In this document: positions 1 to 64,000 of the stretch, in pieces | How positions within the stretch are numbered: position 1 is the stretch's first letter | How the letters are laid out: each line of letters starts with the position of its first letter | Source: Shimia sp. CNT1-13L.2 | Lineage (GTDB): Bacteria > Pseudomonadota > Alphaproteobacteria > Rhodobacterales > Rhodobacteraceae | Direction: 5' to 3' | NCBI RefSeq assembly: GCF_024331145.1 | Contig: NZ_JANDJO010000002.1 | Coordinates: 310,001 to 374,000, forward strand | DNA length: 64,000 bases | The notes under the pieces: model-generated | Databases searched by the model: none | Told to the model about the DNA's origin: nothing | What the model saw: only the letters and a program-made list of their open reading frames with translations | Position numbers and translations under genes: made by a program

Positions 1-287
1 GGTGGTTAACACGTGATTCGCGTGCTGCACCCGCAAAAACGGCGGTGCAGAGGGCGTTAAGAGCCTAAAAACAAACGGGAAACCCTGTGTTTCCCGTGCT
101 CCTGCTTTGAAAGGGGCATTTTTTATGTTATATTGTCGTTACAAAATATACCGCCTCACAGCCATCCGCGCGTAAGTACCGCATTGGATGGCTTTTTGCG
201 CCCGAGAAAATCCCTGCACGGGGAACATCGTTTCCCGTGAGTGTGCTTTTGTCTGGCGTTATCCAGGCTCACGCTAGGAAGGACTAC
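1..287. other. Non-coding leader region upstream of carD
   Basis: No convincing gene is seen here. The stretch holds two similar stem-loops (75-97 and 219-238), an AT-rich patch around 119-150 that could contain the carD promoter, and a terminator-like hairpin (161-192) followed by five T. It is the upstream flank of carD; the gene before it lies outside the window. Confidence 0.6.
161..197 (+). terminator. Hairpin plus T-run ahead of carD
   Basis: GCCATCC at 161-167 pairs with GGATGGC at 186-192 and is followed by TTTTT. It could end the transcript of the gene before the window or act as an attenuator in a carD leader. The loop is long (18 nt), so the structure is only moderately convincing. 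Confidence 0.4.
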
Positions 288-800
288 ATGAGCAAGACCA
301 AGAAGAACGAATTCCGCCCGAACGACTATGTTGTTTATCCGGCTCACGGTGTGGGTCAGATCCTGTCGATCGAAGAGCAGGAAATCGCCGGCATGCAGCT
401 GGAACTGTTTGTGATCTCTTTCGAAAAAGACAAGATGACCCTGCGGGTCCCGACCAACAAGGCCGTGGAAATCGGCATGCGTGGTCTGAGCTCGCCCGAC
501 GTGGTTGACCAGGCTATGACGACCCTGAAGGGCAAGGCCAAGGTTAAACGCGCCATGTGGTCGCGCCGCGCCCAGGAGTATGAGCAGAAGATCAACTCGG
601 GCGACCTGATCGCGATTGCCGAAGTTGTTCGCGACCTGCACCGCACCGATGACCAGCGCGAGCAGAGCTATTCCGAGCGTCAGCTCTATGAAGCCGCGCT
701 TGAGCGCCTGACCCGCGAAGTTGCAGCCGTGTCTGGCGGTGACGAAGCGGCGGCGGCGAAGAAAGTGGACGACGTCCTGATCTCGCGCGCTGCTGCGTAA
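288..800 (+). CDS. carD: CarD family transcriptional regulator
   Basis: A 170-residue CarD/CdnL-type protein. Members bind the RNA polymerase beta subunit and stabilise open promoter complexes, chiefly at rRNA and housekeeping promoters. The N-terminal RNAP-interaction domain is recognisable from the NDYVVYPAHGVGQI stretch (about residues 10-24) and the following beta-rich segment; the C-terminal half is helical and basic, with a Trp (in MWSRRAQEY) typical of the DNA-binding helices. The ATG at 288 is chosen because AGGAAGGA lies 4-11 nt upstream and because the family begins close to this point; an upstream in-frame start at 237 would add residues without similarity. It stands alone, ending in a hairpin shared with the convergent cobS. 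Confidence 0.93.
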   Translation: MSKTKKNEFRPNDYVVYPAHGVGQILSIEEQEIAGMQLELFVISFEKDKMTLRVPTNKAVEIGMRGLSSPDVVDQAMTTLKGKAKVKRAMWSRRAQEYEQKINSGDLIAIAEVVRDLHRTDDQREQSYSERQLYEAALERLTREVAAVSGGDEAAAAKKVDDVLISRAAA

Positions 801-823
801 GGGTCGCGCCTTTCCAAGAATTG

Positions 824-851
824 AGCCGCTCCGGTTTGGGGCGGCTTTTTC
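824..851. terminator. Rho-independent terminator between carD and cobS
   Basis: A nine-pair stem (824-832 with 838-846, one G-T pair) with a five-base loop is followed by TTTTTC on the plus strand. It sits 24 bases after the carD stop and just outside the 3' end of the convergent cobS. Confidence 0.8.
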
Positions 852-856
852 TTTGG

Positions 857-1606
857 TCAGAGGGTCAGTGCCATCAAGAGCGCGATTTCAGCGAGTTGCT
901 GACCCGCGCCAAGAATATCACCTGTCTGACCACCGATCTTGGCCTTGGCGATGGCATAGACAGAGAGGCCGATGGCGAATGCCGTAGCTCCAAGGGGCAC
1001 CATGCCAAGGCCCGTGCAGACCAGCGTAAGCCCCAGAGCAAGCGCGGCGGCAATGGCGGCGGTTTCCCGCGACGGGCGCCCTTGGGAATGGCTGAGGCCG
1101 GTATCACGTGCGTGGGGCAGGGCGGCCATGAGGGCGGGCATGACGGCCCGTGACAGGACACCAACGGCGATCAGGCCCCAGAGCCAGCCCTCGCTTTGCA
1201 GGACCATCCCGACAGCGGCCCAACGAGCCGCGAGCGAGATGCAAAGCGCGATCACGCCATAGCTGCCGATGTGGCTGTCCTTCATGATCTCCAGCCGGCG
1301 CTGTTTTTCCCAACCGCCCCACAGGCCGTCCGCGCTGTCGGCAAGCCCGTCCTCGTGCATGGCACCGGTCATGATGACGTGGCAGGCCACCCAGACCAGC
1401 GCCGCCAGAAGCGGGGAGAGCCCGACCCATAGCGCGAGGGCCGTGGGAATCGCCGCAAGCAGTGCCAGAGCGGCACCGGCCAGCGGATAGGCCCATGCGG
1501 CCAAGGCCCCGCGCTCGAAGGCGGCGCGAACGGGCAGGCGGGTCAGCAGCGCAAGGGCGGTGGCAATATCACCGGCCTTGATCAGCGATCTGTCGTGCTT
1601 TGTCAT
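857..1606 (-). CDS. cobS: Adenosylcobinamide-GDP ribazoletransferase (cobalamin synthase)
   Basis: A 249-residue multi-spanning membrane enzyme that joins adenosylcobinamide-GDP to alpha-ribazole (phosphate) in the last steps of B12 synthesis. The family motif HEDGLADSADGLWGG, with the acidic residues that bind Mg2+, is present in the N-terminal third, followed by the conserved MKDSHIGSYGV. Several hydrophobic helices follow. The open frame runs up to 1675, but the ATG at 1606 is preferred: AGGAAAGAG precedes it, the length equals the family norm, and the longer form would leave only 12 bases before the divergent cobT. cobS and cobT are partners in nucleotide-loop assembly and share the 81-bp promoter gap. 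Confidence 0.93.
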   Translation of the reverse strand: MTKHDRSLIKAGDIATALALLTRLPVRAAFERGALAAWAYPLAGAALALLAAIPTALALWVGLSPLLAALVWVACHVIMTGAMHEDGLADSADGLWGGWEKQRRLEIMKDSHIGSYGVIALCISLAARWAAVGMVLQSEGWLWGLIAVGVLSRAVMPALMAALPHARDTGLSHSQGRPSRETAAIAAALALGLTLVCTGLGMVPLGATAFAIGLSVYAIAKAKIGGQTGDILGAGQQLAEIALLMALTL

Positions 1607-1687
1607 GGCTGCGTCTCTTTCCTGACTTGTGAGCGCCGTGGGATGCGATAAACAATCCTTCAGCACAAGTTTCAACAGGAGTGCCTG

Positions 1688-2698
1688 ATGTCTGCCACTT
1701 TTTCAAACCTTGATGATTTTCGCGCGGCCTTGGCTGCGGCACCGGTCGTGGATGCCAAGGCAATGGGCGAAGCGGAGGAGCGTAACGGTCAGCTGACCAA
1801 GCCGCCGGGTGCATTGGGCCGTTTGGAGGATATGGCGATCTGGTACGCCGGCTGGCGGGGCAATCCGCGCCCCAGCATCGAGGCACCGCAGGTCATCGTG
1901 TTTGCTGGCAACCACGGTGTGACCGCGCAGGGCGTGTCGGCCTTTCCGGCGGAAGTGACCGAGCAGATGGTTCTGAACTTCCAGCATGGTGGCGCGGCGA
2001 TCAACCAGCTGTCCAAATCGGCCGGTGCGTCGCTTGACGTGATTGCGCTGTCGCTCGAGACGCCGACCGCCGATTTCACGCAGGAGGCGGCGATGGACGA
2101 TGCCGGTTTCCTTGCTGCCGTTCAAACCGGATGGGACGCCGTGAACCCAGAGTCGGACCTGTTGGTTGTCGGCGAAATGGGGATCGGCAACACGACGTCG
2201 GCTGCGGCGATTGCCAACGCGCTGTTTGGTGGCGAGGCCGAGGACTGGGTTGGTCGCGGCACCGGTGTTGATGATGCCGGTCTGGTCAACAAGGCGCGTG
2301 TGGTGCGCGAAGGTGTGGCCCTGCATGGCGCAGGCGACGGTGTCGACATTCTGCAACGTCTTGGTGGGCGCGAGCTGGCTGCGATGGCGGGGGCAATTGC
2401 ACGCGCGCGTTCGCTGCGTATTCCGGTGATCATGGATGGGTTCATCTGCACGGCCGCCGCTGCGACACTGGCCAAGGCGCAGGACGGTGCGCTGGATCAC
2501 GTGATTGCAGGCCATGTCAGCGCAGAAGCGGCGCATGGGGCTGTGCTGGCACAGCTAGGCAAAGAGCCGATGCTGAGCCTTGGTATGCGTCTGGGCGAAG
2601 GCTCGGGCGGGGCGCTGGCGATCAATATCCTGAAGTCGGCCGTGGCCTGCCACTCGGGCATGGCGACCTTTGCCGAGGCCGGCGTGTCGGAAGGCTAA
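1688..2698 (+). CDS. cobT: Nicotinate-nucleotide--dimethylbenzimidazole phosphoribosyltransferase
   Basis: A 336-residue cytosolic enzyme that transfers phosphoribose from nicotinate mononucleotide to 5,6-dimethylbenzimidazole, giving alpha-ribazole phosphate, the substrate used by CobS. Family features visible are the N-terminal [10 protein letters not shown] segment, the FAGNHGV motif, the [15 protein letters not shown] phosphate-binding segment and the C-terminal [10 protein letters not shown] glycine-rich region that carries the catalytic Glu. Full length. Divergent from cobS; ends at a strong hairpin shared with the convergent antiporter gene. Confidence 0.95.
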
Positions 2699-2721
2699 GC
2701 CTCCTTTTCAGAGTAAAAGTG

Positions 2722-2747
2722 AAAGGCGCCCCGCGGGGCGCCTTTTT
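2722..2747. terminator. Bidirectional terminator, cobT / antiporter
   Basis: A long GC-rich inverted repeat (AAAGGCGCCCC... mirrored by GGGGCGCCTTTTT) begins 24 bases after the cobT stop and has A- and T-runs on its two sides, so it can serve both convergent genes. Confidence 0.9.
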
Positions 2748-4621
2748 CATGCGGCATCTGTGTCGTCGCTTTCAAGCCGCGCCAGAAGGTTCAACTCGAG
2801 TTCCTTCTGAAGCTCCTTGGCACGTTCGATATAGGCGCTGTTTTCTGTCACCGGCACTTCGGGGTCCCAGAGGGCGGCCAGTTCGCGCACCGTGTAGCGG
2901 TCGTGGTGGTAGAATTCCTGCTCGACCTGTGCGGCTTCGTATTCGCTGAGACCGATGTTCTCGAGGACGTAGCGGCCTGCCCGCAGGGACGAGTCGAACA
3001 TTTCGCGGACGATGTCATTTGCCCCGGCATTGTAGAGTTCGAACACGTGATGTCTGTCATGCGCTCGGGCCACGATGTGAAGGTCAGGGCGTTCGCGGCG
3101 GGCATGGGCGACCAGCTTGGTTGTGGCCTTCGGATTGTCGAGTGCTGCAACAAGAATTCGGGCCTGTCCCAGTCCGGCCGCGTGCAACAACTCGGGGCGC
3201 GTGGGATCACCGAAGAAGCCTTTGACCCCGAAACGACGCATCAGTTCGATGGTGCGCATGTCGTGATCCAGAACCACCGATTTGAACCCGGCCGAGCGCA
3301 CAAGGCGGTTCACGATCTGACCAAAGCGCCCGATGCCAGCGATGATGACCGGGCCCTGTTCGTCGATCTCGTCATGCGGGTGGTCCGGTTCGTCTTCCTT
3401 GATCAGGCGGGAGGCGAAATCGAAGACGATGAACAGGAGTGGCGTGATCAGCATCGAGAGCGCGACGATCAGCAAGAGTGTGTCGGCAATGCCTGCGGGC
3501 AGGACATGCTGTTGCACCGAAAAGGAAATCAGAACGAAACCAAATTCGCCCGCCTGAGCCAGCCCAAGCGTAAAGAGCATCTGGTCACGTCCCCGCAGTC
3601 CGAAGGCACGGCCCAGAATGAACAGGATCAGGGCCTTGATCGCCATGATGCCAAGCGTGGCACCGAGGATTGGCACCGGGTTTGCAAAGAAGCCGGGGAA
3701 GTTGATCTGCGCGCCCACGGTGATGAAGAACAGGCCAAGTAGGAGGCCCTTGAAGGGCTGGATGTCACTTTCGAGTTCGTGGCGGAACTCGCTGTTGGCG
3801 AGAAGGACGCCCGCAAGGAAGGTGCCAAGTGCTGGCGAGAGACCGACGAGCATCATCAGGAAGGCGATGCCGACCACGATCAACAGGGCCAACGCGGTGT
3901 ACATCTCGCGAAGATGTGCAGCGTGGATGAAACGGAACAGGGGGCGTACAAGGTACATGCCGCCCAGGATAATGGCAGCCACGACGCCGATGGTGACAAG
4001 GGTTACGCCCCAGCCGGGCAGGCCTTCGACCAGAGACAGACCGGCCCCGTGCCCGGCACCATGATCGTCAGCCTTGTGGATGGAGCCGTCAGACGCGATT
4101 TCCATCACAGGCTTCATGGCAAGAAGTGGCAGAAGTGCCAGCATCGGGATCACGGCGATATCCTGCGACAGCAGAACCGAGAAGGTTGAGCGCCCGCCTT
4201 TCGTCTGCATCAGGTTCTTTTCCGAGAGCGTTTGCAGAACGATTGCCGTGGACGAGAGCGCAAAGACCAGGCCGACGGCGATCGAGATATTCATCGAATA
4301 GCCGAGCATCAGGGAACCGGTCATCACCGAGGCCGCCGTCAGGGCGATTTGCAACCCGCCAAGGCCGATCAGGCGGTGGCGCATGGCCCAGAGGGCCCTT
4401 GGATCCAGTTCGAGACCAATCAGGAACAGCATCATCACCACGCCGAATTCGGCAAAGTGCAGAATGTCCTCGGGGCGATCGACGAGGCCAAGAACTGGCC
4501 CGATGAACACGCCAGCCAGAAGATAGCCAAGCACCGATCCCATCCCCATGCGCGCGGCGATCGGTACGGCGATCACGGCAGCGAGCAGAAAGATCGAAGC
4601 CTGGAAAAGAAATCCGTCCAT
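2747..4621 (-). CDS. Kef-type (CPA2) cation/proton antiporter with TrkA-N domain
   Basis: A 624-residue inner-membrane antiporter. About twelve hydrophobic helices fill residues 1-390, including the FLIGLELDPRALW and ALSSTAIVLQ segments typical of the Na+/H+ exchanger domain of KefB/KefC/YbaL. A cytosolic TrkA-N/RCK domain follows (about 415-530) with the nucleotide-binding GIGRFGQIVNR glycine motif and an acidic residue at the end of the second strand (VVLDHD). These systems export K+ in exchange for H+ under NAD(H) or glutathione-adduct control; the exact ligand cannot be read from sequence. It is 11 bases downstream of the Lrp-type regulator on the same strand, perhaps co-transcribed. Confidence 0.88.
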   Translation of the reverse strand: MDGFLFQASIFLLAAVIAVPIAARMGMGSVLGYLLAGVFIGPVLGLVDRPEDILHFAEFGVVMMLFLIGLELDPRALWAMRHRLIGLGGLQIALTAASVMTGSLMLGYSMNISIAVGLVFALSSTAIVLQTLSEKNLMQTKGGRSTFSVLLSQDIAVIPMLALLPLLAMKPVMEIASDGSIHKADDHGAGHGAGLSLVEGLPGWGVTLVTIGVVAAIILGGMYLVRPLFRFIHAAHLREMYTALALLIVVGIAFLMMLVGLSPALGTFLAGVLLANSEFRHELESDIQPFKGLLLGLFFITVGAQINFPGFFANPVPILGATLGIMAIKALILFILGRAFGLRGRDQMLFTLGLAQAGEFGFVLISFSVQQHVLPAGIADTLLLIVALSMLITPLLFIVFDFASRLIKEDEPDHPHDEIDEQGPVIIAGIGRFGQIVNRLVRSAGFKSVVLDHDMRTIELMRRFGVKGFFGDPTRPELLHAAGLGQARILVAALDNPKATTKLVAHARRERPDLHIVARAHDRHHVFELYNAGANDIVREMFDSSLRAGRYVLENIGLSEYEAAQVEQEFYHHDRYTVRELAALWDPEVPVTENSAYIERAKELQKELELNLLARLESDDTDAA

Positions 4622-4632
4622 TTACGTGCTCC

Positions 4633-5088
4633 TCAGGTCGGCAGTGGCGCATCGCGCTTGAATTGGTCCATGACGATCTGGCTTTGCACACGGCTTACGG
4701 CCGGGTGGGGCAGCAGGATTTCGTGGATCAATGTGTTCAGCGCGCTCAGGTCTTCACAATAGACGCGCAAAAGGTAATCCGCATCCCCTGTTAGCGTCCA
4801 TGCGCTGATCACTTCGGGGCGGGTGCCGACAAGCGACAGGAAGGCGCGGCCGTATTCGGGGCCGTGAACACCCAGCGTGATCTGGATGAAGGCCTGAACG
4901 TTGAGGCCGAGTTTGCCGGGGTCCAGTTTGGCGGTGTAGGACTGAATGTAGCCGTCCGCTTCCAATCGCTGTCGGCGACGGCCGGCCTGGCTCGGCGAGA
5001 GGTGGAGAATCTCTCCCAACTCCTGTGCCGTCAGGTGGGCGTTCTTCTGAAGTGCGTCCAGTAAGCGTTTGTCCAGATCGTCGAGCAT
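4633..5088 (-). CDS. Lrp/AsnC family transcriptional regulator
   Basis: 151 residues with the usual plan: an N-terminal winged helix (LDDLDKRLLDALQKNAHLTAQELGEIL...SQAGRRRQRLEADGYI, residues 2-50) and a C-terminal RAM/ligand-binding domain (about 65-140). It is divergent from the 4-hydroxyphenylpyruvate dioxygenase gene, with 152 bases between the starts. Control of tyrosine breakdown in response to an amino acid is a likely role (inference from position). It may also be co-transcribed with the downstream antiporter. Confidence 0.9.
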   Translation of the reverse strand: MLDDLDKRLLDALQKNAHLTAQELGEILHLSPSQAGRRRQRLEADGYIQSYTAKLDPGKLGLNVQAFIQITLGVHGPEYGRAFLSLVGTRPEVISAWTLTGDADYLLRVYCEDLSALNTLIHEILLPHPAVSRVQSQIVMDQFKRDAPLPT

Positions 5089-5240
5089 TGCGCAGATTCC
5101 GCGTTGAATTCTGATTTAATGCGAAGATAGCGCGAAATTTGTAACGAATGCACGTCACTTTGCGCAAAATTCGCGTGATATGCGGCGTAGAGTCAACTTA
5201 GCGAGCACTTAACATCTTCACCAACGCAAGGAGACGCGAG

Positions 5241-6338
5241 ATGGGTCCTTTCCCGCATGATGCCCCCCGAGCCGAAATTTCCGATTTCAACCCCGCCGGC
5301 ACCGACGGTTTCGAGTTTGTCGAATTTGCCCATCCCGAGCCGCAGGAGTTGCGTGATCTGTTCACCCGCATGGGGTTTGCCCATGTCGCCAATCACAAGA
5401 CCAAGGCCATCGAGCTGTGGCAGCAGGGCGATGTGACCTACATCCTGAACAACGAGCCGGGCAGCTTTGGCCTGCGCTTTGTCGAGGAACACGGTCCCTG
5501 CGCCCCGTCGATGGGCTGGCGCGTGGTTGACGCGCAGAAAGCCTATGAGCACGCTGTTGCGCAGGGTGCCGAGCCTTACGACGCCGAGGACAAGACGCTG
5601 AACTGGCCGGCGATCAAGGGGATTGGCGGCTCGCTGCTGTATTTCACCGATCAGTACTATGACACCTCGCCGTATAACGAGGAGTTCGACTGGACTACAA
5701 CGTCGAAGCCGGAAGGCGACGGGTTCTACTATCTCGACCACCTGACCCACAATGTGTTCAAGGGCAACATGGACAAGTGGTTCAAGTTCTACGGTGATCT
5801 GTTCAACTTCCGTGAAATCCGCTTCTTCGACATCGAAGGCAAGTTCACCGGCCTGTTCAGCCGCGCGCTGACATCGCCCTGTGGCAAGATCCGTATCCCG
5901 ATCAATGAGGATCGCGGGGAAACCGGCCAGATCGTCAGCTACCTGAAAAAGTACAACGGCGAAGGCATCCAGCATATCGCGGTCGGGACCGATGATATTT
6001 ACAGCGCCACCGATGCGATTGCCGAAAAAGGCCTGAAGTTCATGCCCGGTCCGAACGAGACCTACTATGATCTCAGCTATGATCGGGTGGCGGGCCATGA
6101 TGAGCCCAAGGACCGGATGATGAAACACGGCATCCTGATCGACGGCGAAGGTGTCGTGAACGGCGGCGAGACCAAGATCCTGTTGCAGATCTTCTCGAAA
6201 ACCGTGATCGGTCCGATCTTTTTTGAGTTCATCCAGCGCAAGGGCGATGACGGCTTTGGCGAAGGCAACTTCAAGGCGCTGTTTGAATCCATCGAGCGCG
6301 AGCAGATCGAAAGCGGGGAAATCCAGGCGGCCGAATAA
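5241..6338 (+). CDS. hppD: 4-hydroxyphenylpyruvate dioxygenase
   Basis: 365 residues. The non-haem Fe(II) enzyme converts 4-hydroxyphenylpyruvate to homogentisate in tyrosine catabolism. Two vicinal-oxygen-chelate domains are visible; the iron ligands expected in the C-terminal domain are the His of YLDHLTHNV, the His of GIQHIAVGTDD and the Glu of FFEFIQRKG, all present. AAGGAGA ends 8 bases before the ATG. Divergent from the Lrp-type regulator. The next pathway gene, homogentisate dioxygenase, is not in this window. Confidence 0.95.
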   Translation: MGPFPHDAPRAEISDFNPAGTDGFEFVEFAHPEPQELRDLFTRMGFAHVANHKTKAIELWQQGDVTYILNNEPGSFGLRFVEEHGPCAPSMGWRVVDAQKAYEHAVAQGAEPYDAEDKTLNWPAIKGIGGSLLYFTDQYYDTSPYNEEFDWTTTSKPEGDGFYYLDHLTHNVFKGNMDKWFKFYGDLFNFREIRFFDIEGKFTGLFSRALTSPCGKIRIPINEDRGETGQIVSYLKKYNGEGIQHIAVGTDDIYSATDAIAEKGLKFMPGPNETYYDLSYDRVAGHDEPKDRMMKHGILIDGEGVVNGGETKILLQIFSKTVIGPIFFEFIQRKGDDGFGEGNFKALFESIEREQIESGEIQAAE

Positions 6339-6423
6339 TCTGGAGCATCCCCTGAAAACACCCCGTTCGTCCTTCCCGGGGTTGCGCCGTTCCGAGCTTT
6401 CGGAGCGGCGTATTTTGTTGCGA

Positions 6424-6469
6424 GACGCGATTTCGAAATCGCGTCCAAAGCCCTTTGCAAAGGGCTTTG
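6424..6469. repeat. Two adjacent perfect palindromes between hppD and the dehalogenase gene
   Basis: A 22-base perfect palindrome (6424-6445, core GCGATTTCGAAATCGC) is followed at once by a 24-base perfect palindrome (6446-6469, core CCCTTTGCAAAGGG). Each can fold into a hairpin. The double palindrome looks like a dispersed intergenic element of the REP type; it may also end the hppD transcript, though no T-run follows. Confidence 0.6.
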
Positions 6470-6535
6470 CGCCGCAACGTCCATGTTGATCGGTATCGGG
6501 TCTTGGGCAAGGCTTGTCGCAAGGGGGAGGACACC

Positions 6536-7411
6536 ATGACCGACACACCATTGAACAAGACCTTCATTACGGTGAAGGGCAAGCGTATGGCCTATGCCGA
6601 GATGGGCGAGGGAGACCCGATCCTGTTCCTGCATGGCAACCCGACATCCTCGTACCTGTGGCGCAATGTGGTGCCACATGTCGCGGACATGGGGCGGGTG
6701 ATCGTGCCTGACCTGATCGGGATGGGGGACAGCGAGAAGCTCGATAACGTCGGTCCGGAAAGCTATCGGTTCGTGGAGCACCGCGCCTATCTGGATGCCT
6801 TGCTGGAGCAGGTGTTGGGGGATGCGGGTAACGTGACGCTTGTGATCCACGACTGGGGCTCGGCGCTTGGGTTCGATTGGGCCAATCGGCACCGCGACCG
6901 CGTCAAGGGCATCTGTTACATGGAGGGCATCGTGCAGCCGGTGCCCTGGTCCGAATGGCCGGATGCCGCCAAGCCGATCTTCGAGGCTTTCCGGTCTCCT
7001 GCGGGAGAAGAGATGATCCTGGAAAAGAACCTTTTCATCGAGGCCGTCTTGCCGGGCTCCATCCTGCGCAAGCTGAGCGATGCGGAGATGGCGGAGTATC
7101 GCAAGCCCTTTGCAAATGCCGGAGAGGACCGCCGCCCAACCCTGACCTGGCCCCGCCAGATCCCGATTGACGGCACGCCAGAGGACGTGACGGCGATTGT
7201 TGCCGATTATGCGAAGTGGATGGCGGCGAACGATCTGCCCAAGCTTTTCGTGAATGCCGAACCGGGCGCGATCCTGATCGGGGCACAGCGGGAGTTCTGC
7301 CGCAGCTGGAAGAACCAGACTGAGGTCACGGTGAAGGGGAGCCATTTCATTCAGGAAGACAGCCCTGACGAGATCGGCGCGGCGCTGCGGGCGTGGATGG
7401 CGTCTGGCTAG
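6536..7411 (+). CDS. dhaA: Haloalkane dehalogenase (alpha/beta hydrolase)
   Basis: 291 residues. Haloalkane dehalogenases hydrolyse carbon-halogen bonds through an aspartyl-ester intermediate. Visible catalytic set: nucleophile Asp106 and halide-binding Trp107 in VIHDWGSALGF, second halide-binding Asn35 in HGNPTSSYLW, acid Glu130 in YMEGIV, base His270 in GSHFIQED. The Asp-His-Glu plus Asn-Trp set is that of the HLD-II (DhaA/LinB) subfamily. The start at 6536 follows AGGGGGAGG. The natural substrate is unknown. The sulfatase gene follows after 59 bases. Confidence 0.88.
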   Translation: MTDTPLNKTFITVKGKRMAYAEMGEGDPILFLHGNPTSSYLWRNVVPHVADMGRVIVPDLIGMGDSEKLDNVGPESYRFVEHRAYLDALLEQVLGDAGNVTLVIHDWGSALGFDWANRHRDRVKGICYMEGIVQPVPWSEWPDAAKPIFEAFRSPAGEEMILEKNLFIEAVLPGSILRKLSDAEMAEYRKPFANAGEDRRPTLTWPRQIPIDGTPEDVTAIVADYAKWMAANDLPKLFVNAEPGAILIGAQREFCRSWKNQTEVTVKGSHFIQEDSPDEIGAALRAWMASG

Positions 7412-7470
7412 GCGTTTTTCATTGATTGGGTCCGCCGTTTGCTGGACGCTCCGAGAAGGGAGGTCAGCAC

Positions 7471-9078
7471 ATGGCGGAACAACCGAATATTATCCTGATC
7501 CTTGCGGACGACATGGGGTTTGCCGATCTGGGCTGCACAGGCTCCGAGATCAGGACACCCCACATCGACAGTCTGGCGGCGAACGGGGCCTTGCTGACCT
7601 CGATGTACAATTGCGCGCGATGTTGTCCGACGCGCGCTTCGCTTTTGACCGGGCTCTACCCGCATAGCGCGGGCGTGGGCCACATGGGGGCCGATCTTGG
7701 GACACCGGCCTATCAGGGGTTCCTGCGCAGTGACAGCGCGACGATTGCAGAACATCTGCGGCCAGCCGGCTATGGCACGCTGATGAGTGGGAAATGGCAT
7801 GTGGCCGGGGACTTCGAGCCGCGTAACGTCGACAGTTGGCGGGTGGGAGACGTGGATCATCCAACACCCCGCCAACGCGGGTTCGATCGGTTCTATGGCA
7901 TTCTGGACGGGGCGACGCATTTCTTCAGCCCGCACTACATGCTGGAGGATGACAGCCGGGTGCAGGTCTTTCCCGATGATTTCTATTTCACCGATGCGAT
8001 TACCGACAAGGCCATCGGCATGATCGAAGAGAGCGTGGCAGATGGCGCGCCTTTCTTTCTGTATCTGGCCCACACGGCCCCGCACTGGCCGCTGCACGCC
8101 CATCCTGAGGATATCGCCCGCTATGACGGGGTTTACAGTGCCGGTTGGGATGCGATCCGGACGGCGAGACACGAGACGATGAATGACATGGGCCTGTTTT
8201 CATCGAATTGGGAGATTTCGCACCGCGACGAAGGTGTTCATCCGTGGTCAGCCGAGGAGAATACCGATTGGGAGGCGCGCAAGATGGCGGCCTATGCGGC
8301 GATGGTGGATCGGATGGATCAATCCATCGGGACGCTGGTGGCCGCGCTAAAGCGGCTCGGGCAGTTCGACAACACGCTGATCCTGTTCCTGAGCGACAAT
8401 GGAGGCTGTGCCGAGTTCATGGCCGAGGATGGCTGGGCCAAGTTCTTTCCGGACAAGACCCACGACGGGCGGCAGATCGTGATGGGCAACCGGCCGGATG
8501 TGATGCCGGGGGATGCGCTGACCTACCAGAGCTATGACAAGCCGTGGGCGAACGTGTCGAACGCGCCCTTCCGCCTGTTCAAGCACTATGTCCACGAAGG
8601 GGGGATTTCCACGCCGCTGGTGGCGCACTGGCCGAAAGGCATTCGGCCGGATGGCGCGCGTCATGCTCCCTGCCATGTTGCCGATGTGCTGCCGACCATC
8701 CTGGAGGCGGCTGGCGTGCCGTATCAGAAAGAAGTGGGCGGACATGCGATCCAGCCGTGTGAAGGTGAGAGTTTCCTGCCCCTGCTGAAGGGCAGCGATT
8801 GGGAGCGCAGCCAGCCGATTTTCTTTGAGCATGAAGGCAATGCGGCGGTGCGGGCCGGGCGCTTTAAGCTGGTGCGCCAGCATGGTGCTGACTGGGAGCT
8901 TTATGACATGGAGGTTGATCGCACCGAGTTGCACGATCTTGCCGGGCGTAGTGGGCGGCAAGAGCGCGATCTTGTGGCCCAGTATCAGGATTGGGCGCAG
9001 AAGGTTGGGGTTGAGGACTGGGACCGTCAATTGCCCAAGCTTCTGAAAGCCTGGGGGCTGCAAAGCGTGGACGGGTGA
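7471..9078 (+). CDS. Type I sulfatase (arylsulfatase class)
   Basis: 535 residues of the formylglycine-dependent alkaline-phosphatase superfamily. The N-terminal ILILADDMGFADLG segment gives the metal-binding Asp pair, CCPTRASLLTG holds the C-x-P-x-R site whose Cys is converted to formylglycine, and SDNGG is the second metal-binding region. A GKWHV motif follows. No signal peptide is evident, so it is probably cytosolic. The start at 7471 is chosen for the AGAAGGGAGG 8 bases upstream. A maturase (FGE or anaerobic SME) is not nearby. The substrate cannot be told; neighbouring dehalogenase suggests scavenging of substituted organic compounds. Confidence 0.88.
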   Translation: MAEQPNIILILADDMGFADLGCTGSEIRTPHIDSLAANGALLTSMYNCARCCPTRASLLTGLYPHSAGVGHMGADLGTPAYQGFLRSDSATIAEHLRPAGYGTLMSGKWHVAGDFEPRNVDSWRVGDVDHPTPRQRGFDRFYGILDGATHFFSPHYMLEDDSRVQVFPDDFYFTDAITDKAIGMIEESVADGAPFFLYLAHTAPHWPLHAHPEDIARYDGVYSAGWDAIRTARHETMNDMGLFSSNWEISHRDEGVHPWSAEENTDWEARKMAAYAAMVDRMDQSIGTLVAALKRLGQFDNTLILFLSDNGGCAEFMAEDGWAKFFPDKTHDGRQIVMGNRPDVMPGDALTYQSYDKPWANVSNAPFRLFKHYVHEGGISTPLVAHWPKGIRPDGARHAPCHVADVLPTILEAAGVPYQKEVGGHAIQPCEGESFLPLLKGSDWERSQPIFFEHEGNAAVRAGRFKLVRQHGADWELYDMEVDRTELHDLAGRSGRQERDLVAQYQDWAQKVGVEDWDRQLPKLLKAWGLQSVDG

Positions 9079-9079
9079 G

Positions 9080-11425
9080 TTAGCCCTTGGGCATTTTCAA
9101 GACGACGTTGCGCCCGGATTTCACATAACGCAGCTCGGTTTCGCCGATGGCGGAGACCTTGCCACCATCAATCCGGTCGCCCACTTGCACCTTCTTGTAG
9201 CGGCCGTTGGACAGGCGCACGAGGGCGCGGCGGTCGGAGGAGGTGCCATAGACGCCGATCAGGTTGATCTTGTTGAGCTTGATGGCGTTCTGAATGGTCG
9301 CCTGACGTGCGACCGACGCGGTGGTCGGAATTTTCGGTGTAACGGTGGCGGCCACAGGCACAGCCGCGACCGGCTCTGACGGGGTGGCCCGAGCGACGAT
9401 CTGGCTGAAGTTCGAGGGGCGGACACGCGGCTTCACCGATGTCAGCACGGCCATCTTGTTGGGGGTGGTGTCTTTCTCTTCGGCGAACTTGGCCGATTCC
9501 GGACGCAAACGAGGGCGTATTTTGCCCAGTTCGGCAATCGTGCGCCCGCCGTTGTTGGCGCGCTCGTTCTGTTCAATCAGATCAGATGGGCGCAGACGTG
9601 GGCGAATTTTCGAAATCCGGGCCTCGTCTTCCGGTGTCAGGGTTTCGCCGGGGGCGGGCTGGCGTTTGGGATAGGCAGCAGGCAGGACAACCGGTTTTCC
9701 AAGGAACACGCGAATGCCATCCGGTGACATCGCGCCATTGCGCGTTGCGACTACGAGGCCGTTTTCGTCGAGATCAAAGGTCTGGTCCGCCGGGAGAGGC
9801 GACATGACCCGCGGGGCGGGACGATCGGTTTGCAGCGCGGTCAATGCGGGCAGGGCAATGGCGTCCTGTGCGGTTTGTACCGAGTCGATGGAGGTCGGAT
9901 AAAGGGAATCCGTGCTATCTCCCAGCGCCGGAACCGCCTGCTCTGGCGCACGTTCCCAGATGCCGGTGACGGCATAGCGCGCTTCGGCTTCCTGCTCGGT
10001 AGGCGCAGTCGGATGCACGTCGTCGGTCATCGCCTCGATTTCGGCGCTGTCGGTAATGCTGTCGGTCCCAACGGGCTCGAGAAGAGCGGTTTCCATCTCG
10101 CTGTCCGCGAGGTCCGGAACCTCTACGGTTTCAGCATCCGGGGCAACGATTTCAAGACCCGGGGTCGGCTGGCTTTCCGGCGCCGTATCGGCGATCTGCG
10201 CGGGGGGATCACGGCGGAAAAGCCCTGCGACACCGCCTTCCAGGAACAGCGAGGCCCAAACGGCGACGGCCGCCAGGAAGACAATAAGCAGAACGGTCAG
10301 CAGCAGGCCGAGAAAACGCGGTTTGCCCCCGATCATGCCGTCGCGCGCGCCGAAGATGGCCATCCTTTTGTGCTCGGGATCCGCCGGGGTCACTGTTTCC
10401 CGCCGGATGCGCGGGGCGCGTGGGCCTTCGTTGTCCCGGCTGCGTGTAAAGGTGGCAGGGGTTTCCGCTACTGTCTCTTCAGACCCCGCGGGGGCCGGCG
10501 GCAGATCGTCCTTTGCGGTGGCGCGAAGACCGGCGGCAATGCGCGCCGGGTCAAACCGCAGTTCGGCATCTTCCTTGCTGGGTGCAAGGCTTGCCGCAGG
10601 CACCGTACCGTCGTTGACAGAGGGGCCTTCTACGGCTGGGGCCGGCTGTGGCGCTGAACGGCGCGAGCCAAAAGCGATGGGGGCCGCTTCCGGCTCTTCT
10701 GGCTTTGCCGGTTCGGCCGGATCTTCATCTTCGACAACCGGTTCTGGGTCACTTTCGACGGACTCGGTCAGAGGCAATTCGGGTTGAGCAGCGACAGGTG
10801 GTGTTCCGCGGTGAGCATCCTCAAACGCGGCTGTGTCGATTTCCTCGACCGGCGCTTCTTCCGGAGCAGGGTCTGGGGCTCCGGTGCCGATGATGCGAAT
10901 GGGTTCGACCTCGGCTTCGGGTGCTGCCCGGCCAAGAAGCTCGCCCGCGATTTCGGTCGGGCCGAAGAAAGGTTCGCGCGGGAAGTCTTCGTCATCCGGA
11001 ATTGCAACGAAGCATACCGGATTGAAGGCATGCTCCTTGGCGAATGTTTCCGCTTCGACAAGTGTTTCACGGGCGACGGCGGCGACATGTGTCAGGCGCC
11101 GTTCGGGGGCGATCACGAAGGAGAGTTCATCCGCCTGATAAGGCGTTGTCGCCTCGAGTTCTTCCCTGGCCTGGGCACGCCGTTGCTTTGGCGGCACCTT
11201 GCCGGTCTCGATGGTCAGATACTTGATCTGATCATTGGGCAGGACAAGTTTCGTCCTGAAATCCGGCCCAGCAATGGCTTCGGCCATCTGGCGCAAGCCT
11301 TCGAGCTCAACCCCGAGATCTTCGGAGGTGAGCGAGGCTTCGCCCAAAAGGTTCCAGCCCCCTTCGACGCGGCAAAGAAGGCTAATCCCTTCAAAAGAAA
11401 GGCAAAGGGCAAAATCCGGTTTCAT
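9080..11425 (-). CDS. Large single-pass membrane protein with PilP/GspC-like C-terminal domain
   Basis: 781 residues, no confident family name. Layout: an N-terminal globular part (1-175) that resembles the start of actin-fold PilM/GspL proteins; an acidic, Pro/Glu-rich linker (180-340); one transmembrane helix at about 365-390 (FLGLLLTVLLIVFLAAVAVW); a low-complexity periplasmic stretch with repeated KIRPRLRPS-type motifs (three copies, about 595-670); and a compact C-terminal domain (about 705-781, NLIGVYGTSSDRRALVRLSNGRYKKVQVGDRI) that looks like the HR/PilP fold of GspC and PilP. Inference: an envelope scaffold protein. Such proteins in Roseobacters are often labelled hypothetical or, wrongly, translation initiation factor. 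Its stop lies one base from the sulfatase stop. Confidence 0.6.
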   Translation of the reverse strand: MKPDFALCLSFEGISLLCRVEGGWNLLGEASLTSEDLGVELEGLRQMAEAIAGPDFRTKLVLPNDQIKYLTIETGKVPPKQRRAQAREELEATTPYQADELSFVIAPERRLTHVAAVARETLVEAETFAKEHAFNPVCFVAIPDDEDFPREPFFGPTEIAGELLGRAAPEAEVEPIRIIGTGAPDPAPEEAPVEEIDTAAFEDAHRGTPPVAAQPELPLTESVESDPEPVVEDEDPAEPAKPEEPEAAPIAFGSRRSAPQPAPAVEGPSVNDGTVPAASLAPSKEDAELRFDPARIAAGLRATAKDDLPPAPAGSEETVAETPATFTRSRDNEGPRAPRIRRETVTPADPEHKRMAIFGARDGMIGGKPRFLGLLLTVLLIVFLAAVAVWASLFLEGGVAGLFRRDPPAQIADTAPESQPTPGLEIVAPDAETVEVPDLADSEMETALLEPVGTDSITDSAEIEAMTDDVHPTAPTEQEAEARYAVTGIWERAPEQAVPALGDSTDSLYPTSIDSVQTAQDAIALPALTALQTDRPAPRVMSPLPADQTFDLDENGLVVATRNGAMSPDGIRVFLGKPVVLPAAYPKRQPAPGETLTPEDEARISKIRPRLRPSDLIEQNERANNGGRTIAELGKIRPRLRPESAKFAEEKDTTPNKMAVLTSVKPRVRPSNFSQIVARATPSEPVAAVPVAATVTPKIPTTASVARQATIQNAIKLNKINLIGVYGTSSDRRALVRLSNGRYKKVQVGDRIDGGKVSAIGETELRYVKSGRNVVLKMPKG

Positions 11426-11584
11426 GCTGTGGCCTTAGCACCCAAACTTGGCTGTCGGTAGTCCTTATTCAATTTCAGCATTTTATAGCAGGGTTTCGCC
11501 GAAAGGAAGGAAAAGAGATGGCAGCGTTTTGACAGTACCCATGAGGGGTGGTCTGAGTGGTGCGAAAGCATATGGAGGTACGTT

Positions 11585-12283
11585 ATGCGTGTGATGAGTA
11601 TGATTTTGGGTCTCGCTGTGGTTCTTGCCTCGGTGGCCGGTTCACCTGCTTTGGCAGAGGGGCGGCAGATCACCGTTCAGGGGCAGGGCAGTGTCGAGGC
11701 TGTGCCGGACATGGCGGTTTTGACGATGGGGGTATCGCGTCAGGCCGATACCGCCGGGGATGCCATGGCGCTTGTGGCCGGGGCGGCGCAAGAGATGTTG
11801 GCGCGGCTTGAGGCGATGGGTGTTGAAGCCCGTGACATGCAGACAAGCGAATTGTCTCTGCATCCTGTCTGGGAGCGGGATCGTTACGAGAACCGCGCGC
11901 CCAAGGTGATTGGTTTCAACGCGTCGACCCAAGTAACAGTGAAACTGCGTGATCTTGCGCGGGTTGGGCAGGTATTGGACGCGGTGGTGCAGGATGGCGC
12001 GAACCAGTTCAACGGCCTGCGCTTTTCGCTGCAGGATCCCGACCCGCAGATGAACGAAGCGCGTGTGGCAGCCGTTGCGGATGCGCGGGCGCGGGCCGAG
12101 CTTTATGCCAAGGCGGCGGGGGTAACCCTTGGGCCGGTTCTGAGCATCCAGGAACATGGAGGTGCTGCCCCTGCGCCGGTGTTCATGGCGCGGGCCGCCA
12201 TGGCCGAGGCGGCGATGCCGATTGCCGAAGGCGAGGTGTCGGTGCAGGCTGGCGTGACGATGGTGTTCGCGATCGCGGATTGA
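11585..12283 (+). CDS. SIMPL domain (DUF541) periplasmic protein
   Basis: 232 residues with a Sec signal peptide (MRVMSMILGLAVVLASVAGSPALA). The mature part is one SIMPL/DUF541 domain, recognised from ITVQGQGSVEAVPDMAVLTMGV at its start, the VIGFNASTQVTVKLRD centre, and the conserved AVADARARAELYAKAAGVTLGPVLSI end. These periplasmic or outer-membrane-associated proteins are linked to oxidative-stress tolerance, but no biochemical role is settled. It is divergent from the 781-residue membrane protein (159-base gap) and ends at a clear terminator. Confidence 0.85.
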   Translation: MRVMSMILGLAVVLASVAGSPALAEGRQITVQGQGSVEAVPDMAVLTMGVSRQADTAGDAMALVAGAAQEMLARLEAMGVEARDMQTSELSLHPVWERDRYENRAPKVIGFNASTQVTVKLRDLARVGQVLDAVVQDGANQFNGLRFSLQDPDPQMNEARVAAVADARARAELYAKAAGVTLGPVLSIQEHGGAAPAPVFMARAAMAEAAMPIAEGEVSVQAGVTMVFAIAD

Positions 12284-12303
12284 TCGACACCCCTGAAAAA
12301 GCA

Positions 12304-12334
12304 AAAGGCCGCGCGGGCTGCGCGGCCTTTGTTA
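12304..12334. terminator. Terminator between the SIMPL gene and metY
   Basis: AAAGGCCGCGC and GCGCGGCCTTT form an 11-pair stem with a five-base loop (12304-12330), followed by T-rich sequence; usable by both convergent genes. Confidence 0.85.
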
Positions 12335-12350
12335 TTTGTGTCAGCCCCGT

Positions 12351-13643
12351 TTAGCCGTGGGCTTTGTTCAGCGCCTGATCCAGATCCCGGATCAGGTCTT
12401 CGGCGTTCTCGATGCCGATCGAGATGCGCACCACGTTCGGGCCGGCACCTGCGGCTTCCTGCTGTTCCGGGGTCAGCTGGCGGTGGGTGGTCGAGGCCGA
12501 GTGGATCACCAGCGAACGGGCATCGCCAAGGTTGGCGACGTGGCTGAAGATTTCGAGGCTGTCGACGAACTTGACGCAAGCGTCATAGCCGCCTTTCAGG
12601 GCCACGGTGAACAGACCGCCCGCGCCTTTCGGGCAGACGGTGGCAACGCGGTTGTTGTAGGGCGAGGATTCGAGGCCTGCATAGGTCACGTAGTCCACGT
12701 GGTCGTGACCTTCGAGCCAGCTCGAGATGGTCTTGGCGTTTTCAACGTGGCGCTCCATGCGCAGGCTCAGGGTTTCGATGCCCATCAGCGTGTAGTGCGC
12801 CGCCTGCGGGTTCATGGTCATGCCGAGGTCGCGCAGGCCGATGGCGATGCCGTGGAAGGTGAAGGCCAGCGGGCCAAAGGTCTCGTGGAACTTCAGGCCG
12901 TGGTAGGCTTGTTCCGGTGCCGAGAGCGAGGGGAACTTGTCGCTTGCCGACCAGTCGAACTTGCCCGAGTCGACGACACAGCCGCCGGTGACCGTGCCGT
13001 TGCCGGTCAGGTACTTGGTGGTCGAGTGGACAACCAGCGTCGCACCGAGGGAAATCGGGTTGCAGAGGTAGGGCGTCGCCGAAGTGTTGTCGACGATCAG
13101 CGGCACGCCGGCCTTGTCCGCGATGGCCGCAATGGCCGGGATGTCGGTGATGTAGCCACCCGGGTTGGCGATGGATTCGCAGAACACCGCGCGGGTGTTT
13201 TCGTCGATGGCTTCGGCCACGGCGGCCTCGTCATCGAAATCAACGAACTTGGCCGACCAGCCAAAGCGTTTGATGGTCTGGCTGAACTGGGTGATGGTGC
13301 CGCCGTAAAGACGGGTGGAGGCAACCACATTGGTGCCGGGGCCCATCAGCGGGAACAGCGCCATGATCTGGGCCGCGTGGCCGGACGAGCAGCAGACCGC
13401 GCCAACACCGCCTTCGAGGGTCGCGATGCGTTCTTGCAGGACGGCGACAGTCGGGTTGGTCAGGCGCGAGTAGATGTAGCCCACTTCCTGAAGGTTGAAG
13501 AGTGCCGCCGCATGTTCGGCGTCGCGGAAGACATAGGCCGTCGACTGGTAGATCGGCGTCTGGCGCGCGCCAGTGGCCGGATCGGGACGGGCGCCCGCGT
13601 GGATCTGCAAAGTATCAAAACCGTAGGTGGCCCCTTCGGACAT
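12351..13643 (-). CDS. metY: O-acetylhomoserine aminocarboxypropyltransferase (sulfhydrylase)
   Basis: 430 residues, the usual length of the bacterial MetY class. The PLP enzyme forms homocysteine from O-acetylhomoserine and sulfide. The substrate-binding SRLTNPTVAVLQERIATLEGG, the cofactor loop around CCSSGHAAQI, and the PLP lysine in HSTTKYLTGNGTVTGG are all visible. Cytosolic. It stands alone between terminators; 144 bases separate it from the glycosyltransferase-like gene upstream. Confidence 0.92.
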   Translation of the reverse strand: MSEGATYGFDTLQIHAGARPDPATGARQTPIYQSTAYVFRDAEHAAALFNLQEVGYIYSRLTNPTVAVLQERIATLEGGVGAVCCSSGHAAQIMALFPLMGPGTNVVASTRLYGGTITQFSQTIKRFGWSAKFVDFDDEAAVAEAIDENTRAVFCESIANPGGYITDIPAIAAIADKAGVPLIVDNTSATPYLCNPISLGATLVVHSTTKYLTGNGTVTGGCVVDSGKFDWSASDKFPSLSAPEQAYHGLKFHETFGPLAFTFHGIAIGLRDLGMTMNPQAAHYTLMGIETLSLRMERHVENAKTISSWLEGHDHVDYVTYAGLESSPYNNRVATVCPKGAGGLFTVALKGGYDACVKFVDSLEIFSHVANLGDARSLVIHSASTTHRQLTPEQQEAAGAGPNVVRISIGIENAEDLIRDLDQALNKAHG

Positions 13644-13787
13644 GATGTTTCCTCCTATAAAAATCCTTGGGCAAATGTTTAGGGGCTGGCCGGACAGGGT
13701 GCAACGCGTTTGGTCGCGAAAGGATGGCGTTCCGATTTCGCGTGCGTTTCGGGGAAAATGCTCTGGATTTCAGGTGGTGCGGTTCTG

Positions 13788-14792
13788 CTAGCGCATCCAA
13801 AAGCCGTTGCGTTTGATCGTATTGCGGATGGCCTGTTCCTTGCGGGGCAGGTGAGCGCGGTCAAACAGCGCGCGGACCTTTTCGCCACGCCCCTGATAGA
13901 TCATGCGTTTCATGGGCTCGTATTGCTTGAGAACCTTCTTGATCTTGTTGGGGCTGGCGACCTCTTCCAGAACCTCGACCACGCGATCACTTTCACGCGC
14001 ATAAAGCAGCGGGAACAGGCGGTAGTGGCAGGTCACATCGCCATCGAGATACCCTTCCGGCAGGGCGTCGCGCCCCCCGCCGAGGGAATGGATCACAAGG
14101 GGCAGGGCCACTTGATCAAGCCAGGGATCAAGGCTCTGGCAGACAAGTTCACTGGGCATGTCCCACTTGATGTCATGGGCGTATTTCAGAAAGCGCTCAC
14201 CAAAGAGTTTGGGGCACTTGTAGTAGAAGAATCCCGCGTTGAAATAGAGATAGCGGCGCCAGTATTCATCCGGTTGCGACAGGTCGAGCGAGCTTTCGAA
14301 ATCCAGCTCGAACTTGTCGTAGAGGGATTTCCAGATTTCGGTGTAGCCGGGGCCATAAAGTTCGAGAGTCGGCCATGTGCCTTCTACCCGGCGCGAGGCG
14401 CTGGGGCGGTCGAAATCGAACGGCACGGACATCAGGTCACCCGTGACCAGCGTGTCGGTGTCGAAGAACACGAAGGGTTCGCCCTCGGGCAGGGCGGCCA
14501 GACCTTCGATCTTGTTGGCATAGGGGTAATGCTGGCCGAAATAGGGGCTTTCGAAGGGGATGATTTCGGCACCGAGGCTTTCGAGCGTTGCGCGGACGTC
14601 ATCCTGTTTGATGCGCGGATCATCCCACCAGTTTTTGCCCGGTTGCGGCTCGGCCACGATCAGGCGGCCCTTGAAATCAGGCGAGTTGGCCCGCAACGAG
14701 GCAGCAAAAAGGATCGCCTCGTACTGAAGGCGCCCCTTGTGGCCGACGATCATGATGTTGAAATTGGCCTGCTTCGACGCTTTTCTTGCCAT
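13788..14792 (-). CDS. Putative glycosyltransferase
   Basis: 334 residues. The sequence begins like a nucleotide-sugar-dependent glycosyltransferase (NFNIMIVGHKGRLQYEAILFAASLRANSP) and contains a DTD metal-binding motif in FVFFDTDTLVTGDL (about residue 120). The second half (YLYFNAGFFYYKCPKLFGERFL) fits a GT-A fold acceptor region. No membrane segment. Substrate and product are unknown, and no polysaccharide genes are near. Annotated in Roseobacters as hypothetical. Confidence 0.55.
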   Translation of the reverse strand: MARKASKQANFNIMIVGHKGRLQYEAILFAASLRANSPDFKGRLIVAEPQPGKNWWDDPRIKQDDVRATLESLGAEIIPFESPYFGQHYPYANKIEGLAALPEGEPFVFFDTDTLVTGDLMSVPFDFDRPSASRRVEGTWPTLELYGPGYTEIWKSLYDKFELDFESSLDLSQPDEYWRRYLYFNAGFFYYKCPKLFGERFLKYAHDIKWDMPSELVCQSLDPWLDQVALPLVIHSLGGGRDALPEGYLDGDVTCHYRLFPLLYARESDRVVEVLEEVASPNKIKKVLKQYEPMKRMIYQGRGEKVRALFDRAHLPRKEQAIRNTIKRNGFWMR

Positions 14793-14911
14793 TTACTCTA
14801 ATGCCCTGCACCATACCTGTGGCGCGAGTATAGCGGCGAAATCCTCTCTTAAAAGCAAGGATTTGAATTATCTCATCGCCAAAGCGCGGCATTTTGAAAT
14901 GGGAGGTTAAG

Positions 14912-15358
14912 ATGAAAGCAACACGATGGATGGCACTGGCGCTGGGCCTTGTCGCAGCACCCGCCCTCGCGACAAGCGAGCGCGCGGTGGAGGATCAGAC
15001 ACCCACCGGTAAGTTCCTGACGGCAACCGAAGTACGCCCCATTCTCGAGGCCACCAAAGGCAACTGGATCGCGGTGCGCGAGTTCAACGGGCAGGACCTG
15101 CTGTACTTTACACACCTGATTTCTTGGCGCTGTGGGCTGTATGAAATCCATTTCCGCGTGAATGGCGGGCCGACCAAACAGTTCCCCATCAACAACTGCG
15201 ATCCGGAAACTCACATGGTGGGCAGTGTGCCGGAGAACGCCTTGATCTATCTGGAGTATCCCCTGGGTTCGATCGAGACCATCGAGGTGGATCTGCTCTA
15301 TGACGACCTTGGGACGGCCACCGAGACGTTCGAGCGCAAGAACGTGATGACGCCCTGA
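14912..15358 (+). CDS. Secreted hypothetical protein
   Basis: 148 residues with a Sec signal peptide (MKATRWMALALGLVAAPALATS). No family is recognised. The mature protein has two Cys (in SWRCGLY and NNCDPE) that could form a disulfide, and ends in an acidic beta-rich stretch. The ATG at 14912 follows GGGAGG by six bases and is better than the in-frame TTG at 14894. It is divergent from the glycosyltransferase-like gene and converges on the RTX gene. Confidence 0.7.
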   Translation: MKATRWMALALGLVAAPALATSERAVEDQTPTGKFLTATEVRPILEATKGNWIAVREFNGQDLLYFTHLISWRCGLYEIHFRVNGGPTKQFPINNCDPETHMVGSVPENALIYLEYPLGSIETIEVDLLYDDLGTATETFERKNVMTP

Positions 15359-15368
15359 GCGGGCGTCA
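15348..15368. terminator. Hairpin overlapping the stop of the secreted hypothetical gene
   Basis: TGACGCCC (15348-15355) pairs with GGGCGTCA (15361-15368) around the TGA stop codon. No strong T-run follows, so termination is likely but weak. Confidence 0.5.
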
Positions 15369-15376
15369 AATCTAGC

Positions 15377-16999
15377 TTACAGAATGAAGTCGTCGGCTGT
15401 CAGGCCGATGACATTGCGCAGATACAGCATGCCTTCGAACTTGCCGTCACCATTGGTGTCCCAGAAGACCTTGGTCCAGTTTTCAGTCGGGTTCGCCTTG
15501 ATGCGCAGCTCTGCCTGACCGTTGCCGGTCAGGGCGACGCCCTTGATGAAGTTGAACTCGCCTTCGACCATCGCCGAGACGTCGATCAGGTCTTCGCCGC
15601 GCGTGAAGTCATGAATGGTGTCGGCGTTGGCCAAGGTGCGGCCGGAGTCGAATTTGTTCGTGAAAACAAAGGTGTCGAGACCCTCATCACCCGTCAAGTT
15701 GTCCCGTCCGCGCCCGCCCGTCAGCACGTCATTGCCCGCGCCGCCATAGAGATCGTCGTCACCAAATCCGCCCTTTAGAAGATCATCGTCTTCCTCGCCC
15801 CGCAGGATATCGCGCCCGGTGCCGCCCTTCAGCACGTCGTCGCCGTACCCACCAAGCAACTGGTCGAGGTCCGCGCCGCCCTTGAGCGTGTCGTTGCCTG
15901 CACCGCCCTTGATCTGGTCCGCGCCCTTGTTGCCGACAAGGCGGTTGTCTCCGGCATTTCCGTCAATGATGTCGTTGCTCTGGCTGCCCCAGACCCTCGT
16001 ATCCCCGACGCCGAGAAGGGCTGCCCGTTCGATGGAGTTGACCATCGTGATGTTACCGGTCGAGGAGACCGTGTCAAAGCCGTTGCCCCCGTCGATGATG
16101 GGGGTTCCGCCCCAGACAAAGAACTGGTCATTGCCGTCGCCGCCGTTGACCTCTCCGGTAGAGCCTGCGTGGAACTCGGCCATGTCGTTTCCATCGCCGA
16201 GGTTGACCGCTCCGAGGACAGTTCCGCTGTTGATAAAGGTATCGTTGCCGTCGGACATGGTGACGTAACCGTCGATCTGCCCGGTGTTTTCGACGCGTGC
16301 ATTGGCCCCTTCGAGCAGAACGTTGCCGATCAGGCTACCCGAGTTGATGACGGTAGAGGTGTCTGTTGCGAGCATGGCATGGACTGCAAACAGGCTGCCT
16401 TGCACGGTGCCGGTGTTGACGACCAGCAGAATACCATTTCTTGCCAGAATGCCGGTGGAGGCCGCGCCGGTTGCCAGAATGTCCCCGGAATTGTTGATCG
16501 CAAGATCGGACCTTCCGACAATGGCGTCAGCATTGCCAACGATACGACCCGTGTTGGCGATGGAGGATGCGAAGGTGCCTGAGATCTGGCCGGCAATGTC
16601 GATCGCTGCCCTGTTGGACGAGATTGTCCCGTTGTTGATGATTTCGTGGTTCTGGATCAGGGATGAAAGCTTGATCGCCTCGTAGTCAGAAGAAATCTCG
16701 CCATTGTTGGTGATGTGGTTGAGGCCACCCTGAAGGAAAAGGGCGTTGCCGTTCGCACTCCAGAGCTTGCCGCCTTCGCCGATCGTGATTTGGGCGTTGA
16801 GGGTGGCGTCGCGGTCCACCTCGAGGTCAATTGCGCGTCCGTTGCTGAGGACATCGCCGGATACAAAGATCGACTGACCGCTTTCGTCGGTCATGTTTTC
16901 GATGCCAGCCTCGGCGAGGGTTGCGGTCTCGGTGATGATGAGCGTTTCGTTGTCGGCCAGTACGATGTCTGTGGTCGAAAAGGTATTGAGAATTGTCAT
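15377..16999 (-). CDS. RTX-type calcium-binding protein
   Basis: 540 residues. The N-terminal two thirds (about 1-320) hold beta-helix-like repeats rich in NxG and INxGxI units, resembling autotransporter/adhesin passenger repeats. Residues about 345-455 contain at least eight GGxGxDxLxGG nonapeptides that form a Ca2+-binding parallel beta-roll. The C-terminal 85 residues (LDTFVFTNKF...DTIHDFTRGEDLIDVSAM...) are the serralysin-like end typical of type I secretion substrates. No N-terminal signal peptide is present, which fits type I export, but no ABC exporter is nearby. Likely extracellular; adhesion or matrix role is inference. Faces a LuxR-type gene across 289 bases. Confidence 0.85.
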   Translation of the reverse strand: MTILNTFSTTDIVLADNETLIITETATLAEAGIENMTDESGQSIFVSGDVLSNGRAIDLEVDRDATLNAQITIGEGGKLWSANGNALFLQGGLNHITNNGEISSDYEAIKLSSLIQNHEIINNGTISSNRAAIDIAGQISGTFASSIANTGRIVGNADAIVGRSDLAINNSGDILATGAASTGILARNGILLVVNTGTVQGSLFAVHAMLATDTSTVINSGSLIGNVLLEGANARVENTGQIDGYVTMSDGNDTFINSGTVLGAVNLGDGNDMAEFHAGSTGEVNGGDGNDQFFVWGGTPIIDGGNGFDTVSSTGNITMVNSIERAALLGVGDTRVWGSQSNDIIDGNAGDNRLVGNKGADQIKGGAGNDTLKGGADLDQLLGGYGDDVLKGGTGRDILRGEEDDDLLKGGFGDDDLYGGAGNDVLTGGRGRDNLTGDEGLDTFVFTNKFDSGRTLANADTIHDFTRGEDLIDVSAMVEGEFNFIKGVALTGNGQAELRIKANPTENWTKVFWDTNGDGKFEGMLYLRNVIGLTADDFIL

Positions 17000-17130
17000 C
17001 TGGCTGCTCCGAAATCATGAAAACTATGTCGGGGGCACGGCGGGTGGACGAGTGGGATCCGGTCGACGCGTCGGGACTTGCATCTGTATGCCATGCCCCC
17101 GGTCCGGGTGGACGCGGGCAACTTAGGGCG

Positions 17131-17146
17131 TGTCTTTGCAAAGACA
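17131..17146. promoter_or_regulatory. 16-bp perfect palindrome, candidate LuxR-type operator
   Basis: TGTCTTTGCAAAGACA is a perfect palindrome placed 132 bases before the RTX start and 142 before the LuxR-type start, in the only gap between the two divergent genes. Size and dyad symmetry fit a lux-box-like operator; binding is inference. Confidence 0.5.
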
Positions 17147-17288
17147 TATCCCCGTAAATTAGGGGGTATGTGGGGTGTGTCTGGCCAAGTGGTTGTGCCG
17201 ATATAGGTTTTTTGCCTAGGGTGGAGTATCGAAAACCGAGGCATACTGAGTGCTTGGCACCCGAAGAATTGGGTGAGAGAGGCGTATT

Positions 17289-18059
17289 TTGAGTGGGATT
17301 GTGAAGTGGGACGAAATTGACCGTCTCGAGCATTGTCGTGACGTTGAGGATTTGTGGGCGCAGGCGCTGGGCCTGTTGTCAGGCATCGGTTTTGAGTTCG
17401 TGATCTACCTGACGGTGGACGAAGCCTTTGGCGCGCCGCAGCTGTTTTCCAATGCGCCTGCCGTCCATGCTGGCACCCCGGCGGCGAATGATCCGTTTCT
17501 GGCGCATTGTTGCAGCTCCTATGCGGCGACCTTCACGGGGGCAGAGTTTGTCGATGACTATGCCTATCTTGGCGAGCAGGAGCGGGCGTTCATCCGCGCC
17601 GCCAGCGAAAAGTCCGGGTTTCACGCCGGAATTGCCCTGCCTATGCGCCTGCAAGGGTCGGCGCGGTTCGGGGGCTTCAACCTTGGCACGGGCAAGACGC
17701 GCGCAGAGTTCAAGGCGATGGTCGAAGGGCGCATCGAAGAGTTGCGGTTCCTCTGCCTTGTCGTGCACCGCAAGATGGAAGAGTTGACGGCTGGTGGCGC
17801 GGGGGATGCCGCGTTCCGACAGCGGCTTCTGGCCCCGTTTCCAAAGGCCCGCGCCGCCCTTAGTCCGCGCGAGCAGGAGGTTATGTACCTGTTCAGCCAG
17901 GGCCTTAGCACCAAGCAGGCTGCCGAAGCCTGCCAGATTTCGACGCATACCGTGTCAGACTATGCCAAGAGCGCCTATCGTAAACTGGGCGTGCGCAACC
18001 GGGTGGCGGCGGTGCGTCAGTACGAGGCGCTATTGGCATCTGCCGAGGCCGCGGAGTAG
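17289..18059 (+). CDS. LuxR family regulator with autoinducer-binding-like domain
   Basis: 256 residues from a TTG start (AGAGAGG lies six bases upstream; the in-frame GTG at 17301 is the alternative). Residues 15-165 look like the PF03472 autoinducer-binding domain (FEFVIYLTVDE..., ...ALPMRLQGSARFGGFNL); residues about 190-250 are a LuxR helix-turn-helix (LSPREQEVMYLFSQGLSTKQAAEACQISTHTVSDYAKSAYRKLGVRNRVAAV). No luxI-type synthase is in the window, so this would be a LuxR solo. Divergent from the RTX gene, which it may control. Confidence 0.82.
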   Translation: MSGIVKWDEIDRLEHCRDVEDLWAQALGLLSGIGFEFVIYLTVDEAFGAPQLFSNAPAVHAGTPAANDPFLAHCCSSYAATFTGAEFVDDYAYLGEQERAFIRAASEKSGFHAGIALPMRLQGSARFGGFNLGTGKTRAEFKAMVEGRIEELRFLCLVVHRKMEELTAGGAGDAAFRQRLLAPFPKARAALSPREQEVMYLFSQGLSTKQAAEACQISTHTVSDYAKSAYRKLGVRNRVAAVRQYEALLASAEAAE

Positions 18060-18062
18060 GGC

Positions 18063-18962
18063 TCAGGCGGCTTTGCCGGACCAATCCACGCCCCGATCCC
18101 CATCAAGGAACCCGTCGGAGAGGGAACATCCCGGAGCGGCTGCGCGGATCGCGTCCGTGAGGCCGTCCGCGGTGAGCGTACCGTCGAGACGGGCGCGATA
18201 GGCGTCGATGATCTGCGTGAACCCTACGGATTGCGGCGAAAGGCGCAGGGCGCCAACGCCGGCATCGCGCAGGGCCTCGATCTGGTAGGCGGCGCTGGCG
18301 TGGGTCTGGGAGAGGGTTTGCACGCCATTCATGGTCAGAAATGGCTGGCCGTCGGTAGTGTCGACTTGCAGACCATCCGGATCGTCTTCGCAGGCAAACT
18401 GACAGTTGTCCTTGGTGCGCCCGTGCATGCGTGCGTGATAGCAGCGCCCCGAGATCGCCAGCGGCAGGCGACCGTGTCCCCAGACTTCGATGGTGAGGTC
18501 TTTGTCTTTGGCCGCATCGCACAATGCCTTGACGGACTCGAGGGGAAGTTCGGGCGGTAGGCAGATGCGCGTCGCACCCCGATCCGCGAGCCAGTTCAGC
18601 GTGCCTTCGTTGTAGACATTCACGAGGGGGCCGATGGAGAACGGCATGTCTGAGGGGATATGCGCCAGTGCGGTCAGGTCGTTCACTTCGACCTCGACAC
18701 CCATTTCGGCCAGCGCATGCGTGGCAACCCGTTCGCGTTTCAATGTGACCAGAGCCAGCGAGGTGATGGCGACGGATTTTCCCGCGTTTGCAAGGGTTTC
18801 AAGGGCGGCGGGGATGCGATCCTGATAGAAGGGCATGCGTTTGGAGCACACAAGTTCACCCAGCGACACGCGGTCAACCGGTGATGCGGCCAGTGCATCG
18901 TAAAAGGCGGTCCAGTCTTCGGCTTTCCAGAAAAACTGGTTGGGACCAACGGTCAGTTCCAT
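18063..18962 (-). CDS. ubiV: UbiV, subunit of the O2-independent ubiquinone hydroxylase
   Basis: 299 residues of the U32-peptidase-like family. UbiV forms a complex with UbiU, and each carries a [4Fe-4S] cluster; together they hydroxylate the ubiquinone ring without oxygen, using prephenate as hydroxyl donor in E. coli. Cluster cysteines are visible in GELVCSKR and CYHARMHGRTKDNCQFACEDD (about residues 38, 170, 183, 187). The ATG at 18962 is chosen because it begins the conserved MELTVGPNQFFW; the longer frame to 19070 lies inside ubiU. ubiT-ubiU-ubiV form one minus-strand operon, four bases apart or overlapping. Its stop is three bases from the convergent luxR-type gene. Confidence 0.93.
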   Translation of the reverse strand: MELTVGPNQFFWKAEDWTAFYDALAASPVDRVSLGELVCSKRMPFYQDRIPAALETLANAGKSVAITSLALVTLKRERVATHALAEMGVEVEVNDLTALAHIPSDMPFSIGPLVNVYNEGTLNWLADRGATRICLPPELPLESVKALCDAAKDKDLTIEVWGHGRLPLAISGRCYHARMHGRTKDNCQFACEDDPDGLQVDTTDGQPFLTMNGVQTLSQTHASAAYQIEALRDAGVGALRLSPQSVGFTQIIDAYRARLDGTLTADGLTDAIRAAAPGCSLSDGFLDGDRGVDWSGKAA

Positions 18963-18966
18963 GCGG

Positions 18967-19950
18967 TTATCTCCAGGTTTTCTTGTAAGCGCCGGTGGTG
19001 CCGGCCTGTCCTTCCGACAGGCGGGCCAGCATCCCTTCGGGCAACGGGCGGCCTGCGGCTTCGGCTTCAACGGCAGCGCGGAAATTCCTGACCACCTGCG
19101 CCACGTAGGAACGCGAGCGTTGGCGGCCTTCGATCTTGAGAGCGGTGACGCCAGCCTTGGACAGGGCAGGGATCAGTTTTTCGGCATTCAAGCTGACCGG
19201 ATCTTCGAACAGGTGCGCGGTTTTCTCGCCCGCCGTGAAACAGCCCTTGCACAGCGTCGGGTAGGGGGCGGGTTCGTCCTTGCCGACCTTGTGAATGGTA
19301 TAGCCGCCAAGGCGGGCCGCCAGATCGGTGCCTTCTTCCTTGTATTCTACATGCGAGGCAGGAGAGCAGACGCCATTCATGTTGGGCGAACGTCCGGTGG
19401 CGTAGGACGACAGGGAACAGCGCCCTTCGGCCATCACGCAAAGCCCGCCGAAGACGAAAACCTCGGTTTCCACCTCGGTGCCATTGTTGATTTCAGCGAT
19501 TTCCGGAACCGACAGGACGCGGGGCAGGACAACGCGCTTTACCCCGAACTCTGCGGCGTAAAAGTTGATGATGTCGGCATTTGCGGCGGCGGCCTGAACC
19601 GACAGGTGACGGCGCAGGTTCGGATGGGTCTTGGCCGCATGGGCAAGGAGGCCAAGGTCAGCGAGGATAACGGCATCTGCACCGGCGGTTTCGGCGTCGG
19701 CCACGGCGCGGTGCCAGATGTCCTCGGCGCCGGCGCGGGGATAGGTGTTGATCGCGACCAGAACCTTGGACCCGTGGGAATGGGCAAAGCGCACGCCTTC
19801 CATCATCTCTTCGCGGCTGAAGTTCAGGCCGGGAAAATTGCGGGCGTTGGTTTCATCGGCGAAACCGCAGTAAATCGTATGGGCACCCGCCTTGACGGCG
19901 GCGCGCAACGCGGCGGGGGTGCCTGCGGGGCAGACAATTTCCATCACCAT
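18967..19950 (-). CDS. ubiU: UbiU, subunit of the O2-independent ubiquinone hydroxylase
   Basis: 327 residues, U32-peptidase family. Partner of UbiV in anaerobic ubiquinone ring hydroxylation. Begins MEIVCPAGTPAALRAAVKAGAHTIYCGF (second ATG at 19944). The four cluster cysteines are in CVMAEGRC, NGVCSP and CKGC (about residues 169, 176, 193, 232). The start overlaps the ubiT stop by 7 bases. Bacteria that denitrify with ubiquinone commonly carry ubiTUV, and the position beside the nos cluster fits that use. Confidence 0.94.
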   Translation of the reverse strand: MVMEIVCPAGTPAALRAAVKAGAHTIYCGFADETNARNFPGLNFSREEMMEGVRFAHSHGSKVLVAINTYPRAGAEDIWHRAVADAETAGADAVILADLGLLAHAAKTHPNLRRHLSVQAAAANADIINFYAAEFGVKRVVLPRVLSVPEIAEINNGTEVETEVFVFGGLCVMAEGRCSLSSYATGRSPNMNGVCSPASHVEYKEEGTDLAARLGGYTIHKVGKDEPAPYPTLCKGCFTAGEKTAHLFEDPVSLNAEKLIPALSKAGVTALKIEGRQRSRSYVAQVVRNFRAAVEAEAAGRPLPEGMLARLSEGQAGTTGAYKKTWR

Positions 19951-20489
19951 GCCAGATCCTCTTCCTGACGGGTCAAAGCAACGCCGGTGCGGCGTTCGGC
20001 AAGCGCCACGAGGCGCTGAAGCGGACGGGCAAGAGGGCCGCTCAGGGCTCCGATCTCCTCGCCAAGATCAAGTTCCGCGTCGTCAATGGCATTGCGCAGC
20101 GCCAGAGCCGCCGAAGTGTCACCTTCGATCACCAGATCGCGGGAAAAGAACAGCGCATCGCCGTCATAGGCCCCATGCACAAGGCCCAGTAACGCAGCCA
20201 GCGGTCCGGCGATCCGGGCATGACCCTCGAGATCGCGCCGTGACAACAAGATGCGCGGCGCACCGCCCCGTGGTTCAAGGCACATCGTTACGGGGAGGTC
20301 AGTCGGATCAAGAATGAACCGGCTTTCCCCGTATTCGCCCAGTCGGCGGAACATGGAGGAGTGGCGCTTGGCAACGCTTCGGGACACCTGCGTCAGCGCG
20401 AGCGCCAAGGGGCGGAGCGGCATGAAACGCAAGGCACGGGCCAGCGGGGTTGGGAATATCGGGATGCTCAGGGCAGGCTCTTCTTGCAA
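19944..20489 (-). CDS. ubiT: UbiT, SCP2-domain ubiquinone biosynthesis factor
   Basis: 181 residues from a TTG start. UbiT is the anaerobic counterpart of UbiJ: an SCP2 sterol-carrier-like protein that binds isoprenoid quinone intermediates and supports UbiUV. The SCP2 part covers about 45-150 (VTMCLEPRGGAPRILLSRRDLEGHARIAGPLAALLGLVHGAYDGDALFFSRDLVIEGDTSAAL...RNAIDDAELDL). First gene of the ubiTUV operon; a Dnr/Fnr-type box lies 75 bases upstream. The TTG start is uncertain; an ATG appears only at residue 23. Confidence 0.88.
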   Translation of the reverse strand: MQEEPALSIPIFPTPLARALRFMPLRPLALALTQVSRSVAKRHSSMFRRLGEYGESRFILDPTDLPVTMCLEPRGGAPRILLSRRDLEGHARIAGPLAALLGLVHGAYDGDALFFSRDLVIEGDTSAALALRNAIDDAELDLGEEIGALSGPLARPLQRLVALAERRTGVALTRQEEDLAW

Positions 20490-20563
20490 ACCTCTGGTCT
20501 TTCTTCTTGGCGACGTCGCGCGGTCTCCGAAAGTGTTGATAGACCCATGTCGCCGGGGCGCAC

Positions 20564-20577
20564 TTGATGAAGGTCAA
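20564..20577. promoter_or_regulatory. Fnr/Dnr-type box between ubiT and ubiD
   Basis: TTGAT-GAAG-GTCAA matches the TTGAT-N4-ATCAA Fnr consensus in nine of ten positions. Its centre is 81 bases before the ubiT start and 63 before the ubiD start, so it could activate either or both divergent operons from a -41.5 position. No other candidate box is seen in the 144-base gap. Confidence 0.7.
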
Positions 20578-20633
20578 GTAGCGCGGATTTGGGCTCTGAT
20601 ATCGGCTTGCGGAAACAAGACCACGAGAGTGCC

Positions 20634-22142
20634 ATGCGCGCCTTGCCGCCCCATCCCGACCTGCGCAGTTTCCTGGCCTGGGCCAGTGCCACGGATCAGT
20701 TTGCGCGTCTGGCCGAGCCGGTAGAGGTCGCGCATCGGATGACTGCGATCCACAAGGCGGTGCTTGAGCGTGGTGGTCCTGTTCTGCAATTTGACCGACC
20801 GGTTCTGGCGGACGGGTCGGTGGCCGGGATGCCCGTCGTGGCGAACCTGTTCGGAACACCCGAGCGGGTCGCGGCGGGGCTGGGAGTAGGCGAGGCACAG
20901 CTGGATGATCTGGGGGCATTCCTTGCTGCGCTGCGCTCTCCCACCCCGCCGTCGGGCGCACGCGATGCCCTGTCGCGCTGGCCGATGTTGAAGGCAGCGC
21001 TAGCGACGCGGGCCAAAACGGTGAAGCGAGCTAAGGTGCAAGAGATTGTTCTGGAAGGGGGAAGCGTGGATCTGGCGCGGATCCCTGTACAGACGCATTG
21101 GCCCGGTGATGCAGGGCCGCTGATCACATGGCCGGTTGTTCTGACGCGGTCGGCGCAAAGTGGTGTGGAGGACGTGAATGCCTATAACGCCGGGGTGTAT
21201 CGGGCGCAGGTGATTGGGCGGGAACGGATCATCATGCGTTGGCTTGAGCATCGGGGCGGCGCGAAACACATGCGCAGCTGGATGGCGGCTGGGGAAAGAA
21301 TGCCGGTGGCCATCGTGCTGGGGGCGGATGCGGCGACGCTCTTGTCGGCAGCACTGCCCTTGCCCGAGACGGTATCGGAACTGACCTTTGCCGGCGCGCT
21401 GGGTGGGGTGCGCCCTCGGGTGGTGCCTGCCAAGACCGTGCCGATGATGGTGCCGGCCGATGCGGAGATCGTGATAGAGGGCTGGATCAGCGCAGGCGAC
21501 ACCGCGCCAGAGGGGCCGTTCGGGGATCACACCGGATATTACAACGCGGCGGAACCCTTTCCGGTGATGCAGGTGACAGCGATCACCCATCGCGAAAATC
21601 CTCTTTACTTGTCGACGTTTACGGGGCGGCCACCGGATGAGCCCGCGATCATCGGCGAGGTGTTCAACCGCCTGTCACTACCGGTCATCCGCGATCAGAT
21701 TCCAGAGATCAGGGATGTCTGGCTGCCACCGGCGGCCTGTTCTTACCGAATGGCGGTGATCGCCATCGACAAGCGGTACCCCGGGCAGGCGCAGAGGGTG
21801 ATGATGGGGCTGTGGGGGATGTTGCCGCAGTTCAGTTATACCAAGATGATTGTCGTGGTGGATAATGATCTGGATGTGCGCAGTTGGGACGACATCGCCT
21901 GGGCGCTGGCGACGCGGATGGATCCGGCGCGGGATGTGACGATTCTGGAGCGTACGCCGATGGACTATCTGGATTTTGCCTCACCCGAACCGGGGTTGGC
22001 GGGGAAGATCGGGATTGATGCCACCCGCAAGATCGGGGCCGAGACCTCGCGGGAGTGGGGAGAAGTGATGGCGGTGCGTCCGCAAGATGCTGATTTCGCG
22101 GAAGATTTCCTTGCCCGCTGCCTGCCGGAGGTGCGGGTATGA
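20634..22142 (+). CDS. ubiD: UbiD family decarboxylase
   Basis: 502 residues, the usual size of 4-hydroxy-3-polyprenylbenzoate decarboxylase. The enzyme uses prenylated FMN to decarboxylate the aromatic ring in ubiquinone synthesis. Family motifs: EGPFGDHTGYY near residue 290 (catalytic Glu and cofactor loop) and the LERTPMDYLDFASPEPGLAGKIGIDAT segment near the end. The ATG at 20634 starts the conserved RALPPHPDLRSFLAWA; an in-frame ATG at 20589 would add 15 residues. It is coupled by a 4-base overlap to ubiX, whose product makes its cofactor. Confidence 0.9.
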   Translation: MRALPPHPDLRSFLAWASATDQFARLAEPVEVAHRMTAIHKAVLERGGPVLQFDRPVLADGSVAGMPVVANLFGTPERVAAGLGVGEAQLDDLGAFLAALRSPTPPSGARDALSRWPMLKAALATRAKTVKRAKVQEIVLEGGSVDLARIPVQTHWPGDAGPLITWPVVLTRSAQSGVEDVNAYNAGVYRAQVIGRERIIMRWLEHRGGAKHMRSWMAAGERMPVAIVLGADAATLLSAALPLPETVSELTFAGALGGVRPRVVPAKTVPMMVPADAEIVIEGWISAGDTAPEGPFGDHTGYYNAAEPFPVMQVTAITHRENPLYLSTFTGRPPDEPAIIGEVFNRLSLPVIRDQIPEIRDVWLPPAACSYRMAVIAIDKRYPGQAQRVMMGLWGMLPQFSYTKMIVVVDNDLDVRSWDDIAWALATRMDPARDVTILERTPMDYLDFASPEPGLAGKIGIDATRKIGAETSREWGEVMAVRPQDADFAEDFLARCLPEVRV

Positions 22143-22705
22143 CGGCGCGGGTGGTTCTTGGGATCAGCGGGGCGTCGGGGGCGGCGTTGGGCGTGGCGGT
22201 GGCACGGAAACTGTGCGCGGTTCAGGCTGAGATTGACCTTGTTGTCAGCCCTGCCGCAGAGCGGACGCTGAGCGAGGAATGTGGCGCTAACGCTTTGGAA
22301 GGGTTGAAGAAAATCGCGTCTTCCTCACATGATGTGCGCGACGTGGGGGCGCGGATTGCCTCGGGGTCGGCACCTGTGGCGGGGATGATCGTTGCACCCT
22401 GTTCTATGCGCAGCCTTGCCGCCATTGCCAACGGGTTGGATGACAACCTGCTGACGCGGGCGGCGGGGGTGCAGTTGAAAGAGCGCAAGCCTTTGATTTT
22501 GCTGACAAGAGAAGCGCCGCTCACGCTGGCACACCTGCGCAATATGACAGCAGTGACCGAGATGGGAGGGATCATCCTGCCACCGGTGCCTGCCTTCTAT
22601 CTGCATCCCGAAACCCTTGATGACGTGGTTGGGCAGATCGCCGCGCGGGCGGTTGATTTGCTGCGGATCGCGGCGCCTTTCGCGCAGGCCTGGATGCCGG
22701 AATAA
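22139..22705 (+). CDS. ubiX: UbiX flavin prenyltransferase
   Basis: 188 residues. Attaches a dimethylallyl group to FMN to give the prenylated flavin needed by UbiD. The N-terminal VLGISGASGAALGVAVARKL flavoprotein loop and the APCSMRSLAAIANGLDDNLLTRAA segment are diagnostic. ATGA overlap with ubiD shows translational coupling. The operon stands between ubiTUV and the nos cluster. Confidence 0.94.
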   Translation: MTARVVLGISGASGAALGVAVARKLCAVQAEIDLVVSPAAERTLSEECGANALEGLKKIASSSHDVRDVGARIASGSAPVAGMIVAPCSMRSLAAIANGLDDNLLTRAAGVQLKERKPLILLTREAPLTLAHLRNMTAVTEMGGIILPPVPAFYLHPETLDDVVGQIAARAVDLLRIAAPFAQAWMPE

Positions 22706-22725
22706 GGGCCAAAAACCGGCGTATG

Positions 22726-22755
22726 TATTACGTCGGTATTACGTCGGTATTGCGG
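22726..22755 (+). repeat. Short tandem repeat between ubiX and nosC
   Basis: TATTACGTCGG occurs twice head-to-tail (22726-22736, 22737-22747), followed by a partial third copy TATTGCGG. It lies 20 bases after the ubiX stop. Function not known. Confidence 0.6.
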
Positions 22756-22831
22756 AGGTGCGGGTTTCGCCCGCCCCGTGAGGCGATTTCCGCGGGTTTG
22801 ACCATCCACTCAAAAAAAATCCGATCCGAGC

Positions 22832-22845
22832 CTAACCAAAGTCAA
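22832..22845. promoter_or_regulatory. Dnr-type box upstream of nosC
   Basis: CTAAC-CAAA-GTCAA (on the other strand TTGAC-TTTG-GTTAG) matches the TTGAC-N4-GTTAA boxes found at nirS and norC in nine of ten positions. The centre is 67 bases before the nosC ATG, a spacing like that at nirS and norC. Likely activates nosCRZDFYLX under low oxygen and nitric oxide. Confidence 0.72.
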
Positions 22846-22905
22846 GTCGGCGACTCGGGGGCAGGCGTACCTCTGGTTGCATCAAGTCAGTCAGTGGAGT
22901 CGCGC

Positions 22906-23373
22906 ATGCTTGCGCAGAACTTTTACAGAGCAAGATCTCGCCGGGGGGCCGAAGCGCGCCTCCGGCGTCTTTTTGTTCCGGTTCTGGGGATGCTTGCGCT
23001 GATTTTGCAGATGATCTTGCCTGCGGTGTCGCAGGCGTCGGAAGGTGAGTGGATCGAAATCTGCGCCGAGTATGGCCCGGTGATGATGCAGATCGACTTT
23101 GAGGACGAAGAGGGCGAAGCCCCGTGTCCCGATTGCGGAGACTGCGTGATGTGCGCTGTATCCGTACCCGGCCTTTCCGATGCTGATCCGATGATTGTGT
23201 CGGTTGCGGCTTCGCTTTCGGAGGAGGCCCCGCTTGTCGGGGGGATTGCACCTGAGGGCGTGCGCTGGTTGCGCCCCATTACGCGCGGCCCTCCAGCTGC
23301 GCCCCAAGTTAGAACGGACCGCGCCCCGTGCGCGTTCATGGCGTATTCTCTAAGTGAAGGAGGTGCGCTGTGA
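22906..23373 (+). CDS. nosC: NosC-like small membrane-anchored cysteine-motif protein
   Basis: 155 residues. A hydrophobic segment (about 22-45, FVPVLGMLALILQMILPAVSQA) works as a signal or anchor. It is followed by C74-PDC-GDC-VMC83, four cysteines each three apart, in an acidic context. Position directly before nosR and the CxxCxxC motif match nosC of Paracoccus denitrificans, whose function is not established; metal (copper) binding is plausible. The start at 22906 follows GGAG. The stop overlaps the GTG of nosR, so the two are translationally coupled. DUF2946-like features (C-terminal Pro-Cys-Ala segment) are also seen. Confidence 0.72.
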   Translation: MLAQNFYRARSRRGAEARLRRLFVPVLGMLALILQMILPAVSQASEGEWIEICAEYGPVMMQIDFEDEEGEAPCPDCGDCVMCAVSVPGLSDADPMIVSVAASLSEEAPLVGGIAPEGVRWLRPITRGPPAAPQVRTDRAPCAFMAYSLSEGGAL

Positions 23374-25547
23374 GTGCAAAGCGCGCAATCTTTTCCTGGC
23401 TGAGTGCCGTGATCTTCATTCTCGTGTCGATCGTCGCGGCCGAGGTGAAAGCAGACAGCCTCGCCAGTTTTCTCCCTGATATTGCTCCTGAAGAGTTGGC
23501 TCCGGGCGCCGATGCCTTTGGGCCGGTGCGTGACGATGTCAAAGTTGCCCCGATCCTGAAGGGCGGCGAAACCGTTGCATGGGCCTTCCTGACGTCGGAT
23601 TTCGTGGGCACCACCGGGTATTCCGGCAAACCCATCCACGTGGTTGCGGCCATTGATGACGACGCGGTGCTGACTGGTGTTAAGCTGGTCAAACACTCGG
23701 AGCCGATTGTTCTGATCGGTATCCCGGAATCCAAGATGGTGGCCCTGACCGAGGGCTATGCCGGGCTGGACCTCAAGATCGAGGCGGCCACGGGTGGTGA
23801 AGGTCACGAACTCGATATCATTTCCGGTGCGACCGTGACCGTGATGGTGATCGACGACAGTGTCGTGCGTGCCGGGATCAAGGTATCGCGGGCTTTGGGC
23901 CTTGGCGGGCTTTCACAGGTCGAGACCGGACCCAAACGCGAAATCGACATGGCCCGCGAGGGCACCGAAGACTGGTCGACCCTGTCGGGTGACGGATCGG
24001 TGCGCCGCATGACGCTCGATATTGGCCAGATCAACAAGGCCTTTGAAGACACCGGTGATGCCCGTGTTCTCAAACGTCCCGAACCGGGCGAGCCGGATGA
24101 CACCTATATCGATATGCACGTGGCGCTGGCGTCGGTGCCGTCGATCGGCAAGTCGCTGTTGGGCGAGGCGGAATACAAGAACCTTGTCGAGTGGCTGGAA
24201 CCCGGTGAGCACGCGATCCTGATGCTGGGCCGTGGGATCTATAGCTTCAAGGGCTCGGGATATGTGCGGGGCGGTATCTTTGACCGTATCCAGCTGATCC
24301 AGGGCGACAATAACGTCCGCTTTTTTGACAAGCAGCAGCGCCGTCTTGGTGAGCTGGCCACGGATGACAGCCCGAGTTTCGTGGAACTGGACCTGTTCAA
24401 GATCCCGGCCGATGTCGAGTTTGATCCGGCGCAGCCTTTCCGCATCCAGCTTTTGGCGCAGCGCGCGGTTGGCCCGATTGAAAAGACCTTTCTGACCTAT
24501 GACCTCGGCTACAAGCTGCCCGAACAGTATCTGCTGCCGATGGCTGCGCCGAAGGTGATCGAGGATGCCACCAGCGAAGCGGCGGCCAAGTCGGCCTTGT
24601 GGAAACGCATCTGGAAAGACAAGACGTTTGAGATCGGTGTGCTGGGCGCAATGCTCCTGGTGCTGACGGGCGTGTTCTTCTTCCAGTTCCAGGCAACGGC
24701 GAATGCGCGTGTCTTCTACTGGTTCCGTATCGGCTATCTGACGGTCACGCTGTTCTTCCTTGGCTGGTACGCCAATGCGCAGCTGAGCGTGGTGAACCTG
24801 ATGGCGCTTGCCGGTAGCCTGCGCAGCGGTTTCACCTGGGATGCTTTCCTGATGGATCCGCTGGTGTTCATCCAGTGGTTTGCCATCGCTGCCGCGCTGC
24901 TGTTCTGGGGGCGTGGGGCCTATTGCGGATGGCTGTGCCCCTTTGGTGCCCTTCAGGAGTTGCTGAACAAGATCGCACGCGCCTTCAAGGTGCCGCAGGT
25001 CACCCTGCCGTGGGGCCTGCATGAACGCCTGTGGCCTGCGAAATACATGATCTTTCTTGGTCTGTTCGGCCTGAGCATGGTGTCGATCCCGATGGCCGAG
25101 ACCTATGCCGAGGTCGAGCCGTTCAAGACTGCGATCATCCTCAAGTTCGTGCGGGAATGGCCGTTCGTTGTCTTCGCCGTGGCCCTTCTGGTGGCCGGCC
25201 TGTTCATCGAACGCTTCTACTGCCGCTATCTCTGCCCGCTGGGCGGGGCGCTGGCGATCCCGGCCCGCATCCGCATGTTCGACTGGCTGCGCCGTTACAA
25301 GGACTGCGGCAGCCCGTGTCAGACCTGTGCCAACGAATGTCCGGTACAGGCGATCCACCCGACCGGTGAGATCAATCCAAACGAATGCGTCGACTGTCTG
25401 CACTGCCAGGTGCTGTACCAGTCCGACAAGAAATGTCCGGTGGTCATCCGTCAAATCAAGCGACGGGCGAAAACCGGCTCGGCGGACATCAAGATCCCTG
25501 TTCAGGGGAAACCGCCGGCAAATCACCCAAACGCCAAAACGACTTAG
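23370..25547 (+). CDS. nosR: NosR, FMN-binding polyferredoxin for N2O reduction
   Basis: 725 residues from a GTG start. Membrane flavo/iron-sulfur protein thought to pass electrons from the quinol pool to NosZ. Order: signal/TM (1-28); periplasmic FMN-binding domain (about 60-180) with covalent-FMN Thr155 in [10 protein letters not shown]; beta-rich periplasmic part; several TM helices (about 415-615); cytosolic-side CxxxCP motifs ([17 protein letters not shown]) and C-terminal [4Fe-4S] ferredoxin motifs ([21 protein letters not shown]...CPVV). It is coupled to nosC and followed by nosZ after 20 bases. Confidence 0.96.
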
Positions 25548-25567
25548 GATTCTTGAAGGAGGAAACC

Positions 25568-27478
25568 ATGTCTGAAGAAACCAAGAAAGGCCTGTCCATG
25601 ACCCGTCGGGGCATGTTGGGGGCAACCGCAACGGGGGCCGTACTGGCCGGTACCGGTGTGGGCAGCTCGCTCCTGACAGCCACCCCGGCACAGGCGGCAA
25701 ACAATGCGCACCTCGCACCGGGTGACCTTGACGAGTATTACGGCTTCTGGTCGTCGGGTCAGACCGGCGAACTGCGTATCCTCGGCGTGCCGTCGATGCG
25801 CGAGCTGATGCGTGTTCCGGTGTTCAACCGTTGCTCGGCAACCGGCTGGGGCCAGACCAACGAGTCGCTGAAGATTCTGACCGAGGGCCTGCTGCCGGAA
25901 ACCAAAGAGTTCCTGCATGCCAACGGCAAGGTCACCTATGACAACGGCGACCTGCACCACCCGCACATGTCGTTCACCGACGGCACCTATGATGGCCGCT
26001 TCCTGTTCATGAACGACAAGGCCAACACCCGTGTGGCCCGTGTGCGTTGTGACGTGATGAAGTGCGACAAGATCATCGAGATCCCGAACGCGCTTGATAT
26101 TCACGGCCTGCGTCCGCAGAAATATCCGCGTACCGGGTATGTCTTTGCCAACGGCGAACACGAAGCACCGCTGGTCAACGACGGTTCGGTCCTCGACGAC
26201 AAGTCGCAATACGTCAACATCTTCACCGCCGTTGACGGCGACGAGATGAAAGTTGCATGGCAGGTGATCGTGTCGGGCAACCTCGACAACACCGATTGTG
26301 ACTATCAGGGCAAATATGCCTTCTCGACCTCGTACAACTCGGAAATGGGTGTGAACCTGGCCGAGATGACCGAGAGCGAGCTGGACCACGTTGTTGTCTT
26401 CAACATCAAGGCCATCGAAGCCGCTATCGAAGCGGGCAACTATCAGGAACTGAACGGTGCCAAGGTCGTTGACGGCCGCAAGGGCGCGCCGGGCAACCTG
26501 ACGGCCTATATCCCGATCCCGAACTCGCCGCACGGTGTGAACGCATGTCCCGACAAGCGCCACATCATGATCAACGGCAAGCTGTCGCCGACCGTTTCCG
26601 TGATCGACGTTCAGAAAGTGGACGAGATCTTTGCAAACGGCGCCGATCCGCGTTCGGCTGTTGTTGCGGAACCGCAGCTGGGTCTTGGCCCGCTCCACAC
26701 CGCGTTCGACAACCGTGGCAACGCCTACACTACGCTGTTCCTCGACAGCCAGGTTGTGAAGTGGGACATCCAGAAAGCCATCGACGCCTATGCAGGCAAG
26801 GATGTTGATCCGATCCTCGACAAAGTCGACGTTCACTATCAGCCGGGCCACAACTCGACCTCGATGGGTGAAACTGCCGAGGCAGACGGCAAGTGGCTGA
26901 TTTCGATGAACAAGTTCTCGAAAGACCGCTTCCTGAACGTGGGTCCGCTGAAGCCGGAAAACGAGCAGCTGATCGACATTTCGGGCGACAAGATGAAGGT
27001 GGTCCACGACGGCCCGACCTTTGCCGAGCCGCACGACTCGATCATTGTTCACCGTTCGAAAGTGAACCCGGTCAACACCTGGGACCGCAATGACCCGATG
27101 TGGGCTGATGCGCGTGCGCAGGCAGAGGCAGACGGCGTTGATCTCGACGACTGGCAGGACACTGTCATCCGCGATGGCAACAAGGTCCGCGTCTACATGA
27201 CCAGCCAGGCGCCGAACTTTGCGCTGGAAACCTTCACCGTGAAGCAGGGCGACGAGGTCACCGTGATCGTCACCAACCTGGATGACATCGACGATCTGAC
27301 CCACGGCTTCTGCATGGCGAACTTTGGTGTTGCCATGGAGATCGGGCCGCAGGCGACGGCCTCGGTTACTTTCGTTGCCGAACGTCCGGGTGTTCACTGG
27401 TACTATTGCCAGTGGTTCTGCCACGCGCTGCACATGGAAATGCGCGGCCGCATGTTCGTAGAACCGCGCGGAGCGTAA
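25568..27478 (+). CDS. nosZ: Nitrous-oxide reductase (clade I, TAT-exported)
   Basis: 636 residues. The periplasmic copper enzyme reduces N2O to N2. A twin-arginine signal is visible ([19 protein letters not shown]), which marks clade I. Seven-bladed propeller domain with CuZ histidines follows (for example DLHHPHMS). The C-terminal cupredoxin domain carries the CuA site, [10 protein letters not shown] near residues 617-626. ATG at 25568 follows AGGAGGAAACC. Codon use is regular and strongly biased to GC-ending codons, as expected for a highly expressed gene. Confidence 0.98.
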
Positions 27479-27481
27479 ACC

Positions 27482-28738
27482 ATGCGTTGGTTCCTGCTCA
27501 TAGCATCACTGATGGCGACCCCGCTTGGGGCCGCCGACTGGGACGTGCCGAACCGGGCAGGGGCCATTGCCGAAATACTGGCGCAGGCGGCGGATGGAGA
27601 CACCCTCCGCCTGAGCCCCGGCACCTATGCCGAAAACGTGCTTCTGGATCGGCCGATGATCCTTGATGGGCAAGGCCATGCCACCCTTGACGGACAGGGC
27701 GAAGGTTCGGTCGTCACGGTGGACGGGCCAGACGTGATTGTTCGCGGCCTGACCGTTCTGGGATCGGGTTCAAGCCACGAGACCATCGACAGCGGTATCA
27801 AGCTGACCAAGAAGGCGACGCGGGCGCATGTGCTCGACAACGTCGTTCTGGGCAATCTCTATGGTATCGACATTCACGGCGCCAAGAAGTCGCTGGTCGC
27901 CCGCAACCGGATCGAAGGACGTCTTGACCGTCGCATGAACTCGCGCGGGAACGGCATCTATGTCTGGAACGCGCCGGGCGCGGTTGTTGAAGGCAACGAC
28001 GTGCGCTTTGGGCGGGACGGGATTTTCGTGAACTCGAGCCGCCGCAACATCTTTCGCGACAACCTGTTCCGCGATCTGCGCTTTGCGGTTCACTACATGT
28101 ACGCTGATGACAGCGAGGTCACGGGCAACGTTTCTATCGGCAATGATCTTGGCTATGCGGTGATGTTTTCCACCCGCGTGAAAGTGGCCGACAACGTATC
28201 GATCGGAGACCGGGAACACGGTGTCATGCTGAACTATGCCAACCGGGGCGAGATCAGCGGCAACTATGTTGTGAACGCGCAGGAGAAGTGCACGTTCCTT
28301 TACAATTCACACAAGAACATGTTCCGCGACAACTGGTTCGAGGGATGTGGGATTGGCATTCATTTCACCGCCGGAAGCCAGGACAACCGCATCCTTGGCA
28401 ATGCCTTCATCGGCAACCGTACGCAGGTGAAATACGTCTCGACCAAATGGGTCGAGTGGTCCGAAGAGGGCAAGGGCAACTACTGGAGCGACTTTGCCGC
28501 CTTTGATGTGGATGGCAACGGCATCGCCGATGCGCCCTATCGCCCGAATGACAGCATGGATCACGTGCTGTGGACCCAACCCTCGGCGAAGCTGCTTCTT
28601 GGCTCGCCTGCAGTGCAATTGGTGCGCTGGTCGCAATCCGCTTTTCCGGCCCTGTTGCCGGGCGGTGTGATCGACAGCCACCCGATGATGAAACCCGTCA
28701 GACCCGACGTCAGCGAAAAGGTGCCTCATGACGGATAA
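27482..28738 (+). CDS. nosD: NosD, periplasmic copper-site assembly protein
   Basis: 418 residues with a Sec signal (MRWFLLIASLMATPLGAA). The rest is a right-handed beta-helix of carbohydrate-binding/sugar-hydrolase (CASH) repeats, seen as recurring NxIxGNxxG-type turns. NosD works with NosFY in making the CuZ site of NosZ. Three bases after nosZ; overlaps nosF by 11 bases. Confidence 0.95.
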   Translation: MRWFLLIASLMATPLGAADWDVPNRAGAIAEILAQAADGDTLRLSPGTYAENVLLDRPMILDGQGHATLDGQGEGSVVTVDGPDVIVRGLTVLGSGSSHETIDSGIKLTKKATRAHVLDNVVLGNLYGIDIHGAKKSLVARNRIEGRLDRRMNSRGNGIYVWNAPGAVVEGNDVRFGRDGIFVNSSRRNIFRDNLFRDLRFAVHYMYADDSEVTGNVSIGNDLGYAVMFSTRVKVADNVSIGDREHGVMLNYANRGEISGNYVVNAQEKCTFLYNSHKNMFRDNWFEGCGIGIHFTAGSQDNRILGNAFIGNRTQVKYVSTKWVEWSEEGKGNYWSDFAAFDVDGNGIADAPYRPNDSMDHVLWTQPSAKLLLGSPAVQLVRWSQSAFPALLPGGVIDSHPMMKPVRPDVSEKVPHDG

Positions 28739-29621
28739 GGCTTTGGAAATTTCAAGCGTCAGCAAGGATCGCGGCAAGGTGCGCGTTCTGGACGACGTGA
28801 CTTTGACCGTGCAGCCCGGTGAGCGCGTGGCGCTTTTGGGCCATAACGGCGCGGGCAAATCGACCCTGATCAAATCGGTGCTGGGGCTGACCCCGATCCA
28901 CGGCGGCGCAATCCGCGTGGCGGGGGCAAAACCGGGCAGCGGCAAGGCGCGGACGGCCACGGCCTATCTGCCCGAGGCGGTGAGCTTTCACCCGGCACTG
29001 ACCGGACGCGAGCAATTGACCCTGTTTGCGCGCCTGTCTGGCGAAAAGGCCGATGTGCCGGGGTTGCTGGCCCGTGTGGGATTGGGCGAGGCGATGGATC
29101 GCCGGATTGGCGCCTATTCCAAGGGGATGCGCCAGCGTCTGGGATTGGCGCAGGTTCTGCTTGGCCATCCAAAGGTGGCCCTGTTGGACGAGCCGACCAG
29201 CGGTCTGGACCCGATTTCGCGGCAGGACCTTTATGCCATCATCGACGAGTTGGCGGCGCAGGGGACAGCGGTGCTGATAGCCAGCCACGCCCTGACCGAA
29301 GTCGAGGCCCGGACCGACCGGATTGCCATCATGCGCAAGGGGGTGCTGGTGGCGGATGATACGCTTGAGGGGCTGAGCGCGCGGGCCGGTCTGAAGACCA
29401 AGCTGCGCATTCGCGCAACGCAGAATGCCGATGCGGTGGCCGCCGAGATTGGCGGCACGCGGATCAACGGGGCCTCGGTGGAGATCCTCTGCGGGCCGGA
29501 TCAGAAGATGGCCGAGCTGCGCCGGATCACCCAGCTGGGCGAGGCCGTGGCCGATGTCGAGATCACGCCACCGCGCCTTGAAGACCTTTATCGCCACTAT
29601 GCACAGGAGGCAGGCCAATGA
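28728..29621 (+). CDS. nosF: NosF, ABC transporter ATPase
   Basis: 297 residues. Walker A GHNGAGKST (about 43-51), signature YSKGMRQRLGLAQ (about 129-141), Walker B VALLDEPTSGLDP. Cytosolic ATPase that drives NosY in CuZ assembly with NosD and NosL. Overlaps nosD and, by ATGA, nosY. Confidence 0.95.
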   Translation: MTDKALEISSVSKDRGKVRVLDDVTLTVQPGERVALLGHNGAGKSTLIKSVLGLTPIHGGAIRVAGAKPGSGKARTATAYLPEAVSFHPALTGREQLTLFARLSGEKADVPGLLARVGLGEAMDRRIGAYSKGMRQRLGLAQVLLGHPKVALLDEPTSGLDPISRQDLYAIIDELAAQGTAVLIASHALTEVEARTDRIAIMRKGVLVADDTLEGLSARAGLKTKLRIRATQNADAVAAEIGGTRINGASVEILCGPDQKMAELRRITQLGEAVADVEITPPRLEDLYRHYAQEAGQ

Positions 29622-30439
29622 TGCGTTTTCTTGCCATTGCATCCTCGGAGATGCGTATCCTGCGGCGGAACCGCTGGCTGTTCACCGCGACGTTGATCAT
29701 GGTGCTGTTTGCGCTGGCGCTGACCTTTGCCGGCAGCGCGCCGACCGGATCGCTGGGGGTTGATATGCTGACGGTGTCCGTGGCCTCGATGACCACGCTG
29801 TCGGTGTATCTAGCGCCGCTTCTGGCGCTGATGATTTCCTTTGATGCCATCGCGGGCGATGCCGACCGTGGCAGCCTTGCACTGTTGCTGAGCTATCCTG
29901 CCGGGCGGGGCGAGGTGCTGTTAGGCAAGTTTGCCGCGCATCTTGCGGCGCTGGGCTTTGCCATGCTGATCGGGTTCGGCACGGCAGGGGCGGTGGCGGC
30001 CTGGTACGGCGGCGCGGGGCCAGAGAGCCTTATGGCGCTGGCACGGCTGATCGCGACGTCGATCCTGTTGGGCGGGGTGTTCCTGACCCTTGGCTATCTG
30101 ATGAGTGCGCTCAGCAAGACCGCGACGGCGGCGGCGGGCATGTCGGCGGGGCTGTGGCTGGTGTTCGTGGTTCTGTTCGATCTTGGCCTTCTGGGGGCCG
30201 TGGTGATGGACGAAGGCGGCGTGTTTACCCGCCAGGTTTTCCCCTGGGTGATGGTGGCCAATCCGGCGGATGCCTTCCGTGTCTGGAACGTGGCGGCCTC
30301 GGAAGGGGTGGCCCTGACCAGCGGCATGGCAGGCGCGGCGAATGCACTGCCGGACTGGGCGGCGCCGGTCTCGCTGTTGCTGTGGCCGTTCATCGGCTTT
30401 GCCGCCGCGCGTCTTGTGTTCCGGAGGATCGAACCATGA
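29618..30439 (+). CDS. nosY: NosY, ABC transporter permease
   Basis: 273 residues with six predicted transmembrane helices (for example ALLVMVLFALALTFAG-like segment near 25, LAALGFAMLIGFGTAGAVAAW, and a helical end WAAPVSLLLWPFIGFAAARLVF). Membrane partner of NosF in the NosDFY complex. ATGA overlaps on both sides. Confidence 0.94.
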   Translation: MMRFLAIASSEMRILRRNRWLFTATLIMVLFALALTFAGSAPTGSLGVDMLTVSVASMTTLSVYLAPLLALMISFDAIAGDADRGSLALLLSYPAGRGEVLLGKFAAHLAALGFAMLIGFGTAGAVAAWYGGAGPESLMALARLIATSILLGGVFLTLGYLMSALSKTATAAAGMSAGLWLVFVVLFDLGLLGAVVMDEGGVFTRQVFPWVMVANPADAFRVWNVAASEGVALTSGMAGAANALPDWAAPVSLLLWPFIGFAAARLVFRRIEP

Positions 30440-30960
30440 GGATCATTCCCGCCCTTCTGATGGCCGCGATTGCGGTGGCCGGGTGCAAGGAGGAAGAGGC
30501 CAAGGCCCCGCCTGCGCCGGTGGAGCTGACCGAAGAGGCGTTGAGCTTTTTCTGTCAGATGAACATTGCCGAACACGGTGGTCCCAAGGGGCAGATCCAT
30601 CTTGAGGGATACCCTGTGCCGCTGTTCTTTGCGCAGGTGCGCGACATGGTGGCCTATCTGAAAAGCCCCGAGCGTGATGCGGAAATCCTTGCCGTCTATG
30701 TCAGCGACATGAGCGTCGCGGCGAGTTGGGAACAGCCGGGTTCGGACAATTGGATTGCCGCAGATGGCGCCAGTTTTGTGGTGGGCGCACCGGTGGCCGG
30801 TGGCATGGGCGCGCCCGAGATCGTGCCCTTTGCCTCGCCAGAAGGCGCTGCGCAGTTCCTGAGCACCTACGGCGGCGAGGTGCTGCCGCTGAGCGAGATA
30901 CCCGATGAGGCCGTTCTTGGCCCTGTCGATTTTCAAATTGCCCTGGAGACCCCGTCATGA
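30436..30960 (+). CDS. nosL: NosL, copper lipoprotein chaperone for NosZ
   Basis: 174 residues. Lipoprotein signal with lipobox AVAGC (Cys17). The Cu(I)-binding motif of NosL, a Cys-x-Met near the start of the mature protein, is present as FCQMNIAEH. Delivers copper to the NosDFY machinery in the periplasm. ATGA overlaps with nosY and nosX. Confidence 0.92.
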   Translation: MRIIPALLMAAIAVAGCKEEEAKAPPAPVELTEEALSFFCQMNIAEHGGPKGQIHLEGYPVPLFFAQVRDMVAYLKSPERDAEILAVYVSDMSVAASWEQPGSDNWIAADGASFVVGAPVAGGMGAPEIVPFASPEGAAQFLSTYGGEVLPLSEIPDEAVLGPVDFQIALETPS

Positions 30961-31832
30961 CCCAATTGAACCGTCGTCGCTTTCTCGCCATTTCCGCCGC
31001 GATGGGCGTGGTGCCGGCCCTGGCGCAGGCCGAGGTTGCCCGCTGGCAGGGACGTGCCCTTGGCGGGCAGGTTTCGATGCAGCTTGTCGGCGTGCCCGAG
31101 AGTGAGGCCCAGTCGGTGTTTGCCGCTGTTGAGGCCGAGCTGGCGCGTCTTGAGGGTATTTTCAGCCTTTACCGCAGTGACTCGGAGGTCAGCCGCCTGA
31201 ACCGTGACGGGGTGCTTGAGGCGCCGTCGCCAGAGTTGTTGCAGGTTCTGAGCGTTGCCGGAGCGGTTCACACGGCGAGCGGCGGTCACTTTGATCCGAC
31301 CGTACAGCCGCTGTGGCAGGCGTTGGCCGAAGGGCGCGACCCTCAAAGGGCGCAGGAAAAAGTTGGCTGGCAGCGCCTGCGCTTCGATACCGACCGTGTC
31401 GTTCTGGACGGGGCGCTGACCCTGAACGGGATTGCCCAAGGGGCGATCACCGACCGGATTTCCGACCTTCTGAAGGCGCGGGGCCTGCGTGACGTGCTGG
31501 TCGACATGGGCGAGATTGCCGCCATTGGTGGCCGTGCGGACGGCACGCCCTGGGCGGTTGGCGTGGCCCGGCCAGAGGGTGACGTGGTTGCGCGCCTGAA
31601 AATGACCGATCGTGCCCTTGCGACCTCTGCGCCGCTTGCGATGTCGCTTGGCAATGGGGGGCATATCCTTGGTCCGAACGGCCAAGCGGCCACGGCCTCT
31701 TTGGTTTCGGTGTCGGCCTCGCGCGCCGTGCTTGCGGATGCGCTGTCCACGGCGCTGTGTCTTGTCGAGCCGAGCATGGCGGTGGAACTGGTGTCCCACT
31801 TCAAGGGCGCAAGGATCGAAGTTCTGGTCTGA
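30957..31832 (+). CDS. nosX: NosX, ApbE-type FAD:protein FMN transferase
   Basis: 291 residues. A periplasmic enzyme (export signal MTQLNRRRFLAISAAMGVVPALAQA, with a twin-Arg-like NRRRFL) that flavinylates the threonine of NosR. ApbE features: FSLYRSDSEVSRLNR, ASGGHFDPTVQPLW, and the LNGIAQGAITDRIS and DMGEIAAIG segments. Last gene of the nos operon, followed by a terminator. No second copy (NirX) is in the window. Confidence 0.94.
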   Translation: MTQLNRRRFLAISAAMGVVPALAQAEVARWQGRALGGQVSMQLVGVPESEAQSVFAAVEAELARLEGIFSLYRSDSEVSRLNRDGVLEAPSPELLQVLSVAGAVHTASGGHFDPTVQPLWQALAEGRDPQRAQEKVGWQRLRFDTDRVVLDGALTLNGIAQGAITDRISDLLKARGLRDVLVDMGEIAAIGGRADGTPWAVGVARPEGDVVARLKMTDRALATSAPLAMSLGNGGHILGPNGQAATASLVSVSASRAVLADALSTALCLVEPSMAVELVSHFKGARIEVLV

Positions 31833-31857
31833 GGATCAGGGGATTGCGGAAACAGAG

Positions 31858-31886
31858 AAGGCGCGGGATTTCTCCTGCGCCTTTTT
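31858..31886. terminator. Terminator after nosX
   Basis: AAGGCGC (31858-31864) pairs with GCGCCTT (31876-31882), followed by TTTT. Lies 25 bases past the nosX stop and outside the end of the convergent minus-strand operon. Confidence 0.8.
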
Positions 31887-31910
31887 CGATTTGAGCGATG
31901 TTTTGAAAAC

Positions 31911-32168
31911 CTATTCGGACGAGGGCATGACCGGGCGGTCGGCTTCGTCCATCAGGCCGCGAATCCATTTTGCAATCAGCCAAGTCGCAGGTACGCCAAG
32001 CGGGACAGATACGATCAGCGACACCACAGGCGTGATTGCCGGAATGCCGATGGCCTGCCACATCAGACCGATGAAGTAGACGTTGATGGCCACGGCGGCG
32101 GCCGAGAAGGGATAAAACAGCACGGCGAGTTTGCGTGTCGACCAGCGGTCGGGATCTTCGGATGTCAT
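31911..32168 (-). CDS. Small two-helix membrane protein at the end of the nir operon
   Basis: 85 residues, family not recognised. Two hydrophobic helices (about 14-37, LAVLFYPFSAAAVAINVYFI, and 41-66, IPAITPVVSLIVSVPLGVPA) with a short charged N-terminus. Its ATG overlaps the stop of the CbiX-like gene (ATGA type), so it is translated as part of the nir operon, which argues it is real. A role near haem d1 or NirS assembly is only positional inference. Confidence 0.65.
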   Translation of the reverse strand: MTSEDPDRWSTRKLAVLFYPFSAAAVAINVYFIGLMWQAIGIPAITPVVSLIVSVPLGVPATWLIAKWIRGLMDEADRPVMPSSE

Positions 32169-32908
32169 GCGGCGGCCCTTTCACGGGTTTCCTGGCGTAG
32201 TGCATTGGCGATGAGTTGCGGGATACCGGGACAGAGGCCCAGGGCGGGCAGCAGGGGCCCGGCAAAGCCAAGGCCCCGCAGGGTGCCGTTCACATCGTCG
32301 CGCACGTGTTCGCCTTCCTGCGCGAAGAAGGGCAGGCACAGGGCGGGACCGGGCAGGCTCTGGGCGGTTTCGGCGATGTAGGGGGCCTGTTCCACGAACG
32401 TCGGGGCAATGCGGGCCACCGGCAGGATTTGCGCGAGGTGGTTGGCAAAGATACGGGCGGATTCCGCGGCCTTCTGTCCGCGTGCTGAGCCGTGGGCGGC
32501 GAGAAGGACAGAGGTGTCGTGCAGGTCATAGCCACGCAGGGCCGCGGCCTCGCGAATGGCGATGGCGGCGATGGCGGGAAGGGCCGGATCAAGGCCCATG
32601 GGGGGCAGAACCTGTACGTTGTGGCCGTCAAGCCGTTTGCGCAGTGCGGTGCGTACGAACCAGCCATCCGCCATGAACAGCGGGTAAATCAGGGTATCGT
32701 CTCCGGCCCGTGCAAGGGCGTTCTCAAGCGCGTCCGGCGCGGCCATGGTGGCCGAGGTCACGCGGTGGTCGGGCAGGTGAGATTGCACGCGTGCGGCCAG
32801 TTCCGCCAGCCGCGCCTCGGCGGGCTCGGGATCGGAAGGCTGGCCGTGAGCGACGATCAGTGCTTCAGTGGCTGGTGCCTTCGGAGAAGGTGATCTTGTT
32901 CCAGACAT
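32165..32908 (-). CDS. CbiX-like chelatase in the haem d1 operon
   Basis: 247 residues with two CbiX/SirB-type halves. The N-terminal half has the first metal-site His (His21, VAHGQP) but lacks the second (DGWFVRTAL at 81-89, where the family has His). The C-terminal half has both: His139 (AAHGSARG) and His201 (GEHVRDDV). Family members insert Co2+ or Fe2+ into sirohydrochlorin or precorrin-type rings. In this operon ferrochelation of sirohydrochlorin to sirohaem, the parent of haem d1, is the likely role (inference). The ATG at 32908 overlaps nirN by 44 bases; a later start would cut into the conserved first strand. Confidence 0.75.
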   Translation of the reverse strand: MSGTRSPSPKAPATEALIVAHGQPSDPEPAEARLAELAARVQSHLPDHRVTSATMAAPDALENALARAGDDTLIYPLFMADGWFVRTALRKRLDGHNVQVLPPMGLDPALPAIAAIAIREAAALRGYDLHDTSVLLAAHGSARGQKAAESARIFANHLAQILPVARIAPTFVEQAPYIAETAQSLPGPALCLPFFAQEGEHVRDDVNGTLRGLGFAGPLLPALGLCPGIPQLIANALRQETRERAAA

Positions 32909-34532
32909 TGTACTTTCCTGATGGCTTGCGCATGGGCAGGCGGCCCACTTGCTCAAGGGTTTTGGCGTCATAGATCAGCACCGCGCCGTCATCTTCCCAG
33001 ACCGACACGAGTGCGTGGCTGCCATCCTTGGTGAACTCCACGTGGGCGACGGTGGCCCCCGGCACGGGGCGCAGGGTTTTCACGATCTCGAGGCTTTGTT
33101 TGTCGATCACGTGCATCGCATCCTTGTTGGGACCAAAGAAGACATCAGCCCACACGTAGGGCGAATTCTCGTGACTTCTCATAAAAAAGCCCGGTCCTTC
33201 GGTTTTTATGCGTTTGATGGTCTTCCAGGTGGTCATGTCGATGACCGAAACGACCCCGTCTTTGAGGTGCGGCGTGGCCATGACGGTGGTGTCGCCATAG
33301 GCCCATGTGATGCCAGACCCGAGGTGTGGCATGCCGGGCAGATCAAGATCGGCGGTTTTCTGGCCGATCACGAGGTCGATCACGAGGCCGTTCTGGCCCC
33401 CGCGCGAGGCGCCCATGACGTATTCATAGGACTGGTCGAAGAAGAAATCATCGAGGTAATCCGGCGTGGTGATCCGGCGGATCGGGAATGGGGTATCCTG
33501 CGGCACGGGGCCTTCGATTTTCCAGTCATGGGCCAGCCCGCCAGCAAAGAGGTTCAGGTCGGGGTACTTGGCATAGGAGACCTCCCAGATTTCGGGAACG
33601 TCTTTGAGGGCCAGAACAAAGCTGTCGCGGGGCGGGGCCTGGTAGACAGCCGAGACACGGCTGGGCGTGCCGTCCTTGCCGGTGATGTCGTGGACCTCCG
33701 CGACGGAGAGGTCGCTTGTCGACAGGATGGTCAGCGTGTTGGGCAGGTAGTTGGCAACTGCCAGCCATTTGCCATCAGAGCTCATCGCGATGTTGCGGCT
33801 GTTGACGCCGGCGCGGACGCGACCAACCTCTTGCAGCGAGTAGATATCGTATTTCTGGACCCAGCCATCGCGCGACATGATGAAGACATAGCGGCCCGTG
33901 GGGTCGAATTTCGGGCCGCCGTGGACGGCGAAGGGCGTGGCGAAGCGGTCGAGCACTTCGAAGGTGTCACCGTCCAGCACGCTCACGTGGTGATCGCCGG
34001 TTTCCACGGCCAGCGTGATGTTCATCGGGTCCGAGGACCAGACGGGTGTGTCGGCGGGGGTATAGTCGTCGCGCAATTCGCGGCTGGCCATGATCTCGGC
34101 TTCGCCCCAGACCGGGGTTTCGGCAAGCGGGGACTTGAGATAGGCGGCGATTGCGTCAACTTCTTCCGTCGACAGGGTATCTGCGAAGGCGGGCATCTGG
34201 GTCGCGGGGCGACCGTCGAGGATCACGCCGGCCACCTTGGGGCCGCGCATACGCTTGAGAGTTTCGGGGATCAGCGCCGGGCCGGTGCCGCCAAGGCGGC
34301 TTTCTTCGTGACAGGAGGCGCAGTGCTCCTGATAGAGCGCGTCGGCGTCGATGGTCTCGCTCGCGCCGGCCATGCCTGCAAGGGCGATGGCGGCGCTGGC
34401 GAGGCCGAATTTTAGGCCAGCGTGGAGAGAAGGTCGCTGGCCAGAGGCGCGGGCCGAGACTGCATCACCGATCCGTCCAACAGGGGAGTTTGGGAAGGTA
34501 GGATGTTTAGAAGAACCGGTGTTGCGGGTCAT
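32865..34532 (-). CDS. nirN: NirN, c-type/d1-haem dihydro-d1 dehydrogenase
   Basis: 555 residues. Homologue of NirS: an N-terminal cytochrome c domain (C71-AS-C-H75) and an eight-bladed d1-binding propeller (about 165-555). NirN catalyses the last step of haem d1 making, introduction of the acrylate double bond, and hands d1 to NirS. The leader is long: about 37 polar residues precede the hydrophobic signal core ([18 protein letters not shown]). The ATG at 34532 has GAGG nine bases upstream and overlaps nirJ by 26 bases; no better in-frame ATG exists before the signal core. Confidence 0.9.
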
Positions 34533-35724
34533 GGCTTTTGCCTCGGAAAGGGGTGACGTTCAGGCGTTCACCTTCGTCGGTGACGCCGATTTCGGCGTTG
34601 CTGAGATAGCAGGCGGGATCTTCGGCCCAGGGGTCGCCGGTCAGTTGCAGGGCGCGGATGCGGGTGTTGCCGCCGCAGACGTCCTTGAGCTGGCAGGCGC
34701 CGCAGCGGCCCTTGAGCGGACGCGGGCGGGTGCGCAGGGTGGCAAGCATCGGGTCATCGCCGGTCCAGAGGTCCGAGAACTTCTGCGTCTTGACGTTGCC
34801 GATGGTGTAATCCGACCAGTAGGTATCAGGGTGGACCTTGCCCAGAAAGTCGATGTTGGCGACACCGAGACCGGAAGAGTTGCCGCCCCAGGCCGCGAGA
34901 TGTTCGCGCAGGTGGGCTTCTTTTTCGGCGTTAAAGTTGGCACGGACCCATTGCAGGAAATAGCCTGCGTCGGCGTCGTTGTTGCCGGTGACGATGTCGA
35001 GCGGGCGACCACCGGAGGCGGACTCCCATGCGCGTTCCAGCAGCAGGTCGAGGCCTGCGCGGGTCATCAGGTGGTGGGCGTCTTCGCCCCGGTTCTTGTC
35101 GCCACGACCGGCATAGACGAGGTGCGAGAGGTAGAATTTGTCGACGCCTTCGTCGTCGCAAAGCTTGATCAGGTCGGGCAGGTTGTGCTGGGTGCCTTCG
35201 GTCAGGCAGAAGCGCAGGCCAACCTTGACGCCACGCTTTTTCAGCTCGCGCACACCACGCACGGCGTTGTCAAAGGCGCCTTCGACACCGCGGAACCAAT
35301 CATTGGTGTCTCCGATGCCGTCGATCGAGATGCCGACATAGTCAAAGCCGATCTCGGCGACGCGGTCGGCGGTTTCGCCGAAGATCTTGGTGCCGTTGGT
35401 CGAGAGGGCCAGAACGCGGGTCTGTTTGCGGGCCTTTTCGGCAAGTTGGAAGAGATAGGGGCTGTCGAGGGGTTCACCGCCCGACAGGATCAGCGCAGGC
35501 ACCTTGAAGTCCCCAAGGTCGGCCAGCGTTGCCATGGCCTGTTCCTCGCTGAGTTCACCGGGAAAGTTCACGTCGGCAGAAACGGTATAGCAGTGGCGGC
35601 ACTTGAGATTGCAGCGGCGGGTCAAGTTCCAGATGACAACGGGTTTCACGGGCCCCGAACCGCGGCGTTGTCGCACGGGTGTCGGGTTGACCAGCTGGTG
35701 CATGTATTCGGTGAGGCGGAACAT
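34507..35724 (-). CDS. nirJ: NirJ, radical SAM enzyme of haem d1 synthesis
   Basis: 405 residues. Radical SAM cluster Cys38-Cys42-Cys45 ([15 protein letters not shown]) with GGEP motif; the C-terminal SPASM-like part has [13 protein letters not shown] and a further Cys (DPACYL) for an auxiliary [4Fe-4S] cluster. NirJ removes two propionate side chains from 12,18-didecarboxysirohaem, giving the keto precursors of d1. Minus-strand operon, four bases after nirH. Confidence 0.96.
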
Positions 35725-35728
35725 GGGG

Positions 35729-36214
35729 TTACCCCTTCTTGCGGAGCCGCAGCCCCGTCTTTTTCAGGATACGGGTCGAATAGAGGATGTCCGCGCCGCG
35801 CAGCGCATCGCCAAGGATGGCGGTGATCTGGCTGCGTTTCTCTTCGACCTCGTCGCGCGAGGCGCCGTGGACCATGGCAAACAGGTTGTAAGGCCATTCC
35901 GGCAGGGCACGCGGGCGTTCGTAGCAGTGGGTGACAAAGGGCAGGGCGCCGATCTGGGGGCCAAGTTCGTCAAGGCGGTTATCGGCGACGTCCCAGACGG
36001 TCATGCCATTGGCTGTCATGCCCAGTTTGTAGTGATTGGTGGCGGCCGCGATACGGCGGATGACACCGGTGTCCTTCATGTCCTGAAGGCGTTCGATCAG
36101 CTCCTCTTCGGGAAGGTCCAGCGCTTGCGCGGCCTCGGCATAGGGGGTGGGCACAAGTGGCAGGCCTCCTTGCAGGGCTTCGATGATAGCGCGATCTGTG
36201 GCGTCGAGTGTCAT
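35729..36214 (-). CDS. nirH: NirH, sirohaem decarboxylase subunit
   Basis: 161 residues of the Lrp/AsnC-like NirD/L/G/H family. N-terminal winged helix ([30 protein letters not shown]) and RAM-like catalytic domain with the [24 protein letters not shown] segment, containing the His and Tyr region implicated in decarboxylation. The complex turns sirohaem into 12,18-didecarboxysirohaem. The ATG at 36214 overlaps the nirG stop by 4 bases. NirH is assigned by order and by best match to the NirL/NirH pattern; the four proteins are hard to tell apart. Confidence 0.85.
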
Positions 36215-36663
36215 GCTGCGACCTTGAACCCTATGAAGAACTCTTTCAGTTTCGGGAAGCAGTGCACCTTGATGCCTGTTTCCGCTTCGATTTTCCCGGC
36301 GACGTCGGCAATGCCCTCGGGGGTTTCCGTTGCCAGGACAAACCACATGTTCAGGTGGTGTGTGCGTTCATAATTATGCGCCACCTCGGGATGCGCATTG
36401 ACTTTGGTCAGGATGGTTTCGAATTCCGCCGCAGGCACCGCCATGGCGCAGAGACAGAAGGCACCACCCATCGGCGCGACATCGAAGAACGGGCCGAAGC
36501 GGGTTAGAAAACCGTCTTCTTTCAATTGCTTGATGCGGGCGATCAGGGCGTCTTCGCTGATCCCCAGTTGCGCAGCAAGCGGGGCAAAGGGGCGATGCGC
36601 CAGCGGCATGTCTTCCTGAAGCAGGTTGATCAGGTCGCGATCGGATTGGGTCAGGTCACTCAT
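36211..36663 (-). CDS. nirG: NirG, sirohaem decarboxylase subunit
   Basis: 150 residues, same family as NirD/L/H. Winged helix at 5-50 (SDRDLINLLQEDMPLAHRPFAPLAAQLG) and RAM-like domain with LTRFGPFFDVAPMGGAFCLCAMAV and the conserved HHLNMWFVL. Partner in the sirohaem decarboxylase complex. Overlaps nirH and nirDL by ATGA, so the three are coupled. Confidence 0.86.
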   Translation of the reverse strand: MSDLTQSDRDLINLLQEDMPLAHRPFAPLAAQLGISEDALIARIKQLKEDGFLTRFGPFFDVAPMGGAFCLCAMAVPAAEFETILTKVNAHPEVAHNYERTHHLNMWFVLATETPEGIADVAGKIEAETGIKVHCFPKLKEFFIGFKVAA

Positions 36664-37664
36664 GCCGCGCGCTCCGGCCGGGCGGCGATCATTGCGCCGG
36701 TCTGCTTGAAGCAGCGCAGCGAGAACAGCGCCTTGTACTGGACGCCCGCCAGCTCGGGAATGGCGGCGGCATTGCCAAGGTGCTTGAGCGCCTCAAGGCG
36801 GCTTTGGGCATGGATCATCGAATAAAGACGATAGGGCCAGACACCTTCGACAGGGGTGCGTTCATAGCAGAGCGTCACACCCGGTTGCAGGGCAAGGCGG
36901 GGGCCTGCGATGGCCACCTGATCGGCGGGCACGTCCCAGACAACCATGGCATTGGCGCTCCAGCCAAGGGCGCGGTGACGGACGATCACGCCAAGGCGCG
37001 AGATGATGTTGGCCTCGGCCAGAACCGCGACGCGGGTCAGGATGTCGTCTTCGCTGCGACCCAGATCAAAGCCAAGCGCGGCATAGGGGGCGCTGGTGAG
37101 GGGGAGGCCGACCGAGAGGGCCTGAAGGATGTCGCGATCGTCTTCGCGCAGGACGCTAAGGTCGGTGGCGCGGCGGGTGCGCGGGATCTTTCCGGCCTCG
37201 GGCTGGTTCATGCGGAAGCCGAGATCGACGTTGAAGGGGCGCACAAGGCGCAGGTCGAGAACCCGCAGGCCGCTACGCTGTTCAAGACGGGCGAGGGTGG
37301 CATCGACATAGGCGCGGTCGGGGCCGGTGGCGACGAACCAGAGGTTCCAGGTGTCTTCGCGCAGGTAGGAGTGGTTGATGCCCGGTTCGTCCTGAATCAG
37401 CGCGGCCACTTCCTCGATGCGCTCGGGCGGCGCGGCGATGGCGGCAAGCGTACTGGCCGAGATGGTGTTGGGCGCGCAGGTTGCGCCGACGCGGGCAATG
37501 CGGCCACAGGCGACCATGCGTTGCAGGCGGGCCAGAAGGTCATCCTCGGCGATGTTGAGGACATTGGCCATGCGCTGGAACGGGCGCGCGGTGATCGGGA
37601 AGCCGCGCTGCCAGTCGTCAAGCAGCGCGCGGTCGATGGGATCGGCGACGTTTTTCATGATCAA
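36660..37664 (-). CDS. nirDL: NirD-NirL fusion, sirohaem decarboxylase
   Basis: 334 residues made of two NirD/L-like units: 1-150 (NirD-like, ALLDDWQRGFPITARPFQRMANVL... and NHSYLREDTWNLWFVATG) and about 170-325 (NirL-like, DRDILQALSVGLPLTSAPYAALGFDL... and ISRLGVIVRHRALGWSANAMVVWDV). Fused NirDL proteins are known in Paracoccus and others. A second in-frame ATG at 37658 is equally possible as start. Coupled to nirF by a 4-base overlap. Confidence 0.92.
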   Translation of the reverse strand: MIMKNVADPIDRALLDDWQRGFPITARPFQRMANVLNIAEDDLLARLQRMVACGRIARVGATCAPNTISASTLAAIAAPPERIEEVAALIQDEPGINHSYLREDTWNLWFVATGPDRAYVDATLARLEQRSGLRVLDLRLVRPFNVDLGFRMNQPEAGKIPRTRRATDLSVLREDDRDILQALSVGLPLTSAPYAALGFDLGRSEDDILTRVAVLAEANIISRLGVIVRHRALGWSANAMVVWDVPADQVAIAGPRLALQPGVTLCYERTPVEGVWPYRLYSMIHAQSRLEALKHLGNAAAIPELAGVQYKALFSLRCFKQTGAMIAARPERAA

Positions 37665-38803
37665 AGCCCCGTGCGGTGGGCGCGGGCGGTAAAGAAGATG
37701 CCCGAGGGGCTGTCTGCTTCGATCTCGCGCAGTTTTTCAAAGGTGTGGGTGTCGTAGACCATGACCTTTCCGGCATCGCGGACGCTGATCCAGATTTCGT
37801 GGCCGCGCGGTGTGAACTCCATGTGCAGCACGGCCGGGCCGGGTTTGAATTCGTGGATGATGGTCTTGGTCTTGCTGTCGATCACCTGAATGGTGTCGTT
37901 CAGCGGGTGGGCAAAATTCACCCAGACCTGGCGGCCGTCCGGACGTGCCATGGCGAACACGGGCTGGCCATAGGTCTGGGTGCGTCCGGTCTCCGTGAGT
38001 GTGTCGGCATCGACCCAGAGCACTTCGTGGTGGCCGACGGCAGGCAGGACGAATTCGCGGCCCGTCAATGCCCAGCCTTCGAGGTGAGGCATCTTGTAGA
38101 CGGGCATTTCCTTTTTGCCACGGCCATAGCCGGGCAGGACGCGGATCGGTTTGGGATCGTCTTCCCAGAGATCCAGCGCGGTGAGGCCGTCTTCGCCGAA
38201 GAGGCCGGTGATATAGGTGCGGCCATTGCCGGTGATCAGCGCGTCATAGGGGTTTTCGCCCATGTCGGTGATCTTGGTGATCTCCATCTCGTCGCCGGAG
38301 AGGTCGGCAATCCAGGTCTCGCCGGAATCCCACATGGTAAAGACAAAGCGTCGGCCGGGGGCGTCGACTAGGCCGATGGTTTTGCTGTCGGTGGGGATGT
38401 CGGCAACCATCTCGAGGGTCTCGGCATCGAAGATGCGCACGCCGCCTGGTTCGTAGTTGGACACCGCGACCAGTTTGCCGTCGTCCGAAATCGCGCCGCC
38501 GATGGCGTTGCCGGCCTGAACCACGCGGCCCGCGATTTCACGGGTGACGATGTCGACCTTGGTCAGCCCGCCGTCGCGGCCAAAGACATAGGCAAAGCGT
38601 TCGTCGGGCGAATAGACCAGCGAGGCGTGCGAGAGATCGCCAAGGCCTTCGATCCGGGCCAGGGCGGCGCGGTCGGATTGGTCAACCAGAAGGACAGAAC
38701 CCTTGGCACGTTCGATCACCAGACCCAGATCGCCGGTGGCGGTGGGTTCGGCAGAGACCGAGGTGGCGAGGATCAGGGCAAGCGCGGTGGTGAGGCGTTT
38801 CAT
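37661..38803 (-). CDS. nirF: NirF, haem d1 maturation protein
   Basis: 380 residues with a Sec signal (MKRLTTALALILATSVSA) and no lipobox, so a soluble periplasmic protein. The mature part is an eight-bladed propeller resembling the d1 domain of NirS without the cytochrome c domain. NirF is needed for a late step of d1 making. The start at 38803 gives the signal peptide; the longer frame to 39007 lies inside nirC. Confidence 0.94.
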   Translation of the reverse strand: MKRLTTALALILATSVSAEPTATGDLGLVIERAKGSVLLVDQSDRAALARIEGLGDLSHASLVYSPDERFAYVFGRDGGLTKVDIVTREIAGRVVQAGNAIGGAISDDGKLVAVSNYEPGGVRIFDAETLEMVADIPTDSKTIGLVDAPGRRFVFTMWDSGETWIADLSGDEMEITKITDMGENPYDALITGNGRTYITGLFGEDGLTALDLWEDDPKPIRVLPGYGRGKKEMPVYKMPHLEGWALTGREFVLPAVGHHEVLWVDADTLTETGRTQTYGQPVFAMARPDGRQVWVNFAHPLNDTIQVIDSKTKTIIHEFKPGPAVLHMEFTPRGHEIWISVRDAGKVMVYDTHTFEKLREIEADSPSGIFFTARAHRTGL

Positions 38804-39168
38804 TCGTAGTCTCCCTTGAGGAGGTAATCGGCAATCCATGCAGCTTCGGTTTCGCTCATCAGCGGGCGCCAGGGCGGCATGGCGGTGCCCTCGATCCCGT
38901 CGAGGATCACCATTTGCAGGATGTCGGCTTCGTAGTGTTCGATCGCCTCGCGGCGCAGGTCGGGGCCAAGGCCGCCCTTGAGGCGCAGGCCGTGGCAGGA
39001 GCCGCAATCCTGATGGACGAGGCGTTGCAGGGCGTCGGCATTGACCTGATCCTCGGCCCTTGCGGCGCCCGGATGCGTCAGGGCACAGGCCAGGACGATC
39101 AGGGCGCCAAGGAGAGCCGCACGCTGGTTTGCATTGCGGCGGGGGAGGATGCGGGCGAAACTAGGCAT
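38800..39168 (-). CDS. nirC: NirC, small periplasmic cytochrome c
   Basis: 122 residues. Signal peptide (hydrophobic core AALLGALIVLACALTHPGAARA), single haem site C55-GS-C-H59, and a distal Met candidate in TAMPPW. NirC is a class I cytochrome that can pass electrons in d1 maturation or to NirS. The ATG at 39168 overlaps the nirE stop by 8 bases. Confidence 0.92.
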   Translation of the reverse strand: MPSFARILPRRNANQRAALLGALIVLACALTHPGAARAEDQVNADALQRLVHQDCGSCHGLRLKGGLGPDLRREAIEHYEADILQMVILDGIEGTAMPPWRPLMSETEAAWIADYLLKGDYE

Positions 39169-39925
39169 GGGCGCTAACCGGCTCGAACAGCTCGGCGGCG
39201 TTTTCTCCGTAGAGGGACACCACCTTGCCGATGATGAAAAGGGTGGGGTTGATGACGTCGGCCTCGCGTACGTCGCGGGCGGCGTTGCCAAGGGTCGAGA
39301 CCAGACGGCGCTCTTCCCTGGTGGTGGCCTTGGTGATGGCGAGGACCGGTGTCTGCTCGGAAAGGCCTTCGGTCATCAGGCCCACGGCGATCTGGCCGAT
39401 GTTGGAAACGCCCATATAGATCACGAGGGTGGTGTCGGGATCGGCGAGGCGCTTCCAGTCGAGATCGAGCACCTTGCCGGCCTGACGGTGGCCGGTCACG
39501 TATTGCACGCTGGTGGCAAGGCCGCGGTGTGTGAGCGGCACGCCGGTCGAACAGGACGCGCCCTGCGCGGCTGTGATGCCGGGGGCGTATTCGATGTCGA
39601 CACCGTGTTCGATGAGGTAGGCGGCTTCTTCCGAGCCACGGCCAAAGATCATCGGATCACCACCCTTGAGGCGGGCCACGGCTTTGCCGGCCTGTGCCTG
39701 TTCAAGCAGGATCTCGTTGATCCGGTCCTGCGGCACGGGGTGGTGACGCGGGCATTTGCCCACGGCGATGGTTTCGGCGTCCTTGGGCATCAGGGCGAGG
39801 ATTTCGTCTGACACCAGTCGGTCGTAGACGACGACTTCGGCAGATTCGAGCATCCGCAGGGCACGCAGGGTCATCAGTTCGGGGTCGCCCGGGCCTGCGC
39901 CGATGAGGAAAACTTTGCCGGTCAT
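39161..39925 (-). CDS. nirE: NirE, uroporphyrinogen-III C-methyltransferase
   Basis: 254 residues, a single SUMT domain without the CysG dehydrogenase/chelatase part. Motifs: VFLIGAGPGDPELMTLRALRML (SAM site), VVYDRLVS, and the RLKGGDPMIFGRGSEEA segment. It makes precorrin-2 for haem d1. First gene of the second nir transcript; a Dnr-type box lies 139 bases upstream. Confidence 0.95.
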   Translation of the reverse strand: MTGKVFLIGAGPGDPELMTLRALRMLESAEVVVYDRLVSDEILALMPKDAETIAVGKCPRHHPVPQDRINEILLEQAQAGKAVARLKGGDPMIFGRGSEEAAYLIEHGVDIEYAPGITAAQGASCSTGVPLTHRGLATSVQYVTGHRQAGKVLDLDWKRLADPDTTLVIYMGVSNIGQIAVGLMTEGLSEQTPVLAITKATTREERRLVSTLGNAARDVREADVINPTLFIIGKVVSLYGENAAELFEPVSAHA

Positions 39926-40063
39926 GGGGTATCTCGCTCGTCCTAAAGATTACTTTGAACCGGGGTACCGTTGCGCCTCTGCCCAGGGTCGGGTGGGGCA
40001 ATGAGGGCTTGGGAATCCTGGCATCTCATGGACGCAAGATGGCAAGACAGCACTTTGGCTTCC

Positions 40064-40077
40064 TTGACAAAAGTTAA
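40064..40077. promoter_or_regulatory. Dnr-type box upstream of nirE
   Basis: TTGAC-AAAA-GTTAA, a perfect inverted repeat of the type seen at nirS and norC, with a different spacer. Placed 139 bases before the nirE ATG, giving an expected start near 40029 and a leader of about 100 bases. It directly abuts the terminator hairpin of the cupredoxin gene. Confidence 0.85.
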
Positions 40078-40101
40078 GGCCCGCAAAAATCATGCGGGCC
40101 T
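40077..40101 (-). terminator. Terminator of the cupredoxin gene
   Basis: GC-rich eight-pair stem (40077-40084 with 40094-40101, nine-base loop). On the minus strand it is followed by TTAACTTTT, which is itself part of the Dnr-type box of nirE. Confidence 0.72.
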
Positions 40102-40132
40102 CTGGGGTATTTTAGGGATTCTCGGGGCGCGG

Positions 40133-40549
40133 TCAGGGCGTCACGGTCACCATGCCGATCATGTCATGGCTTTCCCAGTGCGGGCCGCAGAGGTAATCGA
40201 CGGGTCCCGGTTCCAGGAAGGTGAATTCGATGACTTCCTCGGGAAAGGCGCGATCGGATTCGGGCATGCCCGCGTCGGGCGACAGGACGCTGTGGCTGGT
40301 GCGTTTTTCGACGTTGACCCAGCGCACGGTTGTGCCTGCGGGAACGGTGATTTCGGCCGGGCAGAATTTGTATTTGTACATGGTGACAACCGTCACGCCC
40401 TCCGCTGCGGAGGATGGTTCACCGAAGATGTCGACGTAACGCTGTTCGGCCTCGGCGCAGAGCGCGGCCGCGTCGTCATCGCCGGCAAGAACGGGGAAAG
40501 CCGCCGCGACGGACAGCAGGGTGGCGGTCAGAAAAGAGGTGTGGCGCAT
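40133..40549 (-). CDS. Periplasmic cupredoxin (plastocyanin/pseudoazurin-like)
   Basis: 138 residues with a Sec signal (MRHTSFLTATLLSVAAAFPVLA). A type-1 copper protein: ligands His86 (RTSHSV), Cys121, His124 and Met130 in YLCGPHWESHDMIG. The C-x2-H-x5-M loop is one residue longer than in plastocyanin and pseudoazurin (x4). Two further Cys (31, 63) may form a disulfide. It lies between the NapC-like cytochrome gene and nirE, so it is a good candidate for electron delivery to NirS (inference). It is preceded by a strong hairpin, hence perhaps expressed less than nirS. Confidence 0.85.
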   Translation of the reverse strand: MRHTSFLTATLLSVAAAFPVLAGDDDAAALCAEAEQRYVDIFGEPSSAAEGVTVVTMYKYKFCPAEITVPAGTTVRWVNVEKRTSHSVLSPDAGMPESDRAFPEEVIEFTFLEPGPVDYLCGPHWESHDMIGMVTVTP

Positions 40550-40578
40550 CTCGAAAACTCCTCGCCTTGAAAAGAAAG

Positions 40579-40604
40579 AAGCGGCCGGGAGGGCCCGGCC
40601 GCTT
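40579..40604 (-). terminator. Hairpin between the multihaem cytochrome and cupredoxin genes
   Basis: An 11-pair GC-rich stem (40579-40589 with 40594-40604) followed on the minus strand by CTTTCTTTTC. It could end or attenuate transcription after the cytochrome gene. Confidence 0.65.
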
Positions 40605-40612
40605 GGGTTTGC

Positions 40613-42403
40613 TTATTGCTTGACCACGTTGATTGTGGCGTTTGCGTCGTCCAGTGCAAGGCTCGTGTTGAGCGTCACGTGGTGGAAGCGCGCAGCGGCA
40701 TAGTCATCGTGGATGGCAAAGCCGACGGTGTAGGTCTTGCCCGCTTCGAGCGGAACATCACCTGCGGCACCGGTGTCGAGGGCGCGGGAGAAGACCACGG
40801 TCCACATGCCAGCCGAGAGTTTGGCCGATGCGGCGATCTCGCCTTCGTTTTGCACCCGGCTTTCCAGCAGGTAGCCGTTGGTGGCGCTGCCGTCGGCATA
40901 GACGCGCATCAGGTCCATGAAGGTGCCGTCGGCGAGATACTGGTCGATCTCTTCGGCTGCCTTCAGCTTGTCCCAGCCGCCCTGAGCCTTGCCGCGACGC
41001 CCCTTGATCTCGATCTTGGTGCGCGACTCGGCGAGGTACTTGCTGACGCTGGTTTCGGCATTCAGGCGTGCGGCGATGTCACCTGCGGCGGCAAGACCTT
41101 CTGCACCCGGATCAAAGGGCATGTAGGTGTTGTCCGCGTGGCAGGTTGCCCAGCAGCCGACCTGTTCCCCCAGTTCGATACCGGTGCCGGTGATCATCAT
41201 TGCCACCTTGACCTGGTTTTCCGGGTCCATCTTGCCACCGTCCACGAAGGGGGCAGGGGCGTGCGGCGTGTCCGGCCATTGCAGGCGGAAGTAGACGTTT
41301 TCACCGTCGTGGGCCGCTTGCAGGGTGGCCGGGATCGTGCCGCGTTTGCCCGGGATCGGGGTGGGTTCAAGCTCGTCTTCCTTGCCGCCAGCGCCAGCCA
41401 CGATCTTGTTGCCGATGGCTTCAAGTTCCTTGGCGTGGCAGGTGGTGCATTGGTCGCCGCCCTTGGTGAGGGGACGTGCGCCGCCGTGCTGTTTGCCGTT
41501 CTGGACCCATTCGAACGAAGCCTGACCCGGGTAGAAGAGGGTCATGTCCGCCGGGGTGATGGCGTTCCAGTCTATGTTGCCGCCAACCGAAGCACCGGCG
41601 TCGGCCGAGGTTTCACCGGCTGCCAGGGCACGTTCCGCGGCCACGGCTTCTTCGACCGCAGCTGCGATCTGGGCCTGAACCTGTTCACGCGCTGCCGCGT
41701 CTGCCGCTTTCTTTGCGTCGGCTTCGGCTGCTTCCTTGGCTTCGACACGTGCCAGGCTGTCGAGGTATTCCTGCGGGATCTCGCGGATGAAGTCCGGGTT
41801 CGGAGCTTCGATCATCTCGAGGAATTCATCGGAGGCGCGGTCACGCGGGCTGGTGTGGGCGATGCCCTTGTGGCAGTCGATACAGGTCTGGCCGGTGGTC
41901 ATCGCGTTGAGGTGCTGCTGACGGGCGCGGGGTTTCTGGAACTCGGGCATCATCGACTCGAAGTCGTGACAGTTCCGGCACTCGCGCGAGTCGGTGGCCT
42001 TCATCCGCTTCCATTCGTTCTTGGCGAGGTGCAGACGCTTGGCTTCGAATTTCTCCTCGGTGTTGATGGTGCCCATCACCTTGCCGTAGAGCTCTTTCGA
42101 GGCCTTGATCTTGCGGATCATCTTGTGGGTCCAGTCCTTGGGCACGTGGCAGTCGGAACAGACTGCGCCCACACCCGAGCGGTTCACGTCGTGAATGGTG
42201 CCCTTGTACTCCTGGTAGACGAAATCATTCATCTCGTGGCAGGAGATACAGAAATCCTTGGTGTTGGTGGCTTCCATGGCGGTGTTGAAACCACCCCAGA
42301 AGACGATACCGGCGATAAACGCCGCAGCGATCCCGGCAAGTGGCATTCCGTAGATGAAATACCGCCGCCAGATCGGCTTTTTGGTTTCCGTTTCGTTGGT
42401 CAT
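40613..42403 (-). CDS. NapC/NirT-type tetrahaem cytochrome fused to an EB_dh-like C-terminal domain
   Basis: 596 residues. N-terminal anchor helix (17-38), then four haem sites typical of NapC/NirT quinol dehydrogenases: C52-IS-CH56, C82-SD-CH86, C142-RN-CH146, C174-ID-CH178. A charged, Ala-rich coiled-coil stretch (about 215-265) links to a C-terminal domain (280-596) with CTTCH (319-323) and a CWATCH (417-422, C-x3-CH) site; the beta-rich remainder (VYFRLQWPDT..., WTVVFSRALDT...) resembles the cytochrome c-552/ethylbenzene-dehydrogenase haem domain. Likely moves electrons from ubiquinol to periplasmic carriers for NirS without the bc1 complex (inference). ATG at 42403 follows GGAG. Second gene after nirS, 202 bases on. 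Confidence 0.83.
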   Translation of the reverse strand: MTNETETKKPIWRRYFIYGMPLAGIAAAFIAGIVFWGGFNTAMEATNTKDFCISCHEMNDFVYQEYKGTIHDVNRSGVGAVCSDCHVPKDWTHKMIRKIKASKELYGKVMGTINTEEKFEAKRLHLAKNEWKRMKATDSRECRNCHDFESMMPEFQKPRARQQHLNAMTTGQTCIDCHKGIAHTSPRDRASDEFLEMIEAPNPDFIREIPQEYLDSLARVEAKEAAEADAKKAADAAAREQVQAQIAAAVEEAVAAERALAAGETSADAGASVGGNIDWNAITPADMTLFYPGQASFEWVQNGKQHGGARPLTKGGDQCTTCHAKELEAIGNKIVAGAGGKEDELEPTPIPGKRGTIPATLQAAHDGENVYFRLQWPDTPHAPAPFVDGGKMDPENQVKVAMMITGTGIELGEQVGCWATCHADNTYMPFDPGAEGLAAAGDIAARLNAETSVSKYLAESRTKIEIKGRRGKAQGGWDKLKAAEEIDQYLADGTFMDLMRVYADGSATNGYLLESRVQNEGEIAASAKLSAGMWTVVFSRALDTGAAGDVPLEAGKTYTVGFAIHDDYAAARFHHVTLNTSLALDDANATINVVKQ

Positions 42404-42558
42404 GTCCAAGCTCCGTCTTGGCTTTTTTGCTAACGGCCCCATGGGGGAAGGGCGCTTGATTGGATTGCGAGGAGCGGAAGGCATTTGCCGGGTTCTTGGC
42501 GGGTGCTACCGGACTGTCCTGCCGGTCGCCGCAATCCCGATACCGCTTTGTAAAGAGG

Positions 42559-42583
42559 AAGGGCGGGCGCTGGGCCCGCCCTT
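42559..42583 (-). terminator. Hairpin between nirS and the multihaem cytochrome gene
   Basis: A ten-pair GC-rich stem (42559-42568 with 42574-42583), with CCTCTTTA on the minus strand after it. Likely a partial terminator or a 3' mRNA-stabilising structure that sets nirS expression above the genes behind it. Confidence 0.6.
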
Positions 42584-42605
42584 CCGGAGACGATGAAACG
42601 TCGGT

Positions 42606-44282
42606 TTAGGTGACGTGGTTCGAACGGTTGTAGACGTTGAACTTGCCGGTCGGGGCGTAGAGACCCTTCACGCGGCCGATTTCTTCCAGCGTCTTGGCAT
42701 CGTAGATGACCATTTCGCCGTTCGGCTCCTTCGAGGTTGCACGGTTCCACTTGGAAACCCAGACCTCGGTACCGTCCTTGTTGAATTCGAAGTGAACGGC
42801 AACGTTACCTTCGTCTTCAGTGATCTGGATGGTCTTCACGATCTCGCCGGTCTCTTTCGAGATGACCTGCACCGATTGCTGAACTTCCAGCTCGGGGTGC
42901 TTGGTCTGGTCAGCCCAGTAGTAGTCCGAATTCGGGTGAGTCCGGATGAACAGGCCCGCACCGTCGGTTTCCACTTCGTAGCAGGTTTTCCAGGCTTGGT
43001 CCGGGTGACCTTCGGGGTCGTTGCCCCAGACAGTCACAGTACCTTCGCCGAGGTGAGTCGTACCAGCAACCGGACCGCAGTTCGGGTCGTTCCAGTTGGC
43101 GCCGGGGCCGGGGTGCGGCAGCGGTGCGGTGTCGATCATCGCCTCAAGCTTGCGCTCTTTGGTGTCGACAACAACCATCTTGTTCGACGCGTTTGCGGCG
43201 ATCTGGAAGTAACGACCGGTCGGATCAAAGAAGCCGTCGTGCAGGAACTTGGCCGAGTTGATCTTGTCGATACGCAGGTTGTCGAGGTCCGAGTAGTCGA
43301 CCTGCCACAGCTGGCCGAGTTCTTTCACGGCAACGATCCAGGTCGGCTCGTTCGGGGTGGTGTAGATGGCAGCCACGCGGCTTTCTTCCACATAGTCACC
43401 GTCAACGTTGGTACCGCGGGTCGAAACCACTTTAAGCGGCTCCATGGTCATCGCGTCAACAATTGCGAAGTGCGGAGGCCAGTAGGCACCGCCGATGACG
43501 TATTTACCGTCGCCGGAAACAGCCACGTCGCGGGCGTCATAACCGATGGAAACTTCCGAAACCAGCATCTTGTCCGGCGTTTGCCAGAGGTCGATCTTGG
43601 TCATCTTGCCGTCGCGGCCCATGGTGTACCAGAAGCGGCCCGGGTTTTCCGGTTCTTCCAGCTTGTGGTGCTCGGACGCTTTCAGAACGTGCACAGCGTA
43701 ACCCGTTGGGATGTGTGCCAGAACTTCTTTGGTGTCGCCGTCGATCACGGCCACTTTACCCACGTCACGCTCGATGACGACGAAGAAGTTTTCCCAGTTG
43801 CGGCCGTGCAGCGGCTCGGTCGGGTAGTCGGCTTCTTCTACATAGACCTTGCGGGTCTGTTTCATCTGCTCAAGCGACATTTCCGGCGGCTTGGGCGGAT
43901 CCATCATGATGTAGGTCGCCATGTCTTTGATTTCTTGCTCGGTCATGATGTCCGAGAAGTTGTTCATACCGCCTTCGGTACCCCAGGAGATAATCTTTTC
44001 AAGACGTTCCTGGCCGAGCTTGAGCGTGCCGGATTCGGTCACGGTGCCGTCGGCATTCTTTTTCTTCACGATCGGCTCGAGGCTTTTGCCGGTCGCGCCT
44101 TTGCGCAGTACGCCGTGGCAACCGGCGCAGCGTTCAAAGTAGAGCTGCTTGGAAGCTTCGAAGGCTTCTTCGCTCAGGGTGGGTTGTTCAGCGATTGCAG
44201 GCACGGCAGTGGAGCCAAGCAGAAGCGCGAAGCCAATCCCTAGTGCCCGTTTGGATTTTTTGTAGGTGATTCCAAGTGACAT
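42606..44282 (-). CDS. nirS: Cytochrome cd1 nitrite reductase (NO-forming)
   Basis: 558 residues. Sec signal (KRALGIGFALLLGSTAVPAIA), cytochrome c domain with C52-AG-C-H56, and the eight-bladed d1 propeller (about 145-558). It reduces nitrite to NO in the periplasm. Compared with NirN it keeps the histidines expected in the active site (for example AVHVLKASEHHKL region). The ATG at 44282 has GGAGAG seven bases upstream; the GTG two codons earlier is less likely. A perfect Dnr-type box lies 63 bases upstream. Confidence 0.97.
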   Translation of the reverse strand: MSLGITYKKSKRALGIGFALLLGSTAVPAIAEQPTLSEEAFEASKQLYFERCAGCHGVLRKGATGKSLEPIVKKKNADGTVTESGTLKLGQERLEKIISWGTEGGMNNFSDIMTEQEIKDMATYIMMDPPKPPEMSLEQMKQTRKVYVEEADYPTEPLHGRNWENFFVVIERDVGKVAVIDGDTKEVLAHIPTGYAVHVLKASEHHKLEEPENPGRFWYTMGRDGKMTKIDLWQTPDKMLVSEVSIGYDARDVAVSGDGKYVIGGAYWPPHFAIVDAMTMEPLKVVSTRGTNVDGDYVEESRVAAIYTTPNEPTWIVAVKELGQLWQVDYSDLDNLRIDKINSAKFLHDGFFDPTGRYFQIAANASNKMVVVDTKERKLEAMIDTAPLPHPGPGANWNDPNCGPVAGTTHLGEGTVTVWGNDPEGHPDQAWKTCYEVETDGAGLFIRTHPNSDYYWADQTKHPELEVQQSVQVISKETGEIVKTIQITEDEGNVAVHFEFNKDGTEVWVSKWNRATSKEPNGEMVIYDAKTLEEIGRVKGLYAPTGKFNVYNRSNHVT

Positions 44283-44344
44283 GATCACTCTCCGGTTTGC
44301 TGGTGAGGCAGGCTCATGTCTGGCGGAATCCGGGATTCGTATCC

Positions 44345-44358
44345 TTGACTTTCGTTAA
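44345..44358. promoter_or_regulatory. Dnr-type box between nirS and nnrS
   Basis: TTGAC-TTTC-GTTAA, identical to the norC box. 63 bases before the nirS ATG and 98 before the nnrS ATG, so able to serve both divergent transcripts. Confidence 0.9.
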
Positions 44359-44455
44359 GGAGTCACAGGTTTGCCCCGACTACTCCTTAGTACAAGGGAC
44401 GCGCAGTCCTGTTTCCCGCGTGAAACAGGGTAAAATCAAAAAGCAGGGCAAGCCG

Positions 44456-45646
44456 ATGTTTGCAACGATCGGGCGGATTTATTCCGAAGGTTTCAGGGTC
44501 TTTTTCCTGTCAGCGGCAGTTTATGGAATGTTCACCGGGGGGATCTGGCTGATTTGGCTGATCTCGGGGGGCGGGTTCGAGTTCGCCGGACCATCCATGA
44601 TCGAGACCGAGTGGCATTCGCACGAAATGATCTTTGGCTATGCCACGGCGGCGGTGGGCGGTTTCTTCCTGACCGCCGTGCCGAACTGGACCAATGCGCC
44701 GGCTGCGCGGGGCGCGTTCATTGCCGTTGTCTCGGGGGCCTGGTTGATCGGTCGCGTCGCGATCTGGTTTTATGCGGCATTGCCTGTCTGGTTCGTGATC
44801 GCGGCTGACCTTCTCTTCGTGCCGATCCTGGCCGCGAAGGTGCTGTCGCAGCTGTTGAAGCGGCCAAAGCCGCAGAACATGGTGTTTCTCTTCATCCTGA
44901 GCAGTCTCTGGGTTGCCAACGGGCTTGTGCATCTTGAATGGGCCGGGATCGCCAGCGGCACGCTGGATGTCGGGATGCGCATGGGACTGTTGTCGCTGTG
45001 TTCGATGATCGCGATTCTCGGGGGGCGGGTGACACCGGCATTCACGCGCAACGCCATGAAGCGGGCAGGGGTGCCCGAGGCCGATTGGCCCGTGTCGCGC
45101 CCGCCGCTTGAAAAGGCAACGATGATCCTTGCGCTGGGTCTGCCGTGGGTGGTCACCTTGCCGTTGGATGACCGCTTTGTCGGGACGCTGGCGGTGCTGT
45201 TCGGGGTGGTTCAGATCCTGCGTGTCGGACTTTGGCGTGGGGCGTGGACGCGAGCCCAGCCAATCCTGTGGTCGCTGCACCTTGGCATGGGGTTCCTGGG
45301 GCTTGGTTTCATACTCTGGGGCGCGGCGCTCTGGGGGGTGGGAAGCGAGATCGGTGCCCTGCATGTTCTGGGAATCGGCTGTGTTGGCGTGATGACCGTC
45401 GCGGTGATGAGCCGGGCCTCTCTCGGGCACACGGGACGGCCGCTCAAAGCGCCGAAACCGGTGGCCTGGGCCTATGGTTTGATGGCGGTGGCGGCTGCGT
45501 TGCGCTGGGGCGGGACAAGTTTGCCGGTAGAACTCTACATGCCTGCGATGATGGTCTCGGCGGCTTTGTGGTCCTTGTCTTTTGCCTTGTTTTTCATGGC
45601 CTTGGCGCCCGTTCTCGGGGCGCCACGCATGGGGCGCGCCAGCTGA
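44456..45646 (+). CDS. nnrS: NnrS, haem-copper membrane protein of NO metabolism
   Basis: 396 residues with about twelve hydrophobic helices. The family signature HSHEMIFGYATAAVGGFFLTAVPNW is present near residue 55, and GGRVTPAFTRNAMKRAG near 190. NnrS proteins contain haem and copper and protect against nitrosative stress when NO is made. The open frame begins at 44297, but only the part from ATG 44456 matches the family. Divergent from nirS, upstream of norC on the same strand. Confidence 0.92.
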   Translation: MFATIGRIYSEGFRVFFLSAAVYGMFTGGIWLIWLISGGGFEFAGPSMIETEWHSHEMIFGYATAAVGGFFLTAVPNWTNAPAARGAFIAVVSGAWLIGRVAIWFYAALPVWFVIAADLLFVPILAAKVLSQLLKRPKPQNMVFLFILSSLWVANGLVHLEWAGIASGTLDVGMRMGLLSLCSMIAILGGRVTPAFTRNAMKRAGVPEADWPVSRPPLEKATMILALGLPWVVTLPLDDRFVGTLAVLFGVVQILRVGLWRGAWTRAQPILWSLHLGMGFLGLGFILWGAALWGVGSEIGALHVLGIGCVGVMTVAVMSRASLGHTGRPLKAPKPVAWAYGLMAVAAALRWGGTSLPVELYMPAMMVSAALWSLSFALFFMALAPVLGAPRMGRAS

Positions 45647-45680
45647 TCGGCGCGGTTTTGCCTGCGGAATTTCACCCCCC

Positions 45681-45694
45681 TTGACTTTCGTTAA
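45681..45694. promoter_or_regulatory. Dnr-type box upstream of norC
   Basis: TTGAC-TTTC-GTTAA, the same 14 bases as at nirS, flanked by C and GGA on both. 63 bases before the norC ATG. A start about 41 bases downstream of its centre (near 45729) would leave a 28-base leader. Confidence 0.9.
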
Positions 45695-45756
45695 GGATAA
45701 CCCACGCGCCGGACGGCATTTTCACTACATCATCAACTAGGGCAAAGGAGAGCCCA

Positions 45757-46209
45757 ATGCGTGAAGTCATGACTAAAAGCATGGCCCGTAACATCTTCTA
45801 CGGCGGGTCACTGTTTTTCATCATTATCTTCTTGGGACTATCGTTCCATTCGCATCGCTATATCGTCACCACCTCGACGAACGTCGAGACCCTTACCGAG
45901 AGCGTCGCTGCCGGTAAGAAAGTGTGGGAAGATAAAGCATGCATCAACTGCCACACGCTGATGGGGGAAGGCGCCTACTTTGCTCCTGAACTTGTCAACG
46001 TAATGACACGCTGGGGTGTAGAAGATGACCCCGAAGGTGCATTCGACGTTCTGAAAGGCTGGATGGACTCTCAGCCCACCGGAATCGAAGGCCGTCGTCA
46101 GATGCCTCAGTTCAACCTGAGTGACGAAGAAGTTCGTCAATTGGCTGACTTTTTCCTGTGGATCAACACGATCGACGCACAGGACTGGCCACCGAACGAA
46201 GCGGGTTAA
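45757..46209 (+). CDS. norC: NorC, cytochrome c subunit of NO reductase
   Basis: 150 residues. One N-terminal membrane helix (13-30), haem site C62-IN-C-H66, and the GEGAYFAPELVNV segment typical of NorC. Takes electrons from periplasmic cytochromes or cupredoxins to NorB. AAAGGAGAG ends six bases before the ATG. norCBQDEF form one plus-strand operon. Confidence 0.97.
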   Translation: MREVMTKSMARNIFYGGSLFFIIIFLGLSFHSHRYIVTTSTNVETLTESVAAGKKVWEDKACINCHTLMGEGAYFAPELVNVMTRWGVEDDPEGAFDVLKGWMDSQPTGIEGRRQMPQFNLSDEEVRQLADFFLWINTIDAQDWPPNEAG

Positions 46210-46222
46210 GGAGGTCTGAACT

Positions 46223-47590
46223 ATGAAATACAAAACTCAGAGAATTGCCCTTGTCTACTTCGCGGTAGCGATGGCCCTCTTCGCGATCCAGGTGCTGGGC
46301 GGTCTGCTCGCCGGCTGGATCTATGTTTCCCCCAACACGCTGTCGGAACTCTTGCCGTTCAACATCGTGCGCATGCTGCACACCAACTCGTTGATCGTCT
46401 GGCTGATCCTTGGCTTCTTTGGCGCGGCCTACTTCCTGATCCCGGAAGAGACCGAGCGTGAGATCCACAGCGAAAAACTTGCCTATATCCAACTGGCGAT
46501 CCTCGTGGTCGGCACCCTGGGTGTGGTCGTGACTTATGTCTTCAACCTGTTCGAGGGCCACTGGCTCCTGGGCAAGGAAGGCCGCGAGTTCATCGAACAG
46601 CCCAAGTGGGTCAAGGCAGGTATCGTGGTTGCGGCTCTGATGTTTCTCTACAACATCACGATGACCGTGCTTAAGGGTAAGAAAACCGCTATCTCGAACA
46701 TCCTGCTTCTGGGTCTTTGGGGTCTGGCGCTGCTCTTCCTCTTCAGCTTCTACAACCCGCACAACCTGGCACTCGACAAGCAATACTGGTGGTACATCGT
46801 TCACCTGTGGGTGGAAGGCGTCTGGGAACTCATCATGGCCTCTATCCTGGCCTACCTGATGCTGAAGCTGACCGGTGTTGACCGCGAGGTTGTCGAAAAG
46901 TGGCTCTACGTGATCGTTGCTGCGGCCCTGTTCTCGGGCATCCTCGGCACTGGCCACCACTACTACTGGATCGGTACCCCCGGTTACTGGCAGTGGATCG
47001 GCTCGATCTTCTCGTCGCTGGAAGTCATCCCGTTCTTCGCCATGATGGCATTCGCCTTCGTGATGGTGTGGAAAGGGCGTCGTGACCACCCGAACAAAGC
47101 AGCTCTGCTGTGGTCGCTCGGCTGTGCCACTCTGGCCTTCTTCGGCGCGGGCGTCTGGGGCTTCCTGCACACGCTGCACGGTGTGAACTACTACACCCAC
47201 GGCACGCAGATCACCGCCGCTCACGGCCACCTGGCCTTCTACGGTGCCTATGTCTGCCTCAACATCGCTATCTTCAGCTACGCATTGCCGATCCTGCGCA
47301 ATCGTGACCCCTATAACCAGGTGCTGAACATGGCCTCGTTCTGGCTGATGACCTCTGGCATGGTCTTCATGACCTTCGTGCTGACCTTTGCCGGTACGAT
47401 CCAGACCCACCTGCAACGCGTCCTTGGCGAATACTACATGGACGTTCAGGACCAGGTCGAAATCTTCTACTGGATGCGTTTCGGTTCTGGTGTGGTCGTG
47501 GTTCTTGGTGCGCTCCTGTTCATCTACTCGATCTGGGTGCCGCGCAAAGAAATCATCGAACCCGGTGCTGCTGAAACTCCTGCGGAGTAA
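46223..47590 (+). CDS. norB: NorB, catalytic subunit of cytochrome c-dependent NO reductase
   Basis: 455 residues, twelve membrane helices. Haem-copper oxidase family: haem b His in MLHTNSLIVWL, Fe_B-site His and Glu in VHLWVEGVWELIM, the HH pair in GTGHHYYWIG, and paired His in AAHGHLAFYGAY. Reduces two NO to N2O at the haem b3-FeB site. No N-terminal quinol-oxidase extension, so a cNor. Confidence 0.98.
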   Translation: MKYKTQRIALVYFAVAMALFAIQVLGGLLAGWIYVSPNTLSELLPFNIVRMLHTNSLIVWLILGFFGAAYFLIPEETEREIHSEKLAYIQLAILVVGTLGVVVTYVFNLFEGHWLLGKEGREFIEQPKWVKAGIVVAALMFLYNITMTVLKGKKTAISNILLLGLWGLALLFLFSFYNPHNLALDKQYWWYIVHLWVEGVWELIMASILAYLMLKLTGVDREVVEKWLYVIVAAALFSGILGTGHHYYWIGTPGYWQWIGSIFSSLEVIPFFAMMAFAFVMVWKGRRDHPNKAALLWSLGCATLAFFGAGVWGFLHTLHGVNYYTHGTQITAAHGHLAFYGAYVCLNIAIFSYALPILRNRDPYNQVLNMASFWLMTSGMVFMTFVLTFAGTIQTHLQRVLGEYYMDVQDQVEIFYWMRFGSGVVVVLGALLFIYSIWVPRKEIIEPGAAETPAE

Positions 47591-47596
47591 GGAAAA

Positions 47597-48418
47597 ATGG
47601 ACGGTTCCATGAACCATAACCCTCAAAACGGAATGGGGGCGGCTGACGCCCCCTTCTACCTCGCGCAGGGCGACGAACGCGAAGTCTTCTCCGCCGCTGC
47701 GCAAAACAACCTGCCGGTCCTTCTCAAGGGGCCGACCGGATGCGGCAAGACCCGCTTTGTGGCCCACATGGCCGCGAAACTGGGACGCCCGCTTTACACG
47801 GTTGCCTGTCACGATGATCTGGCCGCCGCCGACCTGATCGGTCGCTATCTCCTAAAGGGGGGCGAGACGGTCTGGGTGGACGGACCTTTGACCCGTGCCG
47901 TGCGTGAAGGCGCGATCTGCTATCTCGACGAGGTCGTCGAGGCACGCAAGGACGTGACCGTGGTTCTGCACCCGCTGACCGATGACCGACGTATCCTGCC
48001 GATCGACCGGACCGGCGAAGAATTGGAAGCCGCACCCGGCTTCATGCTCGTGGCCTCTTACAACCCGGGCTATCAAAATATCCTCAAGACGCTGAAACCC
48101 TCTACACGTCAGCGTTTTATCTCCGTCGAGTTCGACTTTCCCAAACCCGAGGTGGAAGCCAAGGTTGTTGCCGAGGAAAGCGGTCTGGACATCGAGCGCG
48201 TCAAGCCGCTGGTGCGGTTGGCGAACAAGCTGCGCGATCTCAAGGGGCAGGACCTGGAGGAAGGGGTTTCGACCCGCCTCGTGGTTTATGCCGCGACCCT
48301 CATCGCGCAGGGCATGAACGTTGACCGTGCAATCCGCGCGGCAATGGTCGAGCCGCTCACCGATGATGAGGACATCAAACGGGGGCTCCTCGATCTTGTC
48401 ACGGCTGTCTTTGGGTGA
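47597..48418 (+). CDS. norQ: NorQ, MoxR-type AAA+ ATPase for NO reductase activation
   Basis: 273 residues. Walker A GPTGCGKTR (about 42-50), Walker B AICYLDEVVEARKD, and the CbbQ/NirQ/NorQ C-terminal part. Works with NorD to load non-haem iron into NorB. Begins six bases after norB; ATG at 47609 is a second possible start. Confidence 0.95.
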   Translation: MDGSMNHNPQNGMGAADAPFYLAQGDEREVFSAAAQNNLPVLLKGPTGCGKTRFVAHMAAKLGRPLYTVACHDDLAAADLIGRYLLKGGETVWVDGPLTRAVREGAICYLDEVVEARKDVTVVLHPLTDDRRILPIDRTGEELEAAPGFMLVASYNPGYQNILKTLKPSTRQRFISVEFDFPKPEVEAKVVAEESGLDIERVKPLVRLANKLRDLKGQDLEEGVSTRLVVYAATLIAQGMNVDRAIRAAMVEPLTDDEDIKRGLLDLVTAVFG

Positions 48419-48427
48419 GGCCGGCCG

Positions 48428-50365
48428 ATGGTCAAGATCGACTTTGAGCCATGGGAACCCGAAGAGACCGTCGGGAAACTGTGGCACTCCTTTGCCAGCC
48501 GCCTGGATGCGCCGGAGGCGCATGATGGAGCCGCTGTCGACCTTTCCGAGGTCGGAGGGCGGCTGGCAGTCCTATTCAGGGGATTGGGGGGCAGTTCAAG
48601 CGTTGAACTGCGCCCCGTCTCTGACGAAGTTTCACGCCACCGTCTGAGCTGGAAGCGCCGCCTTGGTACCGAAGCCGAGTTGATGCCACGCACCAGTTTC
48701 GATGGTGAAATATTGCGTTTGCCGTCGCGCCTTGCGGTGCTGCCGACGCGCGAAGCCAATGCCGCCATGTATGTCTGGCTGGCGGCTGCCGCGGCCCATG
48801 CGCCGGACCGTATCGCCGAAGACGATGCGCTCCGGGCCGATTTGCGGGCCTTGAAAGCGGCGCGCGAGATGGTCGAGGCAACGCTTGAGGATGCGCCGGG
48901 GCTGCGTGATCTCTATGCCGCCTTGTGCGAGGGTATCCTGCACTACCGTCCACGCCCCGACCTGCCGGCAGATGAAGCGGCCGTTGAGGCCATCATTCGC
49001 CATCTTCTGGGGGACGAGCTCAAGGCCCATGCCCAGCCGATGTGGCAGGCGCTTGAAACGGGCGCGATGGACAACATCCACGCCCCGCTCCGCTATCAGC
49101 CGTTCCGCCCCGTGCCGCTTTGGCCCGAGTTGCGGCCGGTGCAGTTCTCGGAAGGTCACGAGGTGGAAAGCCGCGAGACCGAAGGACCGCCGGAAGAGGC
49201 GGGCGAGAATGACAGGACCCACCGCGCGCGTCGCCGCAAATCGGATCAGGCCGAGCGCAATGACAGCTTCATCCTGCACAAGTTCGAAGCGATCCTGAGC
49301 TGGGCGGAATTCCTGAACCTCAACCGACGCGTCGATGACGATGATCCCGACAACGCCAAGAAGGCGGCGGATGATCAGGACGAGATCGGGTTGGGGCAGA
49401 TTTCCAAGGCGCCGCCGACCAAGCTCAAGCTGCACCTCGATCTCGCGCCTGAAGATGTGGATCGCGAACGCCTGTCGGGCAAGATCATGTATCCGGAATG
49501 GGATGTGCGCACGGGTCAGTACCTGCCCGATCACTGCTGTGTCCTGACCAGCGTGGCCGAGGCAAAGGAAGAGTTCGCCGACTTCGCCCGCGATCCCGAA
49601 GCGGCGCGGCGCATCCGCATGGTGAAACGCCAGTTCGAGGCCCTGCGGCCCGGGCGGGTCACGACACGCGGGCACCTTGATGGGGACAACCTCGATATGG
49701 ACGCCGCCGTGCGGTCGCAGGTGGACCGGATTGCCGATGGCGAAGGGTCTGAGCGGATCTGGTTGCAGAACCGTCCCGAAGCCCGCGATCTGGCGGTGTC
49801 GATCCTGTTGGATGTCAGCCGCTCGACCGAGAGTGCGGTTTCTGGCCGTGCGGTGATCGACGTGGAGCGCGAGGCGCTGGATGCGTTGGCCTGGGGGCTG
49901 AATGCCTGTGGCGACGACTTTGCAATTCACGCCTTCTCCTCCCTGAAACGGGATCGGGTCTACGTGCAGAAATGCAAAGGGTTCGACGAGCCGATGAGTG
50001 GCCTTGTCGAACAGCGGATCGGCAGCCTGCGGCCGGGGTTCTATACCCGTCTGGGCGCGGCCATCCGGCATGTGTCGGCAGACCTGAGCGAACAGACCCG
50101 CAAGCGGCGGCTCTTGCTGGTGATCACGGATGGCAAGCCCAACGACCTTGACCACTATGAAGGCCGTCACGGGATCGAGGATACCGCGATGGCGGTGCGC
50201 GAGGCGCGTCGGGCGGGGCACTCCGTCTATGGCGTGACCGTGGATCGTGAAGCCAAGAGCTGGTTTGCCCGCATGTTCGGGCAGGGTAGTTTCGCGGTGA
50301 TCCCGGAGCCGGACAAGCTGATCTACGCGCTGCCGCAGATCTATCGGCAACTGGTGACCGGATGA
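48428..50365 (+). CDS. norD: NorD, von Willebrand factor A domain protein
   Basis: 645 residues. The C-terminal VWA domain (about 450-645) shows the metal-ion-dependent adhesion site DVSRSTES and the later GAAIRH and TDGKPND elements. The N-terminal 430 residues are helical and acidic, typical of NorD/CbbO. Partner of NorQ in NO reductase maturation. Overlaps norE by 4 bases. Confidence 0.95.
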   Translation: MVKIDFEPWEPEETVGKLWHSFASRLDAPEAHDGAAVDLSEVGGRLAVLFRGLGGSSSVELRPVSDEVSRHRLSWKRRLGTEAELMPRTSFDGEILRLPSRLAVLPTREANAAMYVWLAAAAAHAPDRIAEDDALRADLRALKAAREMVEATLEDAPGLRDLYAALCEGILHYRPRPDLPADEAAVEAIIRHLLGDELKAHAQPMWQALETGAMDNIHAPLRYQPFRPVPLWPELRPVQFSEGHEVESRETEGPPEEAGENDRTHRARRRKSDQAERNDSFILHKFEAILSWAEFLNLNRRVDDDDPDNAKKAADDQDEIGLGQISKAPPTKLKLHLDLAPEDVDRERLSGKIMYPEWDVRTGQYLPDHCCVLTSVAEAKEEFADFARDPEAARRIRMVKRQFEALRPGRVTTRGHLDGDNLDMDAAVRSQVDRIADGEGSERIWLQNRPEARDLAVSILLDVSRSTESAVSGRAVIDVEREALDALAWGLNACGDDFAIHAFSSLKRDRVYVQKCKGFDEPMSGLVEQRIGSLRPGFYTRLGAAIRHVSADLSEQTRKRRLLLVITDGKPNDLDHYEGRHGIEDTAMAVREARRAGHSVYGVTVDREAKSWFARMFGQGSFAVIPEPDKLIYALPQIYRQLVTG

Positions 50366-50922
50366 GCGACACCGCAGGGCAGGGATCGTTGCTGGACGAG
50401 TTGCCCGGAGACCTGATGATGTGGGTTCTCATCATCAGCGAATTGCTGGTGTTCGGGGCCGGTCTTGCGGCCTTCCTTGCCTTGCGTCTGACCGATCCCG
50501 TAGGCTTTGCCGAGGCGCAGGACCATCTGCACCGCACCGGTGCGGCGCTCAATACGGTTGTGCTTGTGACCAGCGGTTTTCTGGCGGCAAAGGCGTTTCA
50601 GTGGCGCGGGTTGGGTGCCCGGCTCAAGGCGCGGCTGGCGCTTGTCGTAGCCGCGCTTCTGGGCGTTGTGTTCCTGATCATTAAGGGGGCGGAGTATGCG
50701 GACAAGGCCGCCAAGGGTATCGACTTTGAAACCCACCCGTTCTTCCTGTTCTACTACATGTTGACCGGGTTCCATGCGGCGCATGTCGTGGCCGGGGTGG
50801 TCATACTGTGCCTGATTGCGTGGAAAGACAGCCTGCGCAATATCGAGGTGGGGGCCGCTTTCTGGCACATGGTTGATCTGGTCTGGGTGCTGCTGTTTCC
50901 CGTGATCTACCTGTTGGCGTGA
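50362..50922 (+). CDS. norE: NorE, cytochrome oxidase subunit III-like protein
   Basis: 186 residues with five hydrophobic helices; homologous to subunit III of haem-copper oxidases (LLDELPGDLMMWVLIISELLVFGAGLAAFLALR start, HPFFLFYYMLTGFHAAHVVAGVVIL, FWHMVDLVWVLLFPVIYL). Improves or stabilises NO reductase activity in denitrifiers; not essential. Confidence 0.92.
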   Translation: MSDTAGQGSLLDELPGDLMMWVLIISELLVFGAGLAAFLALRLTDPVGFAEAQDHLHRTGAALNTVVLVTSGFLAAKAFQWRGLGARLKARLALVVAALLGVVFLIIKGAEYADKAAKGIDFETHPFFLFYYMLTGFHAAHVVAGVVILCLIAWKDSLRNIEVGAAFWHMVDLVWVLLFPVIYLLA

Positions 50923-50926
50923 CGAT

Positions 50927-51199
50927 ATGCTGAGGGATCCCCTGAACAAAGCCTGGTTCGCGCTTGTTGCCCTCAGCGGCGCATCTGCCGTCGTGGCAGA
51001 ACTTGCGATTGGCGGGCTGGACCGGCGGGTTGTCGGGGCCGTGGTCCTGCTGCTGGCCCTGATGAAGGCGCGGGTGATCCTGTCGCGCTATCTTGGCCTG
51101 GCCGAAGCCCCGTCCTGGCGACGCGGCTTCAACCTTGTTCTGACGTTGTTCTGTCTGCTTTTGCTAGGGCTCTACCTGATACCTGCGCTGATCAGCTGA
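50927..51199 (+). CDS. norF: NorF, small membrane protein of the nor operon
   Basis: 90 residues, three short hydrophobic segments. Resembles the subunit IV-like NorF by place and by LRDPLNKAWFALVALSGASAV and the C-terminal helix FNLVLTLFCLLLLGLYLIPAL. Starts four bases after norE. Its last 8 bases overlap the end of the convergent DUF4202-like gene. Confidence 0.8.
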   Translation: MLRDPLNKAWFALVALSGASAVVAELAIGGLDRRVVGAVVLLLALMKARVILSRYLGLAEAPSWRRGFNLVLTLFCLLLLGLYLIPALIS

Positions 51200-51752
51200 A
51201 AGCCGCGGCGAGGTTTTCCGGCAGGTCGAAGTCCACCAGCACCTTGGCGCGGGCCGCATCCGACATCTTGCGGGCGGTTTTTTCGACGATGTCCTGCACC
51301 TTTTCGGGCGTGTGCTTGGCCGCGAAAGGGGCAAAGTACCAGGTGATGAAGGTGAAACAGATCACGTCTTCCAACGCTTGCACCAGCGGGTCGCGCTTGA
51401 TGCCCTGCTTGCGCACCATCCGGCCCATTTGGTCAATGGTTTCCGCATCATAGCCGTTGTCCGCCATGATCTCGCCAATCCGGTTGGCATGGTGGTCGGC
51501 CAGATCGCGCCGCCATTTGAGATAGCCCGCGCGGCCCTCGGGATAGTCGGCACGTTTCAGGATCCAGCGTTCGATGTGCTGGCCACGGGCGGCGATTTGC
51601 AGAACGTCCTGTGCCTCGGGGAACAAGCGCTCACACTGTTCGCTCATGCGCTGGCCATAGAGCAGGGCTTCGGGCTGGCCGTCATCCATGCGTGGATCGG
51701 CGTCGTTGGCGGCGTCGATGGCGGCGAGTGTGCGGGAGAGCTGGTCAGTCAT
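51192..51752 (-). CDS. DUF4202-like protein
   Basis: 186 residues, cytosolic. The pattern (LAAIDAANDADPRMDDGQPEALLYGQRMSEQCERLFP, ...RGQHIERWILKRADYPEGRAGYLKWR...) fits the DUF4202 family, with conserved His/Asp residues (HIERW, DLADHHANRI) reminiscent of HD-type metal sites. Function is not known. Follows the dnr-type gene by two bases on the same strand (dnr upstream), hence co-transcribed with it. Confidence 0.7.
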   Translation of the reverse strand: MTDQLSRTLAAIDAANDADPRMDDGQPEALLYGQRMSEQCERLFPEAQDVLQIAARGQHIERWILKRADYPEGRAGYLKWRRDLADHHANRIGEIMADNGYDAETIDQMGRMVRKQGIKRDPLVQALEDVICFTFITWYFAPFAAKHTPEKVQDIVEKTARKMSDAARAKVLVDFDLPENLAAAFS

Positions 51753-51754
51753 GG

Positions 51755-52438
51755 TCAGTTCAGATCCTCGACATAGTCTTGCAGTTTCTCGACGTCGCCG
51801 ATCAGGGCGTGGTTCTTCTCGATCTTGACGCCAATTGTCTTGAGGCGGGCAAAGGCGCGCGACAGGCTTTCTGGTTTCATGCCCAGTTTGCCCGCGATCA
51901 GCACCTTGTCATAGGGCATCGTGACTTCGCATGCCCCTTCCTCAGCATCGCAGAGATCCAGCAGGAATTCGGCGACACGTTGGGCACCGGTCTGCGCCTT
52001 GAGCTGTTCCAGCTGAGCCACCAAGGAATGCAGGTGGTTGAAGCTGGAAGACAGGATGGTCAGCGCAACTTCGGTGTCGCGCTTCATCAGGTCCACGATG
52101 ACATTGGTGGGGATGTGCATCACGTTGCTTCGGGTCGCGGCTTCAGCAGAGACAGGGTAGGGCATGTTGCGCAGGGCGACGGCCTCTCCGAAACTCTGGC
52201 CGCGGGTGAAGACACTCACCACGGCTTCGGTGCCGCTTGGTGTGACGCGGAAGAGCTTGACCCAGCCGTCCAGCACGATGTGGATGGCATTCGCGGTCTC
52301 TTCCTGAATAAACAGGGTTTCGCCCCGGTCGTATGTTTTCCAGATCGCCTTGGACAGGATGGCATCCACGTGGACGTCCGGAAGCGCTTTGATGAGAAGC
52401 GAATTGCGCGCAATCGCCTTGTGCATCTCGTGTGGCAT
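51755..52438 (-). CDS. dnr: Crp/Fnr family regulator, Dnr type
   Basis: 227 residues. Cyclic-nucleotide-like sensor domain (about 20-130), dimer helix, and winged helix with KVLIAGKLGMKPESLSRAFARLK (about 175-197). The recognition helix has E-S-x-S-R, the Fnr/Dnr type that reads TTGA half-sites. The N-terminal Cys set of Fnr is missing (one Cys pair appears only at LCDAEEGAC), so it is not an Fe-S oxygen sensor; NO sensing by haem, as in Dnr, is likely (family knowledge). The ATG at 52438 is chosen for the conserved start. Probable activator of the boxes at nos, nir, nor. Confidence 0.86.
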   Translation of the reverse strand: MPHEMHKAIARNSLLIKALPDVHVDAILSKAIWKTYDRGETLFIQEETANAIHIVLDGWVKLFRVTPSGTEAVVSVFTRGQSFGEAVALRNMPYPVSAEAATRSNVMHIPTNVIVDLMKRDTEVALTILSSSFNHLHSLVAQLEQLKAQTGAQRVAEFLLDLCDAEEGACEVTMPYDKVLIAGKLGMKPESLSRAFARLKTIGVKIEKNHALIGDVEKLQDYVEDLN

Positions 52439-52469
52439 TGAGTGCCCTTTGATCCGTTTGGTTCCCCAG

Positions 52470-52487
52470 TCGCACTTCGAGGTGCAA
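52470..52487. promoter_or_regulatory. Inverted repeat upstream of the dnr-type gene
   Basis: GCAC (52472-52475) and GTGC (52482-52485), extended imperfectly to TCGCAC/GTGCAA with six bases between, 32 bases before the dnr ATG. It is not a TTGA-type box, so the gene may answer to another regulator. Weak evidence. Confidence 0.3.
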
Positions 52488-52636
52488 CATATTTTTCCTA
52501 TTGGTAACTTTTTATGGCCCCAAGGTCCATCACTGCTATGCAACAGCCATGTGACTACGGCCGTTGACGCTGCGCGAAAGCACGCTTTGAGGGAGTTGGA
52601 TTAAAGGTGTTCAGTCAGGGGTTGAGGGGTGAGGCT

Positions 52637-53239
52637 TCACACACCATAGCGGCACATGATCATCTCAACGCAGGCTTCGACGATCACCGCCATTTCGTCT
52701 TCACTCACGATGGCACCGCCGAAAATGAAGGGCCAGAACGCTTTGGCCTTGATCAGGGCAAGGAATTCGTCAGCCGCCGAATCCGGATCTTCAATCCTGA
52801 GTTGCCCATCTTCGGCCGCAGCGCGAAGCAGGCTGGAAATCACCGGTTTCTTGTCGATCTTGCCCTGCGCCGCTTCGGCCAATTCGGGATGTCGCAAGGT
52901 TTCGCTTACGATCATCCGGGCCATCGACATCACATCGCAGGAGATCAAAAGCCGGCCTTCAGCCCAGGCGAGATCGACCAATTGCTCACGGATCGGACGG
53001 CCGGGAACATAGCGGATTTCCTTGAGATCGGCGAAGCGGGATGACAGCTCTTCCACGATCGAACGGAAGAGATTTTCCTTGCTTTCAAAGTACTTGTAGA
53101 CGGTCCTTTTGGAGACCTGCGCACGTGAGGAGACCCGGTCCATGCTGGCCGAGGCAAAGCCCTTTTCCTGGAACTCCTGAACCGCCGCTTCGATGATCTG
53201 GGCGTATTTGGTCGTATTCGGTGCGCTGCATTCGTTCAT
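52637..53239 (-). CDS. TetR/AcrR family regulator
   Basis: 200 residues. N-terminal helix-turn-helix KYAQIIEAAVQEFQEKGFASASMDRVSSRAQVSKRTVYKYFESKENLF (about 11-58) followed by an all-helical ligand domain. Divergent from the iorAB-type genes, with operator-like repeats between; likely their repressor. Confidence 0.92.
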   Translation of the reverse strand: MNECSAPNTTKYAQIIEAAVQEFQEKGFASASMDRVSSRAQVSKRTVYKYFESKENLFRSIVEELSSRFADLKEIRYVPGRPIREQLVDLAWAEGRLLISCDVMSMARMIVSETLRHPELAEAAQGKIDKKPVISSLLRAAAEDGQLRIEDPDSAADEFLALIKAKAFWPFIFGGAIVSEDEMAVIVEACVEMIMCRYGV

Positions 53240-53296
53240 ATGCCCACCTATAGAACCAATTGCCTTTGCCGGTCAAATCTGCGTCTATGAAACTTG

Positions 53297-53348
53297 TCAG
53301 TTTACACCTTGGAAATTCCAATCTACTGTAAACGCGCCAGTTTACCAG
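53297..53348. promoter_or_regulatory. Candidate TetR operators between the tetR and iorA genes
   Basis: TCAGTTTAC (53297-53305), CTGTAAAC (53326-53333) and GTTTACCAG (53340-53348). The last two form an inverted repeat with a six-base spacer, and the first is a further copy. Three TTTAC/GTAAA half-sites in 52 bases, 36 bases before the iorA start, fit an autoregulated TetR operator. Confidence 0.6.
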
Positions 53349-53383
53349 AATCTGGAAACAAGCGTGAACAGGAGATTTCCAAC

Positions 53384-53848
53384 ATGGCTCTGACTTTGAA
53401 GCTGAACGGCGCCACGCATACCGTGGATGCCGAACCGGGAACGCCCTTGCTGTGGGTGATCCGCGATGAACTGAAGATGACGGGAACGAAATTCGGCTGC
53501 GGTGTTGCCTCGTGCGGGGCCTGCACCGTGCATCTGGATGGCGAGCCGGTGCGCTCGTGCCAGACCTTTATCGAAGACGTTGAGGGTGCCGAGATCACTA
53601 CGATTGAGGCCATTGGCGAAGACAAGATCGGCGCGGCGGTTCAGCAGGCCTGGGCCGAGCTGGACGTGGTGCAATGCGGCTATTGCCAGTCGGGGCAGGT
53701 GATGTCTGCGGTTGGTCTCCTGGCCGAAAACCCCAAGCCGAGCGCGGACGAGATCGATGCCTATATGGAAGGCAACGCCTGTCGCTGTGCAACGTATCAA
53801 CGTATCCGCAAGGGCGTTCAGCGCGCTTCGGAAATTCTGGAGGCCTGA
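53384..53848 (+). CDS. iorA: [2Fe-2S] subunit of a molybdenum hydroxylase (IorA type)
   Basis: 154 residues. Two cluster domains: plant-ferredoxin-like Cys39/44/47/59 and helical Cys98/101/133/135. It passes electrons from the molybdenum subunit to an acceptor. Closest pattern is isoquinoline 1-oxidoreductase/aldehyde dehydrogenase small subunit. No FAD subunit is present, as in the Ior group. The ATG at 53384 begins the conserved fold; the open frame before it overlaps operator sequence. Confidence 0.88.
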   Translation: MALTLKLNGATHTVDAEPGTPLLWVIRDELKMTGTKFGCGVASCGACTVHLDGEPVRSCQTFIEDVEGAEITTIEAIGEDKIGAAVQQAWAELDVVQCGYCQSGQVMSAVGLLAENPKPSADEIDAYMEGNACRCATYQRIRKGVQRASEILEA

Positions 53849-53851
53849 TCC

Positions 53852-56035
53852 ATGACCATCAACACCTCCCGCCGCGGGTTTCTGAAAGGGGCGGCCGCGA
53901 CCGCCGCAGTTCTTCTGGTTGGTGCACGTCCGGACGGGGCGATTGCCGCTGCCGGTGCCGAAACGACCCAGCTGAACCCCTTCGTTAAGATCGACGCCAA
54001 TGGCACCGTGACGGCCATTGTGAAGCACTTTGAAAAGGGGCAAGGGCCGGCCACCGGCCTGCCGACGCTGATCGCCGAGGAAATCGGCCTGCGTATGGAC
54101 CAGATCGAATACGAATTCGCGCCTTCCAACCCGCAGGTTTACAACAACCTGTTCTTTGGTCCGTTCCAGGGCACGGGTGGATCAACCGCGATGGCGAACT
54201 CGTGGCAGCAGTATCGCACCGCAGGCGCAGCCGCCCGCGAGATGCTGATTTCCGCCGCCGCCAAGGACTGGGGCGTTGCCGCTTCGGAACTGACCATCGA
54301 AGAGGGCATGGTCAAAGGTGCAGGGAAAACCGCGCCGATTGGCGATTTCGTGGCCATGGCCGCGACGATGGACGCCCCGGAAGCACCGCGCCTGAAAGAT
54401 CCGTCGGAATTCAAACTGATCGGCAATGAGGGCGTGCGCCGCAAGGACACGGTGATCAAATCGAACGGTCAGGCGATGTTTGCGATGGATGTCCACCTTC
54501 CCAACCAGATGGTGGCGATGATTGCCCGTCCCGAAGCCCGTGGCGGTGTGGCGCTTGGGTTCGATGACAGTGCCGCGAAAGAGGTGAAGGGGTACATCCG
54601 CGCCGCCGTATTGCCGACAAAGGCCGGGGTTGTGGTCTATGCCGAGAACACCTGGGCGGCAATCCAGGCGCGCGAGGCGCTTGAGGTCGAGTGGGACATG
54701 TCCGGAGCGGAAACCCGCAACTCGGATGAAATCCGTAACGAGATCATGGCCGCGCTGGATGCCGCGCCGGAATACAACGTCAACAAGGCCGATATGGCTG
54801 CGGTGGCATCTGCCGTGGACGGGGCGGCGAAGGTGGTTGAAAAGACCTTCTATTTCCCGCTGCTGGCCCACGCGCCGATGGAGCCGCTGAACTGTACCAT
54901 CGAGCAGACCGCAGAGGGCAAGATCGTGCTGCATGACGGCGCGCAGATGCCGACGGGGCCGCATATGGCGTTCCAGCAGATCTTCCAGCTGCCGCCGGAA
55001 ATGATCGAGATCCGCACCATGCTGGCCGGTGGGTCCTTCGGGCGTCGGGCGACGCCGGATGCGGATTATCAGGTCGAGGCGGGGCTGGCCTTTGTCATGA
55101 CCGACAGGTCGCGTCCGGTTAAGCTTGTCTGGACCCGTGAGGACGACATACGCGGTGGTTACTATCGCCCGGCGTTTGGTCATAAGGTGCGCGTTGGTCT
55201 TGACGAGGCGGGCAACATCGCCGGTTGGGAACACCGTGTTGCGGGCCAGTCGATCATGAAGGGCACCGCGTTCGAATCCTTCTCGGTGCATGACGGCGTG
55301 GACCACAGCTCGATCGAGGGTATCGCCGAGAGCCCCTATTCGATCCCGACCCAGTCACTGGGTCTGACGGACACGAAGAAAGCGACCTCGGTTCTTTGGT
55401 GGCGGTCCGTGGGGCATACCCACACGGCCTATGCGATGGAGGTCATGATGGACCTCGCCGCAAAGGCGGCAGGGCGCGATCCGGTCGAGTTCCGTCTGGC
55501 CTATCTTGACGAAAGCAATCCAGAGGCCGCGCGCAAGGCGGGTGTTCTGAAGCTGGCGGCAGAGAAAGCCGGGTGGGGCAAGGCAGGTGCCGGTCGCACA
55601 CAGGGTGTGGCGGTTCACAAGTCCTTTGGGTCCTATGTGGCCGAGGTTGTCGAAGTGTCGGGCTCGCCCGAGGACGGCATCGTGATCGAGAACGTCACCT
55701 GTGCGGTGGATTGCGGTATCGCCGTGAACCCGGACGTGGTGCGCGCGCAGATGGAGGGCGGTATCGGCTATGGTATCGGCCATGCGATGCGCGACCAGAT
55801 TACGCTGAGCGACGGGGCGGTTGATCAGACCAACTTCCCCGATTACGAGCCCCTGCGGATTGGCGACATCAAGGCGATTGACGTGCACATCGTGCCCTCT
55901 GCCGAAGCCCCGACCGGGGTGGGTGAGCCGGGAACGCCCCCGTCGGCCCCGGCGCTGGCCAACGCGATTGCCGCGATCAGCGACGTCCAGGTGGCCGAGC
56001 TGCCAATGGCGGAAAATGGTGTGAGTTTCGCCTGA
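53852..56035 (+). CDS. iorB: Molybdopterin subunit of a xanthine-oxidase-family hydroxylase (IorB type)
   Basis: 727 residues. Twin-arginine signal (TSRRGFLKGAAATAAVLLVGA) shows the complex is exported to the periplasm. Motifs of the family: GGSFGRRA (cofactor binding), and GEPGTPPSAPALANAIAAI with the catalytic Glu near the C-terminus. The CoxL active-site AYxCSFR is missing, so it is not CO dehydrogenase. Oxidises an N-heterocycle or aldehyde; substrate unknown. Three bases after iorA; no XdhC-like maturation factor follows. Confidence 0.9.
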   Translation: MTINTSRRGFLKGAAATAAVLLVGARPDGAIAAAGAETTQLNPFVKIDANGTVTAIVKHFEKGQGPATGLPTLIAEEIGLRMDQIEYEFAPSNPQVYNNLFFGPFQGTGGSTAMANSWQQYRTAGAAAREMLISAAAKDWGVAASELTIEEGMVKGAGKTAPIGDFVAMAATMDAPEAPRLKDPSEFKLIGNEGVRRKDTVIKSNGQAMFAMDVHLPNQMVAMIARPEARGGVALGFDDSAAKEVKGYIRAAVLPTKAGVVVYAENTWAAIQAREALEVEWDMSGAETRNSDEIRNEIMAALDAAPEYNVNKADMAAVASAVDGAAKVVEKTFYFPLLAHAPMEPLNCTIEQTAEGKIVLHDGAQMPTGPHMAFQQIFQLPPEMIEIRTMLAGGSFGRRATPDADYQVEAGLAFVMTDRSRPVKLVWTREDDIRGGYYRPAFGHKVRVGLDEAGNIAGWEHRVAGQSIMKGTAFESFSVHDGVDHSSIEGIAESPYSIPTQSLGLTDTKKATSVLWWRSVGHTHTAYAMEVMMDLAAKAAGRDPVEFRLAYLDESNPEAARKAGVLKLAAEKAGWGKAGAGRTQGVAVHKSFGSYVAEVVEVSGSPEDGIVIENVTCAVDCGIAVNPDVVRAQMEGGIGYGIGHAMRDQITLSDGAVDQTNFPDYEPLRIGDIKAIDVHIVPSAEAPTGVGEPGTPPSAPALANAIAAISDVQVAELPMAENGVSFA

Positions 56036-56047
56036 TCCCAAAAACAA

Positions 56048-56076
56048 AAGCGAGCGGTCCGGCCGCTCGCTTTTTT
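56048..56076. terminator. Terminator between iorB and the response regulator gene
   Basis: AAAGCGAGCGG pairs with CCGCTCGCTTTTTT (11-pair stem), with A-run on the left and T-run on the right; serves both convergent genes. Confidence 0.9.
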
Positions 56077-56096
56077 CGTTTCTCTGAGAGGCCGGT

Positions 56097-56711
56097 TCAG
56101 AAAAGTCCGGCCTCACGCGCAATCAGCGCCGCCTGTGTGCGGTTCTTGGCGTCTACCTTCTTGTAGAGCGTTTTGACGTGCAGCTTGATCGTCGGTTCCG
56201 ACAGGTCAAGATCACGCGCGATTTCCTTGTTCGACTTGCCTTCGGTCAACCCGCGCAGCACCTGCATTTCGCGTTCGGTCAGCTTGCTGGCCAGAGGGTG
56301 GGTGTTTTCCTCGGGTTCGGAGGTCATGAAATCGATGGGGGCGTATTGTTCGCCCATGGCCATGAAACGGATCGCGTTGATCAGAGACTTGGCCGGCAGT
56401 GTCTTGGGGACAAAACCCGCAGCGCCCGCTTCGAGGGCTTTTTCGGCAACGTCCTTGGATGCTTCGCCCGAAATCAGCGCAACGCGTGATGCCCCTTCGA
56501 GCGCCAGGGCGCGGTTCAGACCGTCCAGCCCGTTCATGCCCGGCATGTTGAAATCGAGCAGAACAAGATCAAACGGGCCTTGCGCGGAAACCATCGCGCT
56601 TGCCTCGTCAAAATCAGCAGCGGTCCGGGCTTCGATATCGCCGCTGGTTTCGACGTAGGCCACCAGCGTATCCCTAACCAGACTGTGATCATCAGCTATA
56701 AGAATTTTCAC
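56097..56711 (-). CDS. NarL/FixJ-type response regulator
   Basis: 204 residues. Receiver domain with phospho-acceptor Asp53 (DLVLLDFNMPGMNG), acidic pair D7-D8 and Lys in FVPKTLP; LuxR-type helix-turn-helix at about 140-200 (LTEREMQVLRGLTEGKSNKEIARDLDLSEPTIKLHVKTLYKKV). Divergent from the sulfite-oxidase-fold gene and the hybrid kinase, its probable partner. Confidence 0.92.
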   Translation of the reverse strand: MKILIADDHSLVRDTLVAYVETSGDIEARTAADFDEASAMVSAQGPFDLVLLDFNMPGMNGLDGLNRALALEGASRVALISGEASKDVAEKALEAGAAGFVPKTLPAKSLINAIRFMAMGEQYAPIDFMTSEPEENTHPLASKLTEREMQVLRGLTEGKSNKEIARDLDLSEPTIKLHVKTLYKKVDAKNRTQAALIAREAGLF

Positions 56712-57174
56712 GGCACTATCCTAACTGTTTACACTCTACCCTAACACGTACGTCGGCGGGGAGAACCACCAATTCTTGTGTCTTACGGACATAGAGTCAT
56801 ATCCGCTTGGGACAAATGTGTTTACGAAACACGCTTGCGTTGAGGTGTTTCGAAAATTTCTCCAAAAACGTATGCGAAAGGGGGCTTTGTGCGTTGGGTG
56901 CAGTATCTTTTCGTGCGCTTACGCACCCTTTCTGAACTTTGTTAGTAAGTTAAGGTGTTGAAAAGTATGAGAGAACCTTAAGGGAAAAGTAGGCGTTTTC
57001 CCGTTTTGGGTGAGTGGCACAGTTCGGTCAGCCCGAGTTTTTCGTTGGTTTTGGTCACTCGTTCCAAGATGGCAAAATGCGAAAACTATCCTTTCGGATA
57101 GGTTGTTATCCTGAAGGTTTCGTGTGTTGCGTCCCGGTTCGTGCGATAAATTCGGCACAACCTAAGGGGCAATC
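56712..57174. other. 463-base non-coding region between the regulator and the sulfite-oxidase-fold gene
   Basis: No gene is seen. It is richer in A and T than its flanks, which fits two divergent promoters. It contains a perfect 6-4-6 inverted repeat CTATCC-TTTC-GGATAG at 57086-57101, with a further TATCC at 57107-57111, about 75 bases before the ATG at 57175; this is a possible operator. A short AACCTTAAGG stretch lies near 56974. Confidence 0.5.
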
Positions 57175-57699
57175 ATGAAACGCAGGGTAACAAGTTTTAT
57201 TGCGGCTGGCTTTTTCGGGCTGATGCTACCACTCACGACCGAAGCACAAGCCGCAGATGCTCTTCCGAAACCCACTGGGGTTCCGCTTCTGGAAGTTTCG
57301 GGAGACATCAAGGTCAAAAACGGTGTTAGGGGCGCCGTTTTTGACCTGCAAATGCTGCGCGATCTGGCCGAGCACGAGTACGTCACCACGACGATTTGGA
57401 CAGAGGGCGTGCAAACCTTCACGGGCGTGCCGCTGGCTGTGCTGCTTGATCGGCTGGACGTGGAAGACGGAACCTTGATGGCAAAGGCGATCAACGACTA
57501 TGCCATTGAAATCCCCGTCGCGGACATTGATCCGAAAGCGCCGATGGTTGCCTACATGATGAACGGCAAGGAAATGTCGCGCCGGGACAAGGGGCCTCTT
57601 TGGATCGTGTTCCCGTATGACAGCGATGCCAAGTATCGCGCGGAAATCGCATACGCGAGAAGCATTTGGCAACTCGACAGGATCGCCGTCGTCCAATAG
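57175..57699 (+). CDS. Exported sulfite-oxidase-fold (molybdopterin-binding-like) protein
   Basis: 174 residues with a signal peptide (VTSFIAAGFFGLMLPLTTEAQA). The mature part looks like a small oxidoreductase molybdopterin-binding domain: VFDLQMLRDLAEHEYVTTTIWTEGVQTFTGVPLAVLLD and the C-terminal RDKGPLWIVFPYD. The Mo-coordinating Cys of true sulfite oxidases is absent; indeed the mature chain has no Cys. It is therefore more likely a sensor or binding protein than an enzyme. Lies 92 bases before the hybrid kinase. Confidence 0.7.
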   Translation: MKRRVTSFIAAGFFGLMLPLTTEAQAADALPKPTGVPLLEVSGDIKVKNGVRGAVFDLQMLRDLAEHEYVTTTIWTEGVQTFTGVPLAVLLDRLDVEDGTLMAKAINDYAIEIPVADIDPKAPMVAYMMNGKEMSRRDKGPLWIVFPYDSDAKYRAEIAYARSIWQLDRIAVVQ

Positions 57700-57791
57700 C
57701 GTACTGGTGAAGGGGCCGGCCGTATTTCAGAGCCGGCGAAGGTGTCGTTCTGATTTCGGGCAGGCCACATAGCAATGGCAAGAGCACGCTG

Positions 57792-60326
57792 TTGGCGACC
57801 GTGCTGGGCGGTGGGCTTGCCGTTCTGCTGGCAGTCACGCTTGTGTTCAGCAGAGATGTCATCACCGATCTTGAAAGTCTGAACTCTGCCAACTCGGACA
57901 ATGTCCAGTGGACACTAACGCAGGTCGAAGTTGAATACCTGCGGATGGCGCAGGAAATCTCGAGCACTGTCGCGACAGGGTCTGTGGAAGCCGAAAACGC
58001 GGTGCTTCTTGCCGATTTGCGCCGGTCTTTCGATGTTTTCTATAGCCGCGTGGGCATTCTTCAGAATTCACCGATTTTTGCAGACCTCAGACAGGATGAG
58101 GCGTTTTTTGTGCCGTTGGGCCAGGTGGCGGCCTTTCTTGAAACGCAGGTTGCAACAATCGACGCACCTGACGAGGTGCTTGTCAGCCGGATCAACAGCC
58201 TGCACGAGGCAGCGCGGGGGATCGAGGGCGACGTTCGTGAAGTTTCGGTGGCCGGTCTGTCCTATTTCGCCTTGCAGTCCGACCTTGGGCGCGAGGAAAT
58301 CGCGCTAACGCTGGAACATCTCGCAATCCTTGTGGGCATTCTCCTATTGGCCCTCACCGGGGTGAGCCTGTTCCTTTTGTCGATCAACCGTCAGATGCGG
58401 TTTCGGGAGGCCGAACTGACCGAAGCCAATGATCGCATGAACACGATCCTGTCCACATCGTTGGACGGGGTTGTGGTGACGGATGCCGAAGGGCGGGTTC
58501 TGGAATTCAACCGGGCAGCCGAGCAGATTTTCCAACGGGACGCGCAGTCTGTGCGTGGTTTGCGGATCGGGGATGTGGTTGTGCCCCCGCATCTGCGTGA
58601 ATTGCACGATGCGGGTATGAAGCGCATGATTGACAAGGGAGAACGCCGCGTTGTCGGCAAAGGGCGTGTCCAGCTTGAGGGAATGCGCGCCAACGGCGAG
58701 GTGTTCCCTGTTGAACTTGCCCTGCAATCGGCCATGCACGAGGACAGCGAGATCTTCATCGCCTTCCTGCGGGATATTTCGCAGCGCGTGGCTGACGAGC
58801 AGGAACTGATCGAGGCCCGCGACAAGGCGTTGTTGGGCGAGAAGGCCAAGGCCGACATCCTGACCCTGATGAGCCATGAAATCCGGACCCCCTTGAACGG
58901 TATTCTCGGCAACCTGTCGCTGCTGGAGGATACGCGGCTCAGTGGCCGTCAATCGGTCTATCTGCATAACATGCAGATTTCTGGTAAAATCCTGATGCAG
59001 CACGTGGATGCGGTTCTCGATATCGAAAGCTTCGAGGCAGGCAAGTTGCAGATTGTCGAGGCGCCGGTGGACCTTGGCGCGCTCATGCAGGACATCGTGG
59101 ACGGCCAGAGCGGAAGTGCGGCCTCGCGGGGCAATGACGTTTCGTGGCGCTGGGTCGGGCCACCCGCGACGTGGGTTCTGACCGATGGCCCTCGTTTGCA
59201 ACAGGTTCTGCTAAACCTCGTTGGGAACGCGATCAAGTTTAGCGAGAATGGCCGGGTCATTGTTGAGGCCGAGGTTCAGCCCGAAGTGGACAAGCAGAAG
59301 CGGCCGCTGGTCGAGTTCCGGGTATCGGACTCGGGCATCGGCATCCCCGAGGCTGATCTTCAGCGCATTTTTGATGATTTCCACACCTCGGACGCTTCAT
59401 TTGGCCGTCGTGCAGGTGGCACGGGGCTTGGGCTGGGCATTGCCCGGCGGCTTGTCAAGGCGATGGGCGGCGAGATCGGCGTGGAGAGCGTGGAAGGACA
59501 TGGCTGTACCTTCTGGTTCCGTCTTCCGATGGCCACGACACCCGAGCCGGAAGCGGTGCTGGATGACGTGCGCCAGCCCGATCACAAGCGCAACCAGCGT
59601 ATTCTCGTGGTGGAAGACAACCAGATCAACCAGCAGGTCATACGCAACATGCTGGAACGGGAAGGGCACGAGGCGGTCTGCGTCGACAATGGCCGCGACG
59701 GTGTCGAGATGGCGTCGGAGCACCGTTTTGACATGATTTTCATGGATATCAGCATGCCGGTGTTGGATGGCATTTCCGCCACGCGCGAAATTCGCAACGG
59801 ATCGGGCCTGTCGTCGGACGTGCCAATCATCGCGGTTTCGGCGAACGTATTGCCCAAGGATCAGAAGCGTTTCTTCGAGGTGGGGATGACTGGTTTTGTC
59901 GGAAAGCCCCTGACCCTTGAGCAGCTGCGCTCGGTGCTGGGGGCGGCAAGCCCGTCCGAGCATCCCGAGGAGATCGCCCCGGCATCGTCCCTTGTGGACC
60001 CCGCCCAGATTGAAGAAATGCGTGAAAATGTTGGCCCGGAGGTGTTTGCAACCTTCCTGACCCGCTTTATCGGGGAGACCGATGCGCTTTTGGATCTTTG
60101 GGACACCATTGGCGAGACGGGCGATCTGCCGGAGGACATGGCAGGTGAGGCGCATAAGATTGCGGGCAGCGCGGCGGTGTTCGGGGCGGTGGCCTTGCGC
60201 GGGGCGCTCTTGTCCATCGAGGAGATGGCCAAGGACAGCGAGACCGCGTCCGTGCGAGAGGCCTTGCCCGAATTGAAGCGCATCTGGTCTGAGACCCGCG
60301 AAAGGCTCGAGGCGTCGCGCAGCTGA
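57792..60326 (+). CDS. Hybrid sensor histidine kinase (PAS, HisKA, receiver, HPt)
   Basis: 844 residues counted from a TTG at 57792; the reading frame is open further upstream to about 57744, without an ATG, so the N-terminus is uncertain (a CTG or ATT start behind GAAGG at 57738 is possible). Order: TM helix (3-22), extracytoplasmic sensor (about 25-170), TM helix (172-195), PAS (about 210-330), HisKA with His362 (MSHEIRTPLNG), ATPase domain (about 455-575), receiver with Asp652 (FMDISMPVLDG), and HPt with His788 (EAHKIAGSAAVFG). A full phosphorelay, with the divergent NarL-type regulator as likely output. The sulfite-oxidase-fold protein may serve as its periplasmic sensor partner (inference). 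Confidence 0.88.
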   Translation: MATVLGGGLAVLLAVTLVFSRDVITDLESLNSANSDNVQWTLTQVEVEYLRMAQEISSTVATGSVEAENAVLLADLRRSFDVFYSRVGILQNSPIFADLRQDEAFFVPLGQVAAFLETQVATIDAPDEVLVSRINSLHEAARGIEGDVREVSVAGLSYFALQSDLGREEIALTLEHLAILVGILLLALTGVSLFLLSINRQMRFREAELTEANDRMNTILSTSLDGVVVTDAEGRVLEFNRAAEQIFQRDAQSVRGLRIGDVVVPPHLRELHDAGMKRMIDKGERRVVGKGRVQLEGMRANGEVFPVELALQSAMHEDSEIFIAFLRDISQRVADEQELIEARDKALLGEKAKADILTLMSHEIRTPLNGILGNLSLLEDTRLSGRQSVYLHNMQISGKILMQHVDAVLDIESFEAGKLQIVEAPVDLGALMQDIVDGQSGSAASRGNDVSWRWVGPPATWVLTDGPRLQQVLLNLVGNAIKFSENGRVIVEAEVQPEVDKQKRPLVEFRVSDSGIGIPEADLQRIFDDFHTSDASFGRRAGGTGLGLGIARRLVKAMGGEIGVESVEGHGCTFWFRLPMATTPEPEAVLDDVRQPDHKRNQRILVVEDNQINQQVIRNMLEREGHEAVCVDNGRDGVEMASEHRFDMIFMDISMPVLDGISATREIRNGSGLSSDVPIIAVSANVLPKDQKRFFEVGMTGFVGKPLTLEQLRSVLGAASPSEHPEEIAPASSLVDPAQIEEMRENVGPEVFATFLTRFIGETDALLDLWDTIGETGDLPEDMAGEAHKIAGSAAVFGAVALRGALLSIEEMAKDSETASVREALPELKRIWSETRERLEASRS

Positions 60327-60371
60327 GGCGAGGGGCGGTTTTTCCAAGCGCCACTGGCCAGCCGTCAGACC

Positions 60372-62348
60372 TTAAACGCTCAGCCCCAGCTTGCGACCGT
60401 CGTGAAAGGCCAGCGCGGCATTGCGCGGGGCGTGTGCGTCGCCCAAGAGCGGCGCCCTGATCCCTTTTCCGGCAAGGTCGCGCCAGAGCTCTGTGTCAGC
60501 GCGGTTGACCGTGGCCAGCACCAGCGAGTCTGCCTCGATCAATTGCGACGTGCCTGTGAGGAAAGACAGCACCGTGGCGCCTTCGGGCGACCATTGCGTG
60601 ATTGCGCTTTCCGTCACGAAGGTCACACCAAGTTGGGCGAGGGTCCGGCGCAGGGGGAAATCTGCGGCCGAGCGCAGAAGTTCCTTGCCGACAAGGCCAT
60701 CGGGCGTGACGATGGTCACGTCGTGACCTGCTTCGGCCAGTGCCCAAGCGGTGCCGCAGCCCTTCCAGTGACCGCCTTCATCCAATACCACAACGCCTTT
60801 GCCAAGCCGCGCGGCACGGCCCATGACATCGGCGGCGGACCAGACGTTGCCGTCAAGGCCGGGCAGGCTGGCAAGGTGGGGCAGGGCCTTTTGAAAGCCC
60901 TCTTCGTCGGGCAGGGACCCCGTGGCCATCAGCACCGTGTCGGCCCCGATCGCGGCGATGTCGTCGGCATCCAGATAGGTGTTGAGGCGCAGGTCGACGC
61001 CCAGCTTGGCAAGCTGGCGTTCGTACCAGTCAAGAAGGTCGATGATCTGGGCGCGGCGGGGTTGCAGACCTGCCAGACGGAACTGGCCGCCAATCTGCGG
61101 CCCTGCTTCGGCGAGGATCACGTTGTGGCCGCGTTCTGCGGCGACGCGTGCGGCCTCGAGACCGGCCGGGCCGGCCCCGACGACAAGAACGGATTTCGGG
61201 GTGTCCGTGCGCTCAAACCGATCACCGCCCCATTCATGCTCAAAGCCGACGGAGGGGTTGATGAGGCAGGAAATCCAGTAGTCGCGCCCCCGTCGGCCCC
61301 AGCATTGCTGGTTACAGGACAGGCAGCCCCGAATGTCGTCTGGCCGGTCATCCAGTGCCTTGGTCACAAGGTGCGGATCGGCGATCTGGCCGCGCACGAT
61401 CGAGACCAGATCGGCCTCGCCCGCGCCCAGCACCGTGTTGGCGTTCTCTGGCGTGCGGATGTGGCTTTCGGCGGTGACCACGGCGTGTTGCACCACGCTC
61501 TTGAGGCGCGTTGCCAGATCGACGCCCAGTTTCTCGCCATATTGGAAAGTCGGGATGATGCCGTAGAAATCAAGGTAGCTGCCCGAGCCGACGGTGACGT
61601 AATCCATCAGGTGCTCGGTGTCATGCAAGGCGACGATCTCGGCCATGTCCTCGCGACCCAAGGAGGCTTCGACGCCGGGTTCGTCGTTGACCGACAGGCC
61701 AATGATGAAGTTCTCGCCGCAAGCCTCTCGAATCCGGCGCAGAATCTCGCGCGAGAGGCGGGTTCTGTTTTCAAGGCTGCCGCCCCACTGATCCTCGCGT
61801 TGGTTCGAGAACGGGGTCCAGAACTGATCCAGCAGACAGTGGTAAGCAGCCCAGACTTCAACCCCGTCGAACCCGGCTTTCTGACAGCGCATGGCGGCGT
61901 CGACAAAGCCCTGGATCGTTTCTTCGATCTCGTCCGTGCTCATCTCGTGGCTGCCGTCGCTGTCATGATAGCTCGGGCCACCGGAGGGCGACCATGACGC
62001 GTGGAAAGAATTGTCCTGATCGCCGTGGGCGCCAACATGGTACAGCTGCTGGATCATCACGGTGCCATGGGCGTGGCAGGCATCGGTGAGGCGCTGGAAG
62101 GCGGGGATGACTTCGTCCGAGGAATGGCGAAAGTTGCCACGGGTCAAAACGGCGGCAGCGTGCACGGGGACGGGTTCGACCACGATCATCGCCGCTCCGC
62201 CGATGGCGCGTTCACGGTAGTAGGCAAGATGCTGGTCACCGGGCAGGCCATCCACGGCCATATTGGTGGTATGCGCCCCAAAGACCACGCGGTTCTTCAG
62301 GGTTTTGTGGCGCAATGTCAAAGGTTTGGCGATATGAGAGAACCCCAT
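60372..62348 (-). CDS. FMN/FAD/[4Fe-4S] oxidoreductase of the trimethylamine dehydrogenase / DgcA class
   Basis: 658 residues. N-terminal old-yellow-enzyme barrel (about 1-345), a four-Cys cluster motif (CLSCNQQC, then a Cys eleven residues on), and a C-terminal FAD/NAD(P) domain from about 385 (SVLVVGAGPAGLEAARVAAERGHNV). Relatives demethylate methylated amines and betaines (trimethylamine, dimethylglycine, N-methylproline) or reduce enals. A barrel His pair (YHVGAHGD) and Tyr (AYHCLLDQF) are visible. Last gene of an operon with a ProC-like reductase and a second such protein. Confidence 0.82.
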   Translation of the reverse strand: MGFSHIAKPLTLRHKTLKNRVVFGAHTTNMAVDGLPGDQHLAYYRERAIGGAAMIVVEPVPVHAAAVLTRGNFRHSSDEVIPAFQRLTDACHAHGTVMIQQLYHVGAHGDQDNSFHASWSPSGGPSYHDSDGSHEMSTDEIEETIQGFVDAAMRCQKAGFDGVEVWAAYHCLLDQFWTPFSNQREDQWGGSLENRTRLSREILRRIREACGENFIIGLSVNDEPGVEASLGREDMAEIVALHDTEHLMDYVTVGSGSYLDFYGIIPTFQYGEKLGVDLATRLKSVVQHAVVTAESHIRTPENANTVLGAGEADLVSIVRGQIADPHLVTKALDDRPDDIRGCLSCNQQCWGRRGRDYWISCLINPSVGFEHEWGGDRFERTDTPKSVLVVGAGPAGLEAARVAAERGHNVILAEAGPQIGGQFRLAGLQPRRAQIIDLLDWYERQLAKLGVDLRLNTYLDADDIAAIGADTVLMATGSLPDEEGFQKALPHLASLPGLDGNVWSAADVMGRAARLGKGVVVLDEGGHWKGCGTAWALAEAGHDVTIVTPDGLVGKELLRSAADFPLRRTLAQLGVTFVTESAITQWSPEGATVLSFLTGTSQLIEADSLVLATVNRADTELWRDLAGKGIRAPLLGDAHAPRNAALAFHDGRKLGLSV

Positions 62349-62350
62349 GG

Positions 62351-63088
62351 CTACCCTTCCAGTTTGTTCAGCCCCTCGGCGAGATCACGGCCCATTCCGG
62401 CCGCTTCCATGTGTTGACGCAGGCGTTGGTTATAGCCTCCGGGCGTGTTCAGTGCGTCGATCAGCGGGCCGGTGGCCTGATCCGCGAGGCTTGAGGCAAC
62501 AAGCGTGCGCAGGAAGGCTTCGCCCTGCGCCGGATCATCCACCCGCTGAGCCAGCCAATTGGCGGCATCGGCCACCATGCGGGCGGCAGGCGACAGAACG
62601 GCCTGCGCACAAAGATAGGCCTGCATTTCGGCCGCGTCCTTGAGGGCGAACACCGTGTTTCTTGGAGCGAACAGGCTTTCGACAAGGGCCACGTCGCCTT
62701 GCATCATGATGGGTGAGCCGCCGCGTGCAACGCCCGGAAAAGGCATCATAATCGCGGCTGCGCGGGCCGGGGCCACCATGTCAGCAACCTCTGCCAGCGA
62801 CGCGCCGGCCATGACGGTGATGATGGCCTGATCTGCGCGAAAGGTAAGCTCTTGCAGGATGGCAGGGGCCGCCTCGGCCATGAGGCCAAGGAAGACAATG
62901 TCGCTTTGATCCAGAACGCGCTGATTATCGGCGATGGTCACGTTTTCGAACATCCCGGCAAGGCGCGCGGCTTTCTCGGTCGACCGTTCCGAGACGGTGA
63001 TCCTGTGGCCGTCACCTGCGATCCCTTCGACAACGGCCGAAGTGATCACGCCGGTGCCGATCACACCTATCCGTTTGATATCAGACAT
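62351..63088 (-). CDS. Pyrroline-5-carboxylate reductase-like NAD(P)-binding protein
   Basis: 245 residues. N-terminal Rossmann motif GVIGTGVITSAVVEGI and the MAGASLAEVADMV and PFPGVARGGSPIMMQGD region of the ProC family. Shorter than usual ProC (about 265), and the C-terminal dimerisation part departs from it (NTPGGYNQRLRQHME is the counterpart of the TSPGGTT signature). Overlaps the upstream oxidoreductase by 8 bases and ends two bases before the next. Likely a substrate-specific cyclic imine or ketoacid reductase rather than housekeeping ProC. Confidence 0.75.
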   Translation of the reverse strand: MSDIKRIGVIGTGVITSAVVEGIAGDGHRITVSERSTEKAARLAGMFENVTIADNQRVLDQSDIVFLGLMAEAAPAILQELTFRADQAIITVMAGASLAEVADMVAPARAAAIMMPFPGVARGGSPIMMQGDVALVESLFAPRNTVFALKDAAEMQAYLCAQAVLSPAARMVADAANWLAQRVDDPAQGEAFLRTLVASSLADQATGPLIDALNTPGGYNQRLRQHMEAAGMGRDLAEGLNKLEG

Positions 63089-64000
63089 CTTTCATCAATC
63101 TCAAGGCGTCGTAGATGGCCGCGTGCGTGTTGCGGGCGCTGACCGCATCGCCGATCCGGAACAGCTGGAAATTGCCGTCCCTGTTGCGCACCACGGTCTG
63201 CGGGCGGCCTTCGATCAAGGCGTCGTAATCGACTTCGCCACCGTTCGAAGAGGCCGGTTTCAGGTCGAAATAGAGATCATCCAACGGCAAGGTGCCATAG
63301 TTGACCACGATCTGATCATAGGTCTGTTCGGTCACAAGGTCGCTGTAGTCGGTGCCGATCTTCGCCTTCAGCATGTTGCCATCCTTGCTCACATCCAGCA
63401 GGCGACGGGTCACGGTAAAGACCGTATCCTTGTCCTGAAGGGCGCGCATGTAGGGCACGAGGTTCATGGCCATAGTGTCGGGAGCGAACATCCGGTCCGG
63501 AGTCATCACCTCGACACGCGCGCCGGAATTGGCCGCGATTTCGGCGGCCATGAGACCGGGGTGATCGCCACTTTCGTCATAGATCAACACGTTGTCGCCC
63601 GGTTTTACATCACCTGAAATCAGGTCCCAGGAGGTGACAACGAGATTCTGTTCCTTGCCGGATTCGAACAATTCGGTGTTCGGCATGCCGCCGGTGGCGA
63701 CGATCACGACATCGGGGTTCAGCGCGGTCACGTCATCGGCTTCGGCCCATGTGTTGAAGTGGAATTCCACGTCGCGTGCCGCGCATTGGGCCATGCGCCA
63801 GTCGATGATCGAGATCATCTCGCGGCGGCGTTCGGACTGGGCGGTCAGGCGGATCTGTCCGCCGGGATCGGGTTGCGCCTCGAACACGGTGACCTTGTGG
63901 CCACGCTCTGCCGCCACACGCGCCGCTTCGAGGCCTGCCGGACCAGCGCCGACAATCACGACCTTCTTTTTCTTTTCCGCTGGCGGAATGTCATGCGGCA
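63081..64000 (-). CDS. C-terminal part of a second FMN/FAD oxidoreductase (cut by the window edge)
   Basis: At least 306 residues of a longer protein; the frame stays open to base 64000. The visible part is the FAD/NAD(P)-binding domain (KKKKVVIVGAGPAGLEAARVAAERGHKVTVFEA, VIVATGGMPNT) of the same class as the 658-residue protein two genes downstream. The N-terminal barrel and Fe-S site lie outside. The GTG at 63959 is not a real start, as similarity continues before it (ends ...PPAEKKKK linker). Confidence 0.8.
   Translation of the reverse strand, partial: PHDIPPAEKKKKVVIVGAGPAGLEAARVAAERGHKVTVFEAQPDPGGQIRLTAQSERRREMISIIDWRMAQCAARDVEFHFNTWAEADDVTALNPDVVIVATGGMPNTELFESGKEQNLVVTSWDLISGDVKPGDNVLIYDESGDHPGLMAAEIAANSGARVEVMTPDRMFAPDTMAMNLVPYMRALQDKDTVFTVTRRLLDVSKDGNMLKAKIGTDYSDLVTEQTYDQIVVNYGTLPLDDLYFDLKPASSNGGEVDYDALIEGRPQTVVRNRDGNFQLFRIGDAVSARNTHAAIYDALRLMKDV

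Follow-up and report, generated by a model that had tools for sequence, protein, structure and literature searches.

The locus considered here raises the question of what a large multihaem cytochrome does directly beside nirS, and by which route it might carry electrons from quinol to nitrite. The window is the whole stretch of DNA that was analysed, 64,000 nucleotides from Shimia sp. CNT1-13L.2, and the gene lies at 40613..42403 on its minus strand. A sequence-only reading had placed the gene at the same coordinates, without giving the strand, and described a six-haem NapC/NirT protein fused to an EB_dh-like domain inside the nirS operon. It proposed a self-contained electron conduit from quinol to NirS that avoids the bc1 complex, and it suggested a survey of co-occurrence with nirS and with the adjacent cupredoxin gene.

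The open reading frame (ORF) runs from an ATG at 42403 to a stop codon at 40613-40615 and encodes 596 amino acids, which confirms the coordinates. An alternative in-frame ATG at 42484 would give a product of 623 amino acids. The start at 42403, also chosen in the earlier reading, is favoured because GGAG lies seven bases 5' of it. The protein contains five CXXCH motifs and one CX3CH motif. Four haem sites are in the N-terminal part (CISCH at residues 52-56, CSDCH at 82-86, CRNCH at 142-146, and CIDCH at 174-178), and two are in the C-terminal part (CTTCH at 319-323 and CWATCH at 417-422). When the residues were shuffled 20,000 times, 19,859 shuffles had no CXXCH motif, 141 had one, and none had more than one, compared to five in the real protein. 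The ORF translation bears out the layout first read from the letters: four CXXCH sites, a linker, CTTCH, and CWATCH.

Both domains are also as they were first named. The NapC/NirT domain (residues 25-186; 41846..42331, minus strand) matches PF03264 (Cytochrom_NNT) at 241-245 bits, with 241 bits set against a curated cut-off of 24.1. The same family is matched by 29 of the 29 members of set A2 at E <= 0.001. The C-terminal domain (residues 277-576; 40676..41575, minus strand), which holds CTTCH and CWATCH, is of EB_dh type by sequence, with 110 bits for PF09459 against a curated cut-off of 33.3. The NCBIfam model TIGR02161 is matched over positions 22-183 of 185, and its cut-off is missed (272.7 vs. 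310.6 bits). This model describes a narrow, stand-alone subfamily; the miss weakens the claim to an ordinary NapC/NirT protein and leaves the domain itself unaffected. A hydrophobic stretch was read from the sequence at residues ~15-39, and a low-confidence model has a helix at residues 11-48. The four CXXCH sites follow this putative N-terminal membrane helix, as in NapC/NirT proteins. Between the domains is a charged linker (residues 211-260; 41624..41773, minus strand), predicted to form a single helix (block pLDDT 47-84), although the model is poor elsewhere.

NirT, a tetrahaem cytochrome, and NirB, a dihaem one, are encoded by separate neighbours in the nir operon of Pseudomonas stutzeri (Stutzerimonas), according to passages of PMC13086519. 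In P. stutzeri, NirB is encoded on the same transcript as nirS and nirT, and a route from NirT to NirB to NirS has been drawn (PMC8954225). The P. stutzeri nirSTBM arrangement and the present locus are alike in having a tetrahaem and a dihaem cytochrome right after nirS (PMC8954225), but nirT and nirB are two genes in P. stutzeri, whereas the window has one gene with an inter-domain linker of about 90 residues. The C-terminal part has two haem motifs and follows nirS and the NirT part directly, which is the position of NirB. Two relatives carry the same components in split form. At L167 (genome G644) and L168 (genome G317), nirS is followed by a four-haem NapC-type gene of 195-202 amino acids and then by a separate EB_dh protein of 305-336 amino acids, with one CXXCH and one CX3CH in each EB_dh protein. 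Because of its domains, and because of these split nirS-nirT-nirB loci with the same NirB motifs, we identify the gene as a NirT-NirB fusion; its NirB identity relative to P. stutzeri is taken from gene order, size, and haem count. Its N-terminal domain is also common to NapC, NrfH, and TorC, from which it differs in the C-terminal partner (the TorC match ends at residue 234).

The sequence-only reading knew of no description of the function of such a protein. The conduit that it proposed is the NirT-NirB-NirS proposal already in print for the separate proteins (PMC8954225), and the fusion is known too. Fused NirTB is reported in Halomonas sp. 2A (Li et al. 2018, through PMC13086519); it is a fusion of the same two proteins, and it is likened to the window by its published description, not by sequence. 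The CX3CH site had also been called rare. It recurs in the unfused NirB-like gene at each of the eight loci L166-L173, and we rejected the motif as a distinguishing mark of the fusion for this reason.

The gene order around the fusion is that of a nir cluster. The nirS gene (42606..44288; PF02239, 395.8 bits), which the tree places in the NirTB-associated lineage, is followed by a gap of 202 bases, the fusion, a gap of 66 bases, and a gene for a 138-amino-acid cupredoxin (40133..40549; PF00127). Next are genes resembling nirE (tetrapyrrole methylase, 39161..39925; PF00590), nirC (cytochrome c, 38800..39291; PF13442), nirF (37661..38800; PF02239), nirDL (sirohaem decarboxylase, 36660..37664; PF22451 and PF17805), nirJ (radical SAM, 34507..35724; PF04055), and nirN (cytochrome with d1 domain, 32865..34490; PF02239 and PF13442), all on the minus strand. 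The nirC-like ORF overlaps nirE by 131 bases, so its true start is probably later. Beyond nirS, we take the next plus-strand genes to be an NnrS-like gene and a norC/norB-like pair (45757-47590). On a kin plasmid, the corresponding genes carry the annotations NnrS family protein, cytochrome c, and cbb3-type oxidase subunit I. Outside the window, the genome has a second, stand-alone NapC-type gene (contig C7:383938-384447).

The fusion is patchily distributed in its own family. Among 295 sampled family genomes, 44 match it at E <= 1e-20, and only 12, the present genome included, match at near-full length. In one more genome (G114), a fragment from the C-terminal part is present at a contig end, and the remaining listed matches cover the NapC part only. 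G210, the sole other sampled member of this genus, lacks the fusion and gives no cd1 match. In 12 of the 12 genomes, the gene next to the fusion encodes a cd1-domain protein with a PF02239 score of 377-399 bits. A different NirS type, with scores of 479-511 bits, occurs in 34 of the 295 genomes, and the fusion adjoins none of these genes. Genome G087 carries both NirS types on separate contigs (C208 and C240), with the fusion beside one of them, and offers a natural comparison.

The suggested survey of co-occurrence was extended to 80 loci, those examined out of 141 relatives from the GTDB collection. The tie to nirS proved very strict, with nirS upstream of the fusion in 80 of 80 loci and a cupredoxin downstream in 79, counts that are not independent because many of the loci are close kin (mainly Ruegeria) and the set overlaps the 12 family genomes. 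The one exception (L076) shows no cupredoxin in the 2.6 kb available downstream. The loci come from Ruegeria, Pseudovibrio, Roseibium/Labrenzia, Shimia, Aliiroseovarius, Pelagimonas, and their kin. Each has exactly one ORF with five CXXCH and one CX3CH, the CX3CH motif having been used in choosing the ORF. Plasmid-borne fusions were found in Ruegeria, Aliiroseovarius, and Azospirillum brasilense Sp 7; of the 214 plasmid records that matched, 5 did so over 80% or more of the query. Two loci depart from the usual arrangement: L133 has an extra four-haem NapC-type gene (at 6429) immediately 5' of nirS in addition to the fusion, and L312 (3505-6960) has a tandem pair of nirS genes ahead of the fusion.

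The NirS trees agree with this linkage. On a tree of 86 rows, 4 changes suffice to explain the labels fused, split, and none, compared to a mean of 23.0 for shuffled labels, and none of 200 shuffles gave a value as low. In a second tree of 58 rows, to which rows from another class were added and from which others were thinned by hand, a branch with support 100 sets off 26 rows, comprising 22 fused, 3 tandem, and 1 without NirTB (L248). The other 32 rows comprise 29 without NirTB, 2 split, and 1 fused (the Azospirillum plasmid). Both trees are quick and midpoint-rooted only, and L176 forms a long branch. The fusion marks one deep NirS lineage. The fusion of L176 (7957-9639) has C-x3-CH (CSSTCH) as its first NirT haem site in place of CXXCH.

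The Azospirillum plasmid has the order nirS-like cd1 gene, fusion, and cupredoxin, and its fusion groups with the two split loci in the 86-row tree. Its linker has many Ala and Pro residues, while the linkers of the main lineage share an EAPNPxFxRxxPxxY-like stretch and a charged part. A separate, second fusion event is therefore likely, and the Azospirillum fusion probably arose on its own, as judged from NirS-tree place and linker composition. In a tree of NirB domains, the fused rows, Azospirillum included, are on one side of a branch with support 77/32, which is undecisive alone; its rows were picked by the CX3CH motif, and L176 was left out because its first haem site is CX3CH.

The cupredoxin in the window has the type-1 copper pattern of His, Cys-x2-His, and Met. 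Its nearest solved kin are plastocyanin (1bxu), amicyanin, and pseudoazurin. A strict ligand pattern is matched by 73 of the 80 relatives; in six Pseudovibrio loci, HT replaces HS. At L248 (4605-6880), a NirS of the NirTB lineage is directly followed by a cupredoxin with no NirTB, which points to the cupredoxin as a NirS partner. Cupredoxins were not found beside the fusion at L076, L313, L175, L307, and L308, so this neighbour is not obligatory. In the split locus L168, a 129-amino-acid mono-haem cytochrome c follows nirS-nirT-nirB where the window has the cupredoxin. We infer that the cupredoxin would serve as a shuttle to NirS, replacing NirM. The conduit had been thought self-contained, with the C-terminal module as its electron exit; this is doubtful, because a cupredoxin next to the fusion in nearly all of the 80 loci suggests a shuttle between the fusion and NirS.

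It is likely, in our view, that the fusion serves as a route from quinol through NirT, NirB, and the cupredoxin to NirS. Quinol would be oxidized by the NirT domain, which its N-terminal helix would fix in the inner membrane. The analogue is ImoA, a NirT-like protein able to sustain respirations that depend on quinol when cymA is mutated in Shewanella (PMC9600427). Electrons would cross the four haems of NirT to the two c-haems of the NirB domain, tethered in the periplasm. The NirB domain would pass them to the small neighbouring cupredoxin, standing in for the mono-haem NirM, and the cupredoxin would deliver them to the c-haem and d1-haem of NirS for reduction of nitrite to NO. The fusion may hold NirT and NirB in fixed one-to-one contact. 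NirS would gain a quinol supply beside bc1, whose cytochrome c1 is encoded in the same genome, and not necessarily in its place. A direct quinol route would forgo the proton pumping of bc1. A trade of energy for rate has been discussed (PMC3475470).

The distribution of nirTB could also be read in another way. In Stutzerimonas, nirTB accompanies clade 1b NirS and not clade 1a, and strains that delay nitrite reduction while nitrate lasts carry nirTB, according to passages of PMC13086519. Many NirS clusters are without NirTB; in 60 regions (L207-L266), some of which end at contig ends and one of which (L249) has no NirS-labelled gene, neither a NapC nor a NirB gene was seen. These observations would suit an accessory or overflow branch, in which bc1 normally feeds NirS and NirTB matters only in nitrate/nitrite competition or in some redox states. 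We regard this as rather unlikely, and the very strict tie to one NirS lineage exceeds what an optional branch would need.

Expression of the cluster bears on a second alternative. The placing of the fusion inside the nirS operon agrees with gene order; a single uninterrupted transcript is questionable, given a strong hairpin in the gap after nirS and a nirE gene that may have its own promoter. The hairpin is a 12-bp GC-rich structure with stem GGGCGGGC just 3' of the nirS stop codon (42557..42585, minus strand), detected by folding and in relatives, and it is missing from the terminator-scan list because its tail has too few T. The predicted fold of the gap between nirS and the fusion outranks those of 199 of 200 shuffles (z -3.0), and the 12-bp stem contributes to this in part. 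In 74 of 80 relatives, the gap contains a perfect stem of at least 7 bp, against a mean of 3.15 and a largest value of 6 in single-base shuffles, and GGGCGGGC itself is present in 74 of the gaps. The stem is a possible attenuator or message-protecting element; our guess is that it could end part of the transcripts or shield the nirS message, which would leave more nirS than nirTB. A terminator-like hairpin is present between the fusion and the cupredoxin (40579..40604, minus strand), from a scan that listed 7 sites in the region against 6.3 expected. Crp/Fnr-like boxes with one mismatch precede nirS (44345..44358, 56 bases before the gene), nirE (40064..40077), and norC. The window has nine such matches compared to 4.53 expected, and at least nine occurred in 4 of 100 shuffles, so the boxes are statistically weak, if well placed.

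A fusion made in smaller amounts than NirS, as the conserved post-nirS hairpin suggests it may be, might act mainly as an activator. A few electrons would switch NirS to its active reduced state, and the bulk would arrive through bc1 and the cupredoxin or a cytochrome c. The genome that encodes the fusion also encodes cytochrome c1 of bc1, and reductive activation of cytochrome cd1 by a NapC has been reported (Zajicek 2004, cited in PMC13086519). NirT is stated to be required for nitrite reduction in strain ZoBell (PMC13086519, citing Jungst 1991 and Hartig & Zumft 1999), which favours the preferred route and argues against this role, though an essential activator would fit as well. Partnering of NirT with NirB and a shuttle would also exceed an activator's needs, and we consider a mainly activating role improbable.

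The preferred route through NirB involves c-haems in the C-terminal domain. In a profile search, the closest solved chains to this domain were NxrC (7b04_C, E 1.3e-4) and EbdC (2ivf_C, E 6.7e-4), which belong to the same domain family. The domain model is poor (mean pLDDT 51.3, pTM 0.60), as is the full-length model (mean pLDDT 49.9, pTM 0.37). With the weak domain model, Foldseek gave NxrC (4.5e-8) and EbdC (3.6e-7) as top matches, followed by the carbohydrate-binding modules 7nwo and 1i82 (1.2e-4 and 3.1e-4); NxrC and EbdC were likewise best with the weak full-length model. This ranking agrees with the sequence profile and is no proof at such model confidence. The matches to the haem-free modules 7nwo and 1i82, ranked below NxrC and EbdC, would favour a docking module without c-haem. 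That reading is hardly credible, since none of the 80 relatives lacks either haem motif, and Cys319, Cys322, His323, Cys417, Cys421, and His422 are kept in 38 of 38 aligned NirB rows. Candidate ligands His306, Met392, Lys399, Met428, Lys455, His565, and His574 are shared by 37-38 of these 38 rows. The domain differs from EbdC and NxrC in having two CXnCH c-haem sites. Assignment as the gamma subunit of a type II DMSO reductase was rejected (TIGR03477, 28.4 vs. a cut-off of 169.85 bits), and no molybdoenzyme was found among the 10 cluster proteins scanned. The EB_dh family is, we presume, the one associated with the name cytochrome c-552, which is also the name of NirB.

NirB-type domains also occur outside this lineage. 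A profile of the C-terminal domain matched 11 of 398 genomes of the phylum, and five of these have the fusion beside nirS (the present genome, G520, G601, G602, and G378). In G554, G642, G463, and G363, the EB_dh domain is located away from nirS. In another class, that of G554, the profile matched 28 of 274 genomes, and 26 further regions were fetched. Twelve complete single fusions were found there, with nirS directly upstream in 11 (the contig of the twelfth, L301, ends too early) and a cupredoxin after 11. NirT-NirB-NirB proteins of 919-989 amino acids with eight haem sites follow nirS at L302, L307 (6696-9461), and L308 (1181-3940), and two NirB copies are also seen in L306 and L309, both cut off by contig ends. 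The copies of L302 are near-identical and flank a run of N, so an assembly artefact is possible there; such a run is absent from L307 and L308. L314 and L317 are contig-end pieces within nir clusters. NapC and NirB are encoded separately at L315 and L316, and the NirB-like proteins at L318-L322 are 409-454 amino acids long; no nirS is labelled at any of these seven loci.

We rejected an association of the tandem form with loss of the cupredoxin. By tblastn, cupredoxins were found at L302 and at the partial tandem L306, and only L307 and L308, from one genus, lack one. ORF-based labels had missed one cupredoxin that tblastn found, and single absences from ORF lists are weak.

Two further settings of the pair were observed. 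In L166 (7573-11262) and L172 (5840-9492), a NapC-type gene, a NirB-like EB_dh dihaem gene, a two-haem cytochrome gene, and a gene for a flavocytochrome c sulfide dehydrogenase flavoprotein (by PF21706 and PF09242) are in a row without nirS, and SoxY is nearby in L166, an arrangement that would apparently couple the pair to sulfide oxidation. A sulfide-linked NirT-NirB pair is named in no title among the matches listed from open-licence literature. In L316 (3387-8374), genes for a multihaem cytochrome with 11 CXXCH motifs, an MtrB/PioB porin (478 bits), a NapC protein, and a NirB-like protein are in a row, and by sequence this arrangement resembles an outer-membrane electron conduit whose membrane end is a NirT-NirB pair.

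It is possible, at chances a little short of even, that NirT-NirB is a portable quinone-pool adaptor for many periplasmic redox systems and that the nirS fusion is one adopted case. Beside nirS, the pair has probably undergone two or more fusions and, in the tandem proteins, gained a second NirB domain. If the adaptor reading is true, the current in the sulfide setting could even run towards quinone.

Fused NirTB itself was already known, and its further members are widespread; what is added here is the strict tie to a NirS lineage, the cupredoxin, and the pattern of a portable module. Database records H1-H5, labelled "NapC/NirT family cytochrome c", likely encode NirTB. One deep lineage of cd1 NirS travels with its own quinol-side cytochrome and cupredoxin. 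Ruegeria and Pseudovibrio strains with the cluster are predicted to reduce nitrite when bc1 is blocked, and relatives with the other NirS type to do so much less. A link between nirTB and nitrite accumulation has been discussed (PMC13086519), and the sharing of electrons between bc1 and a direct quinol route in denitrification bears on the build-up of nitrite and N2O.
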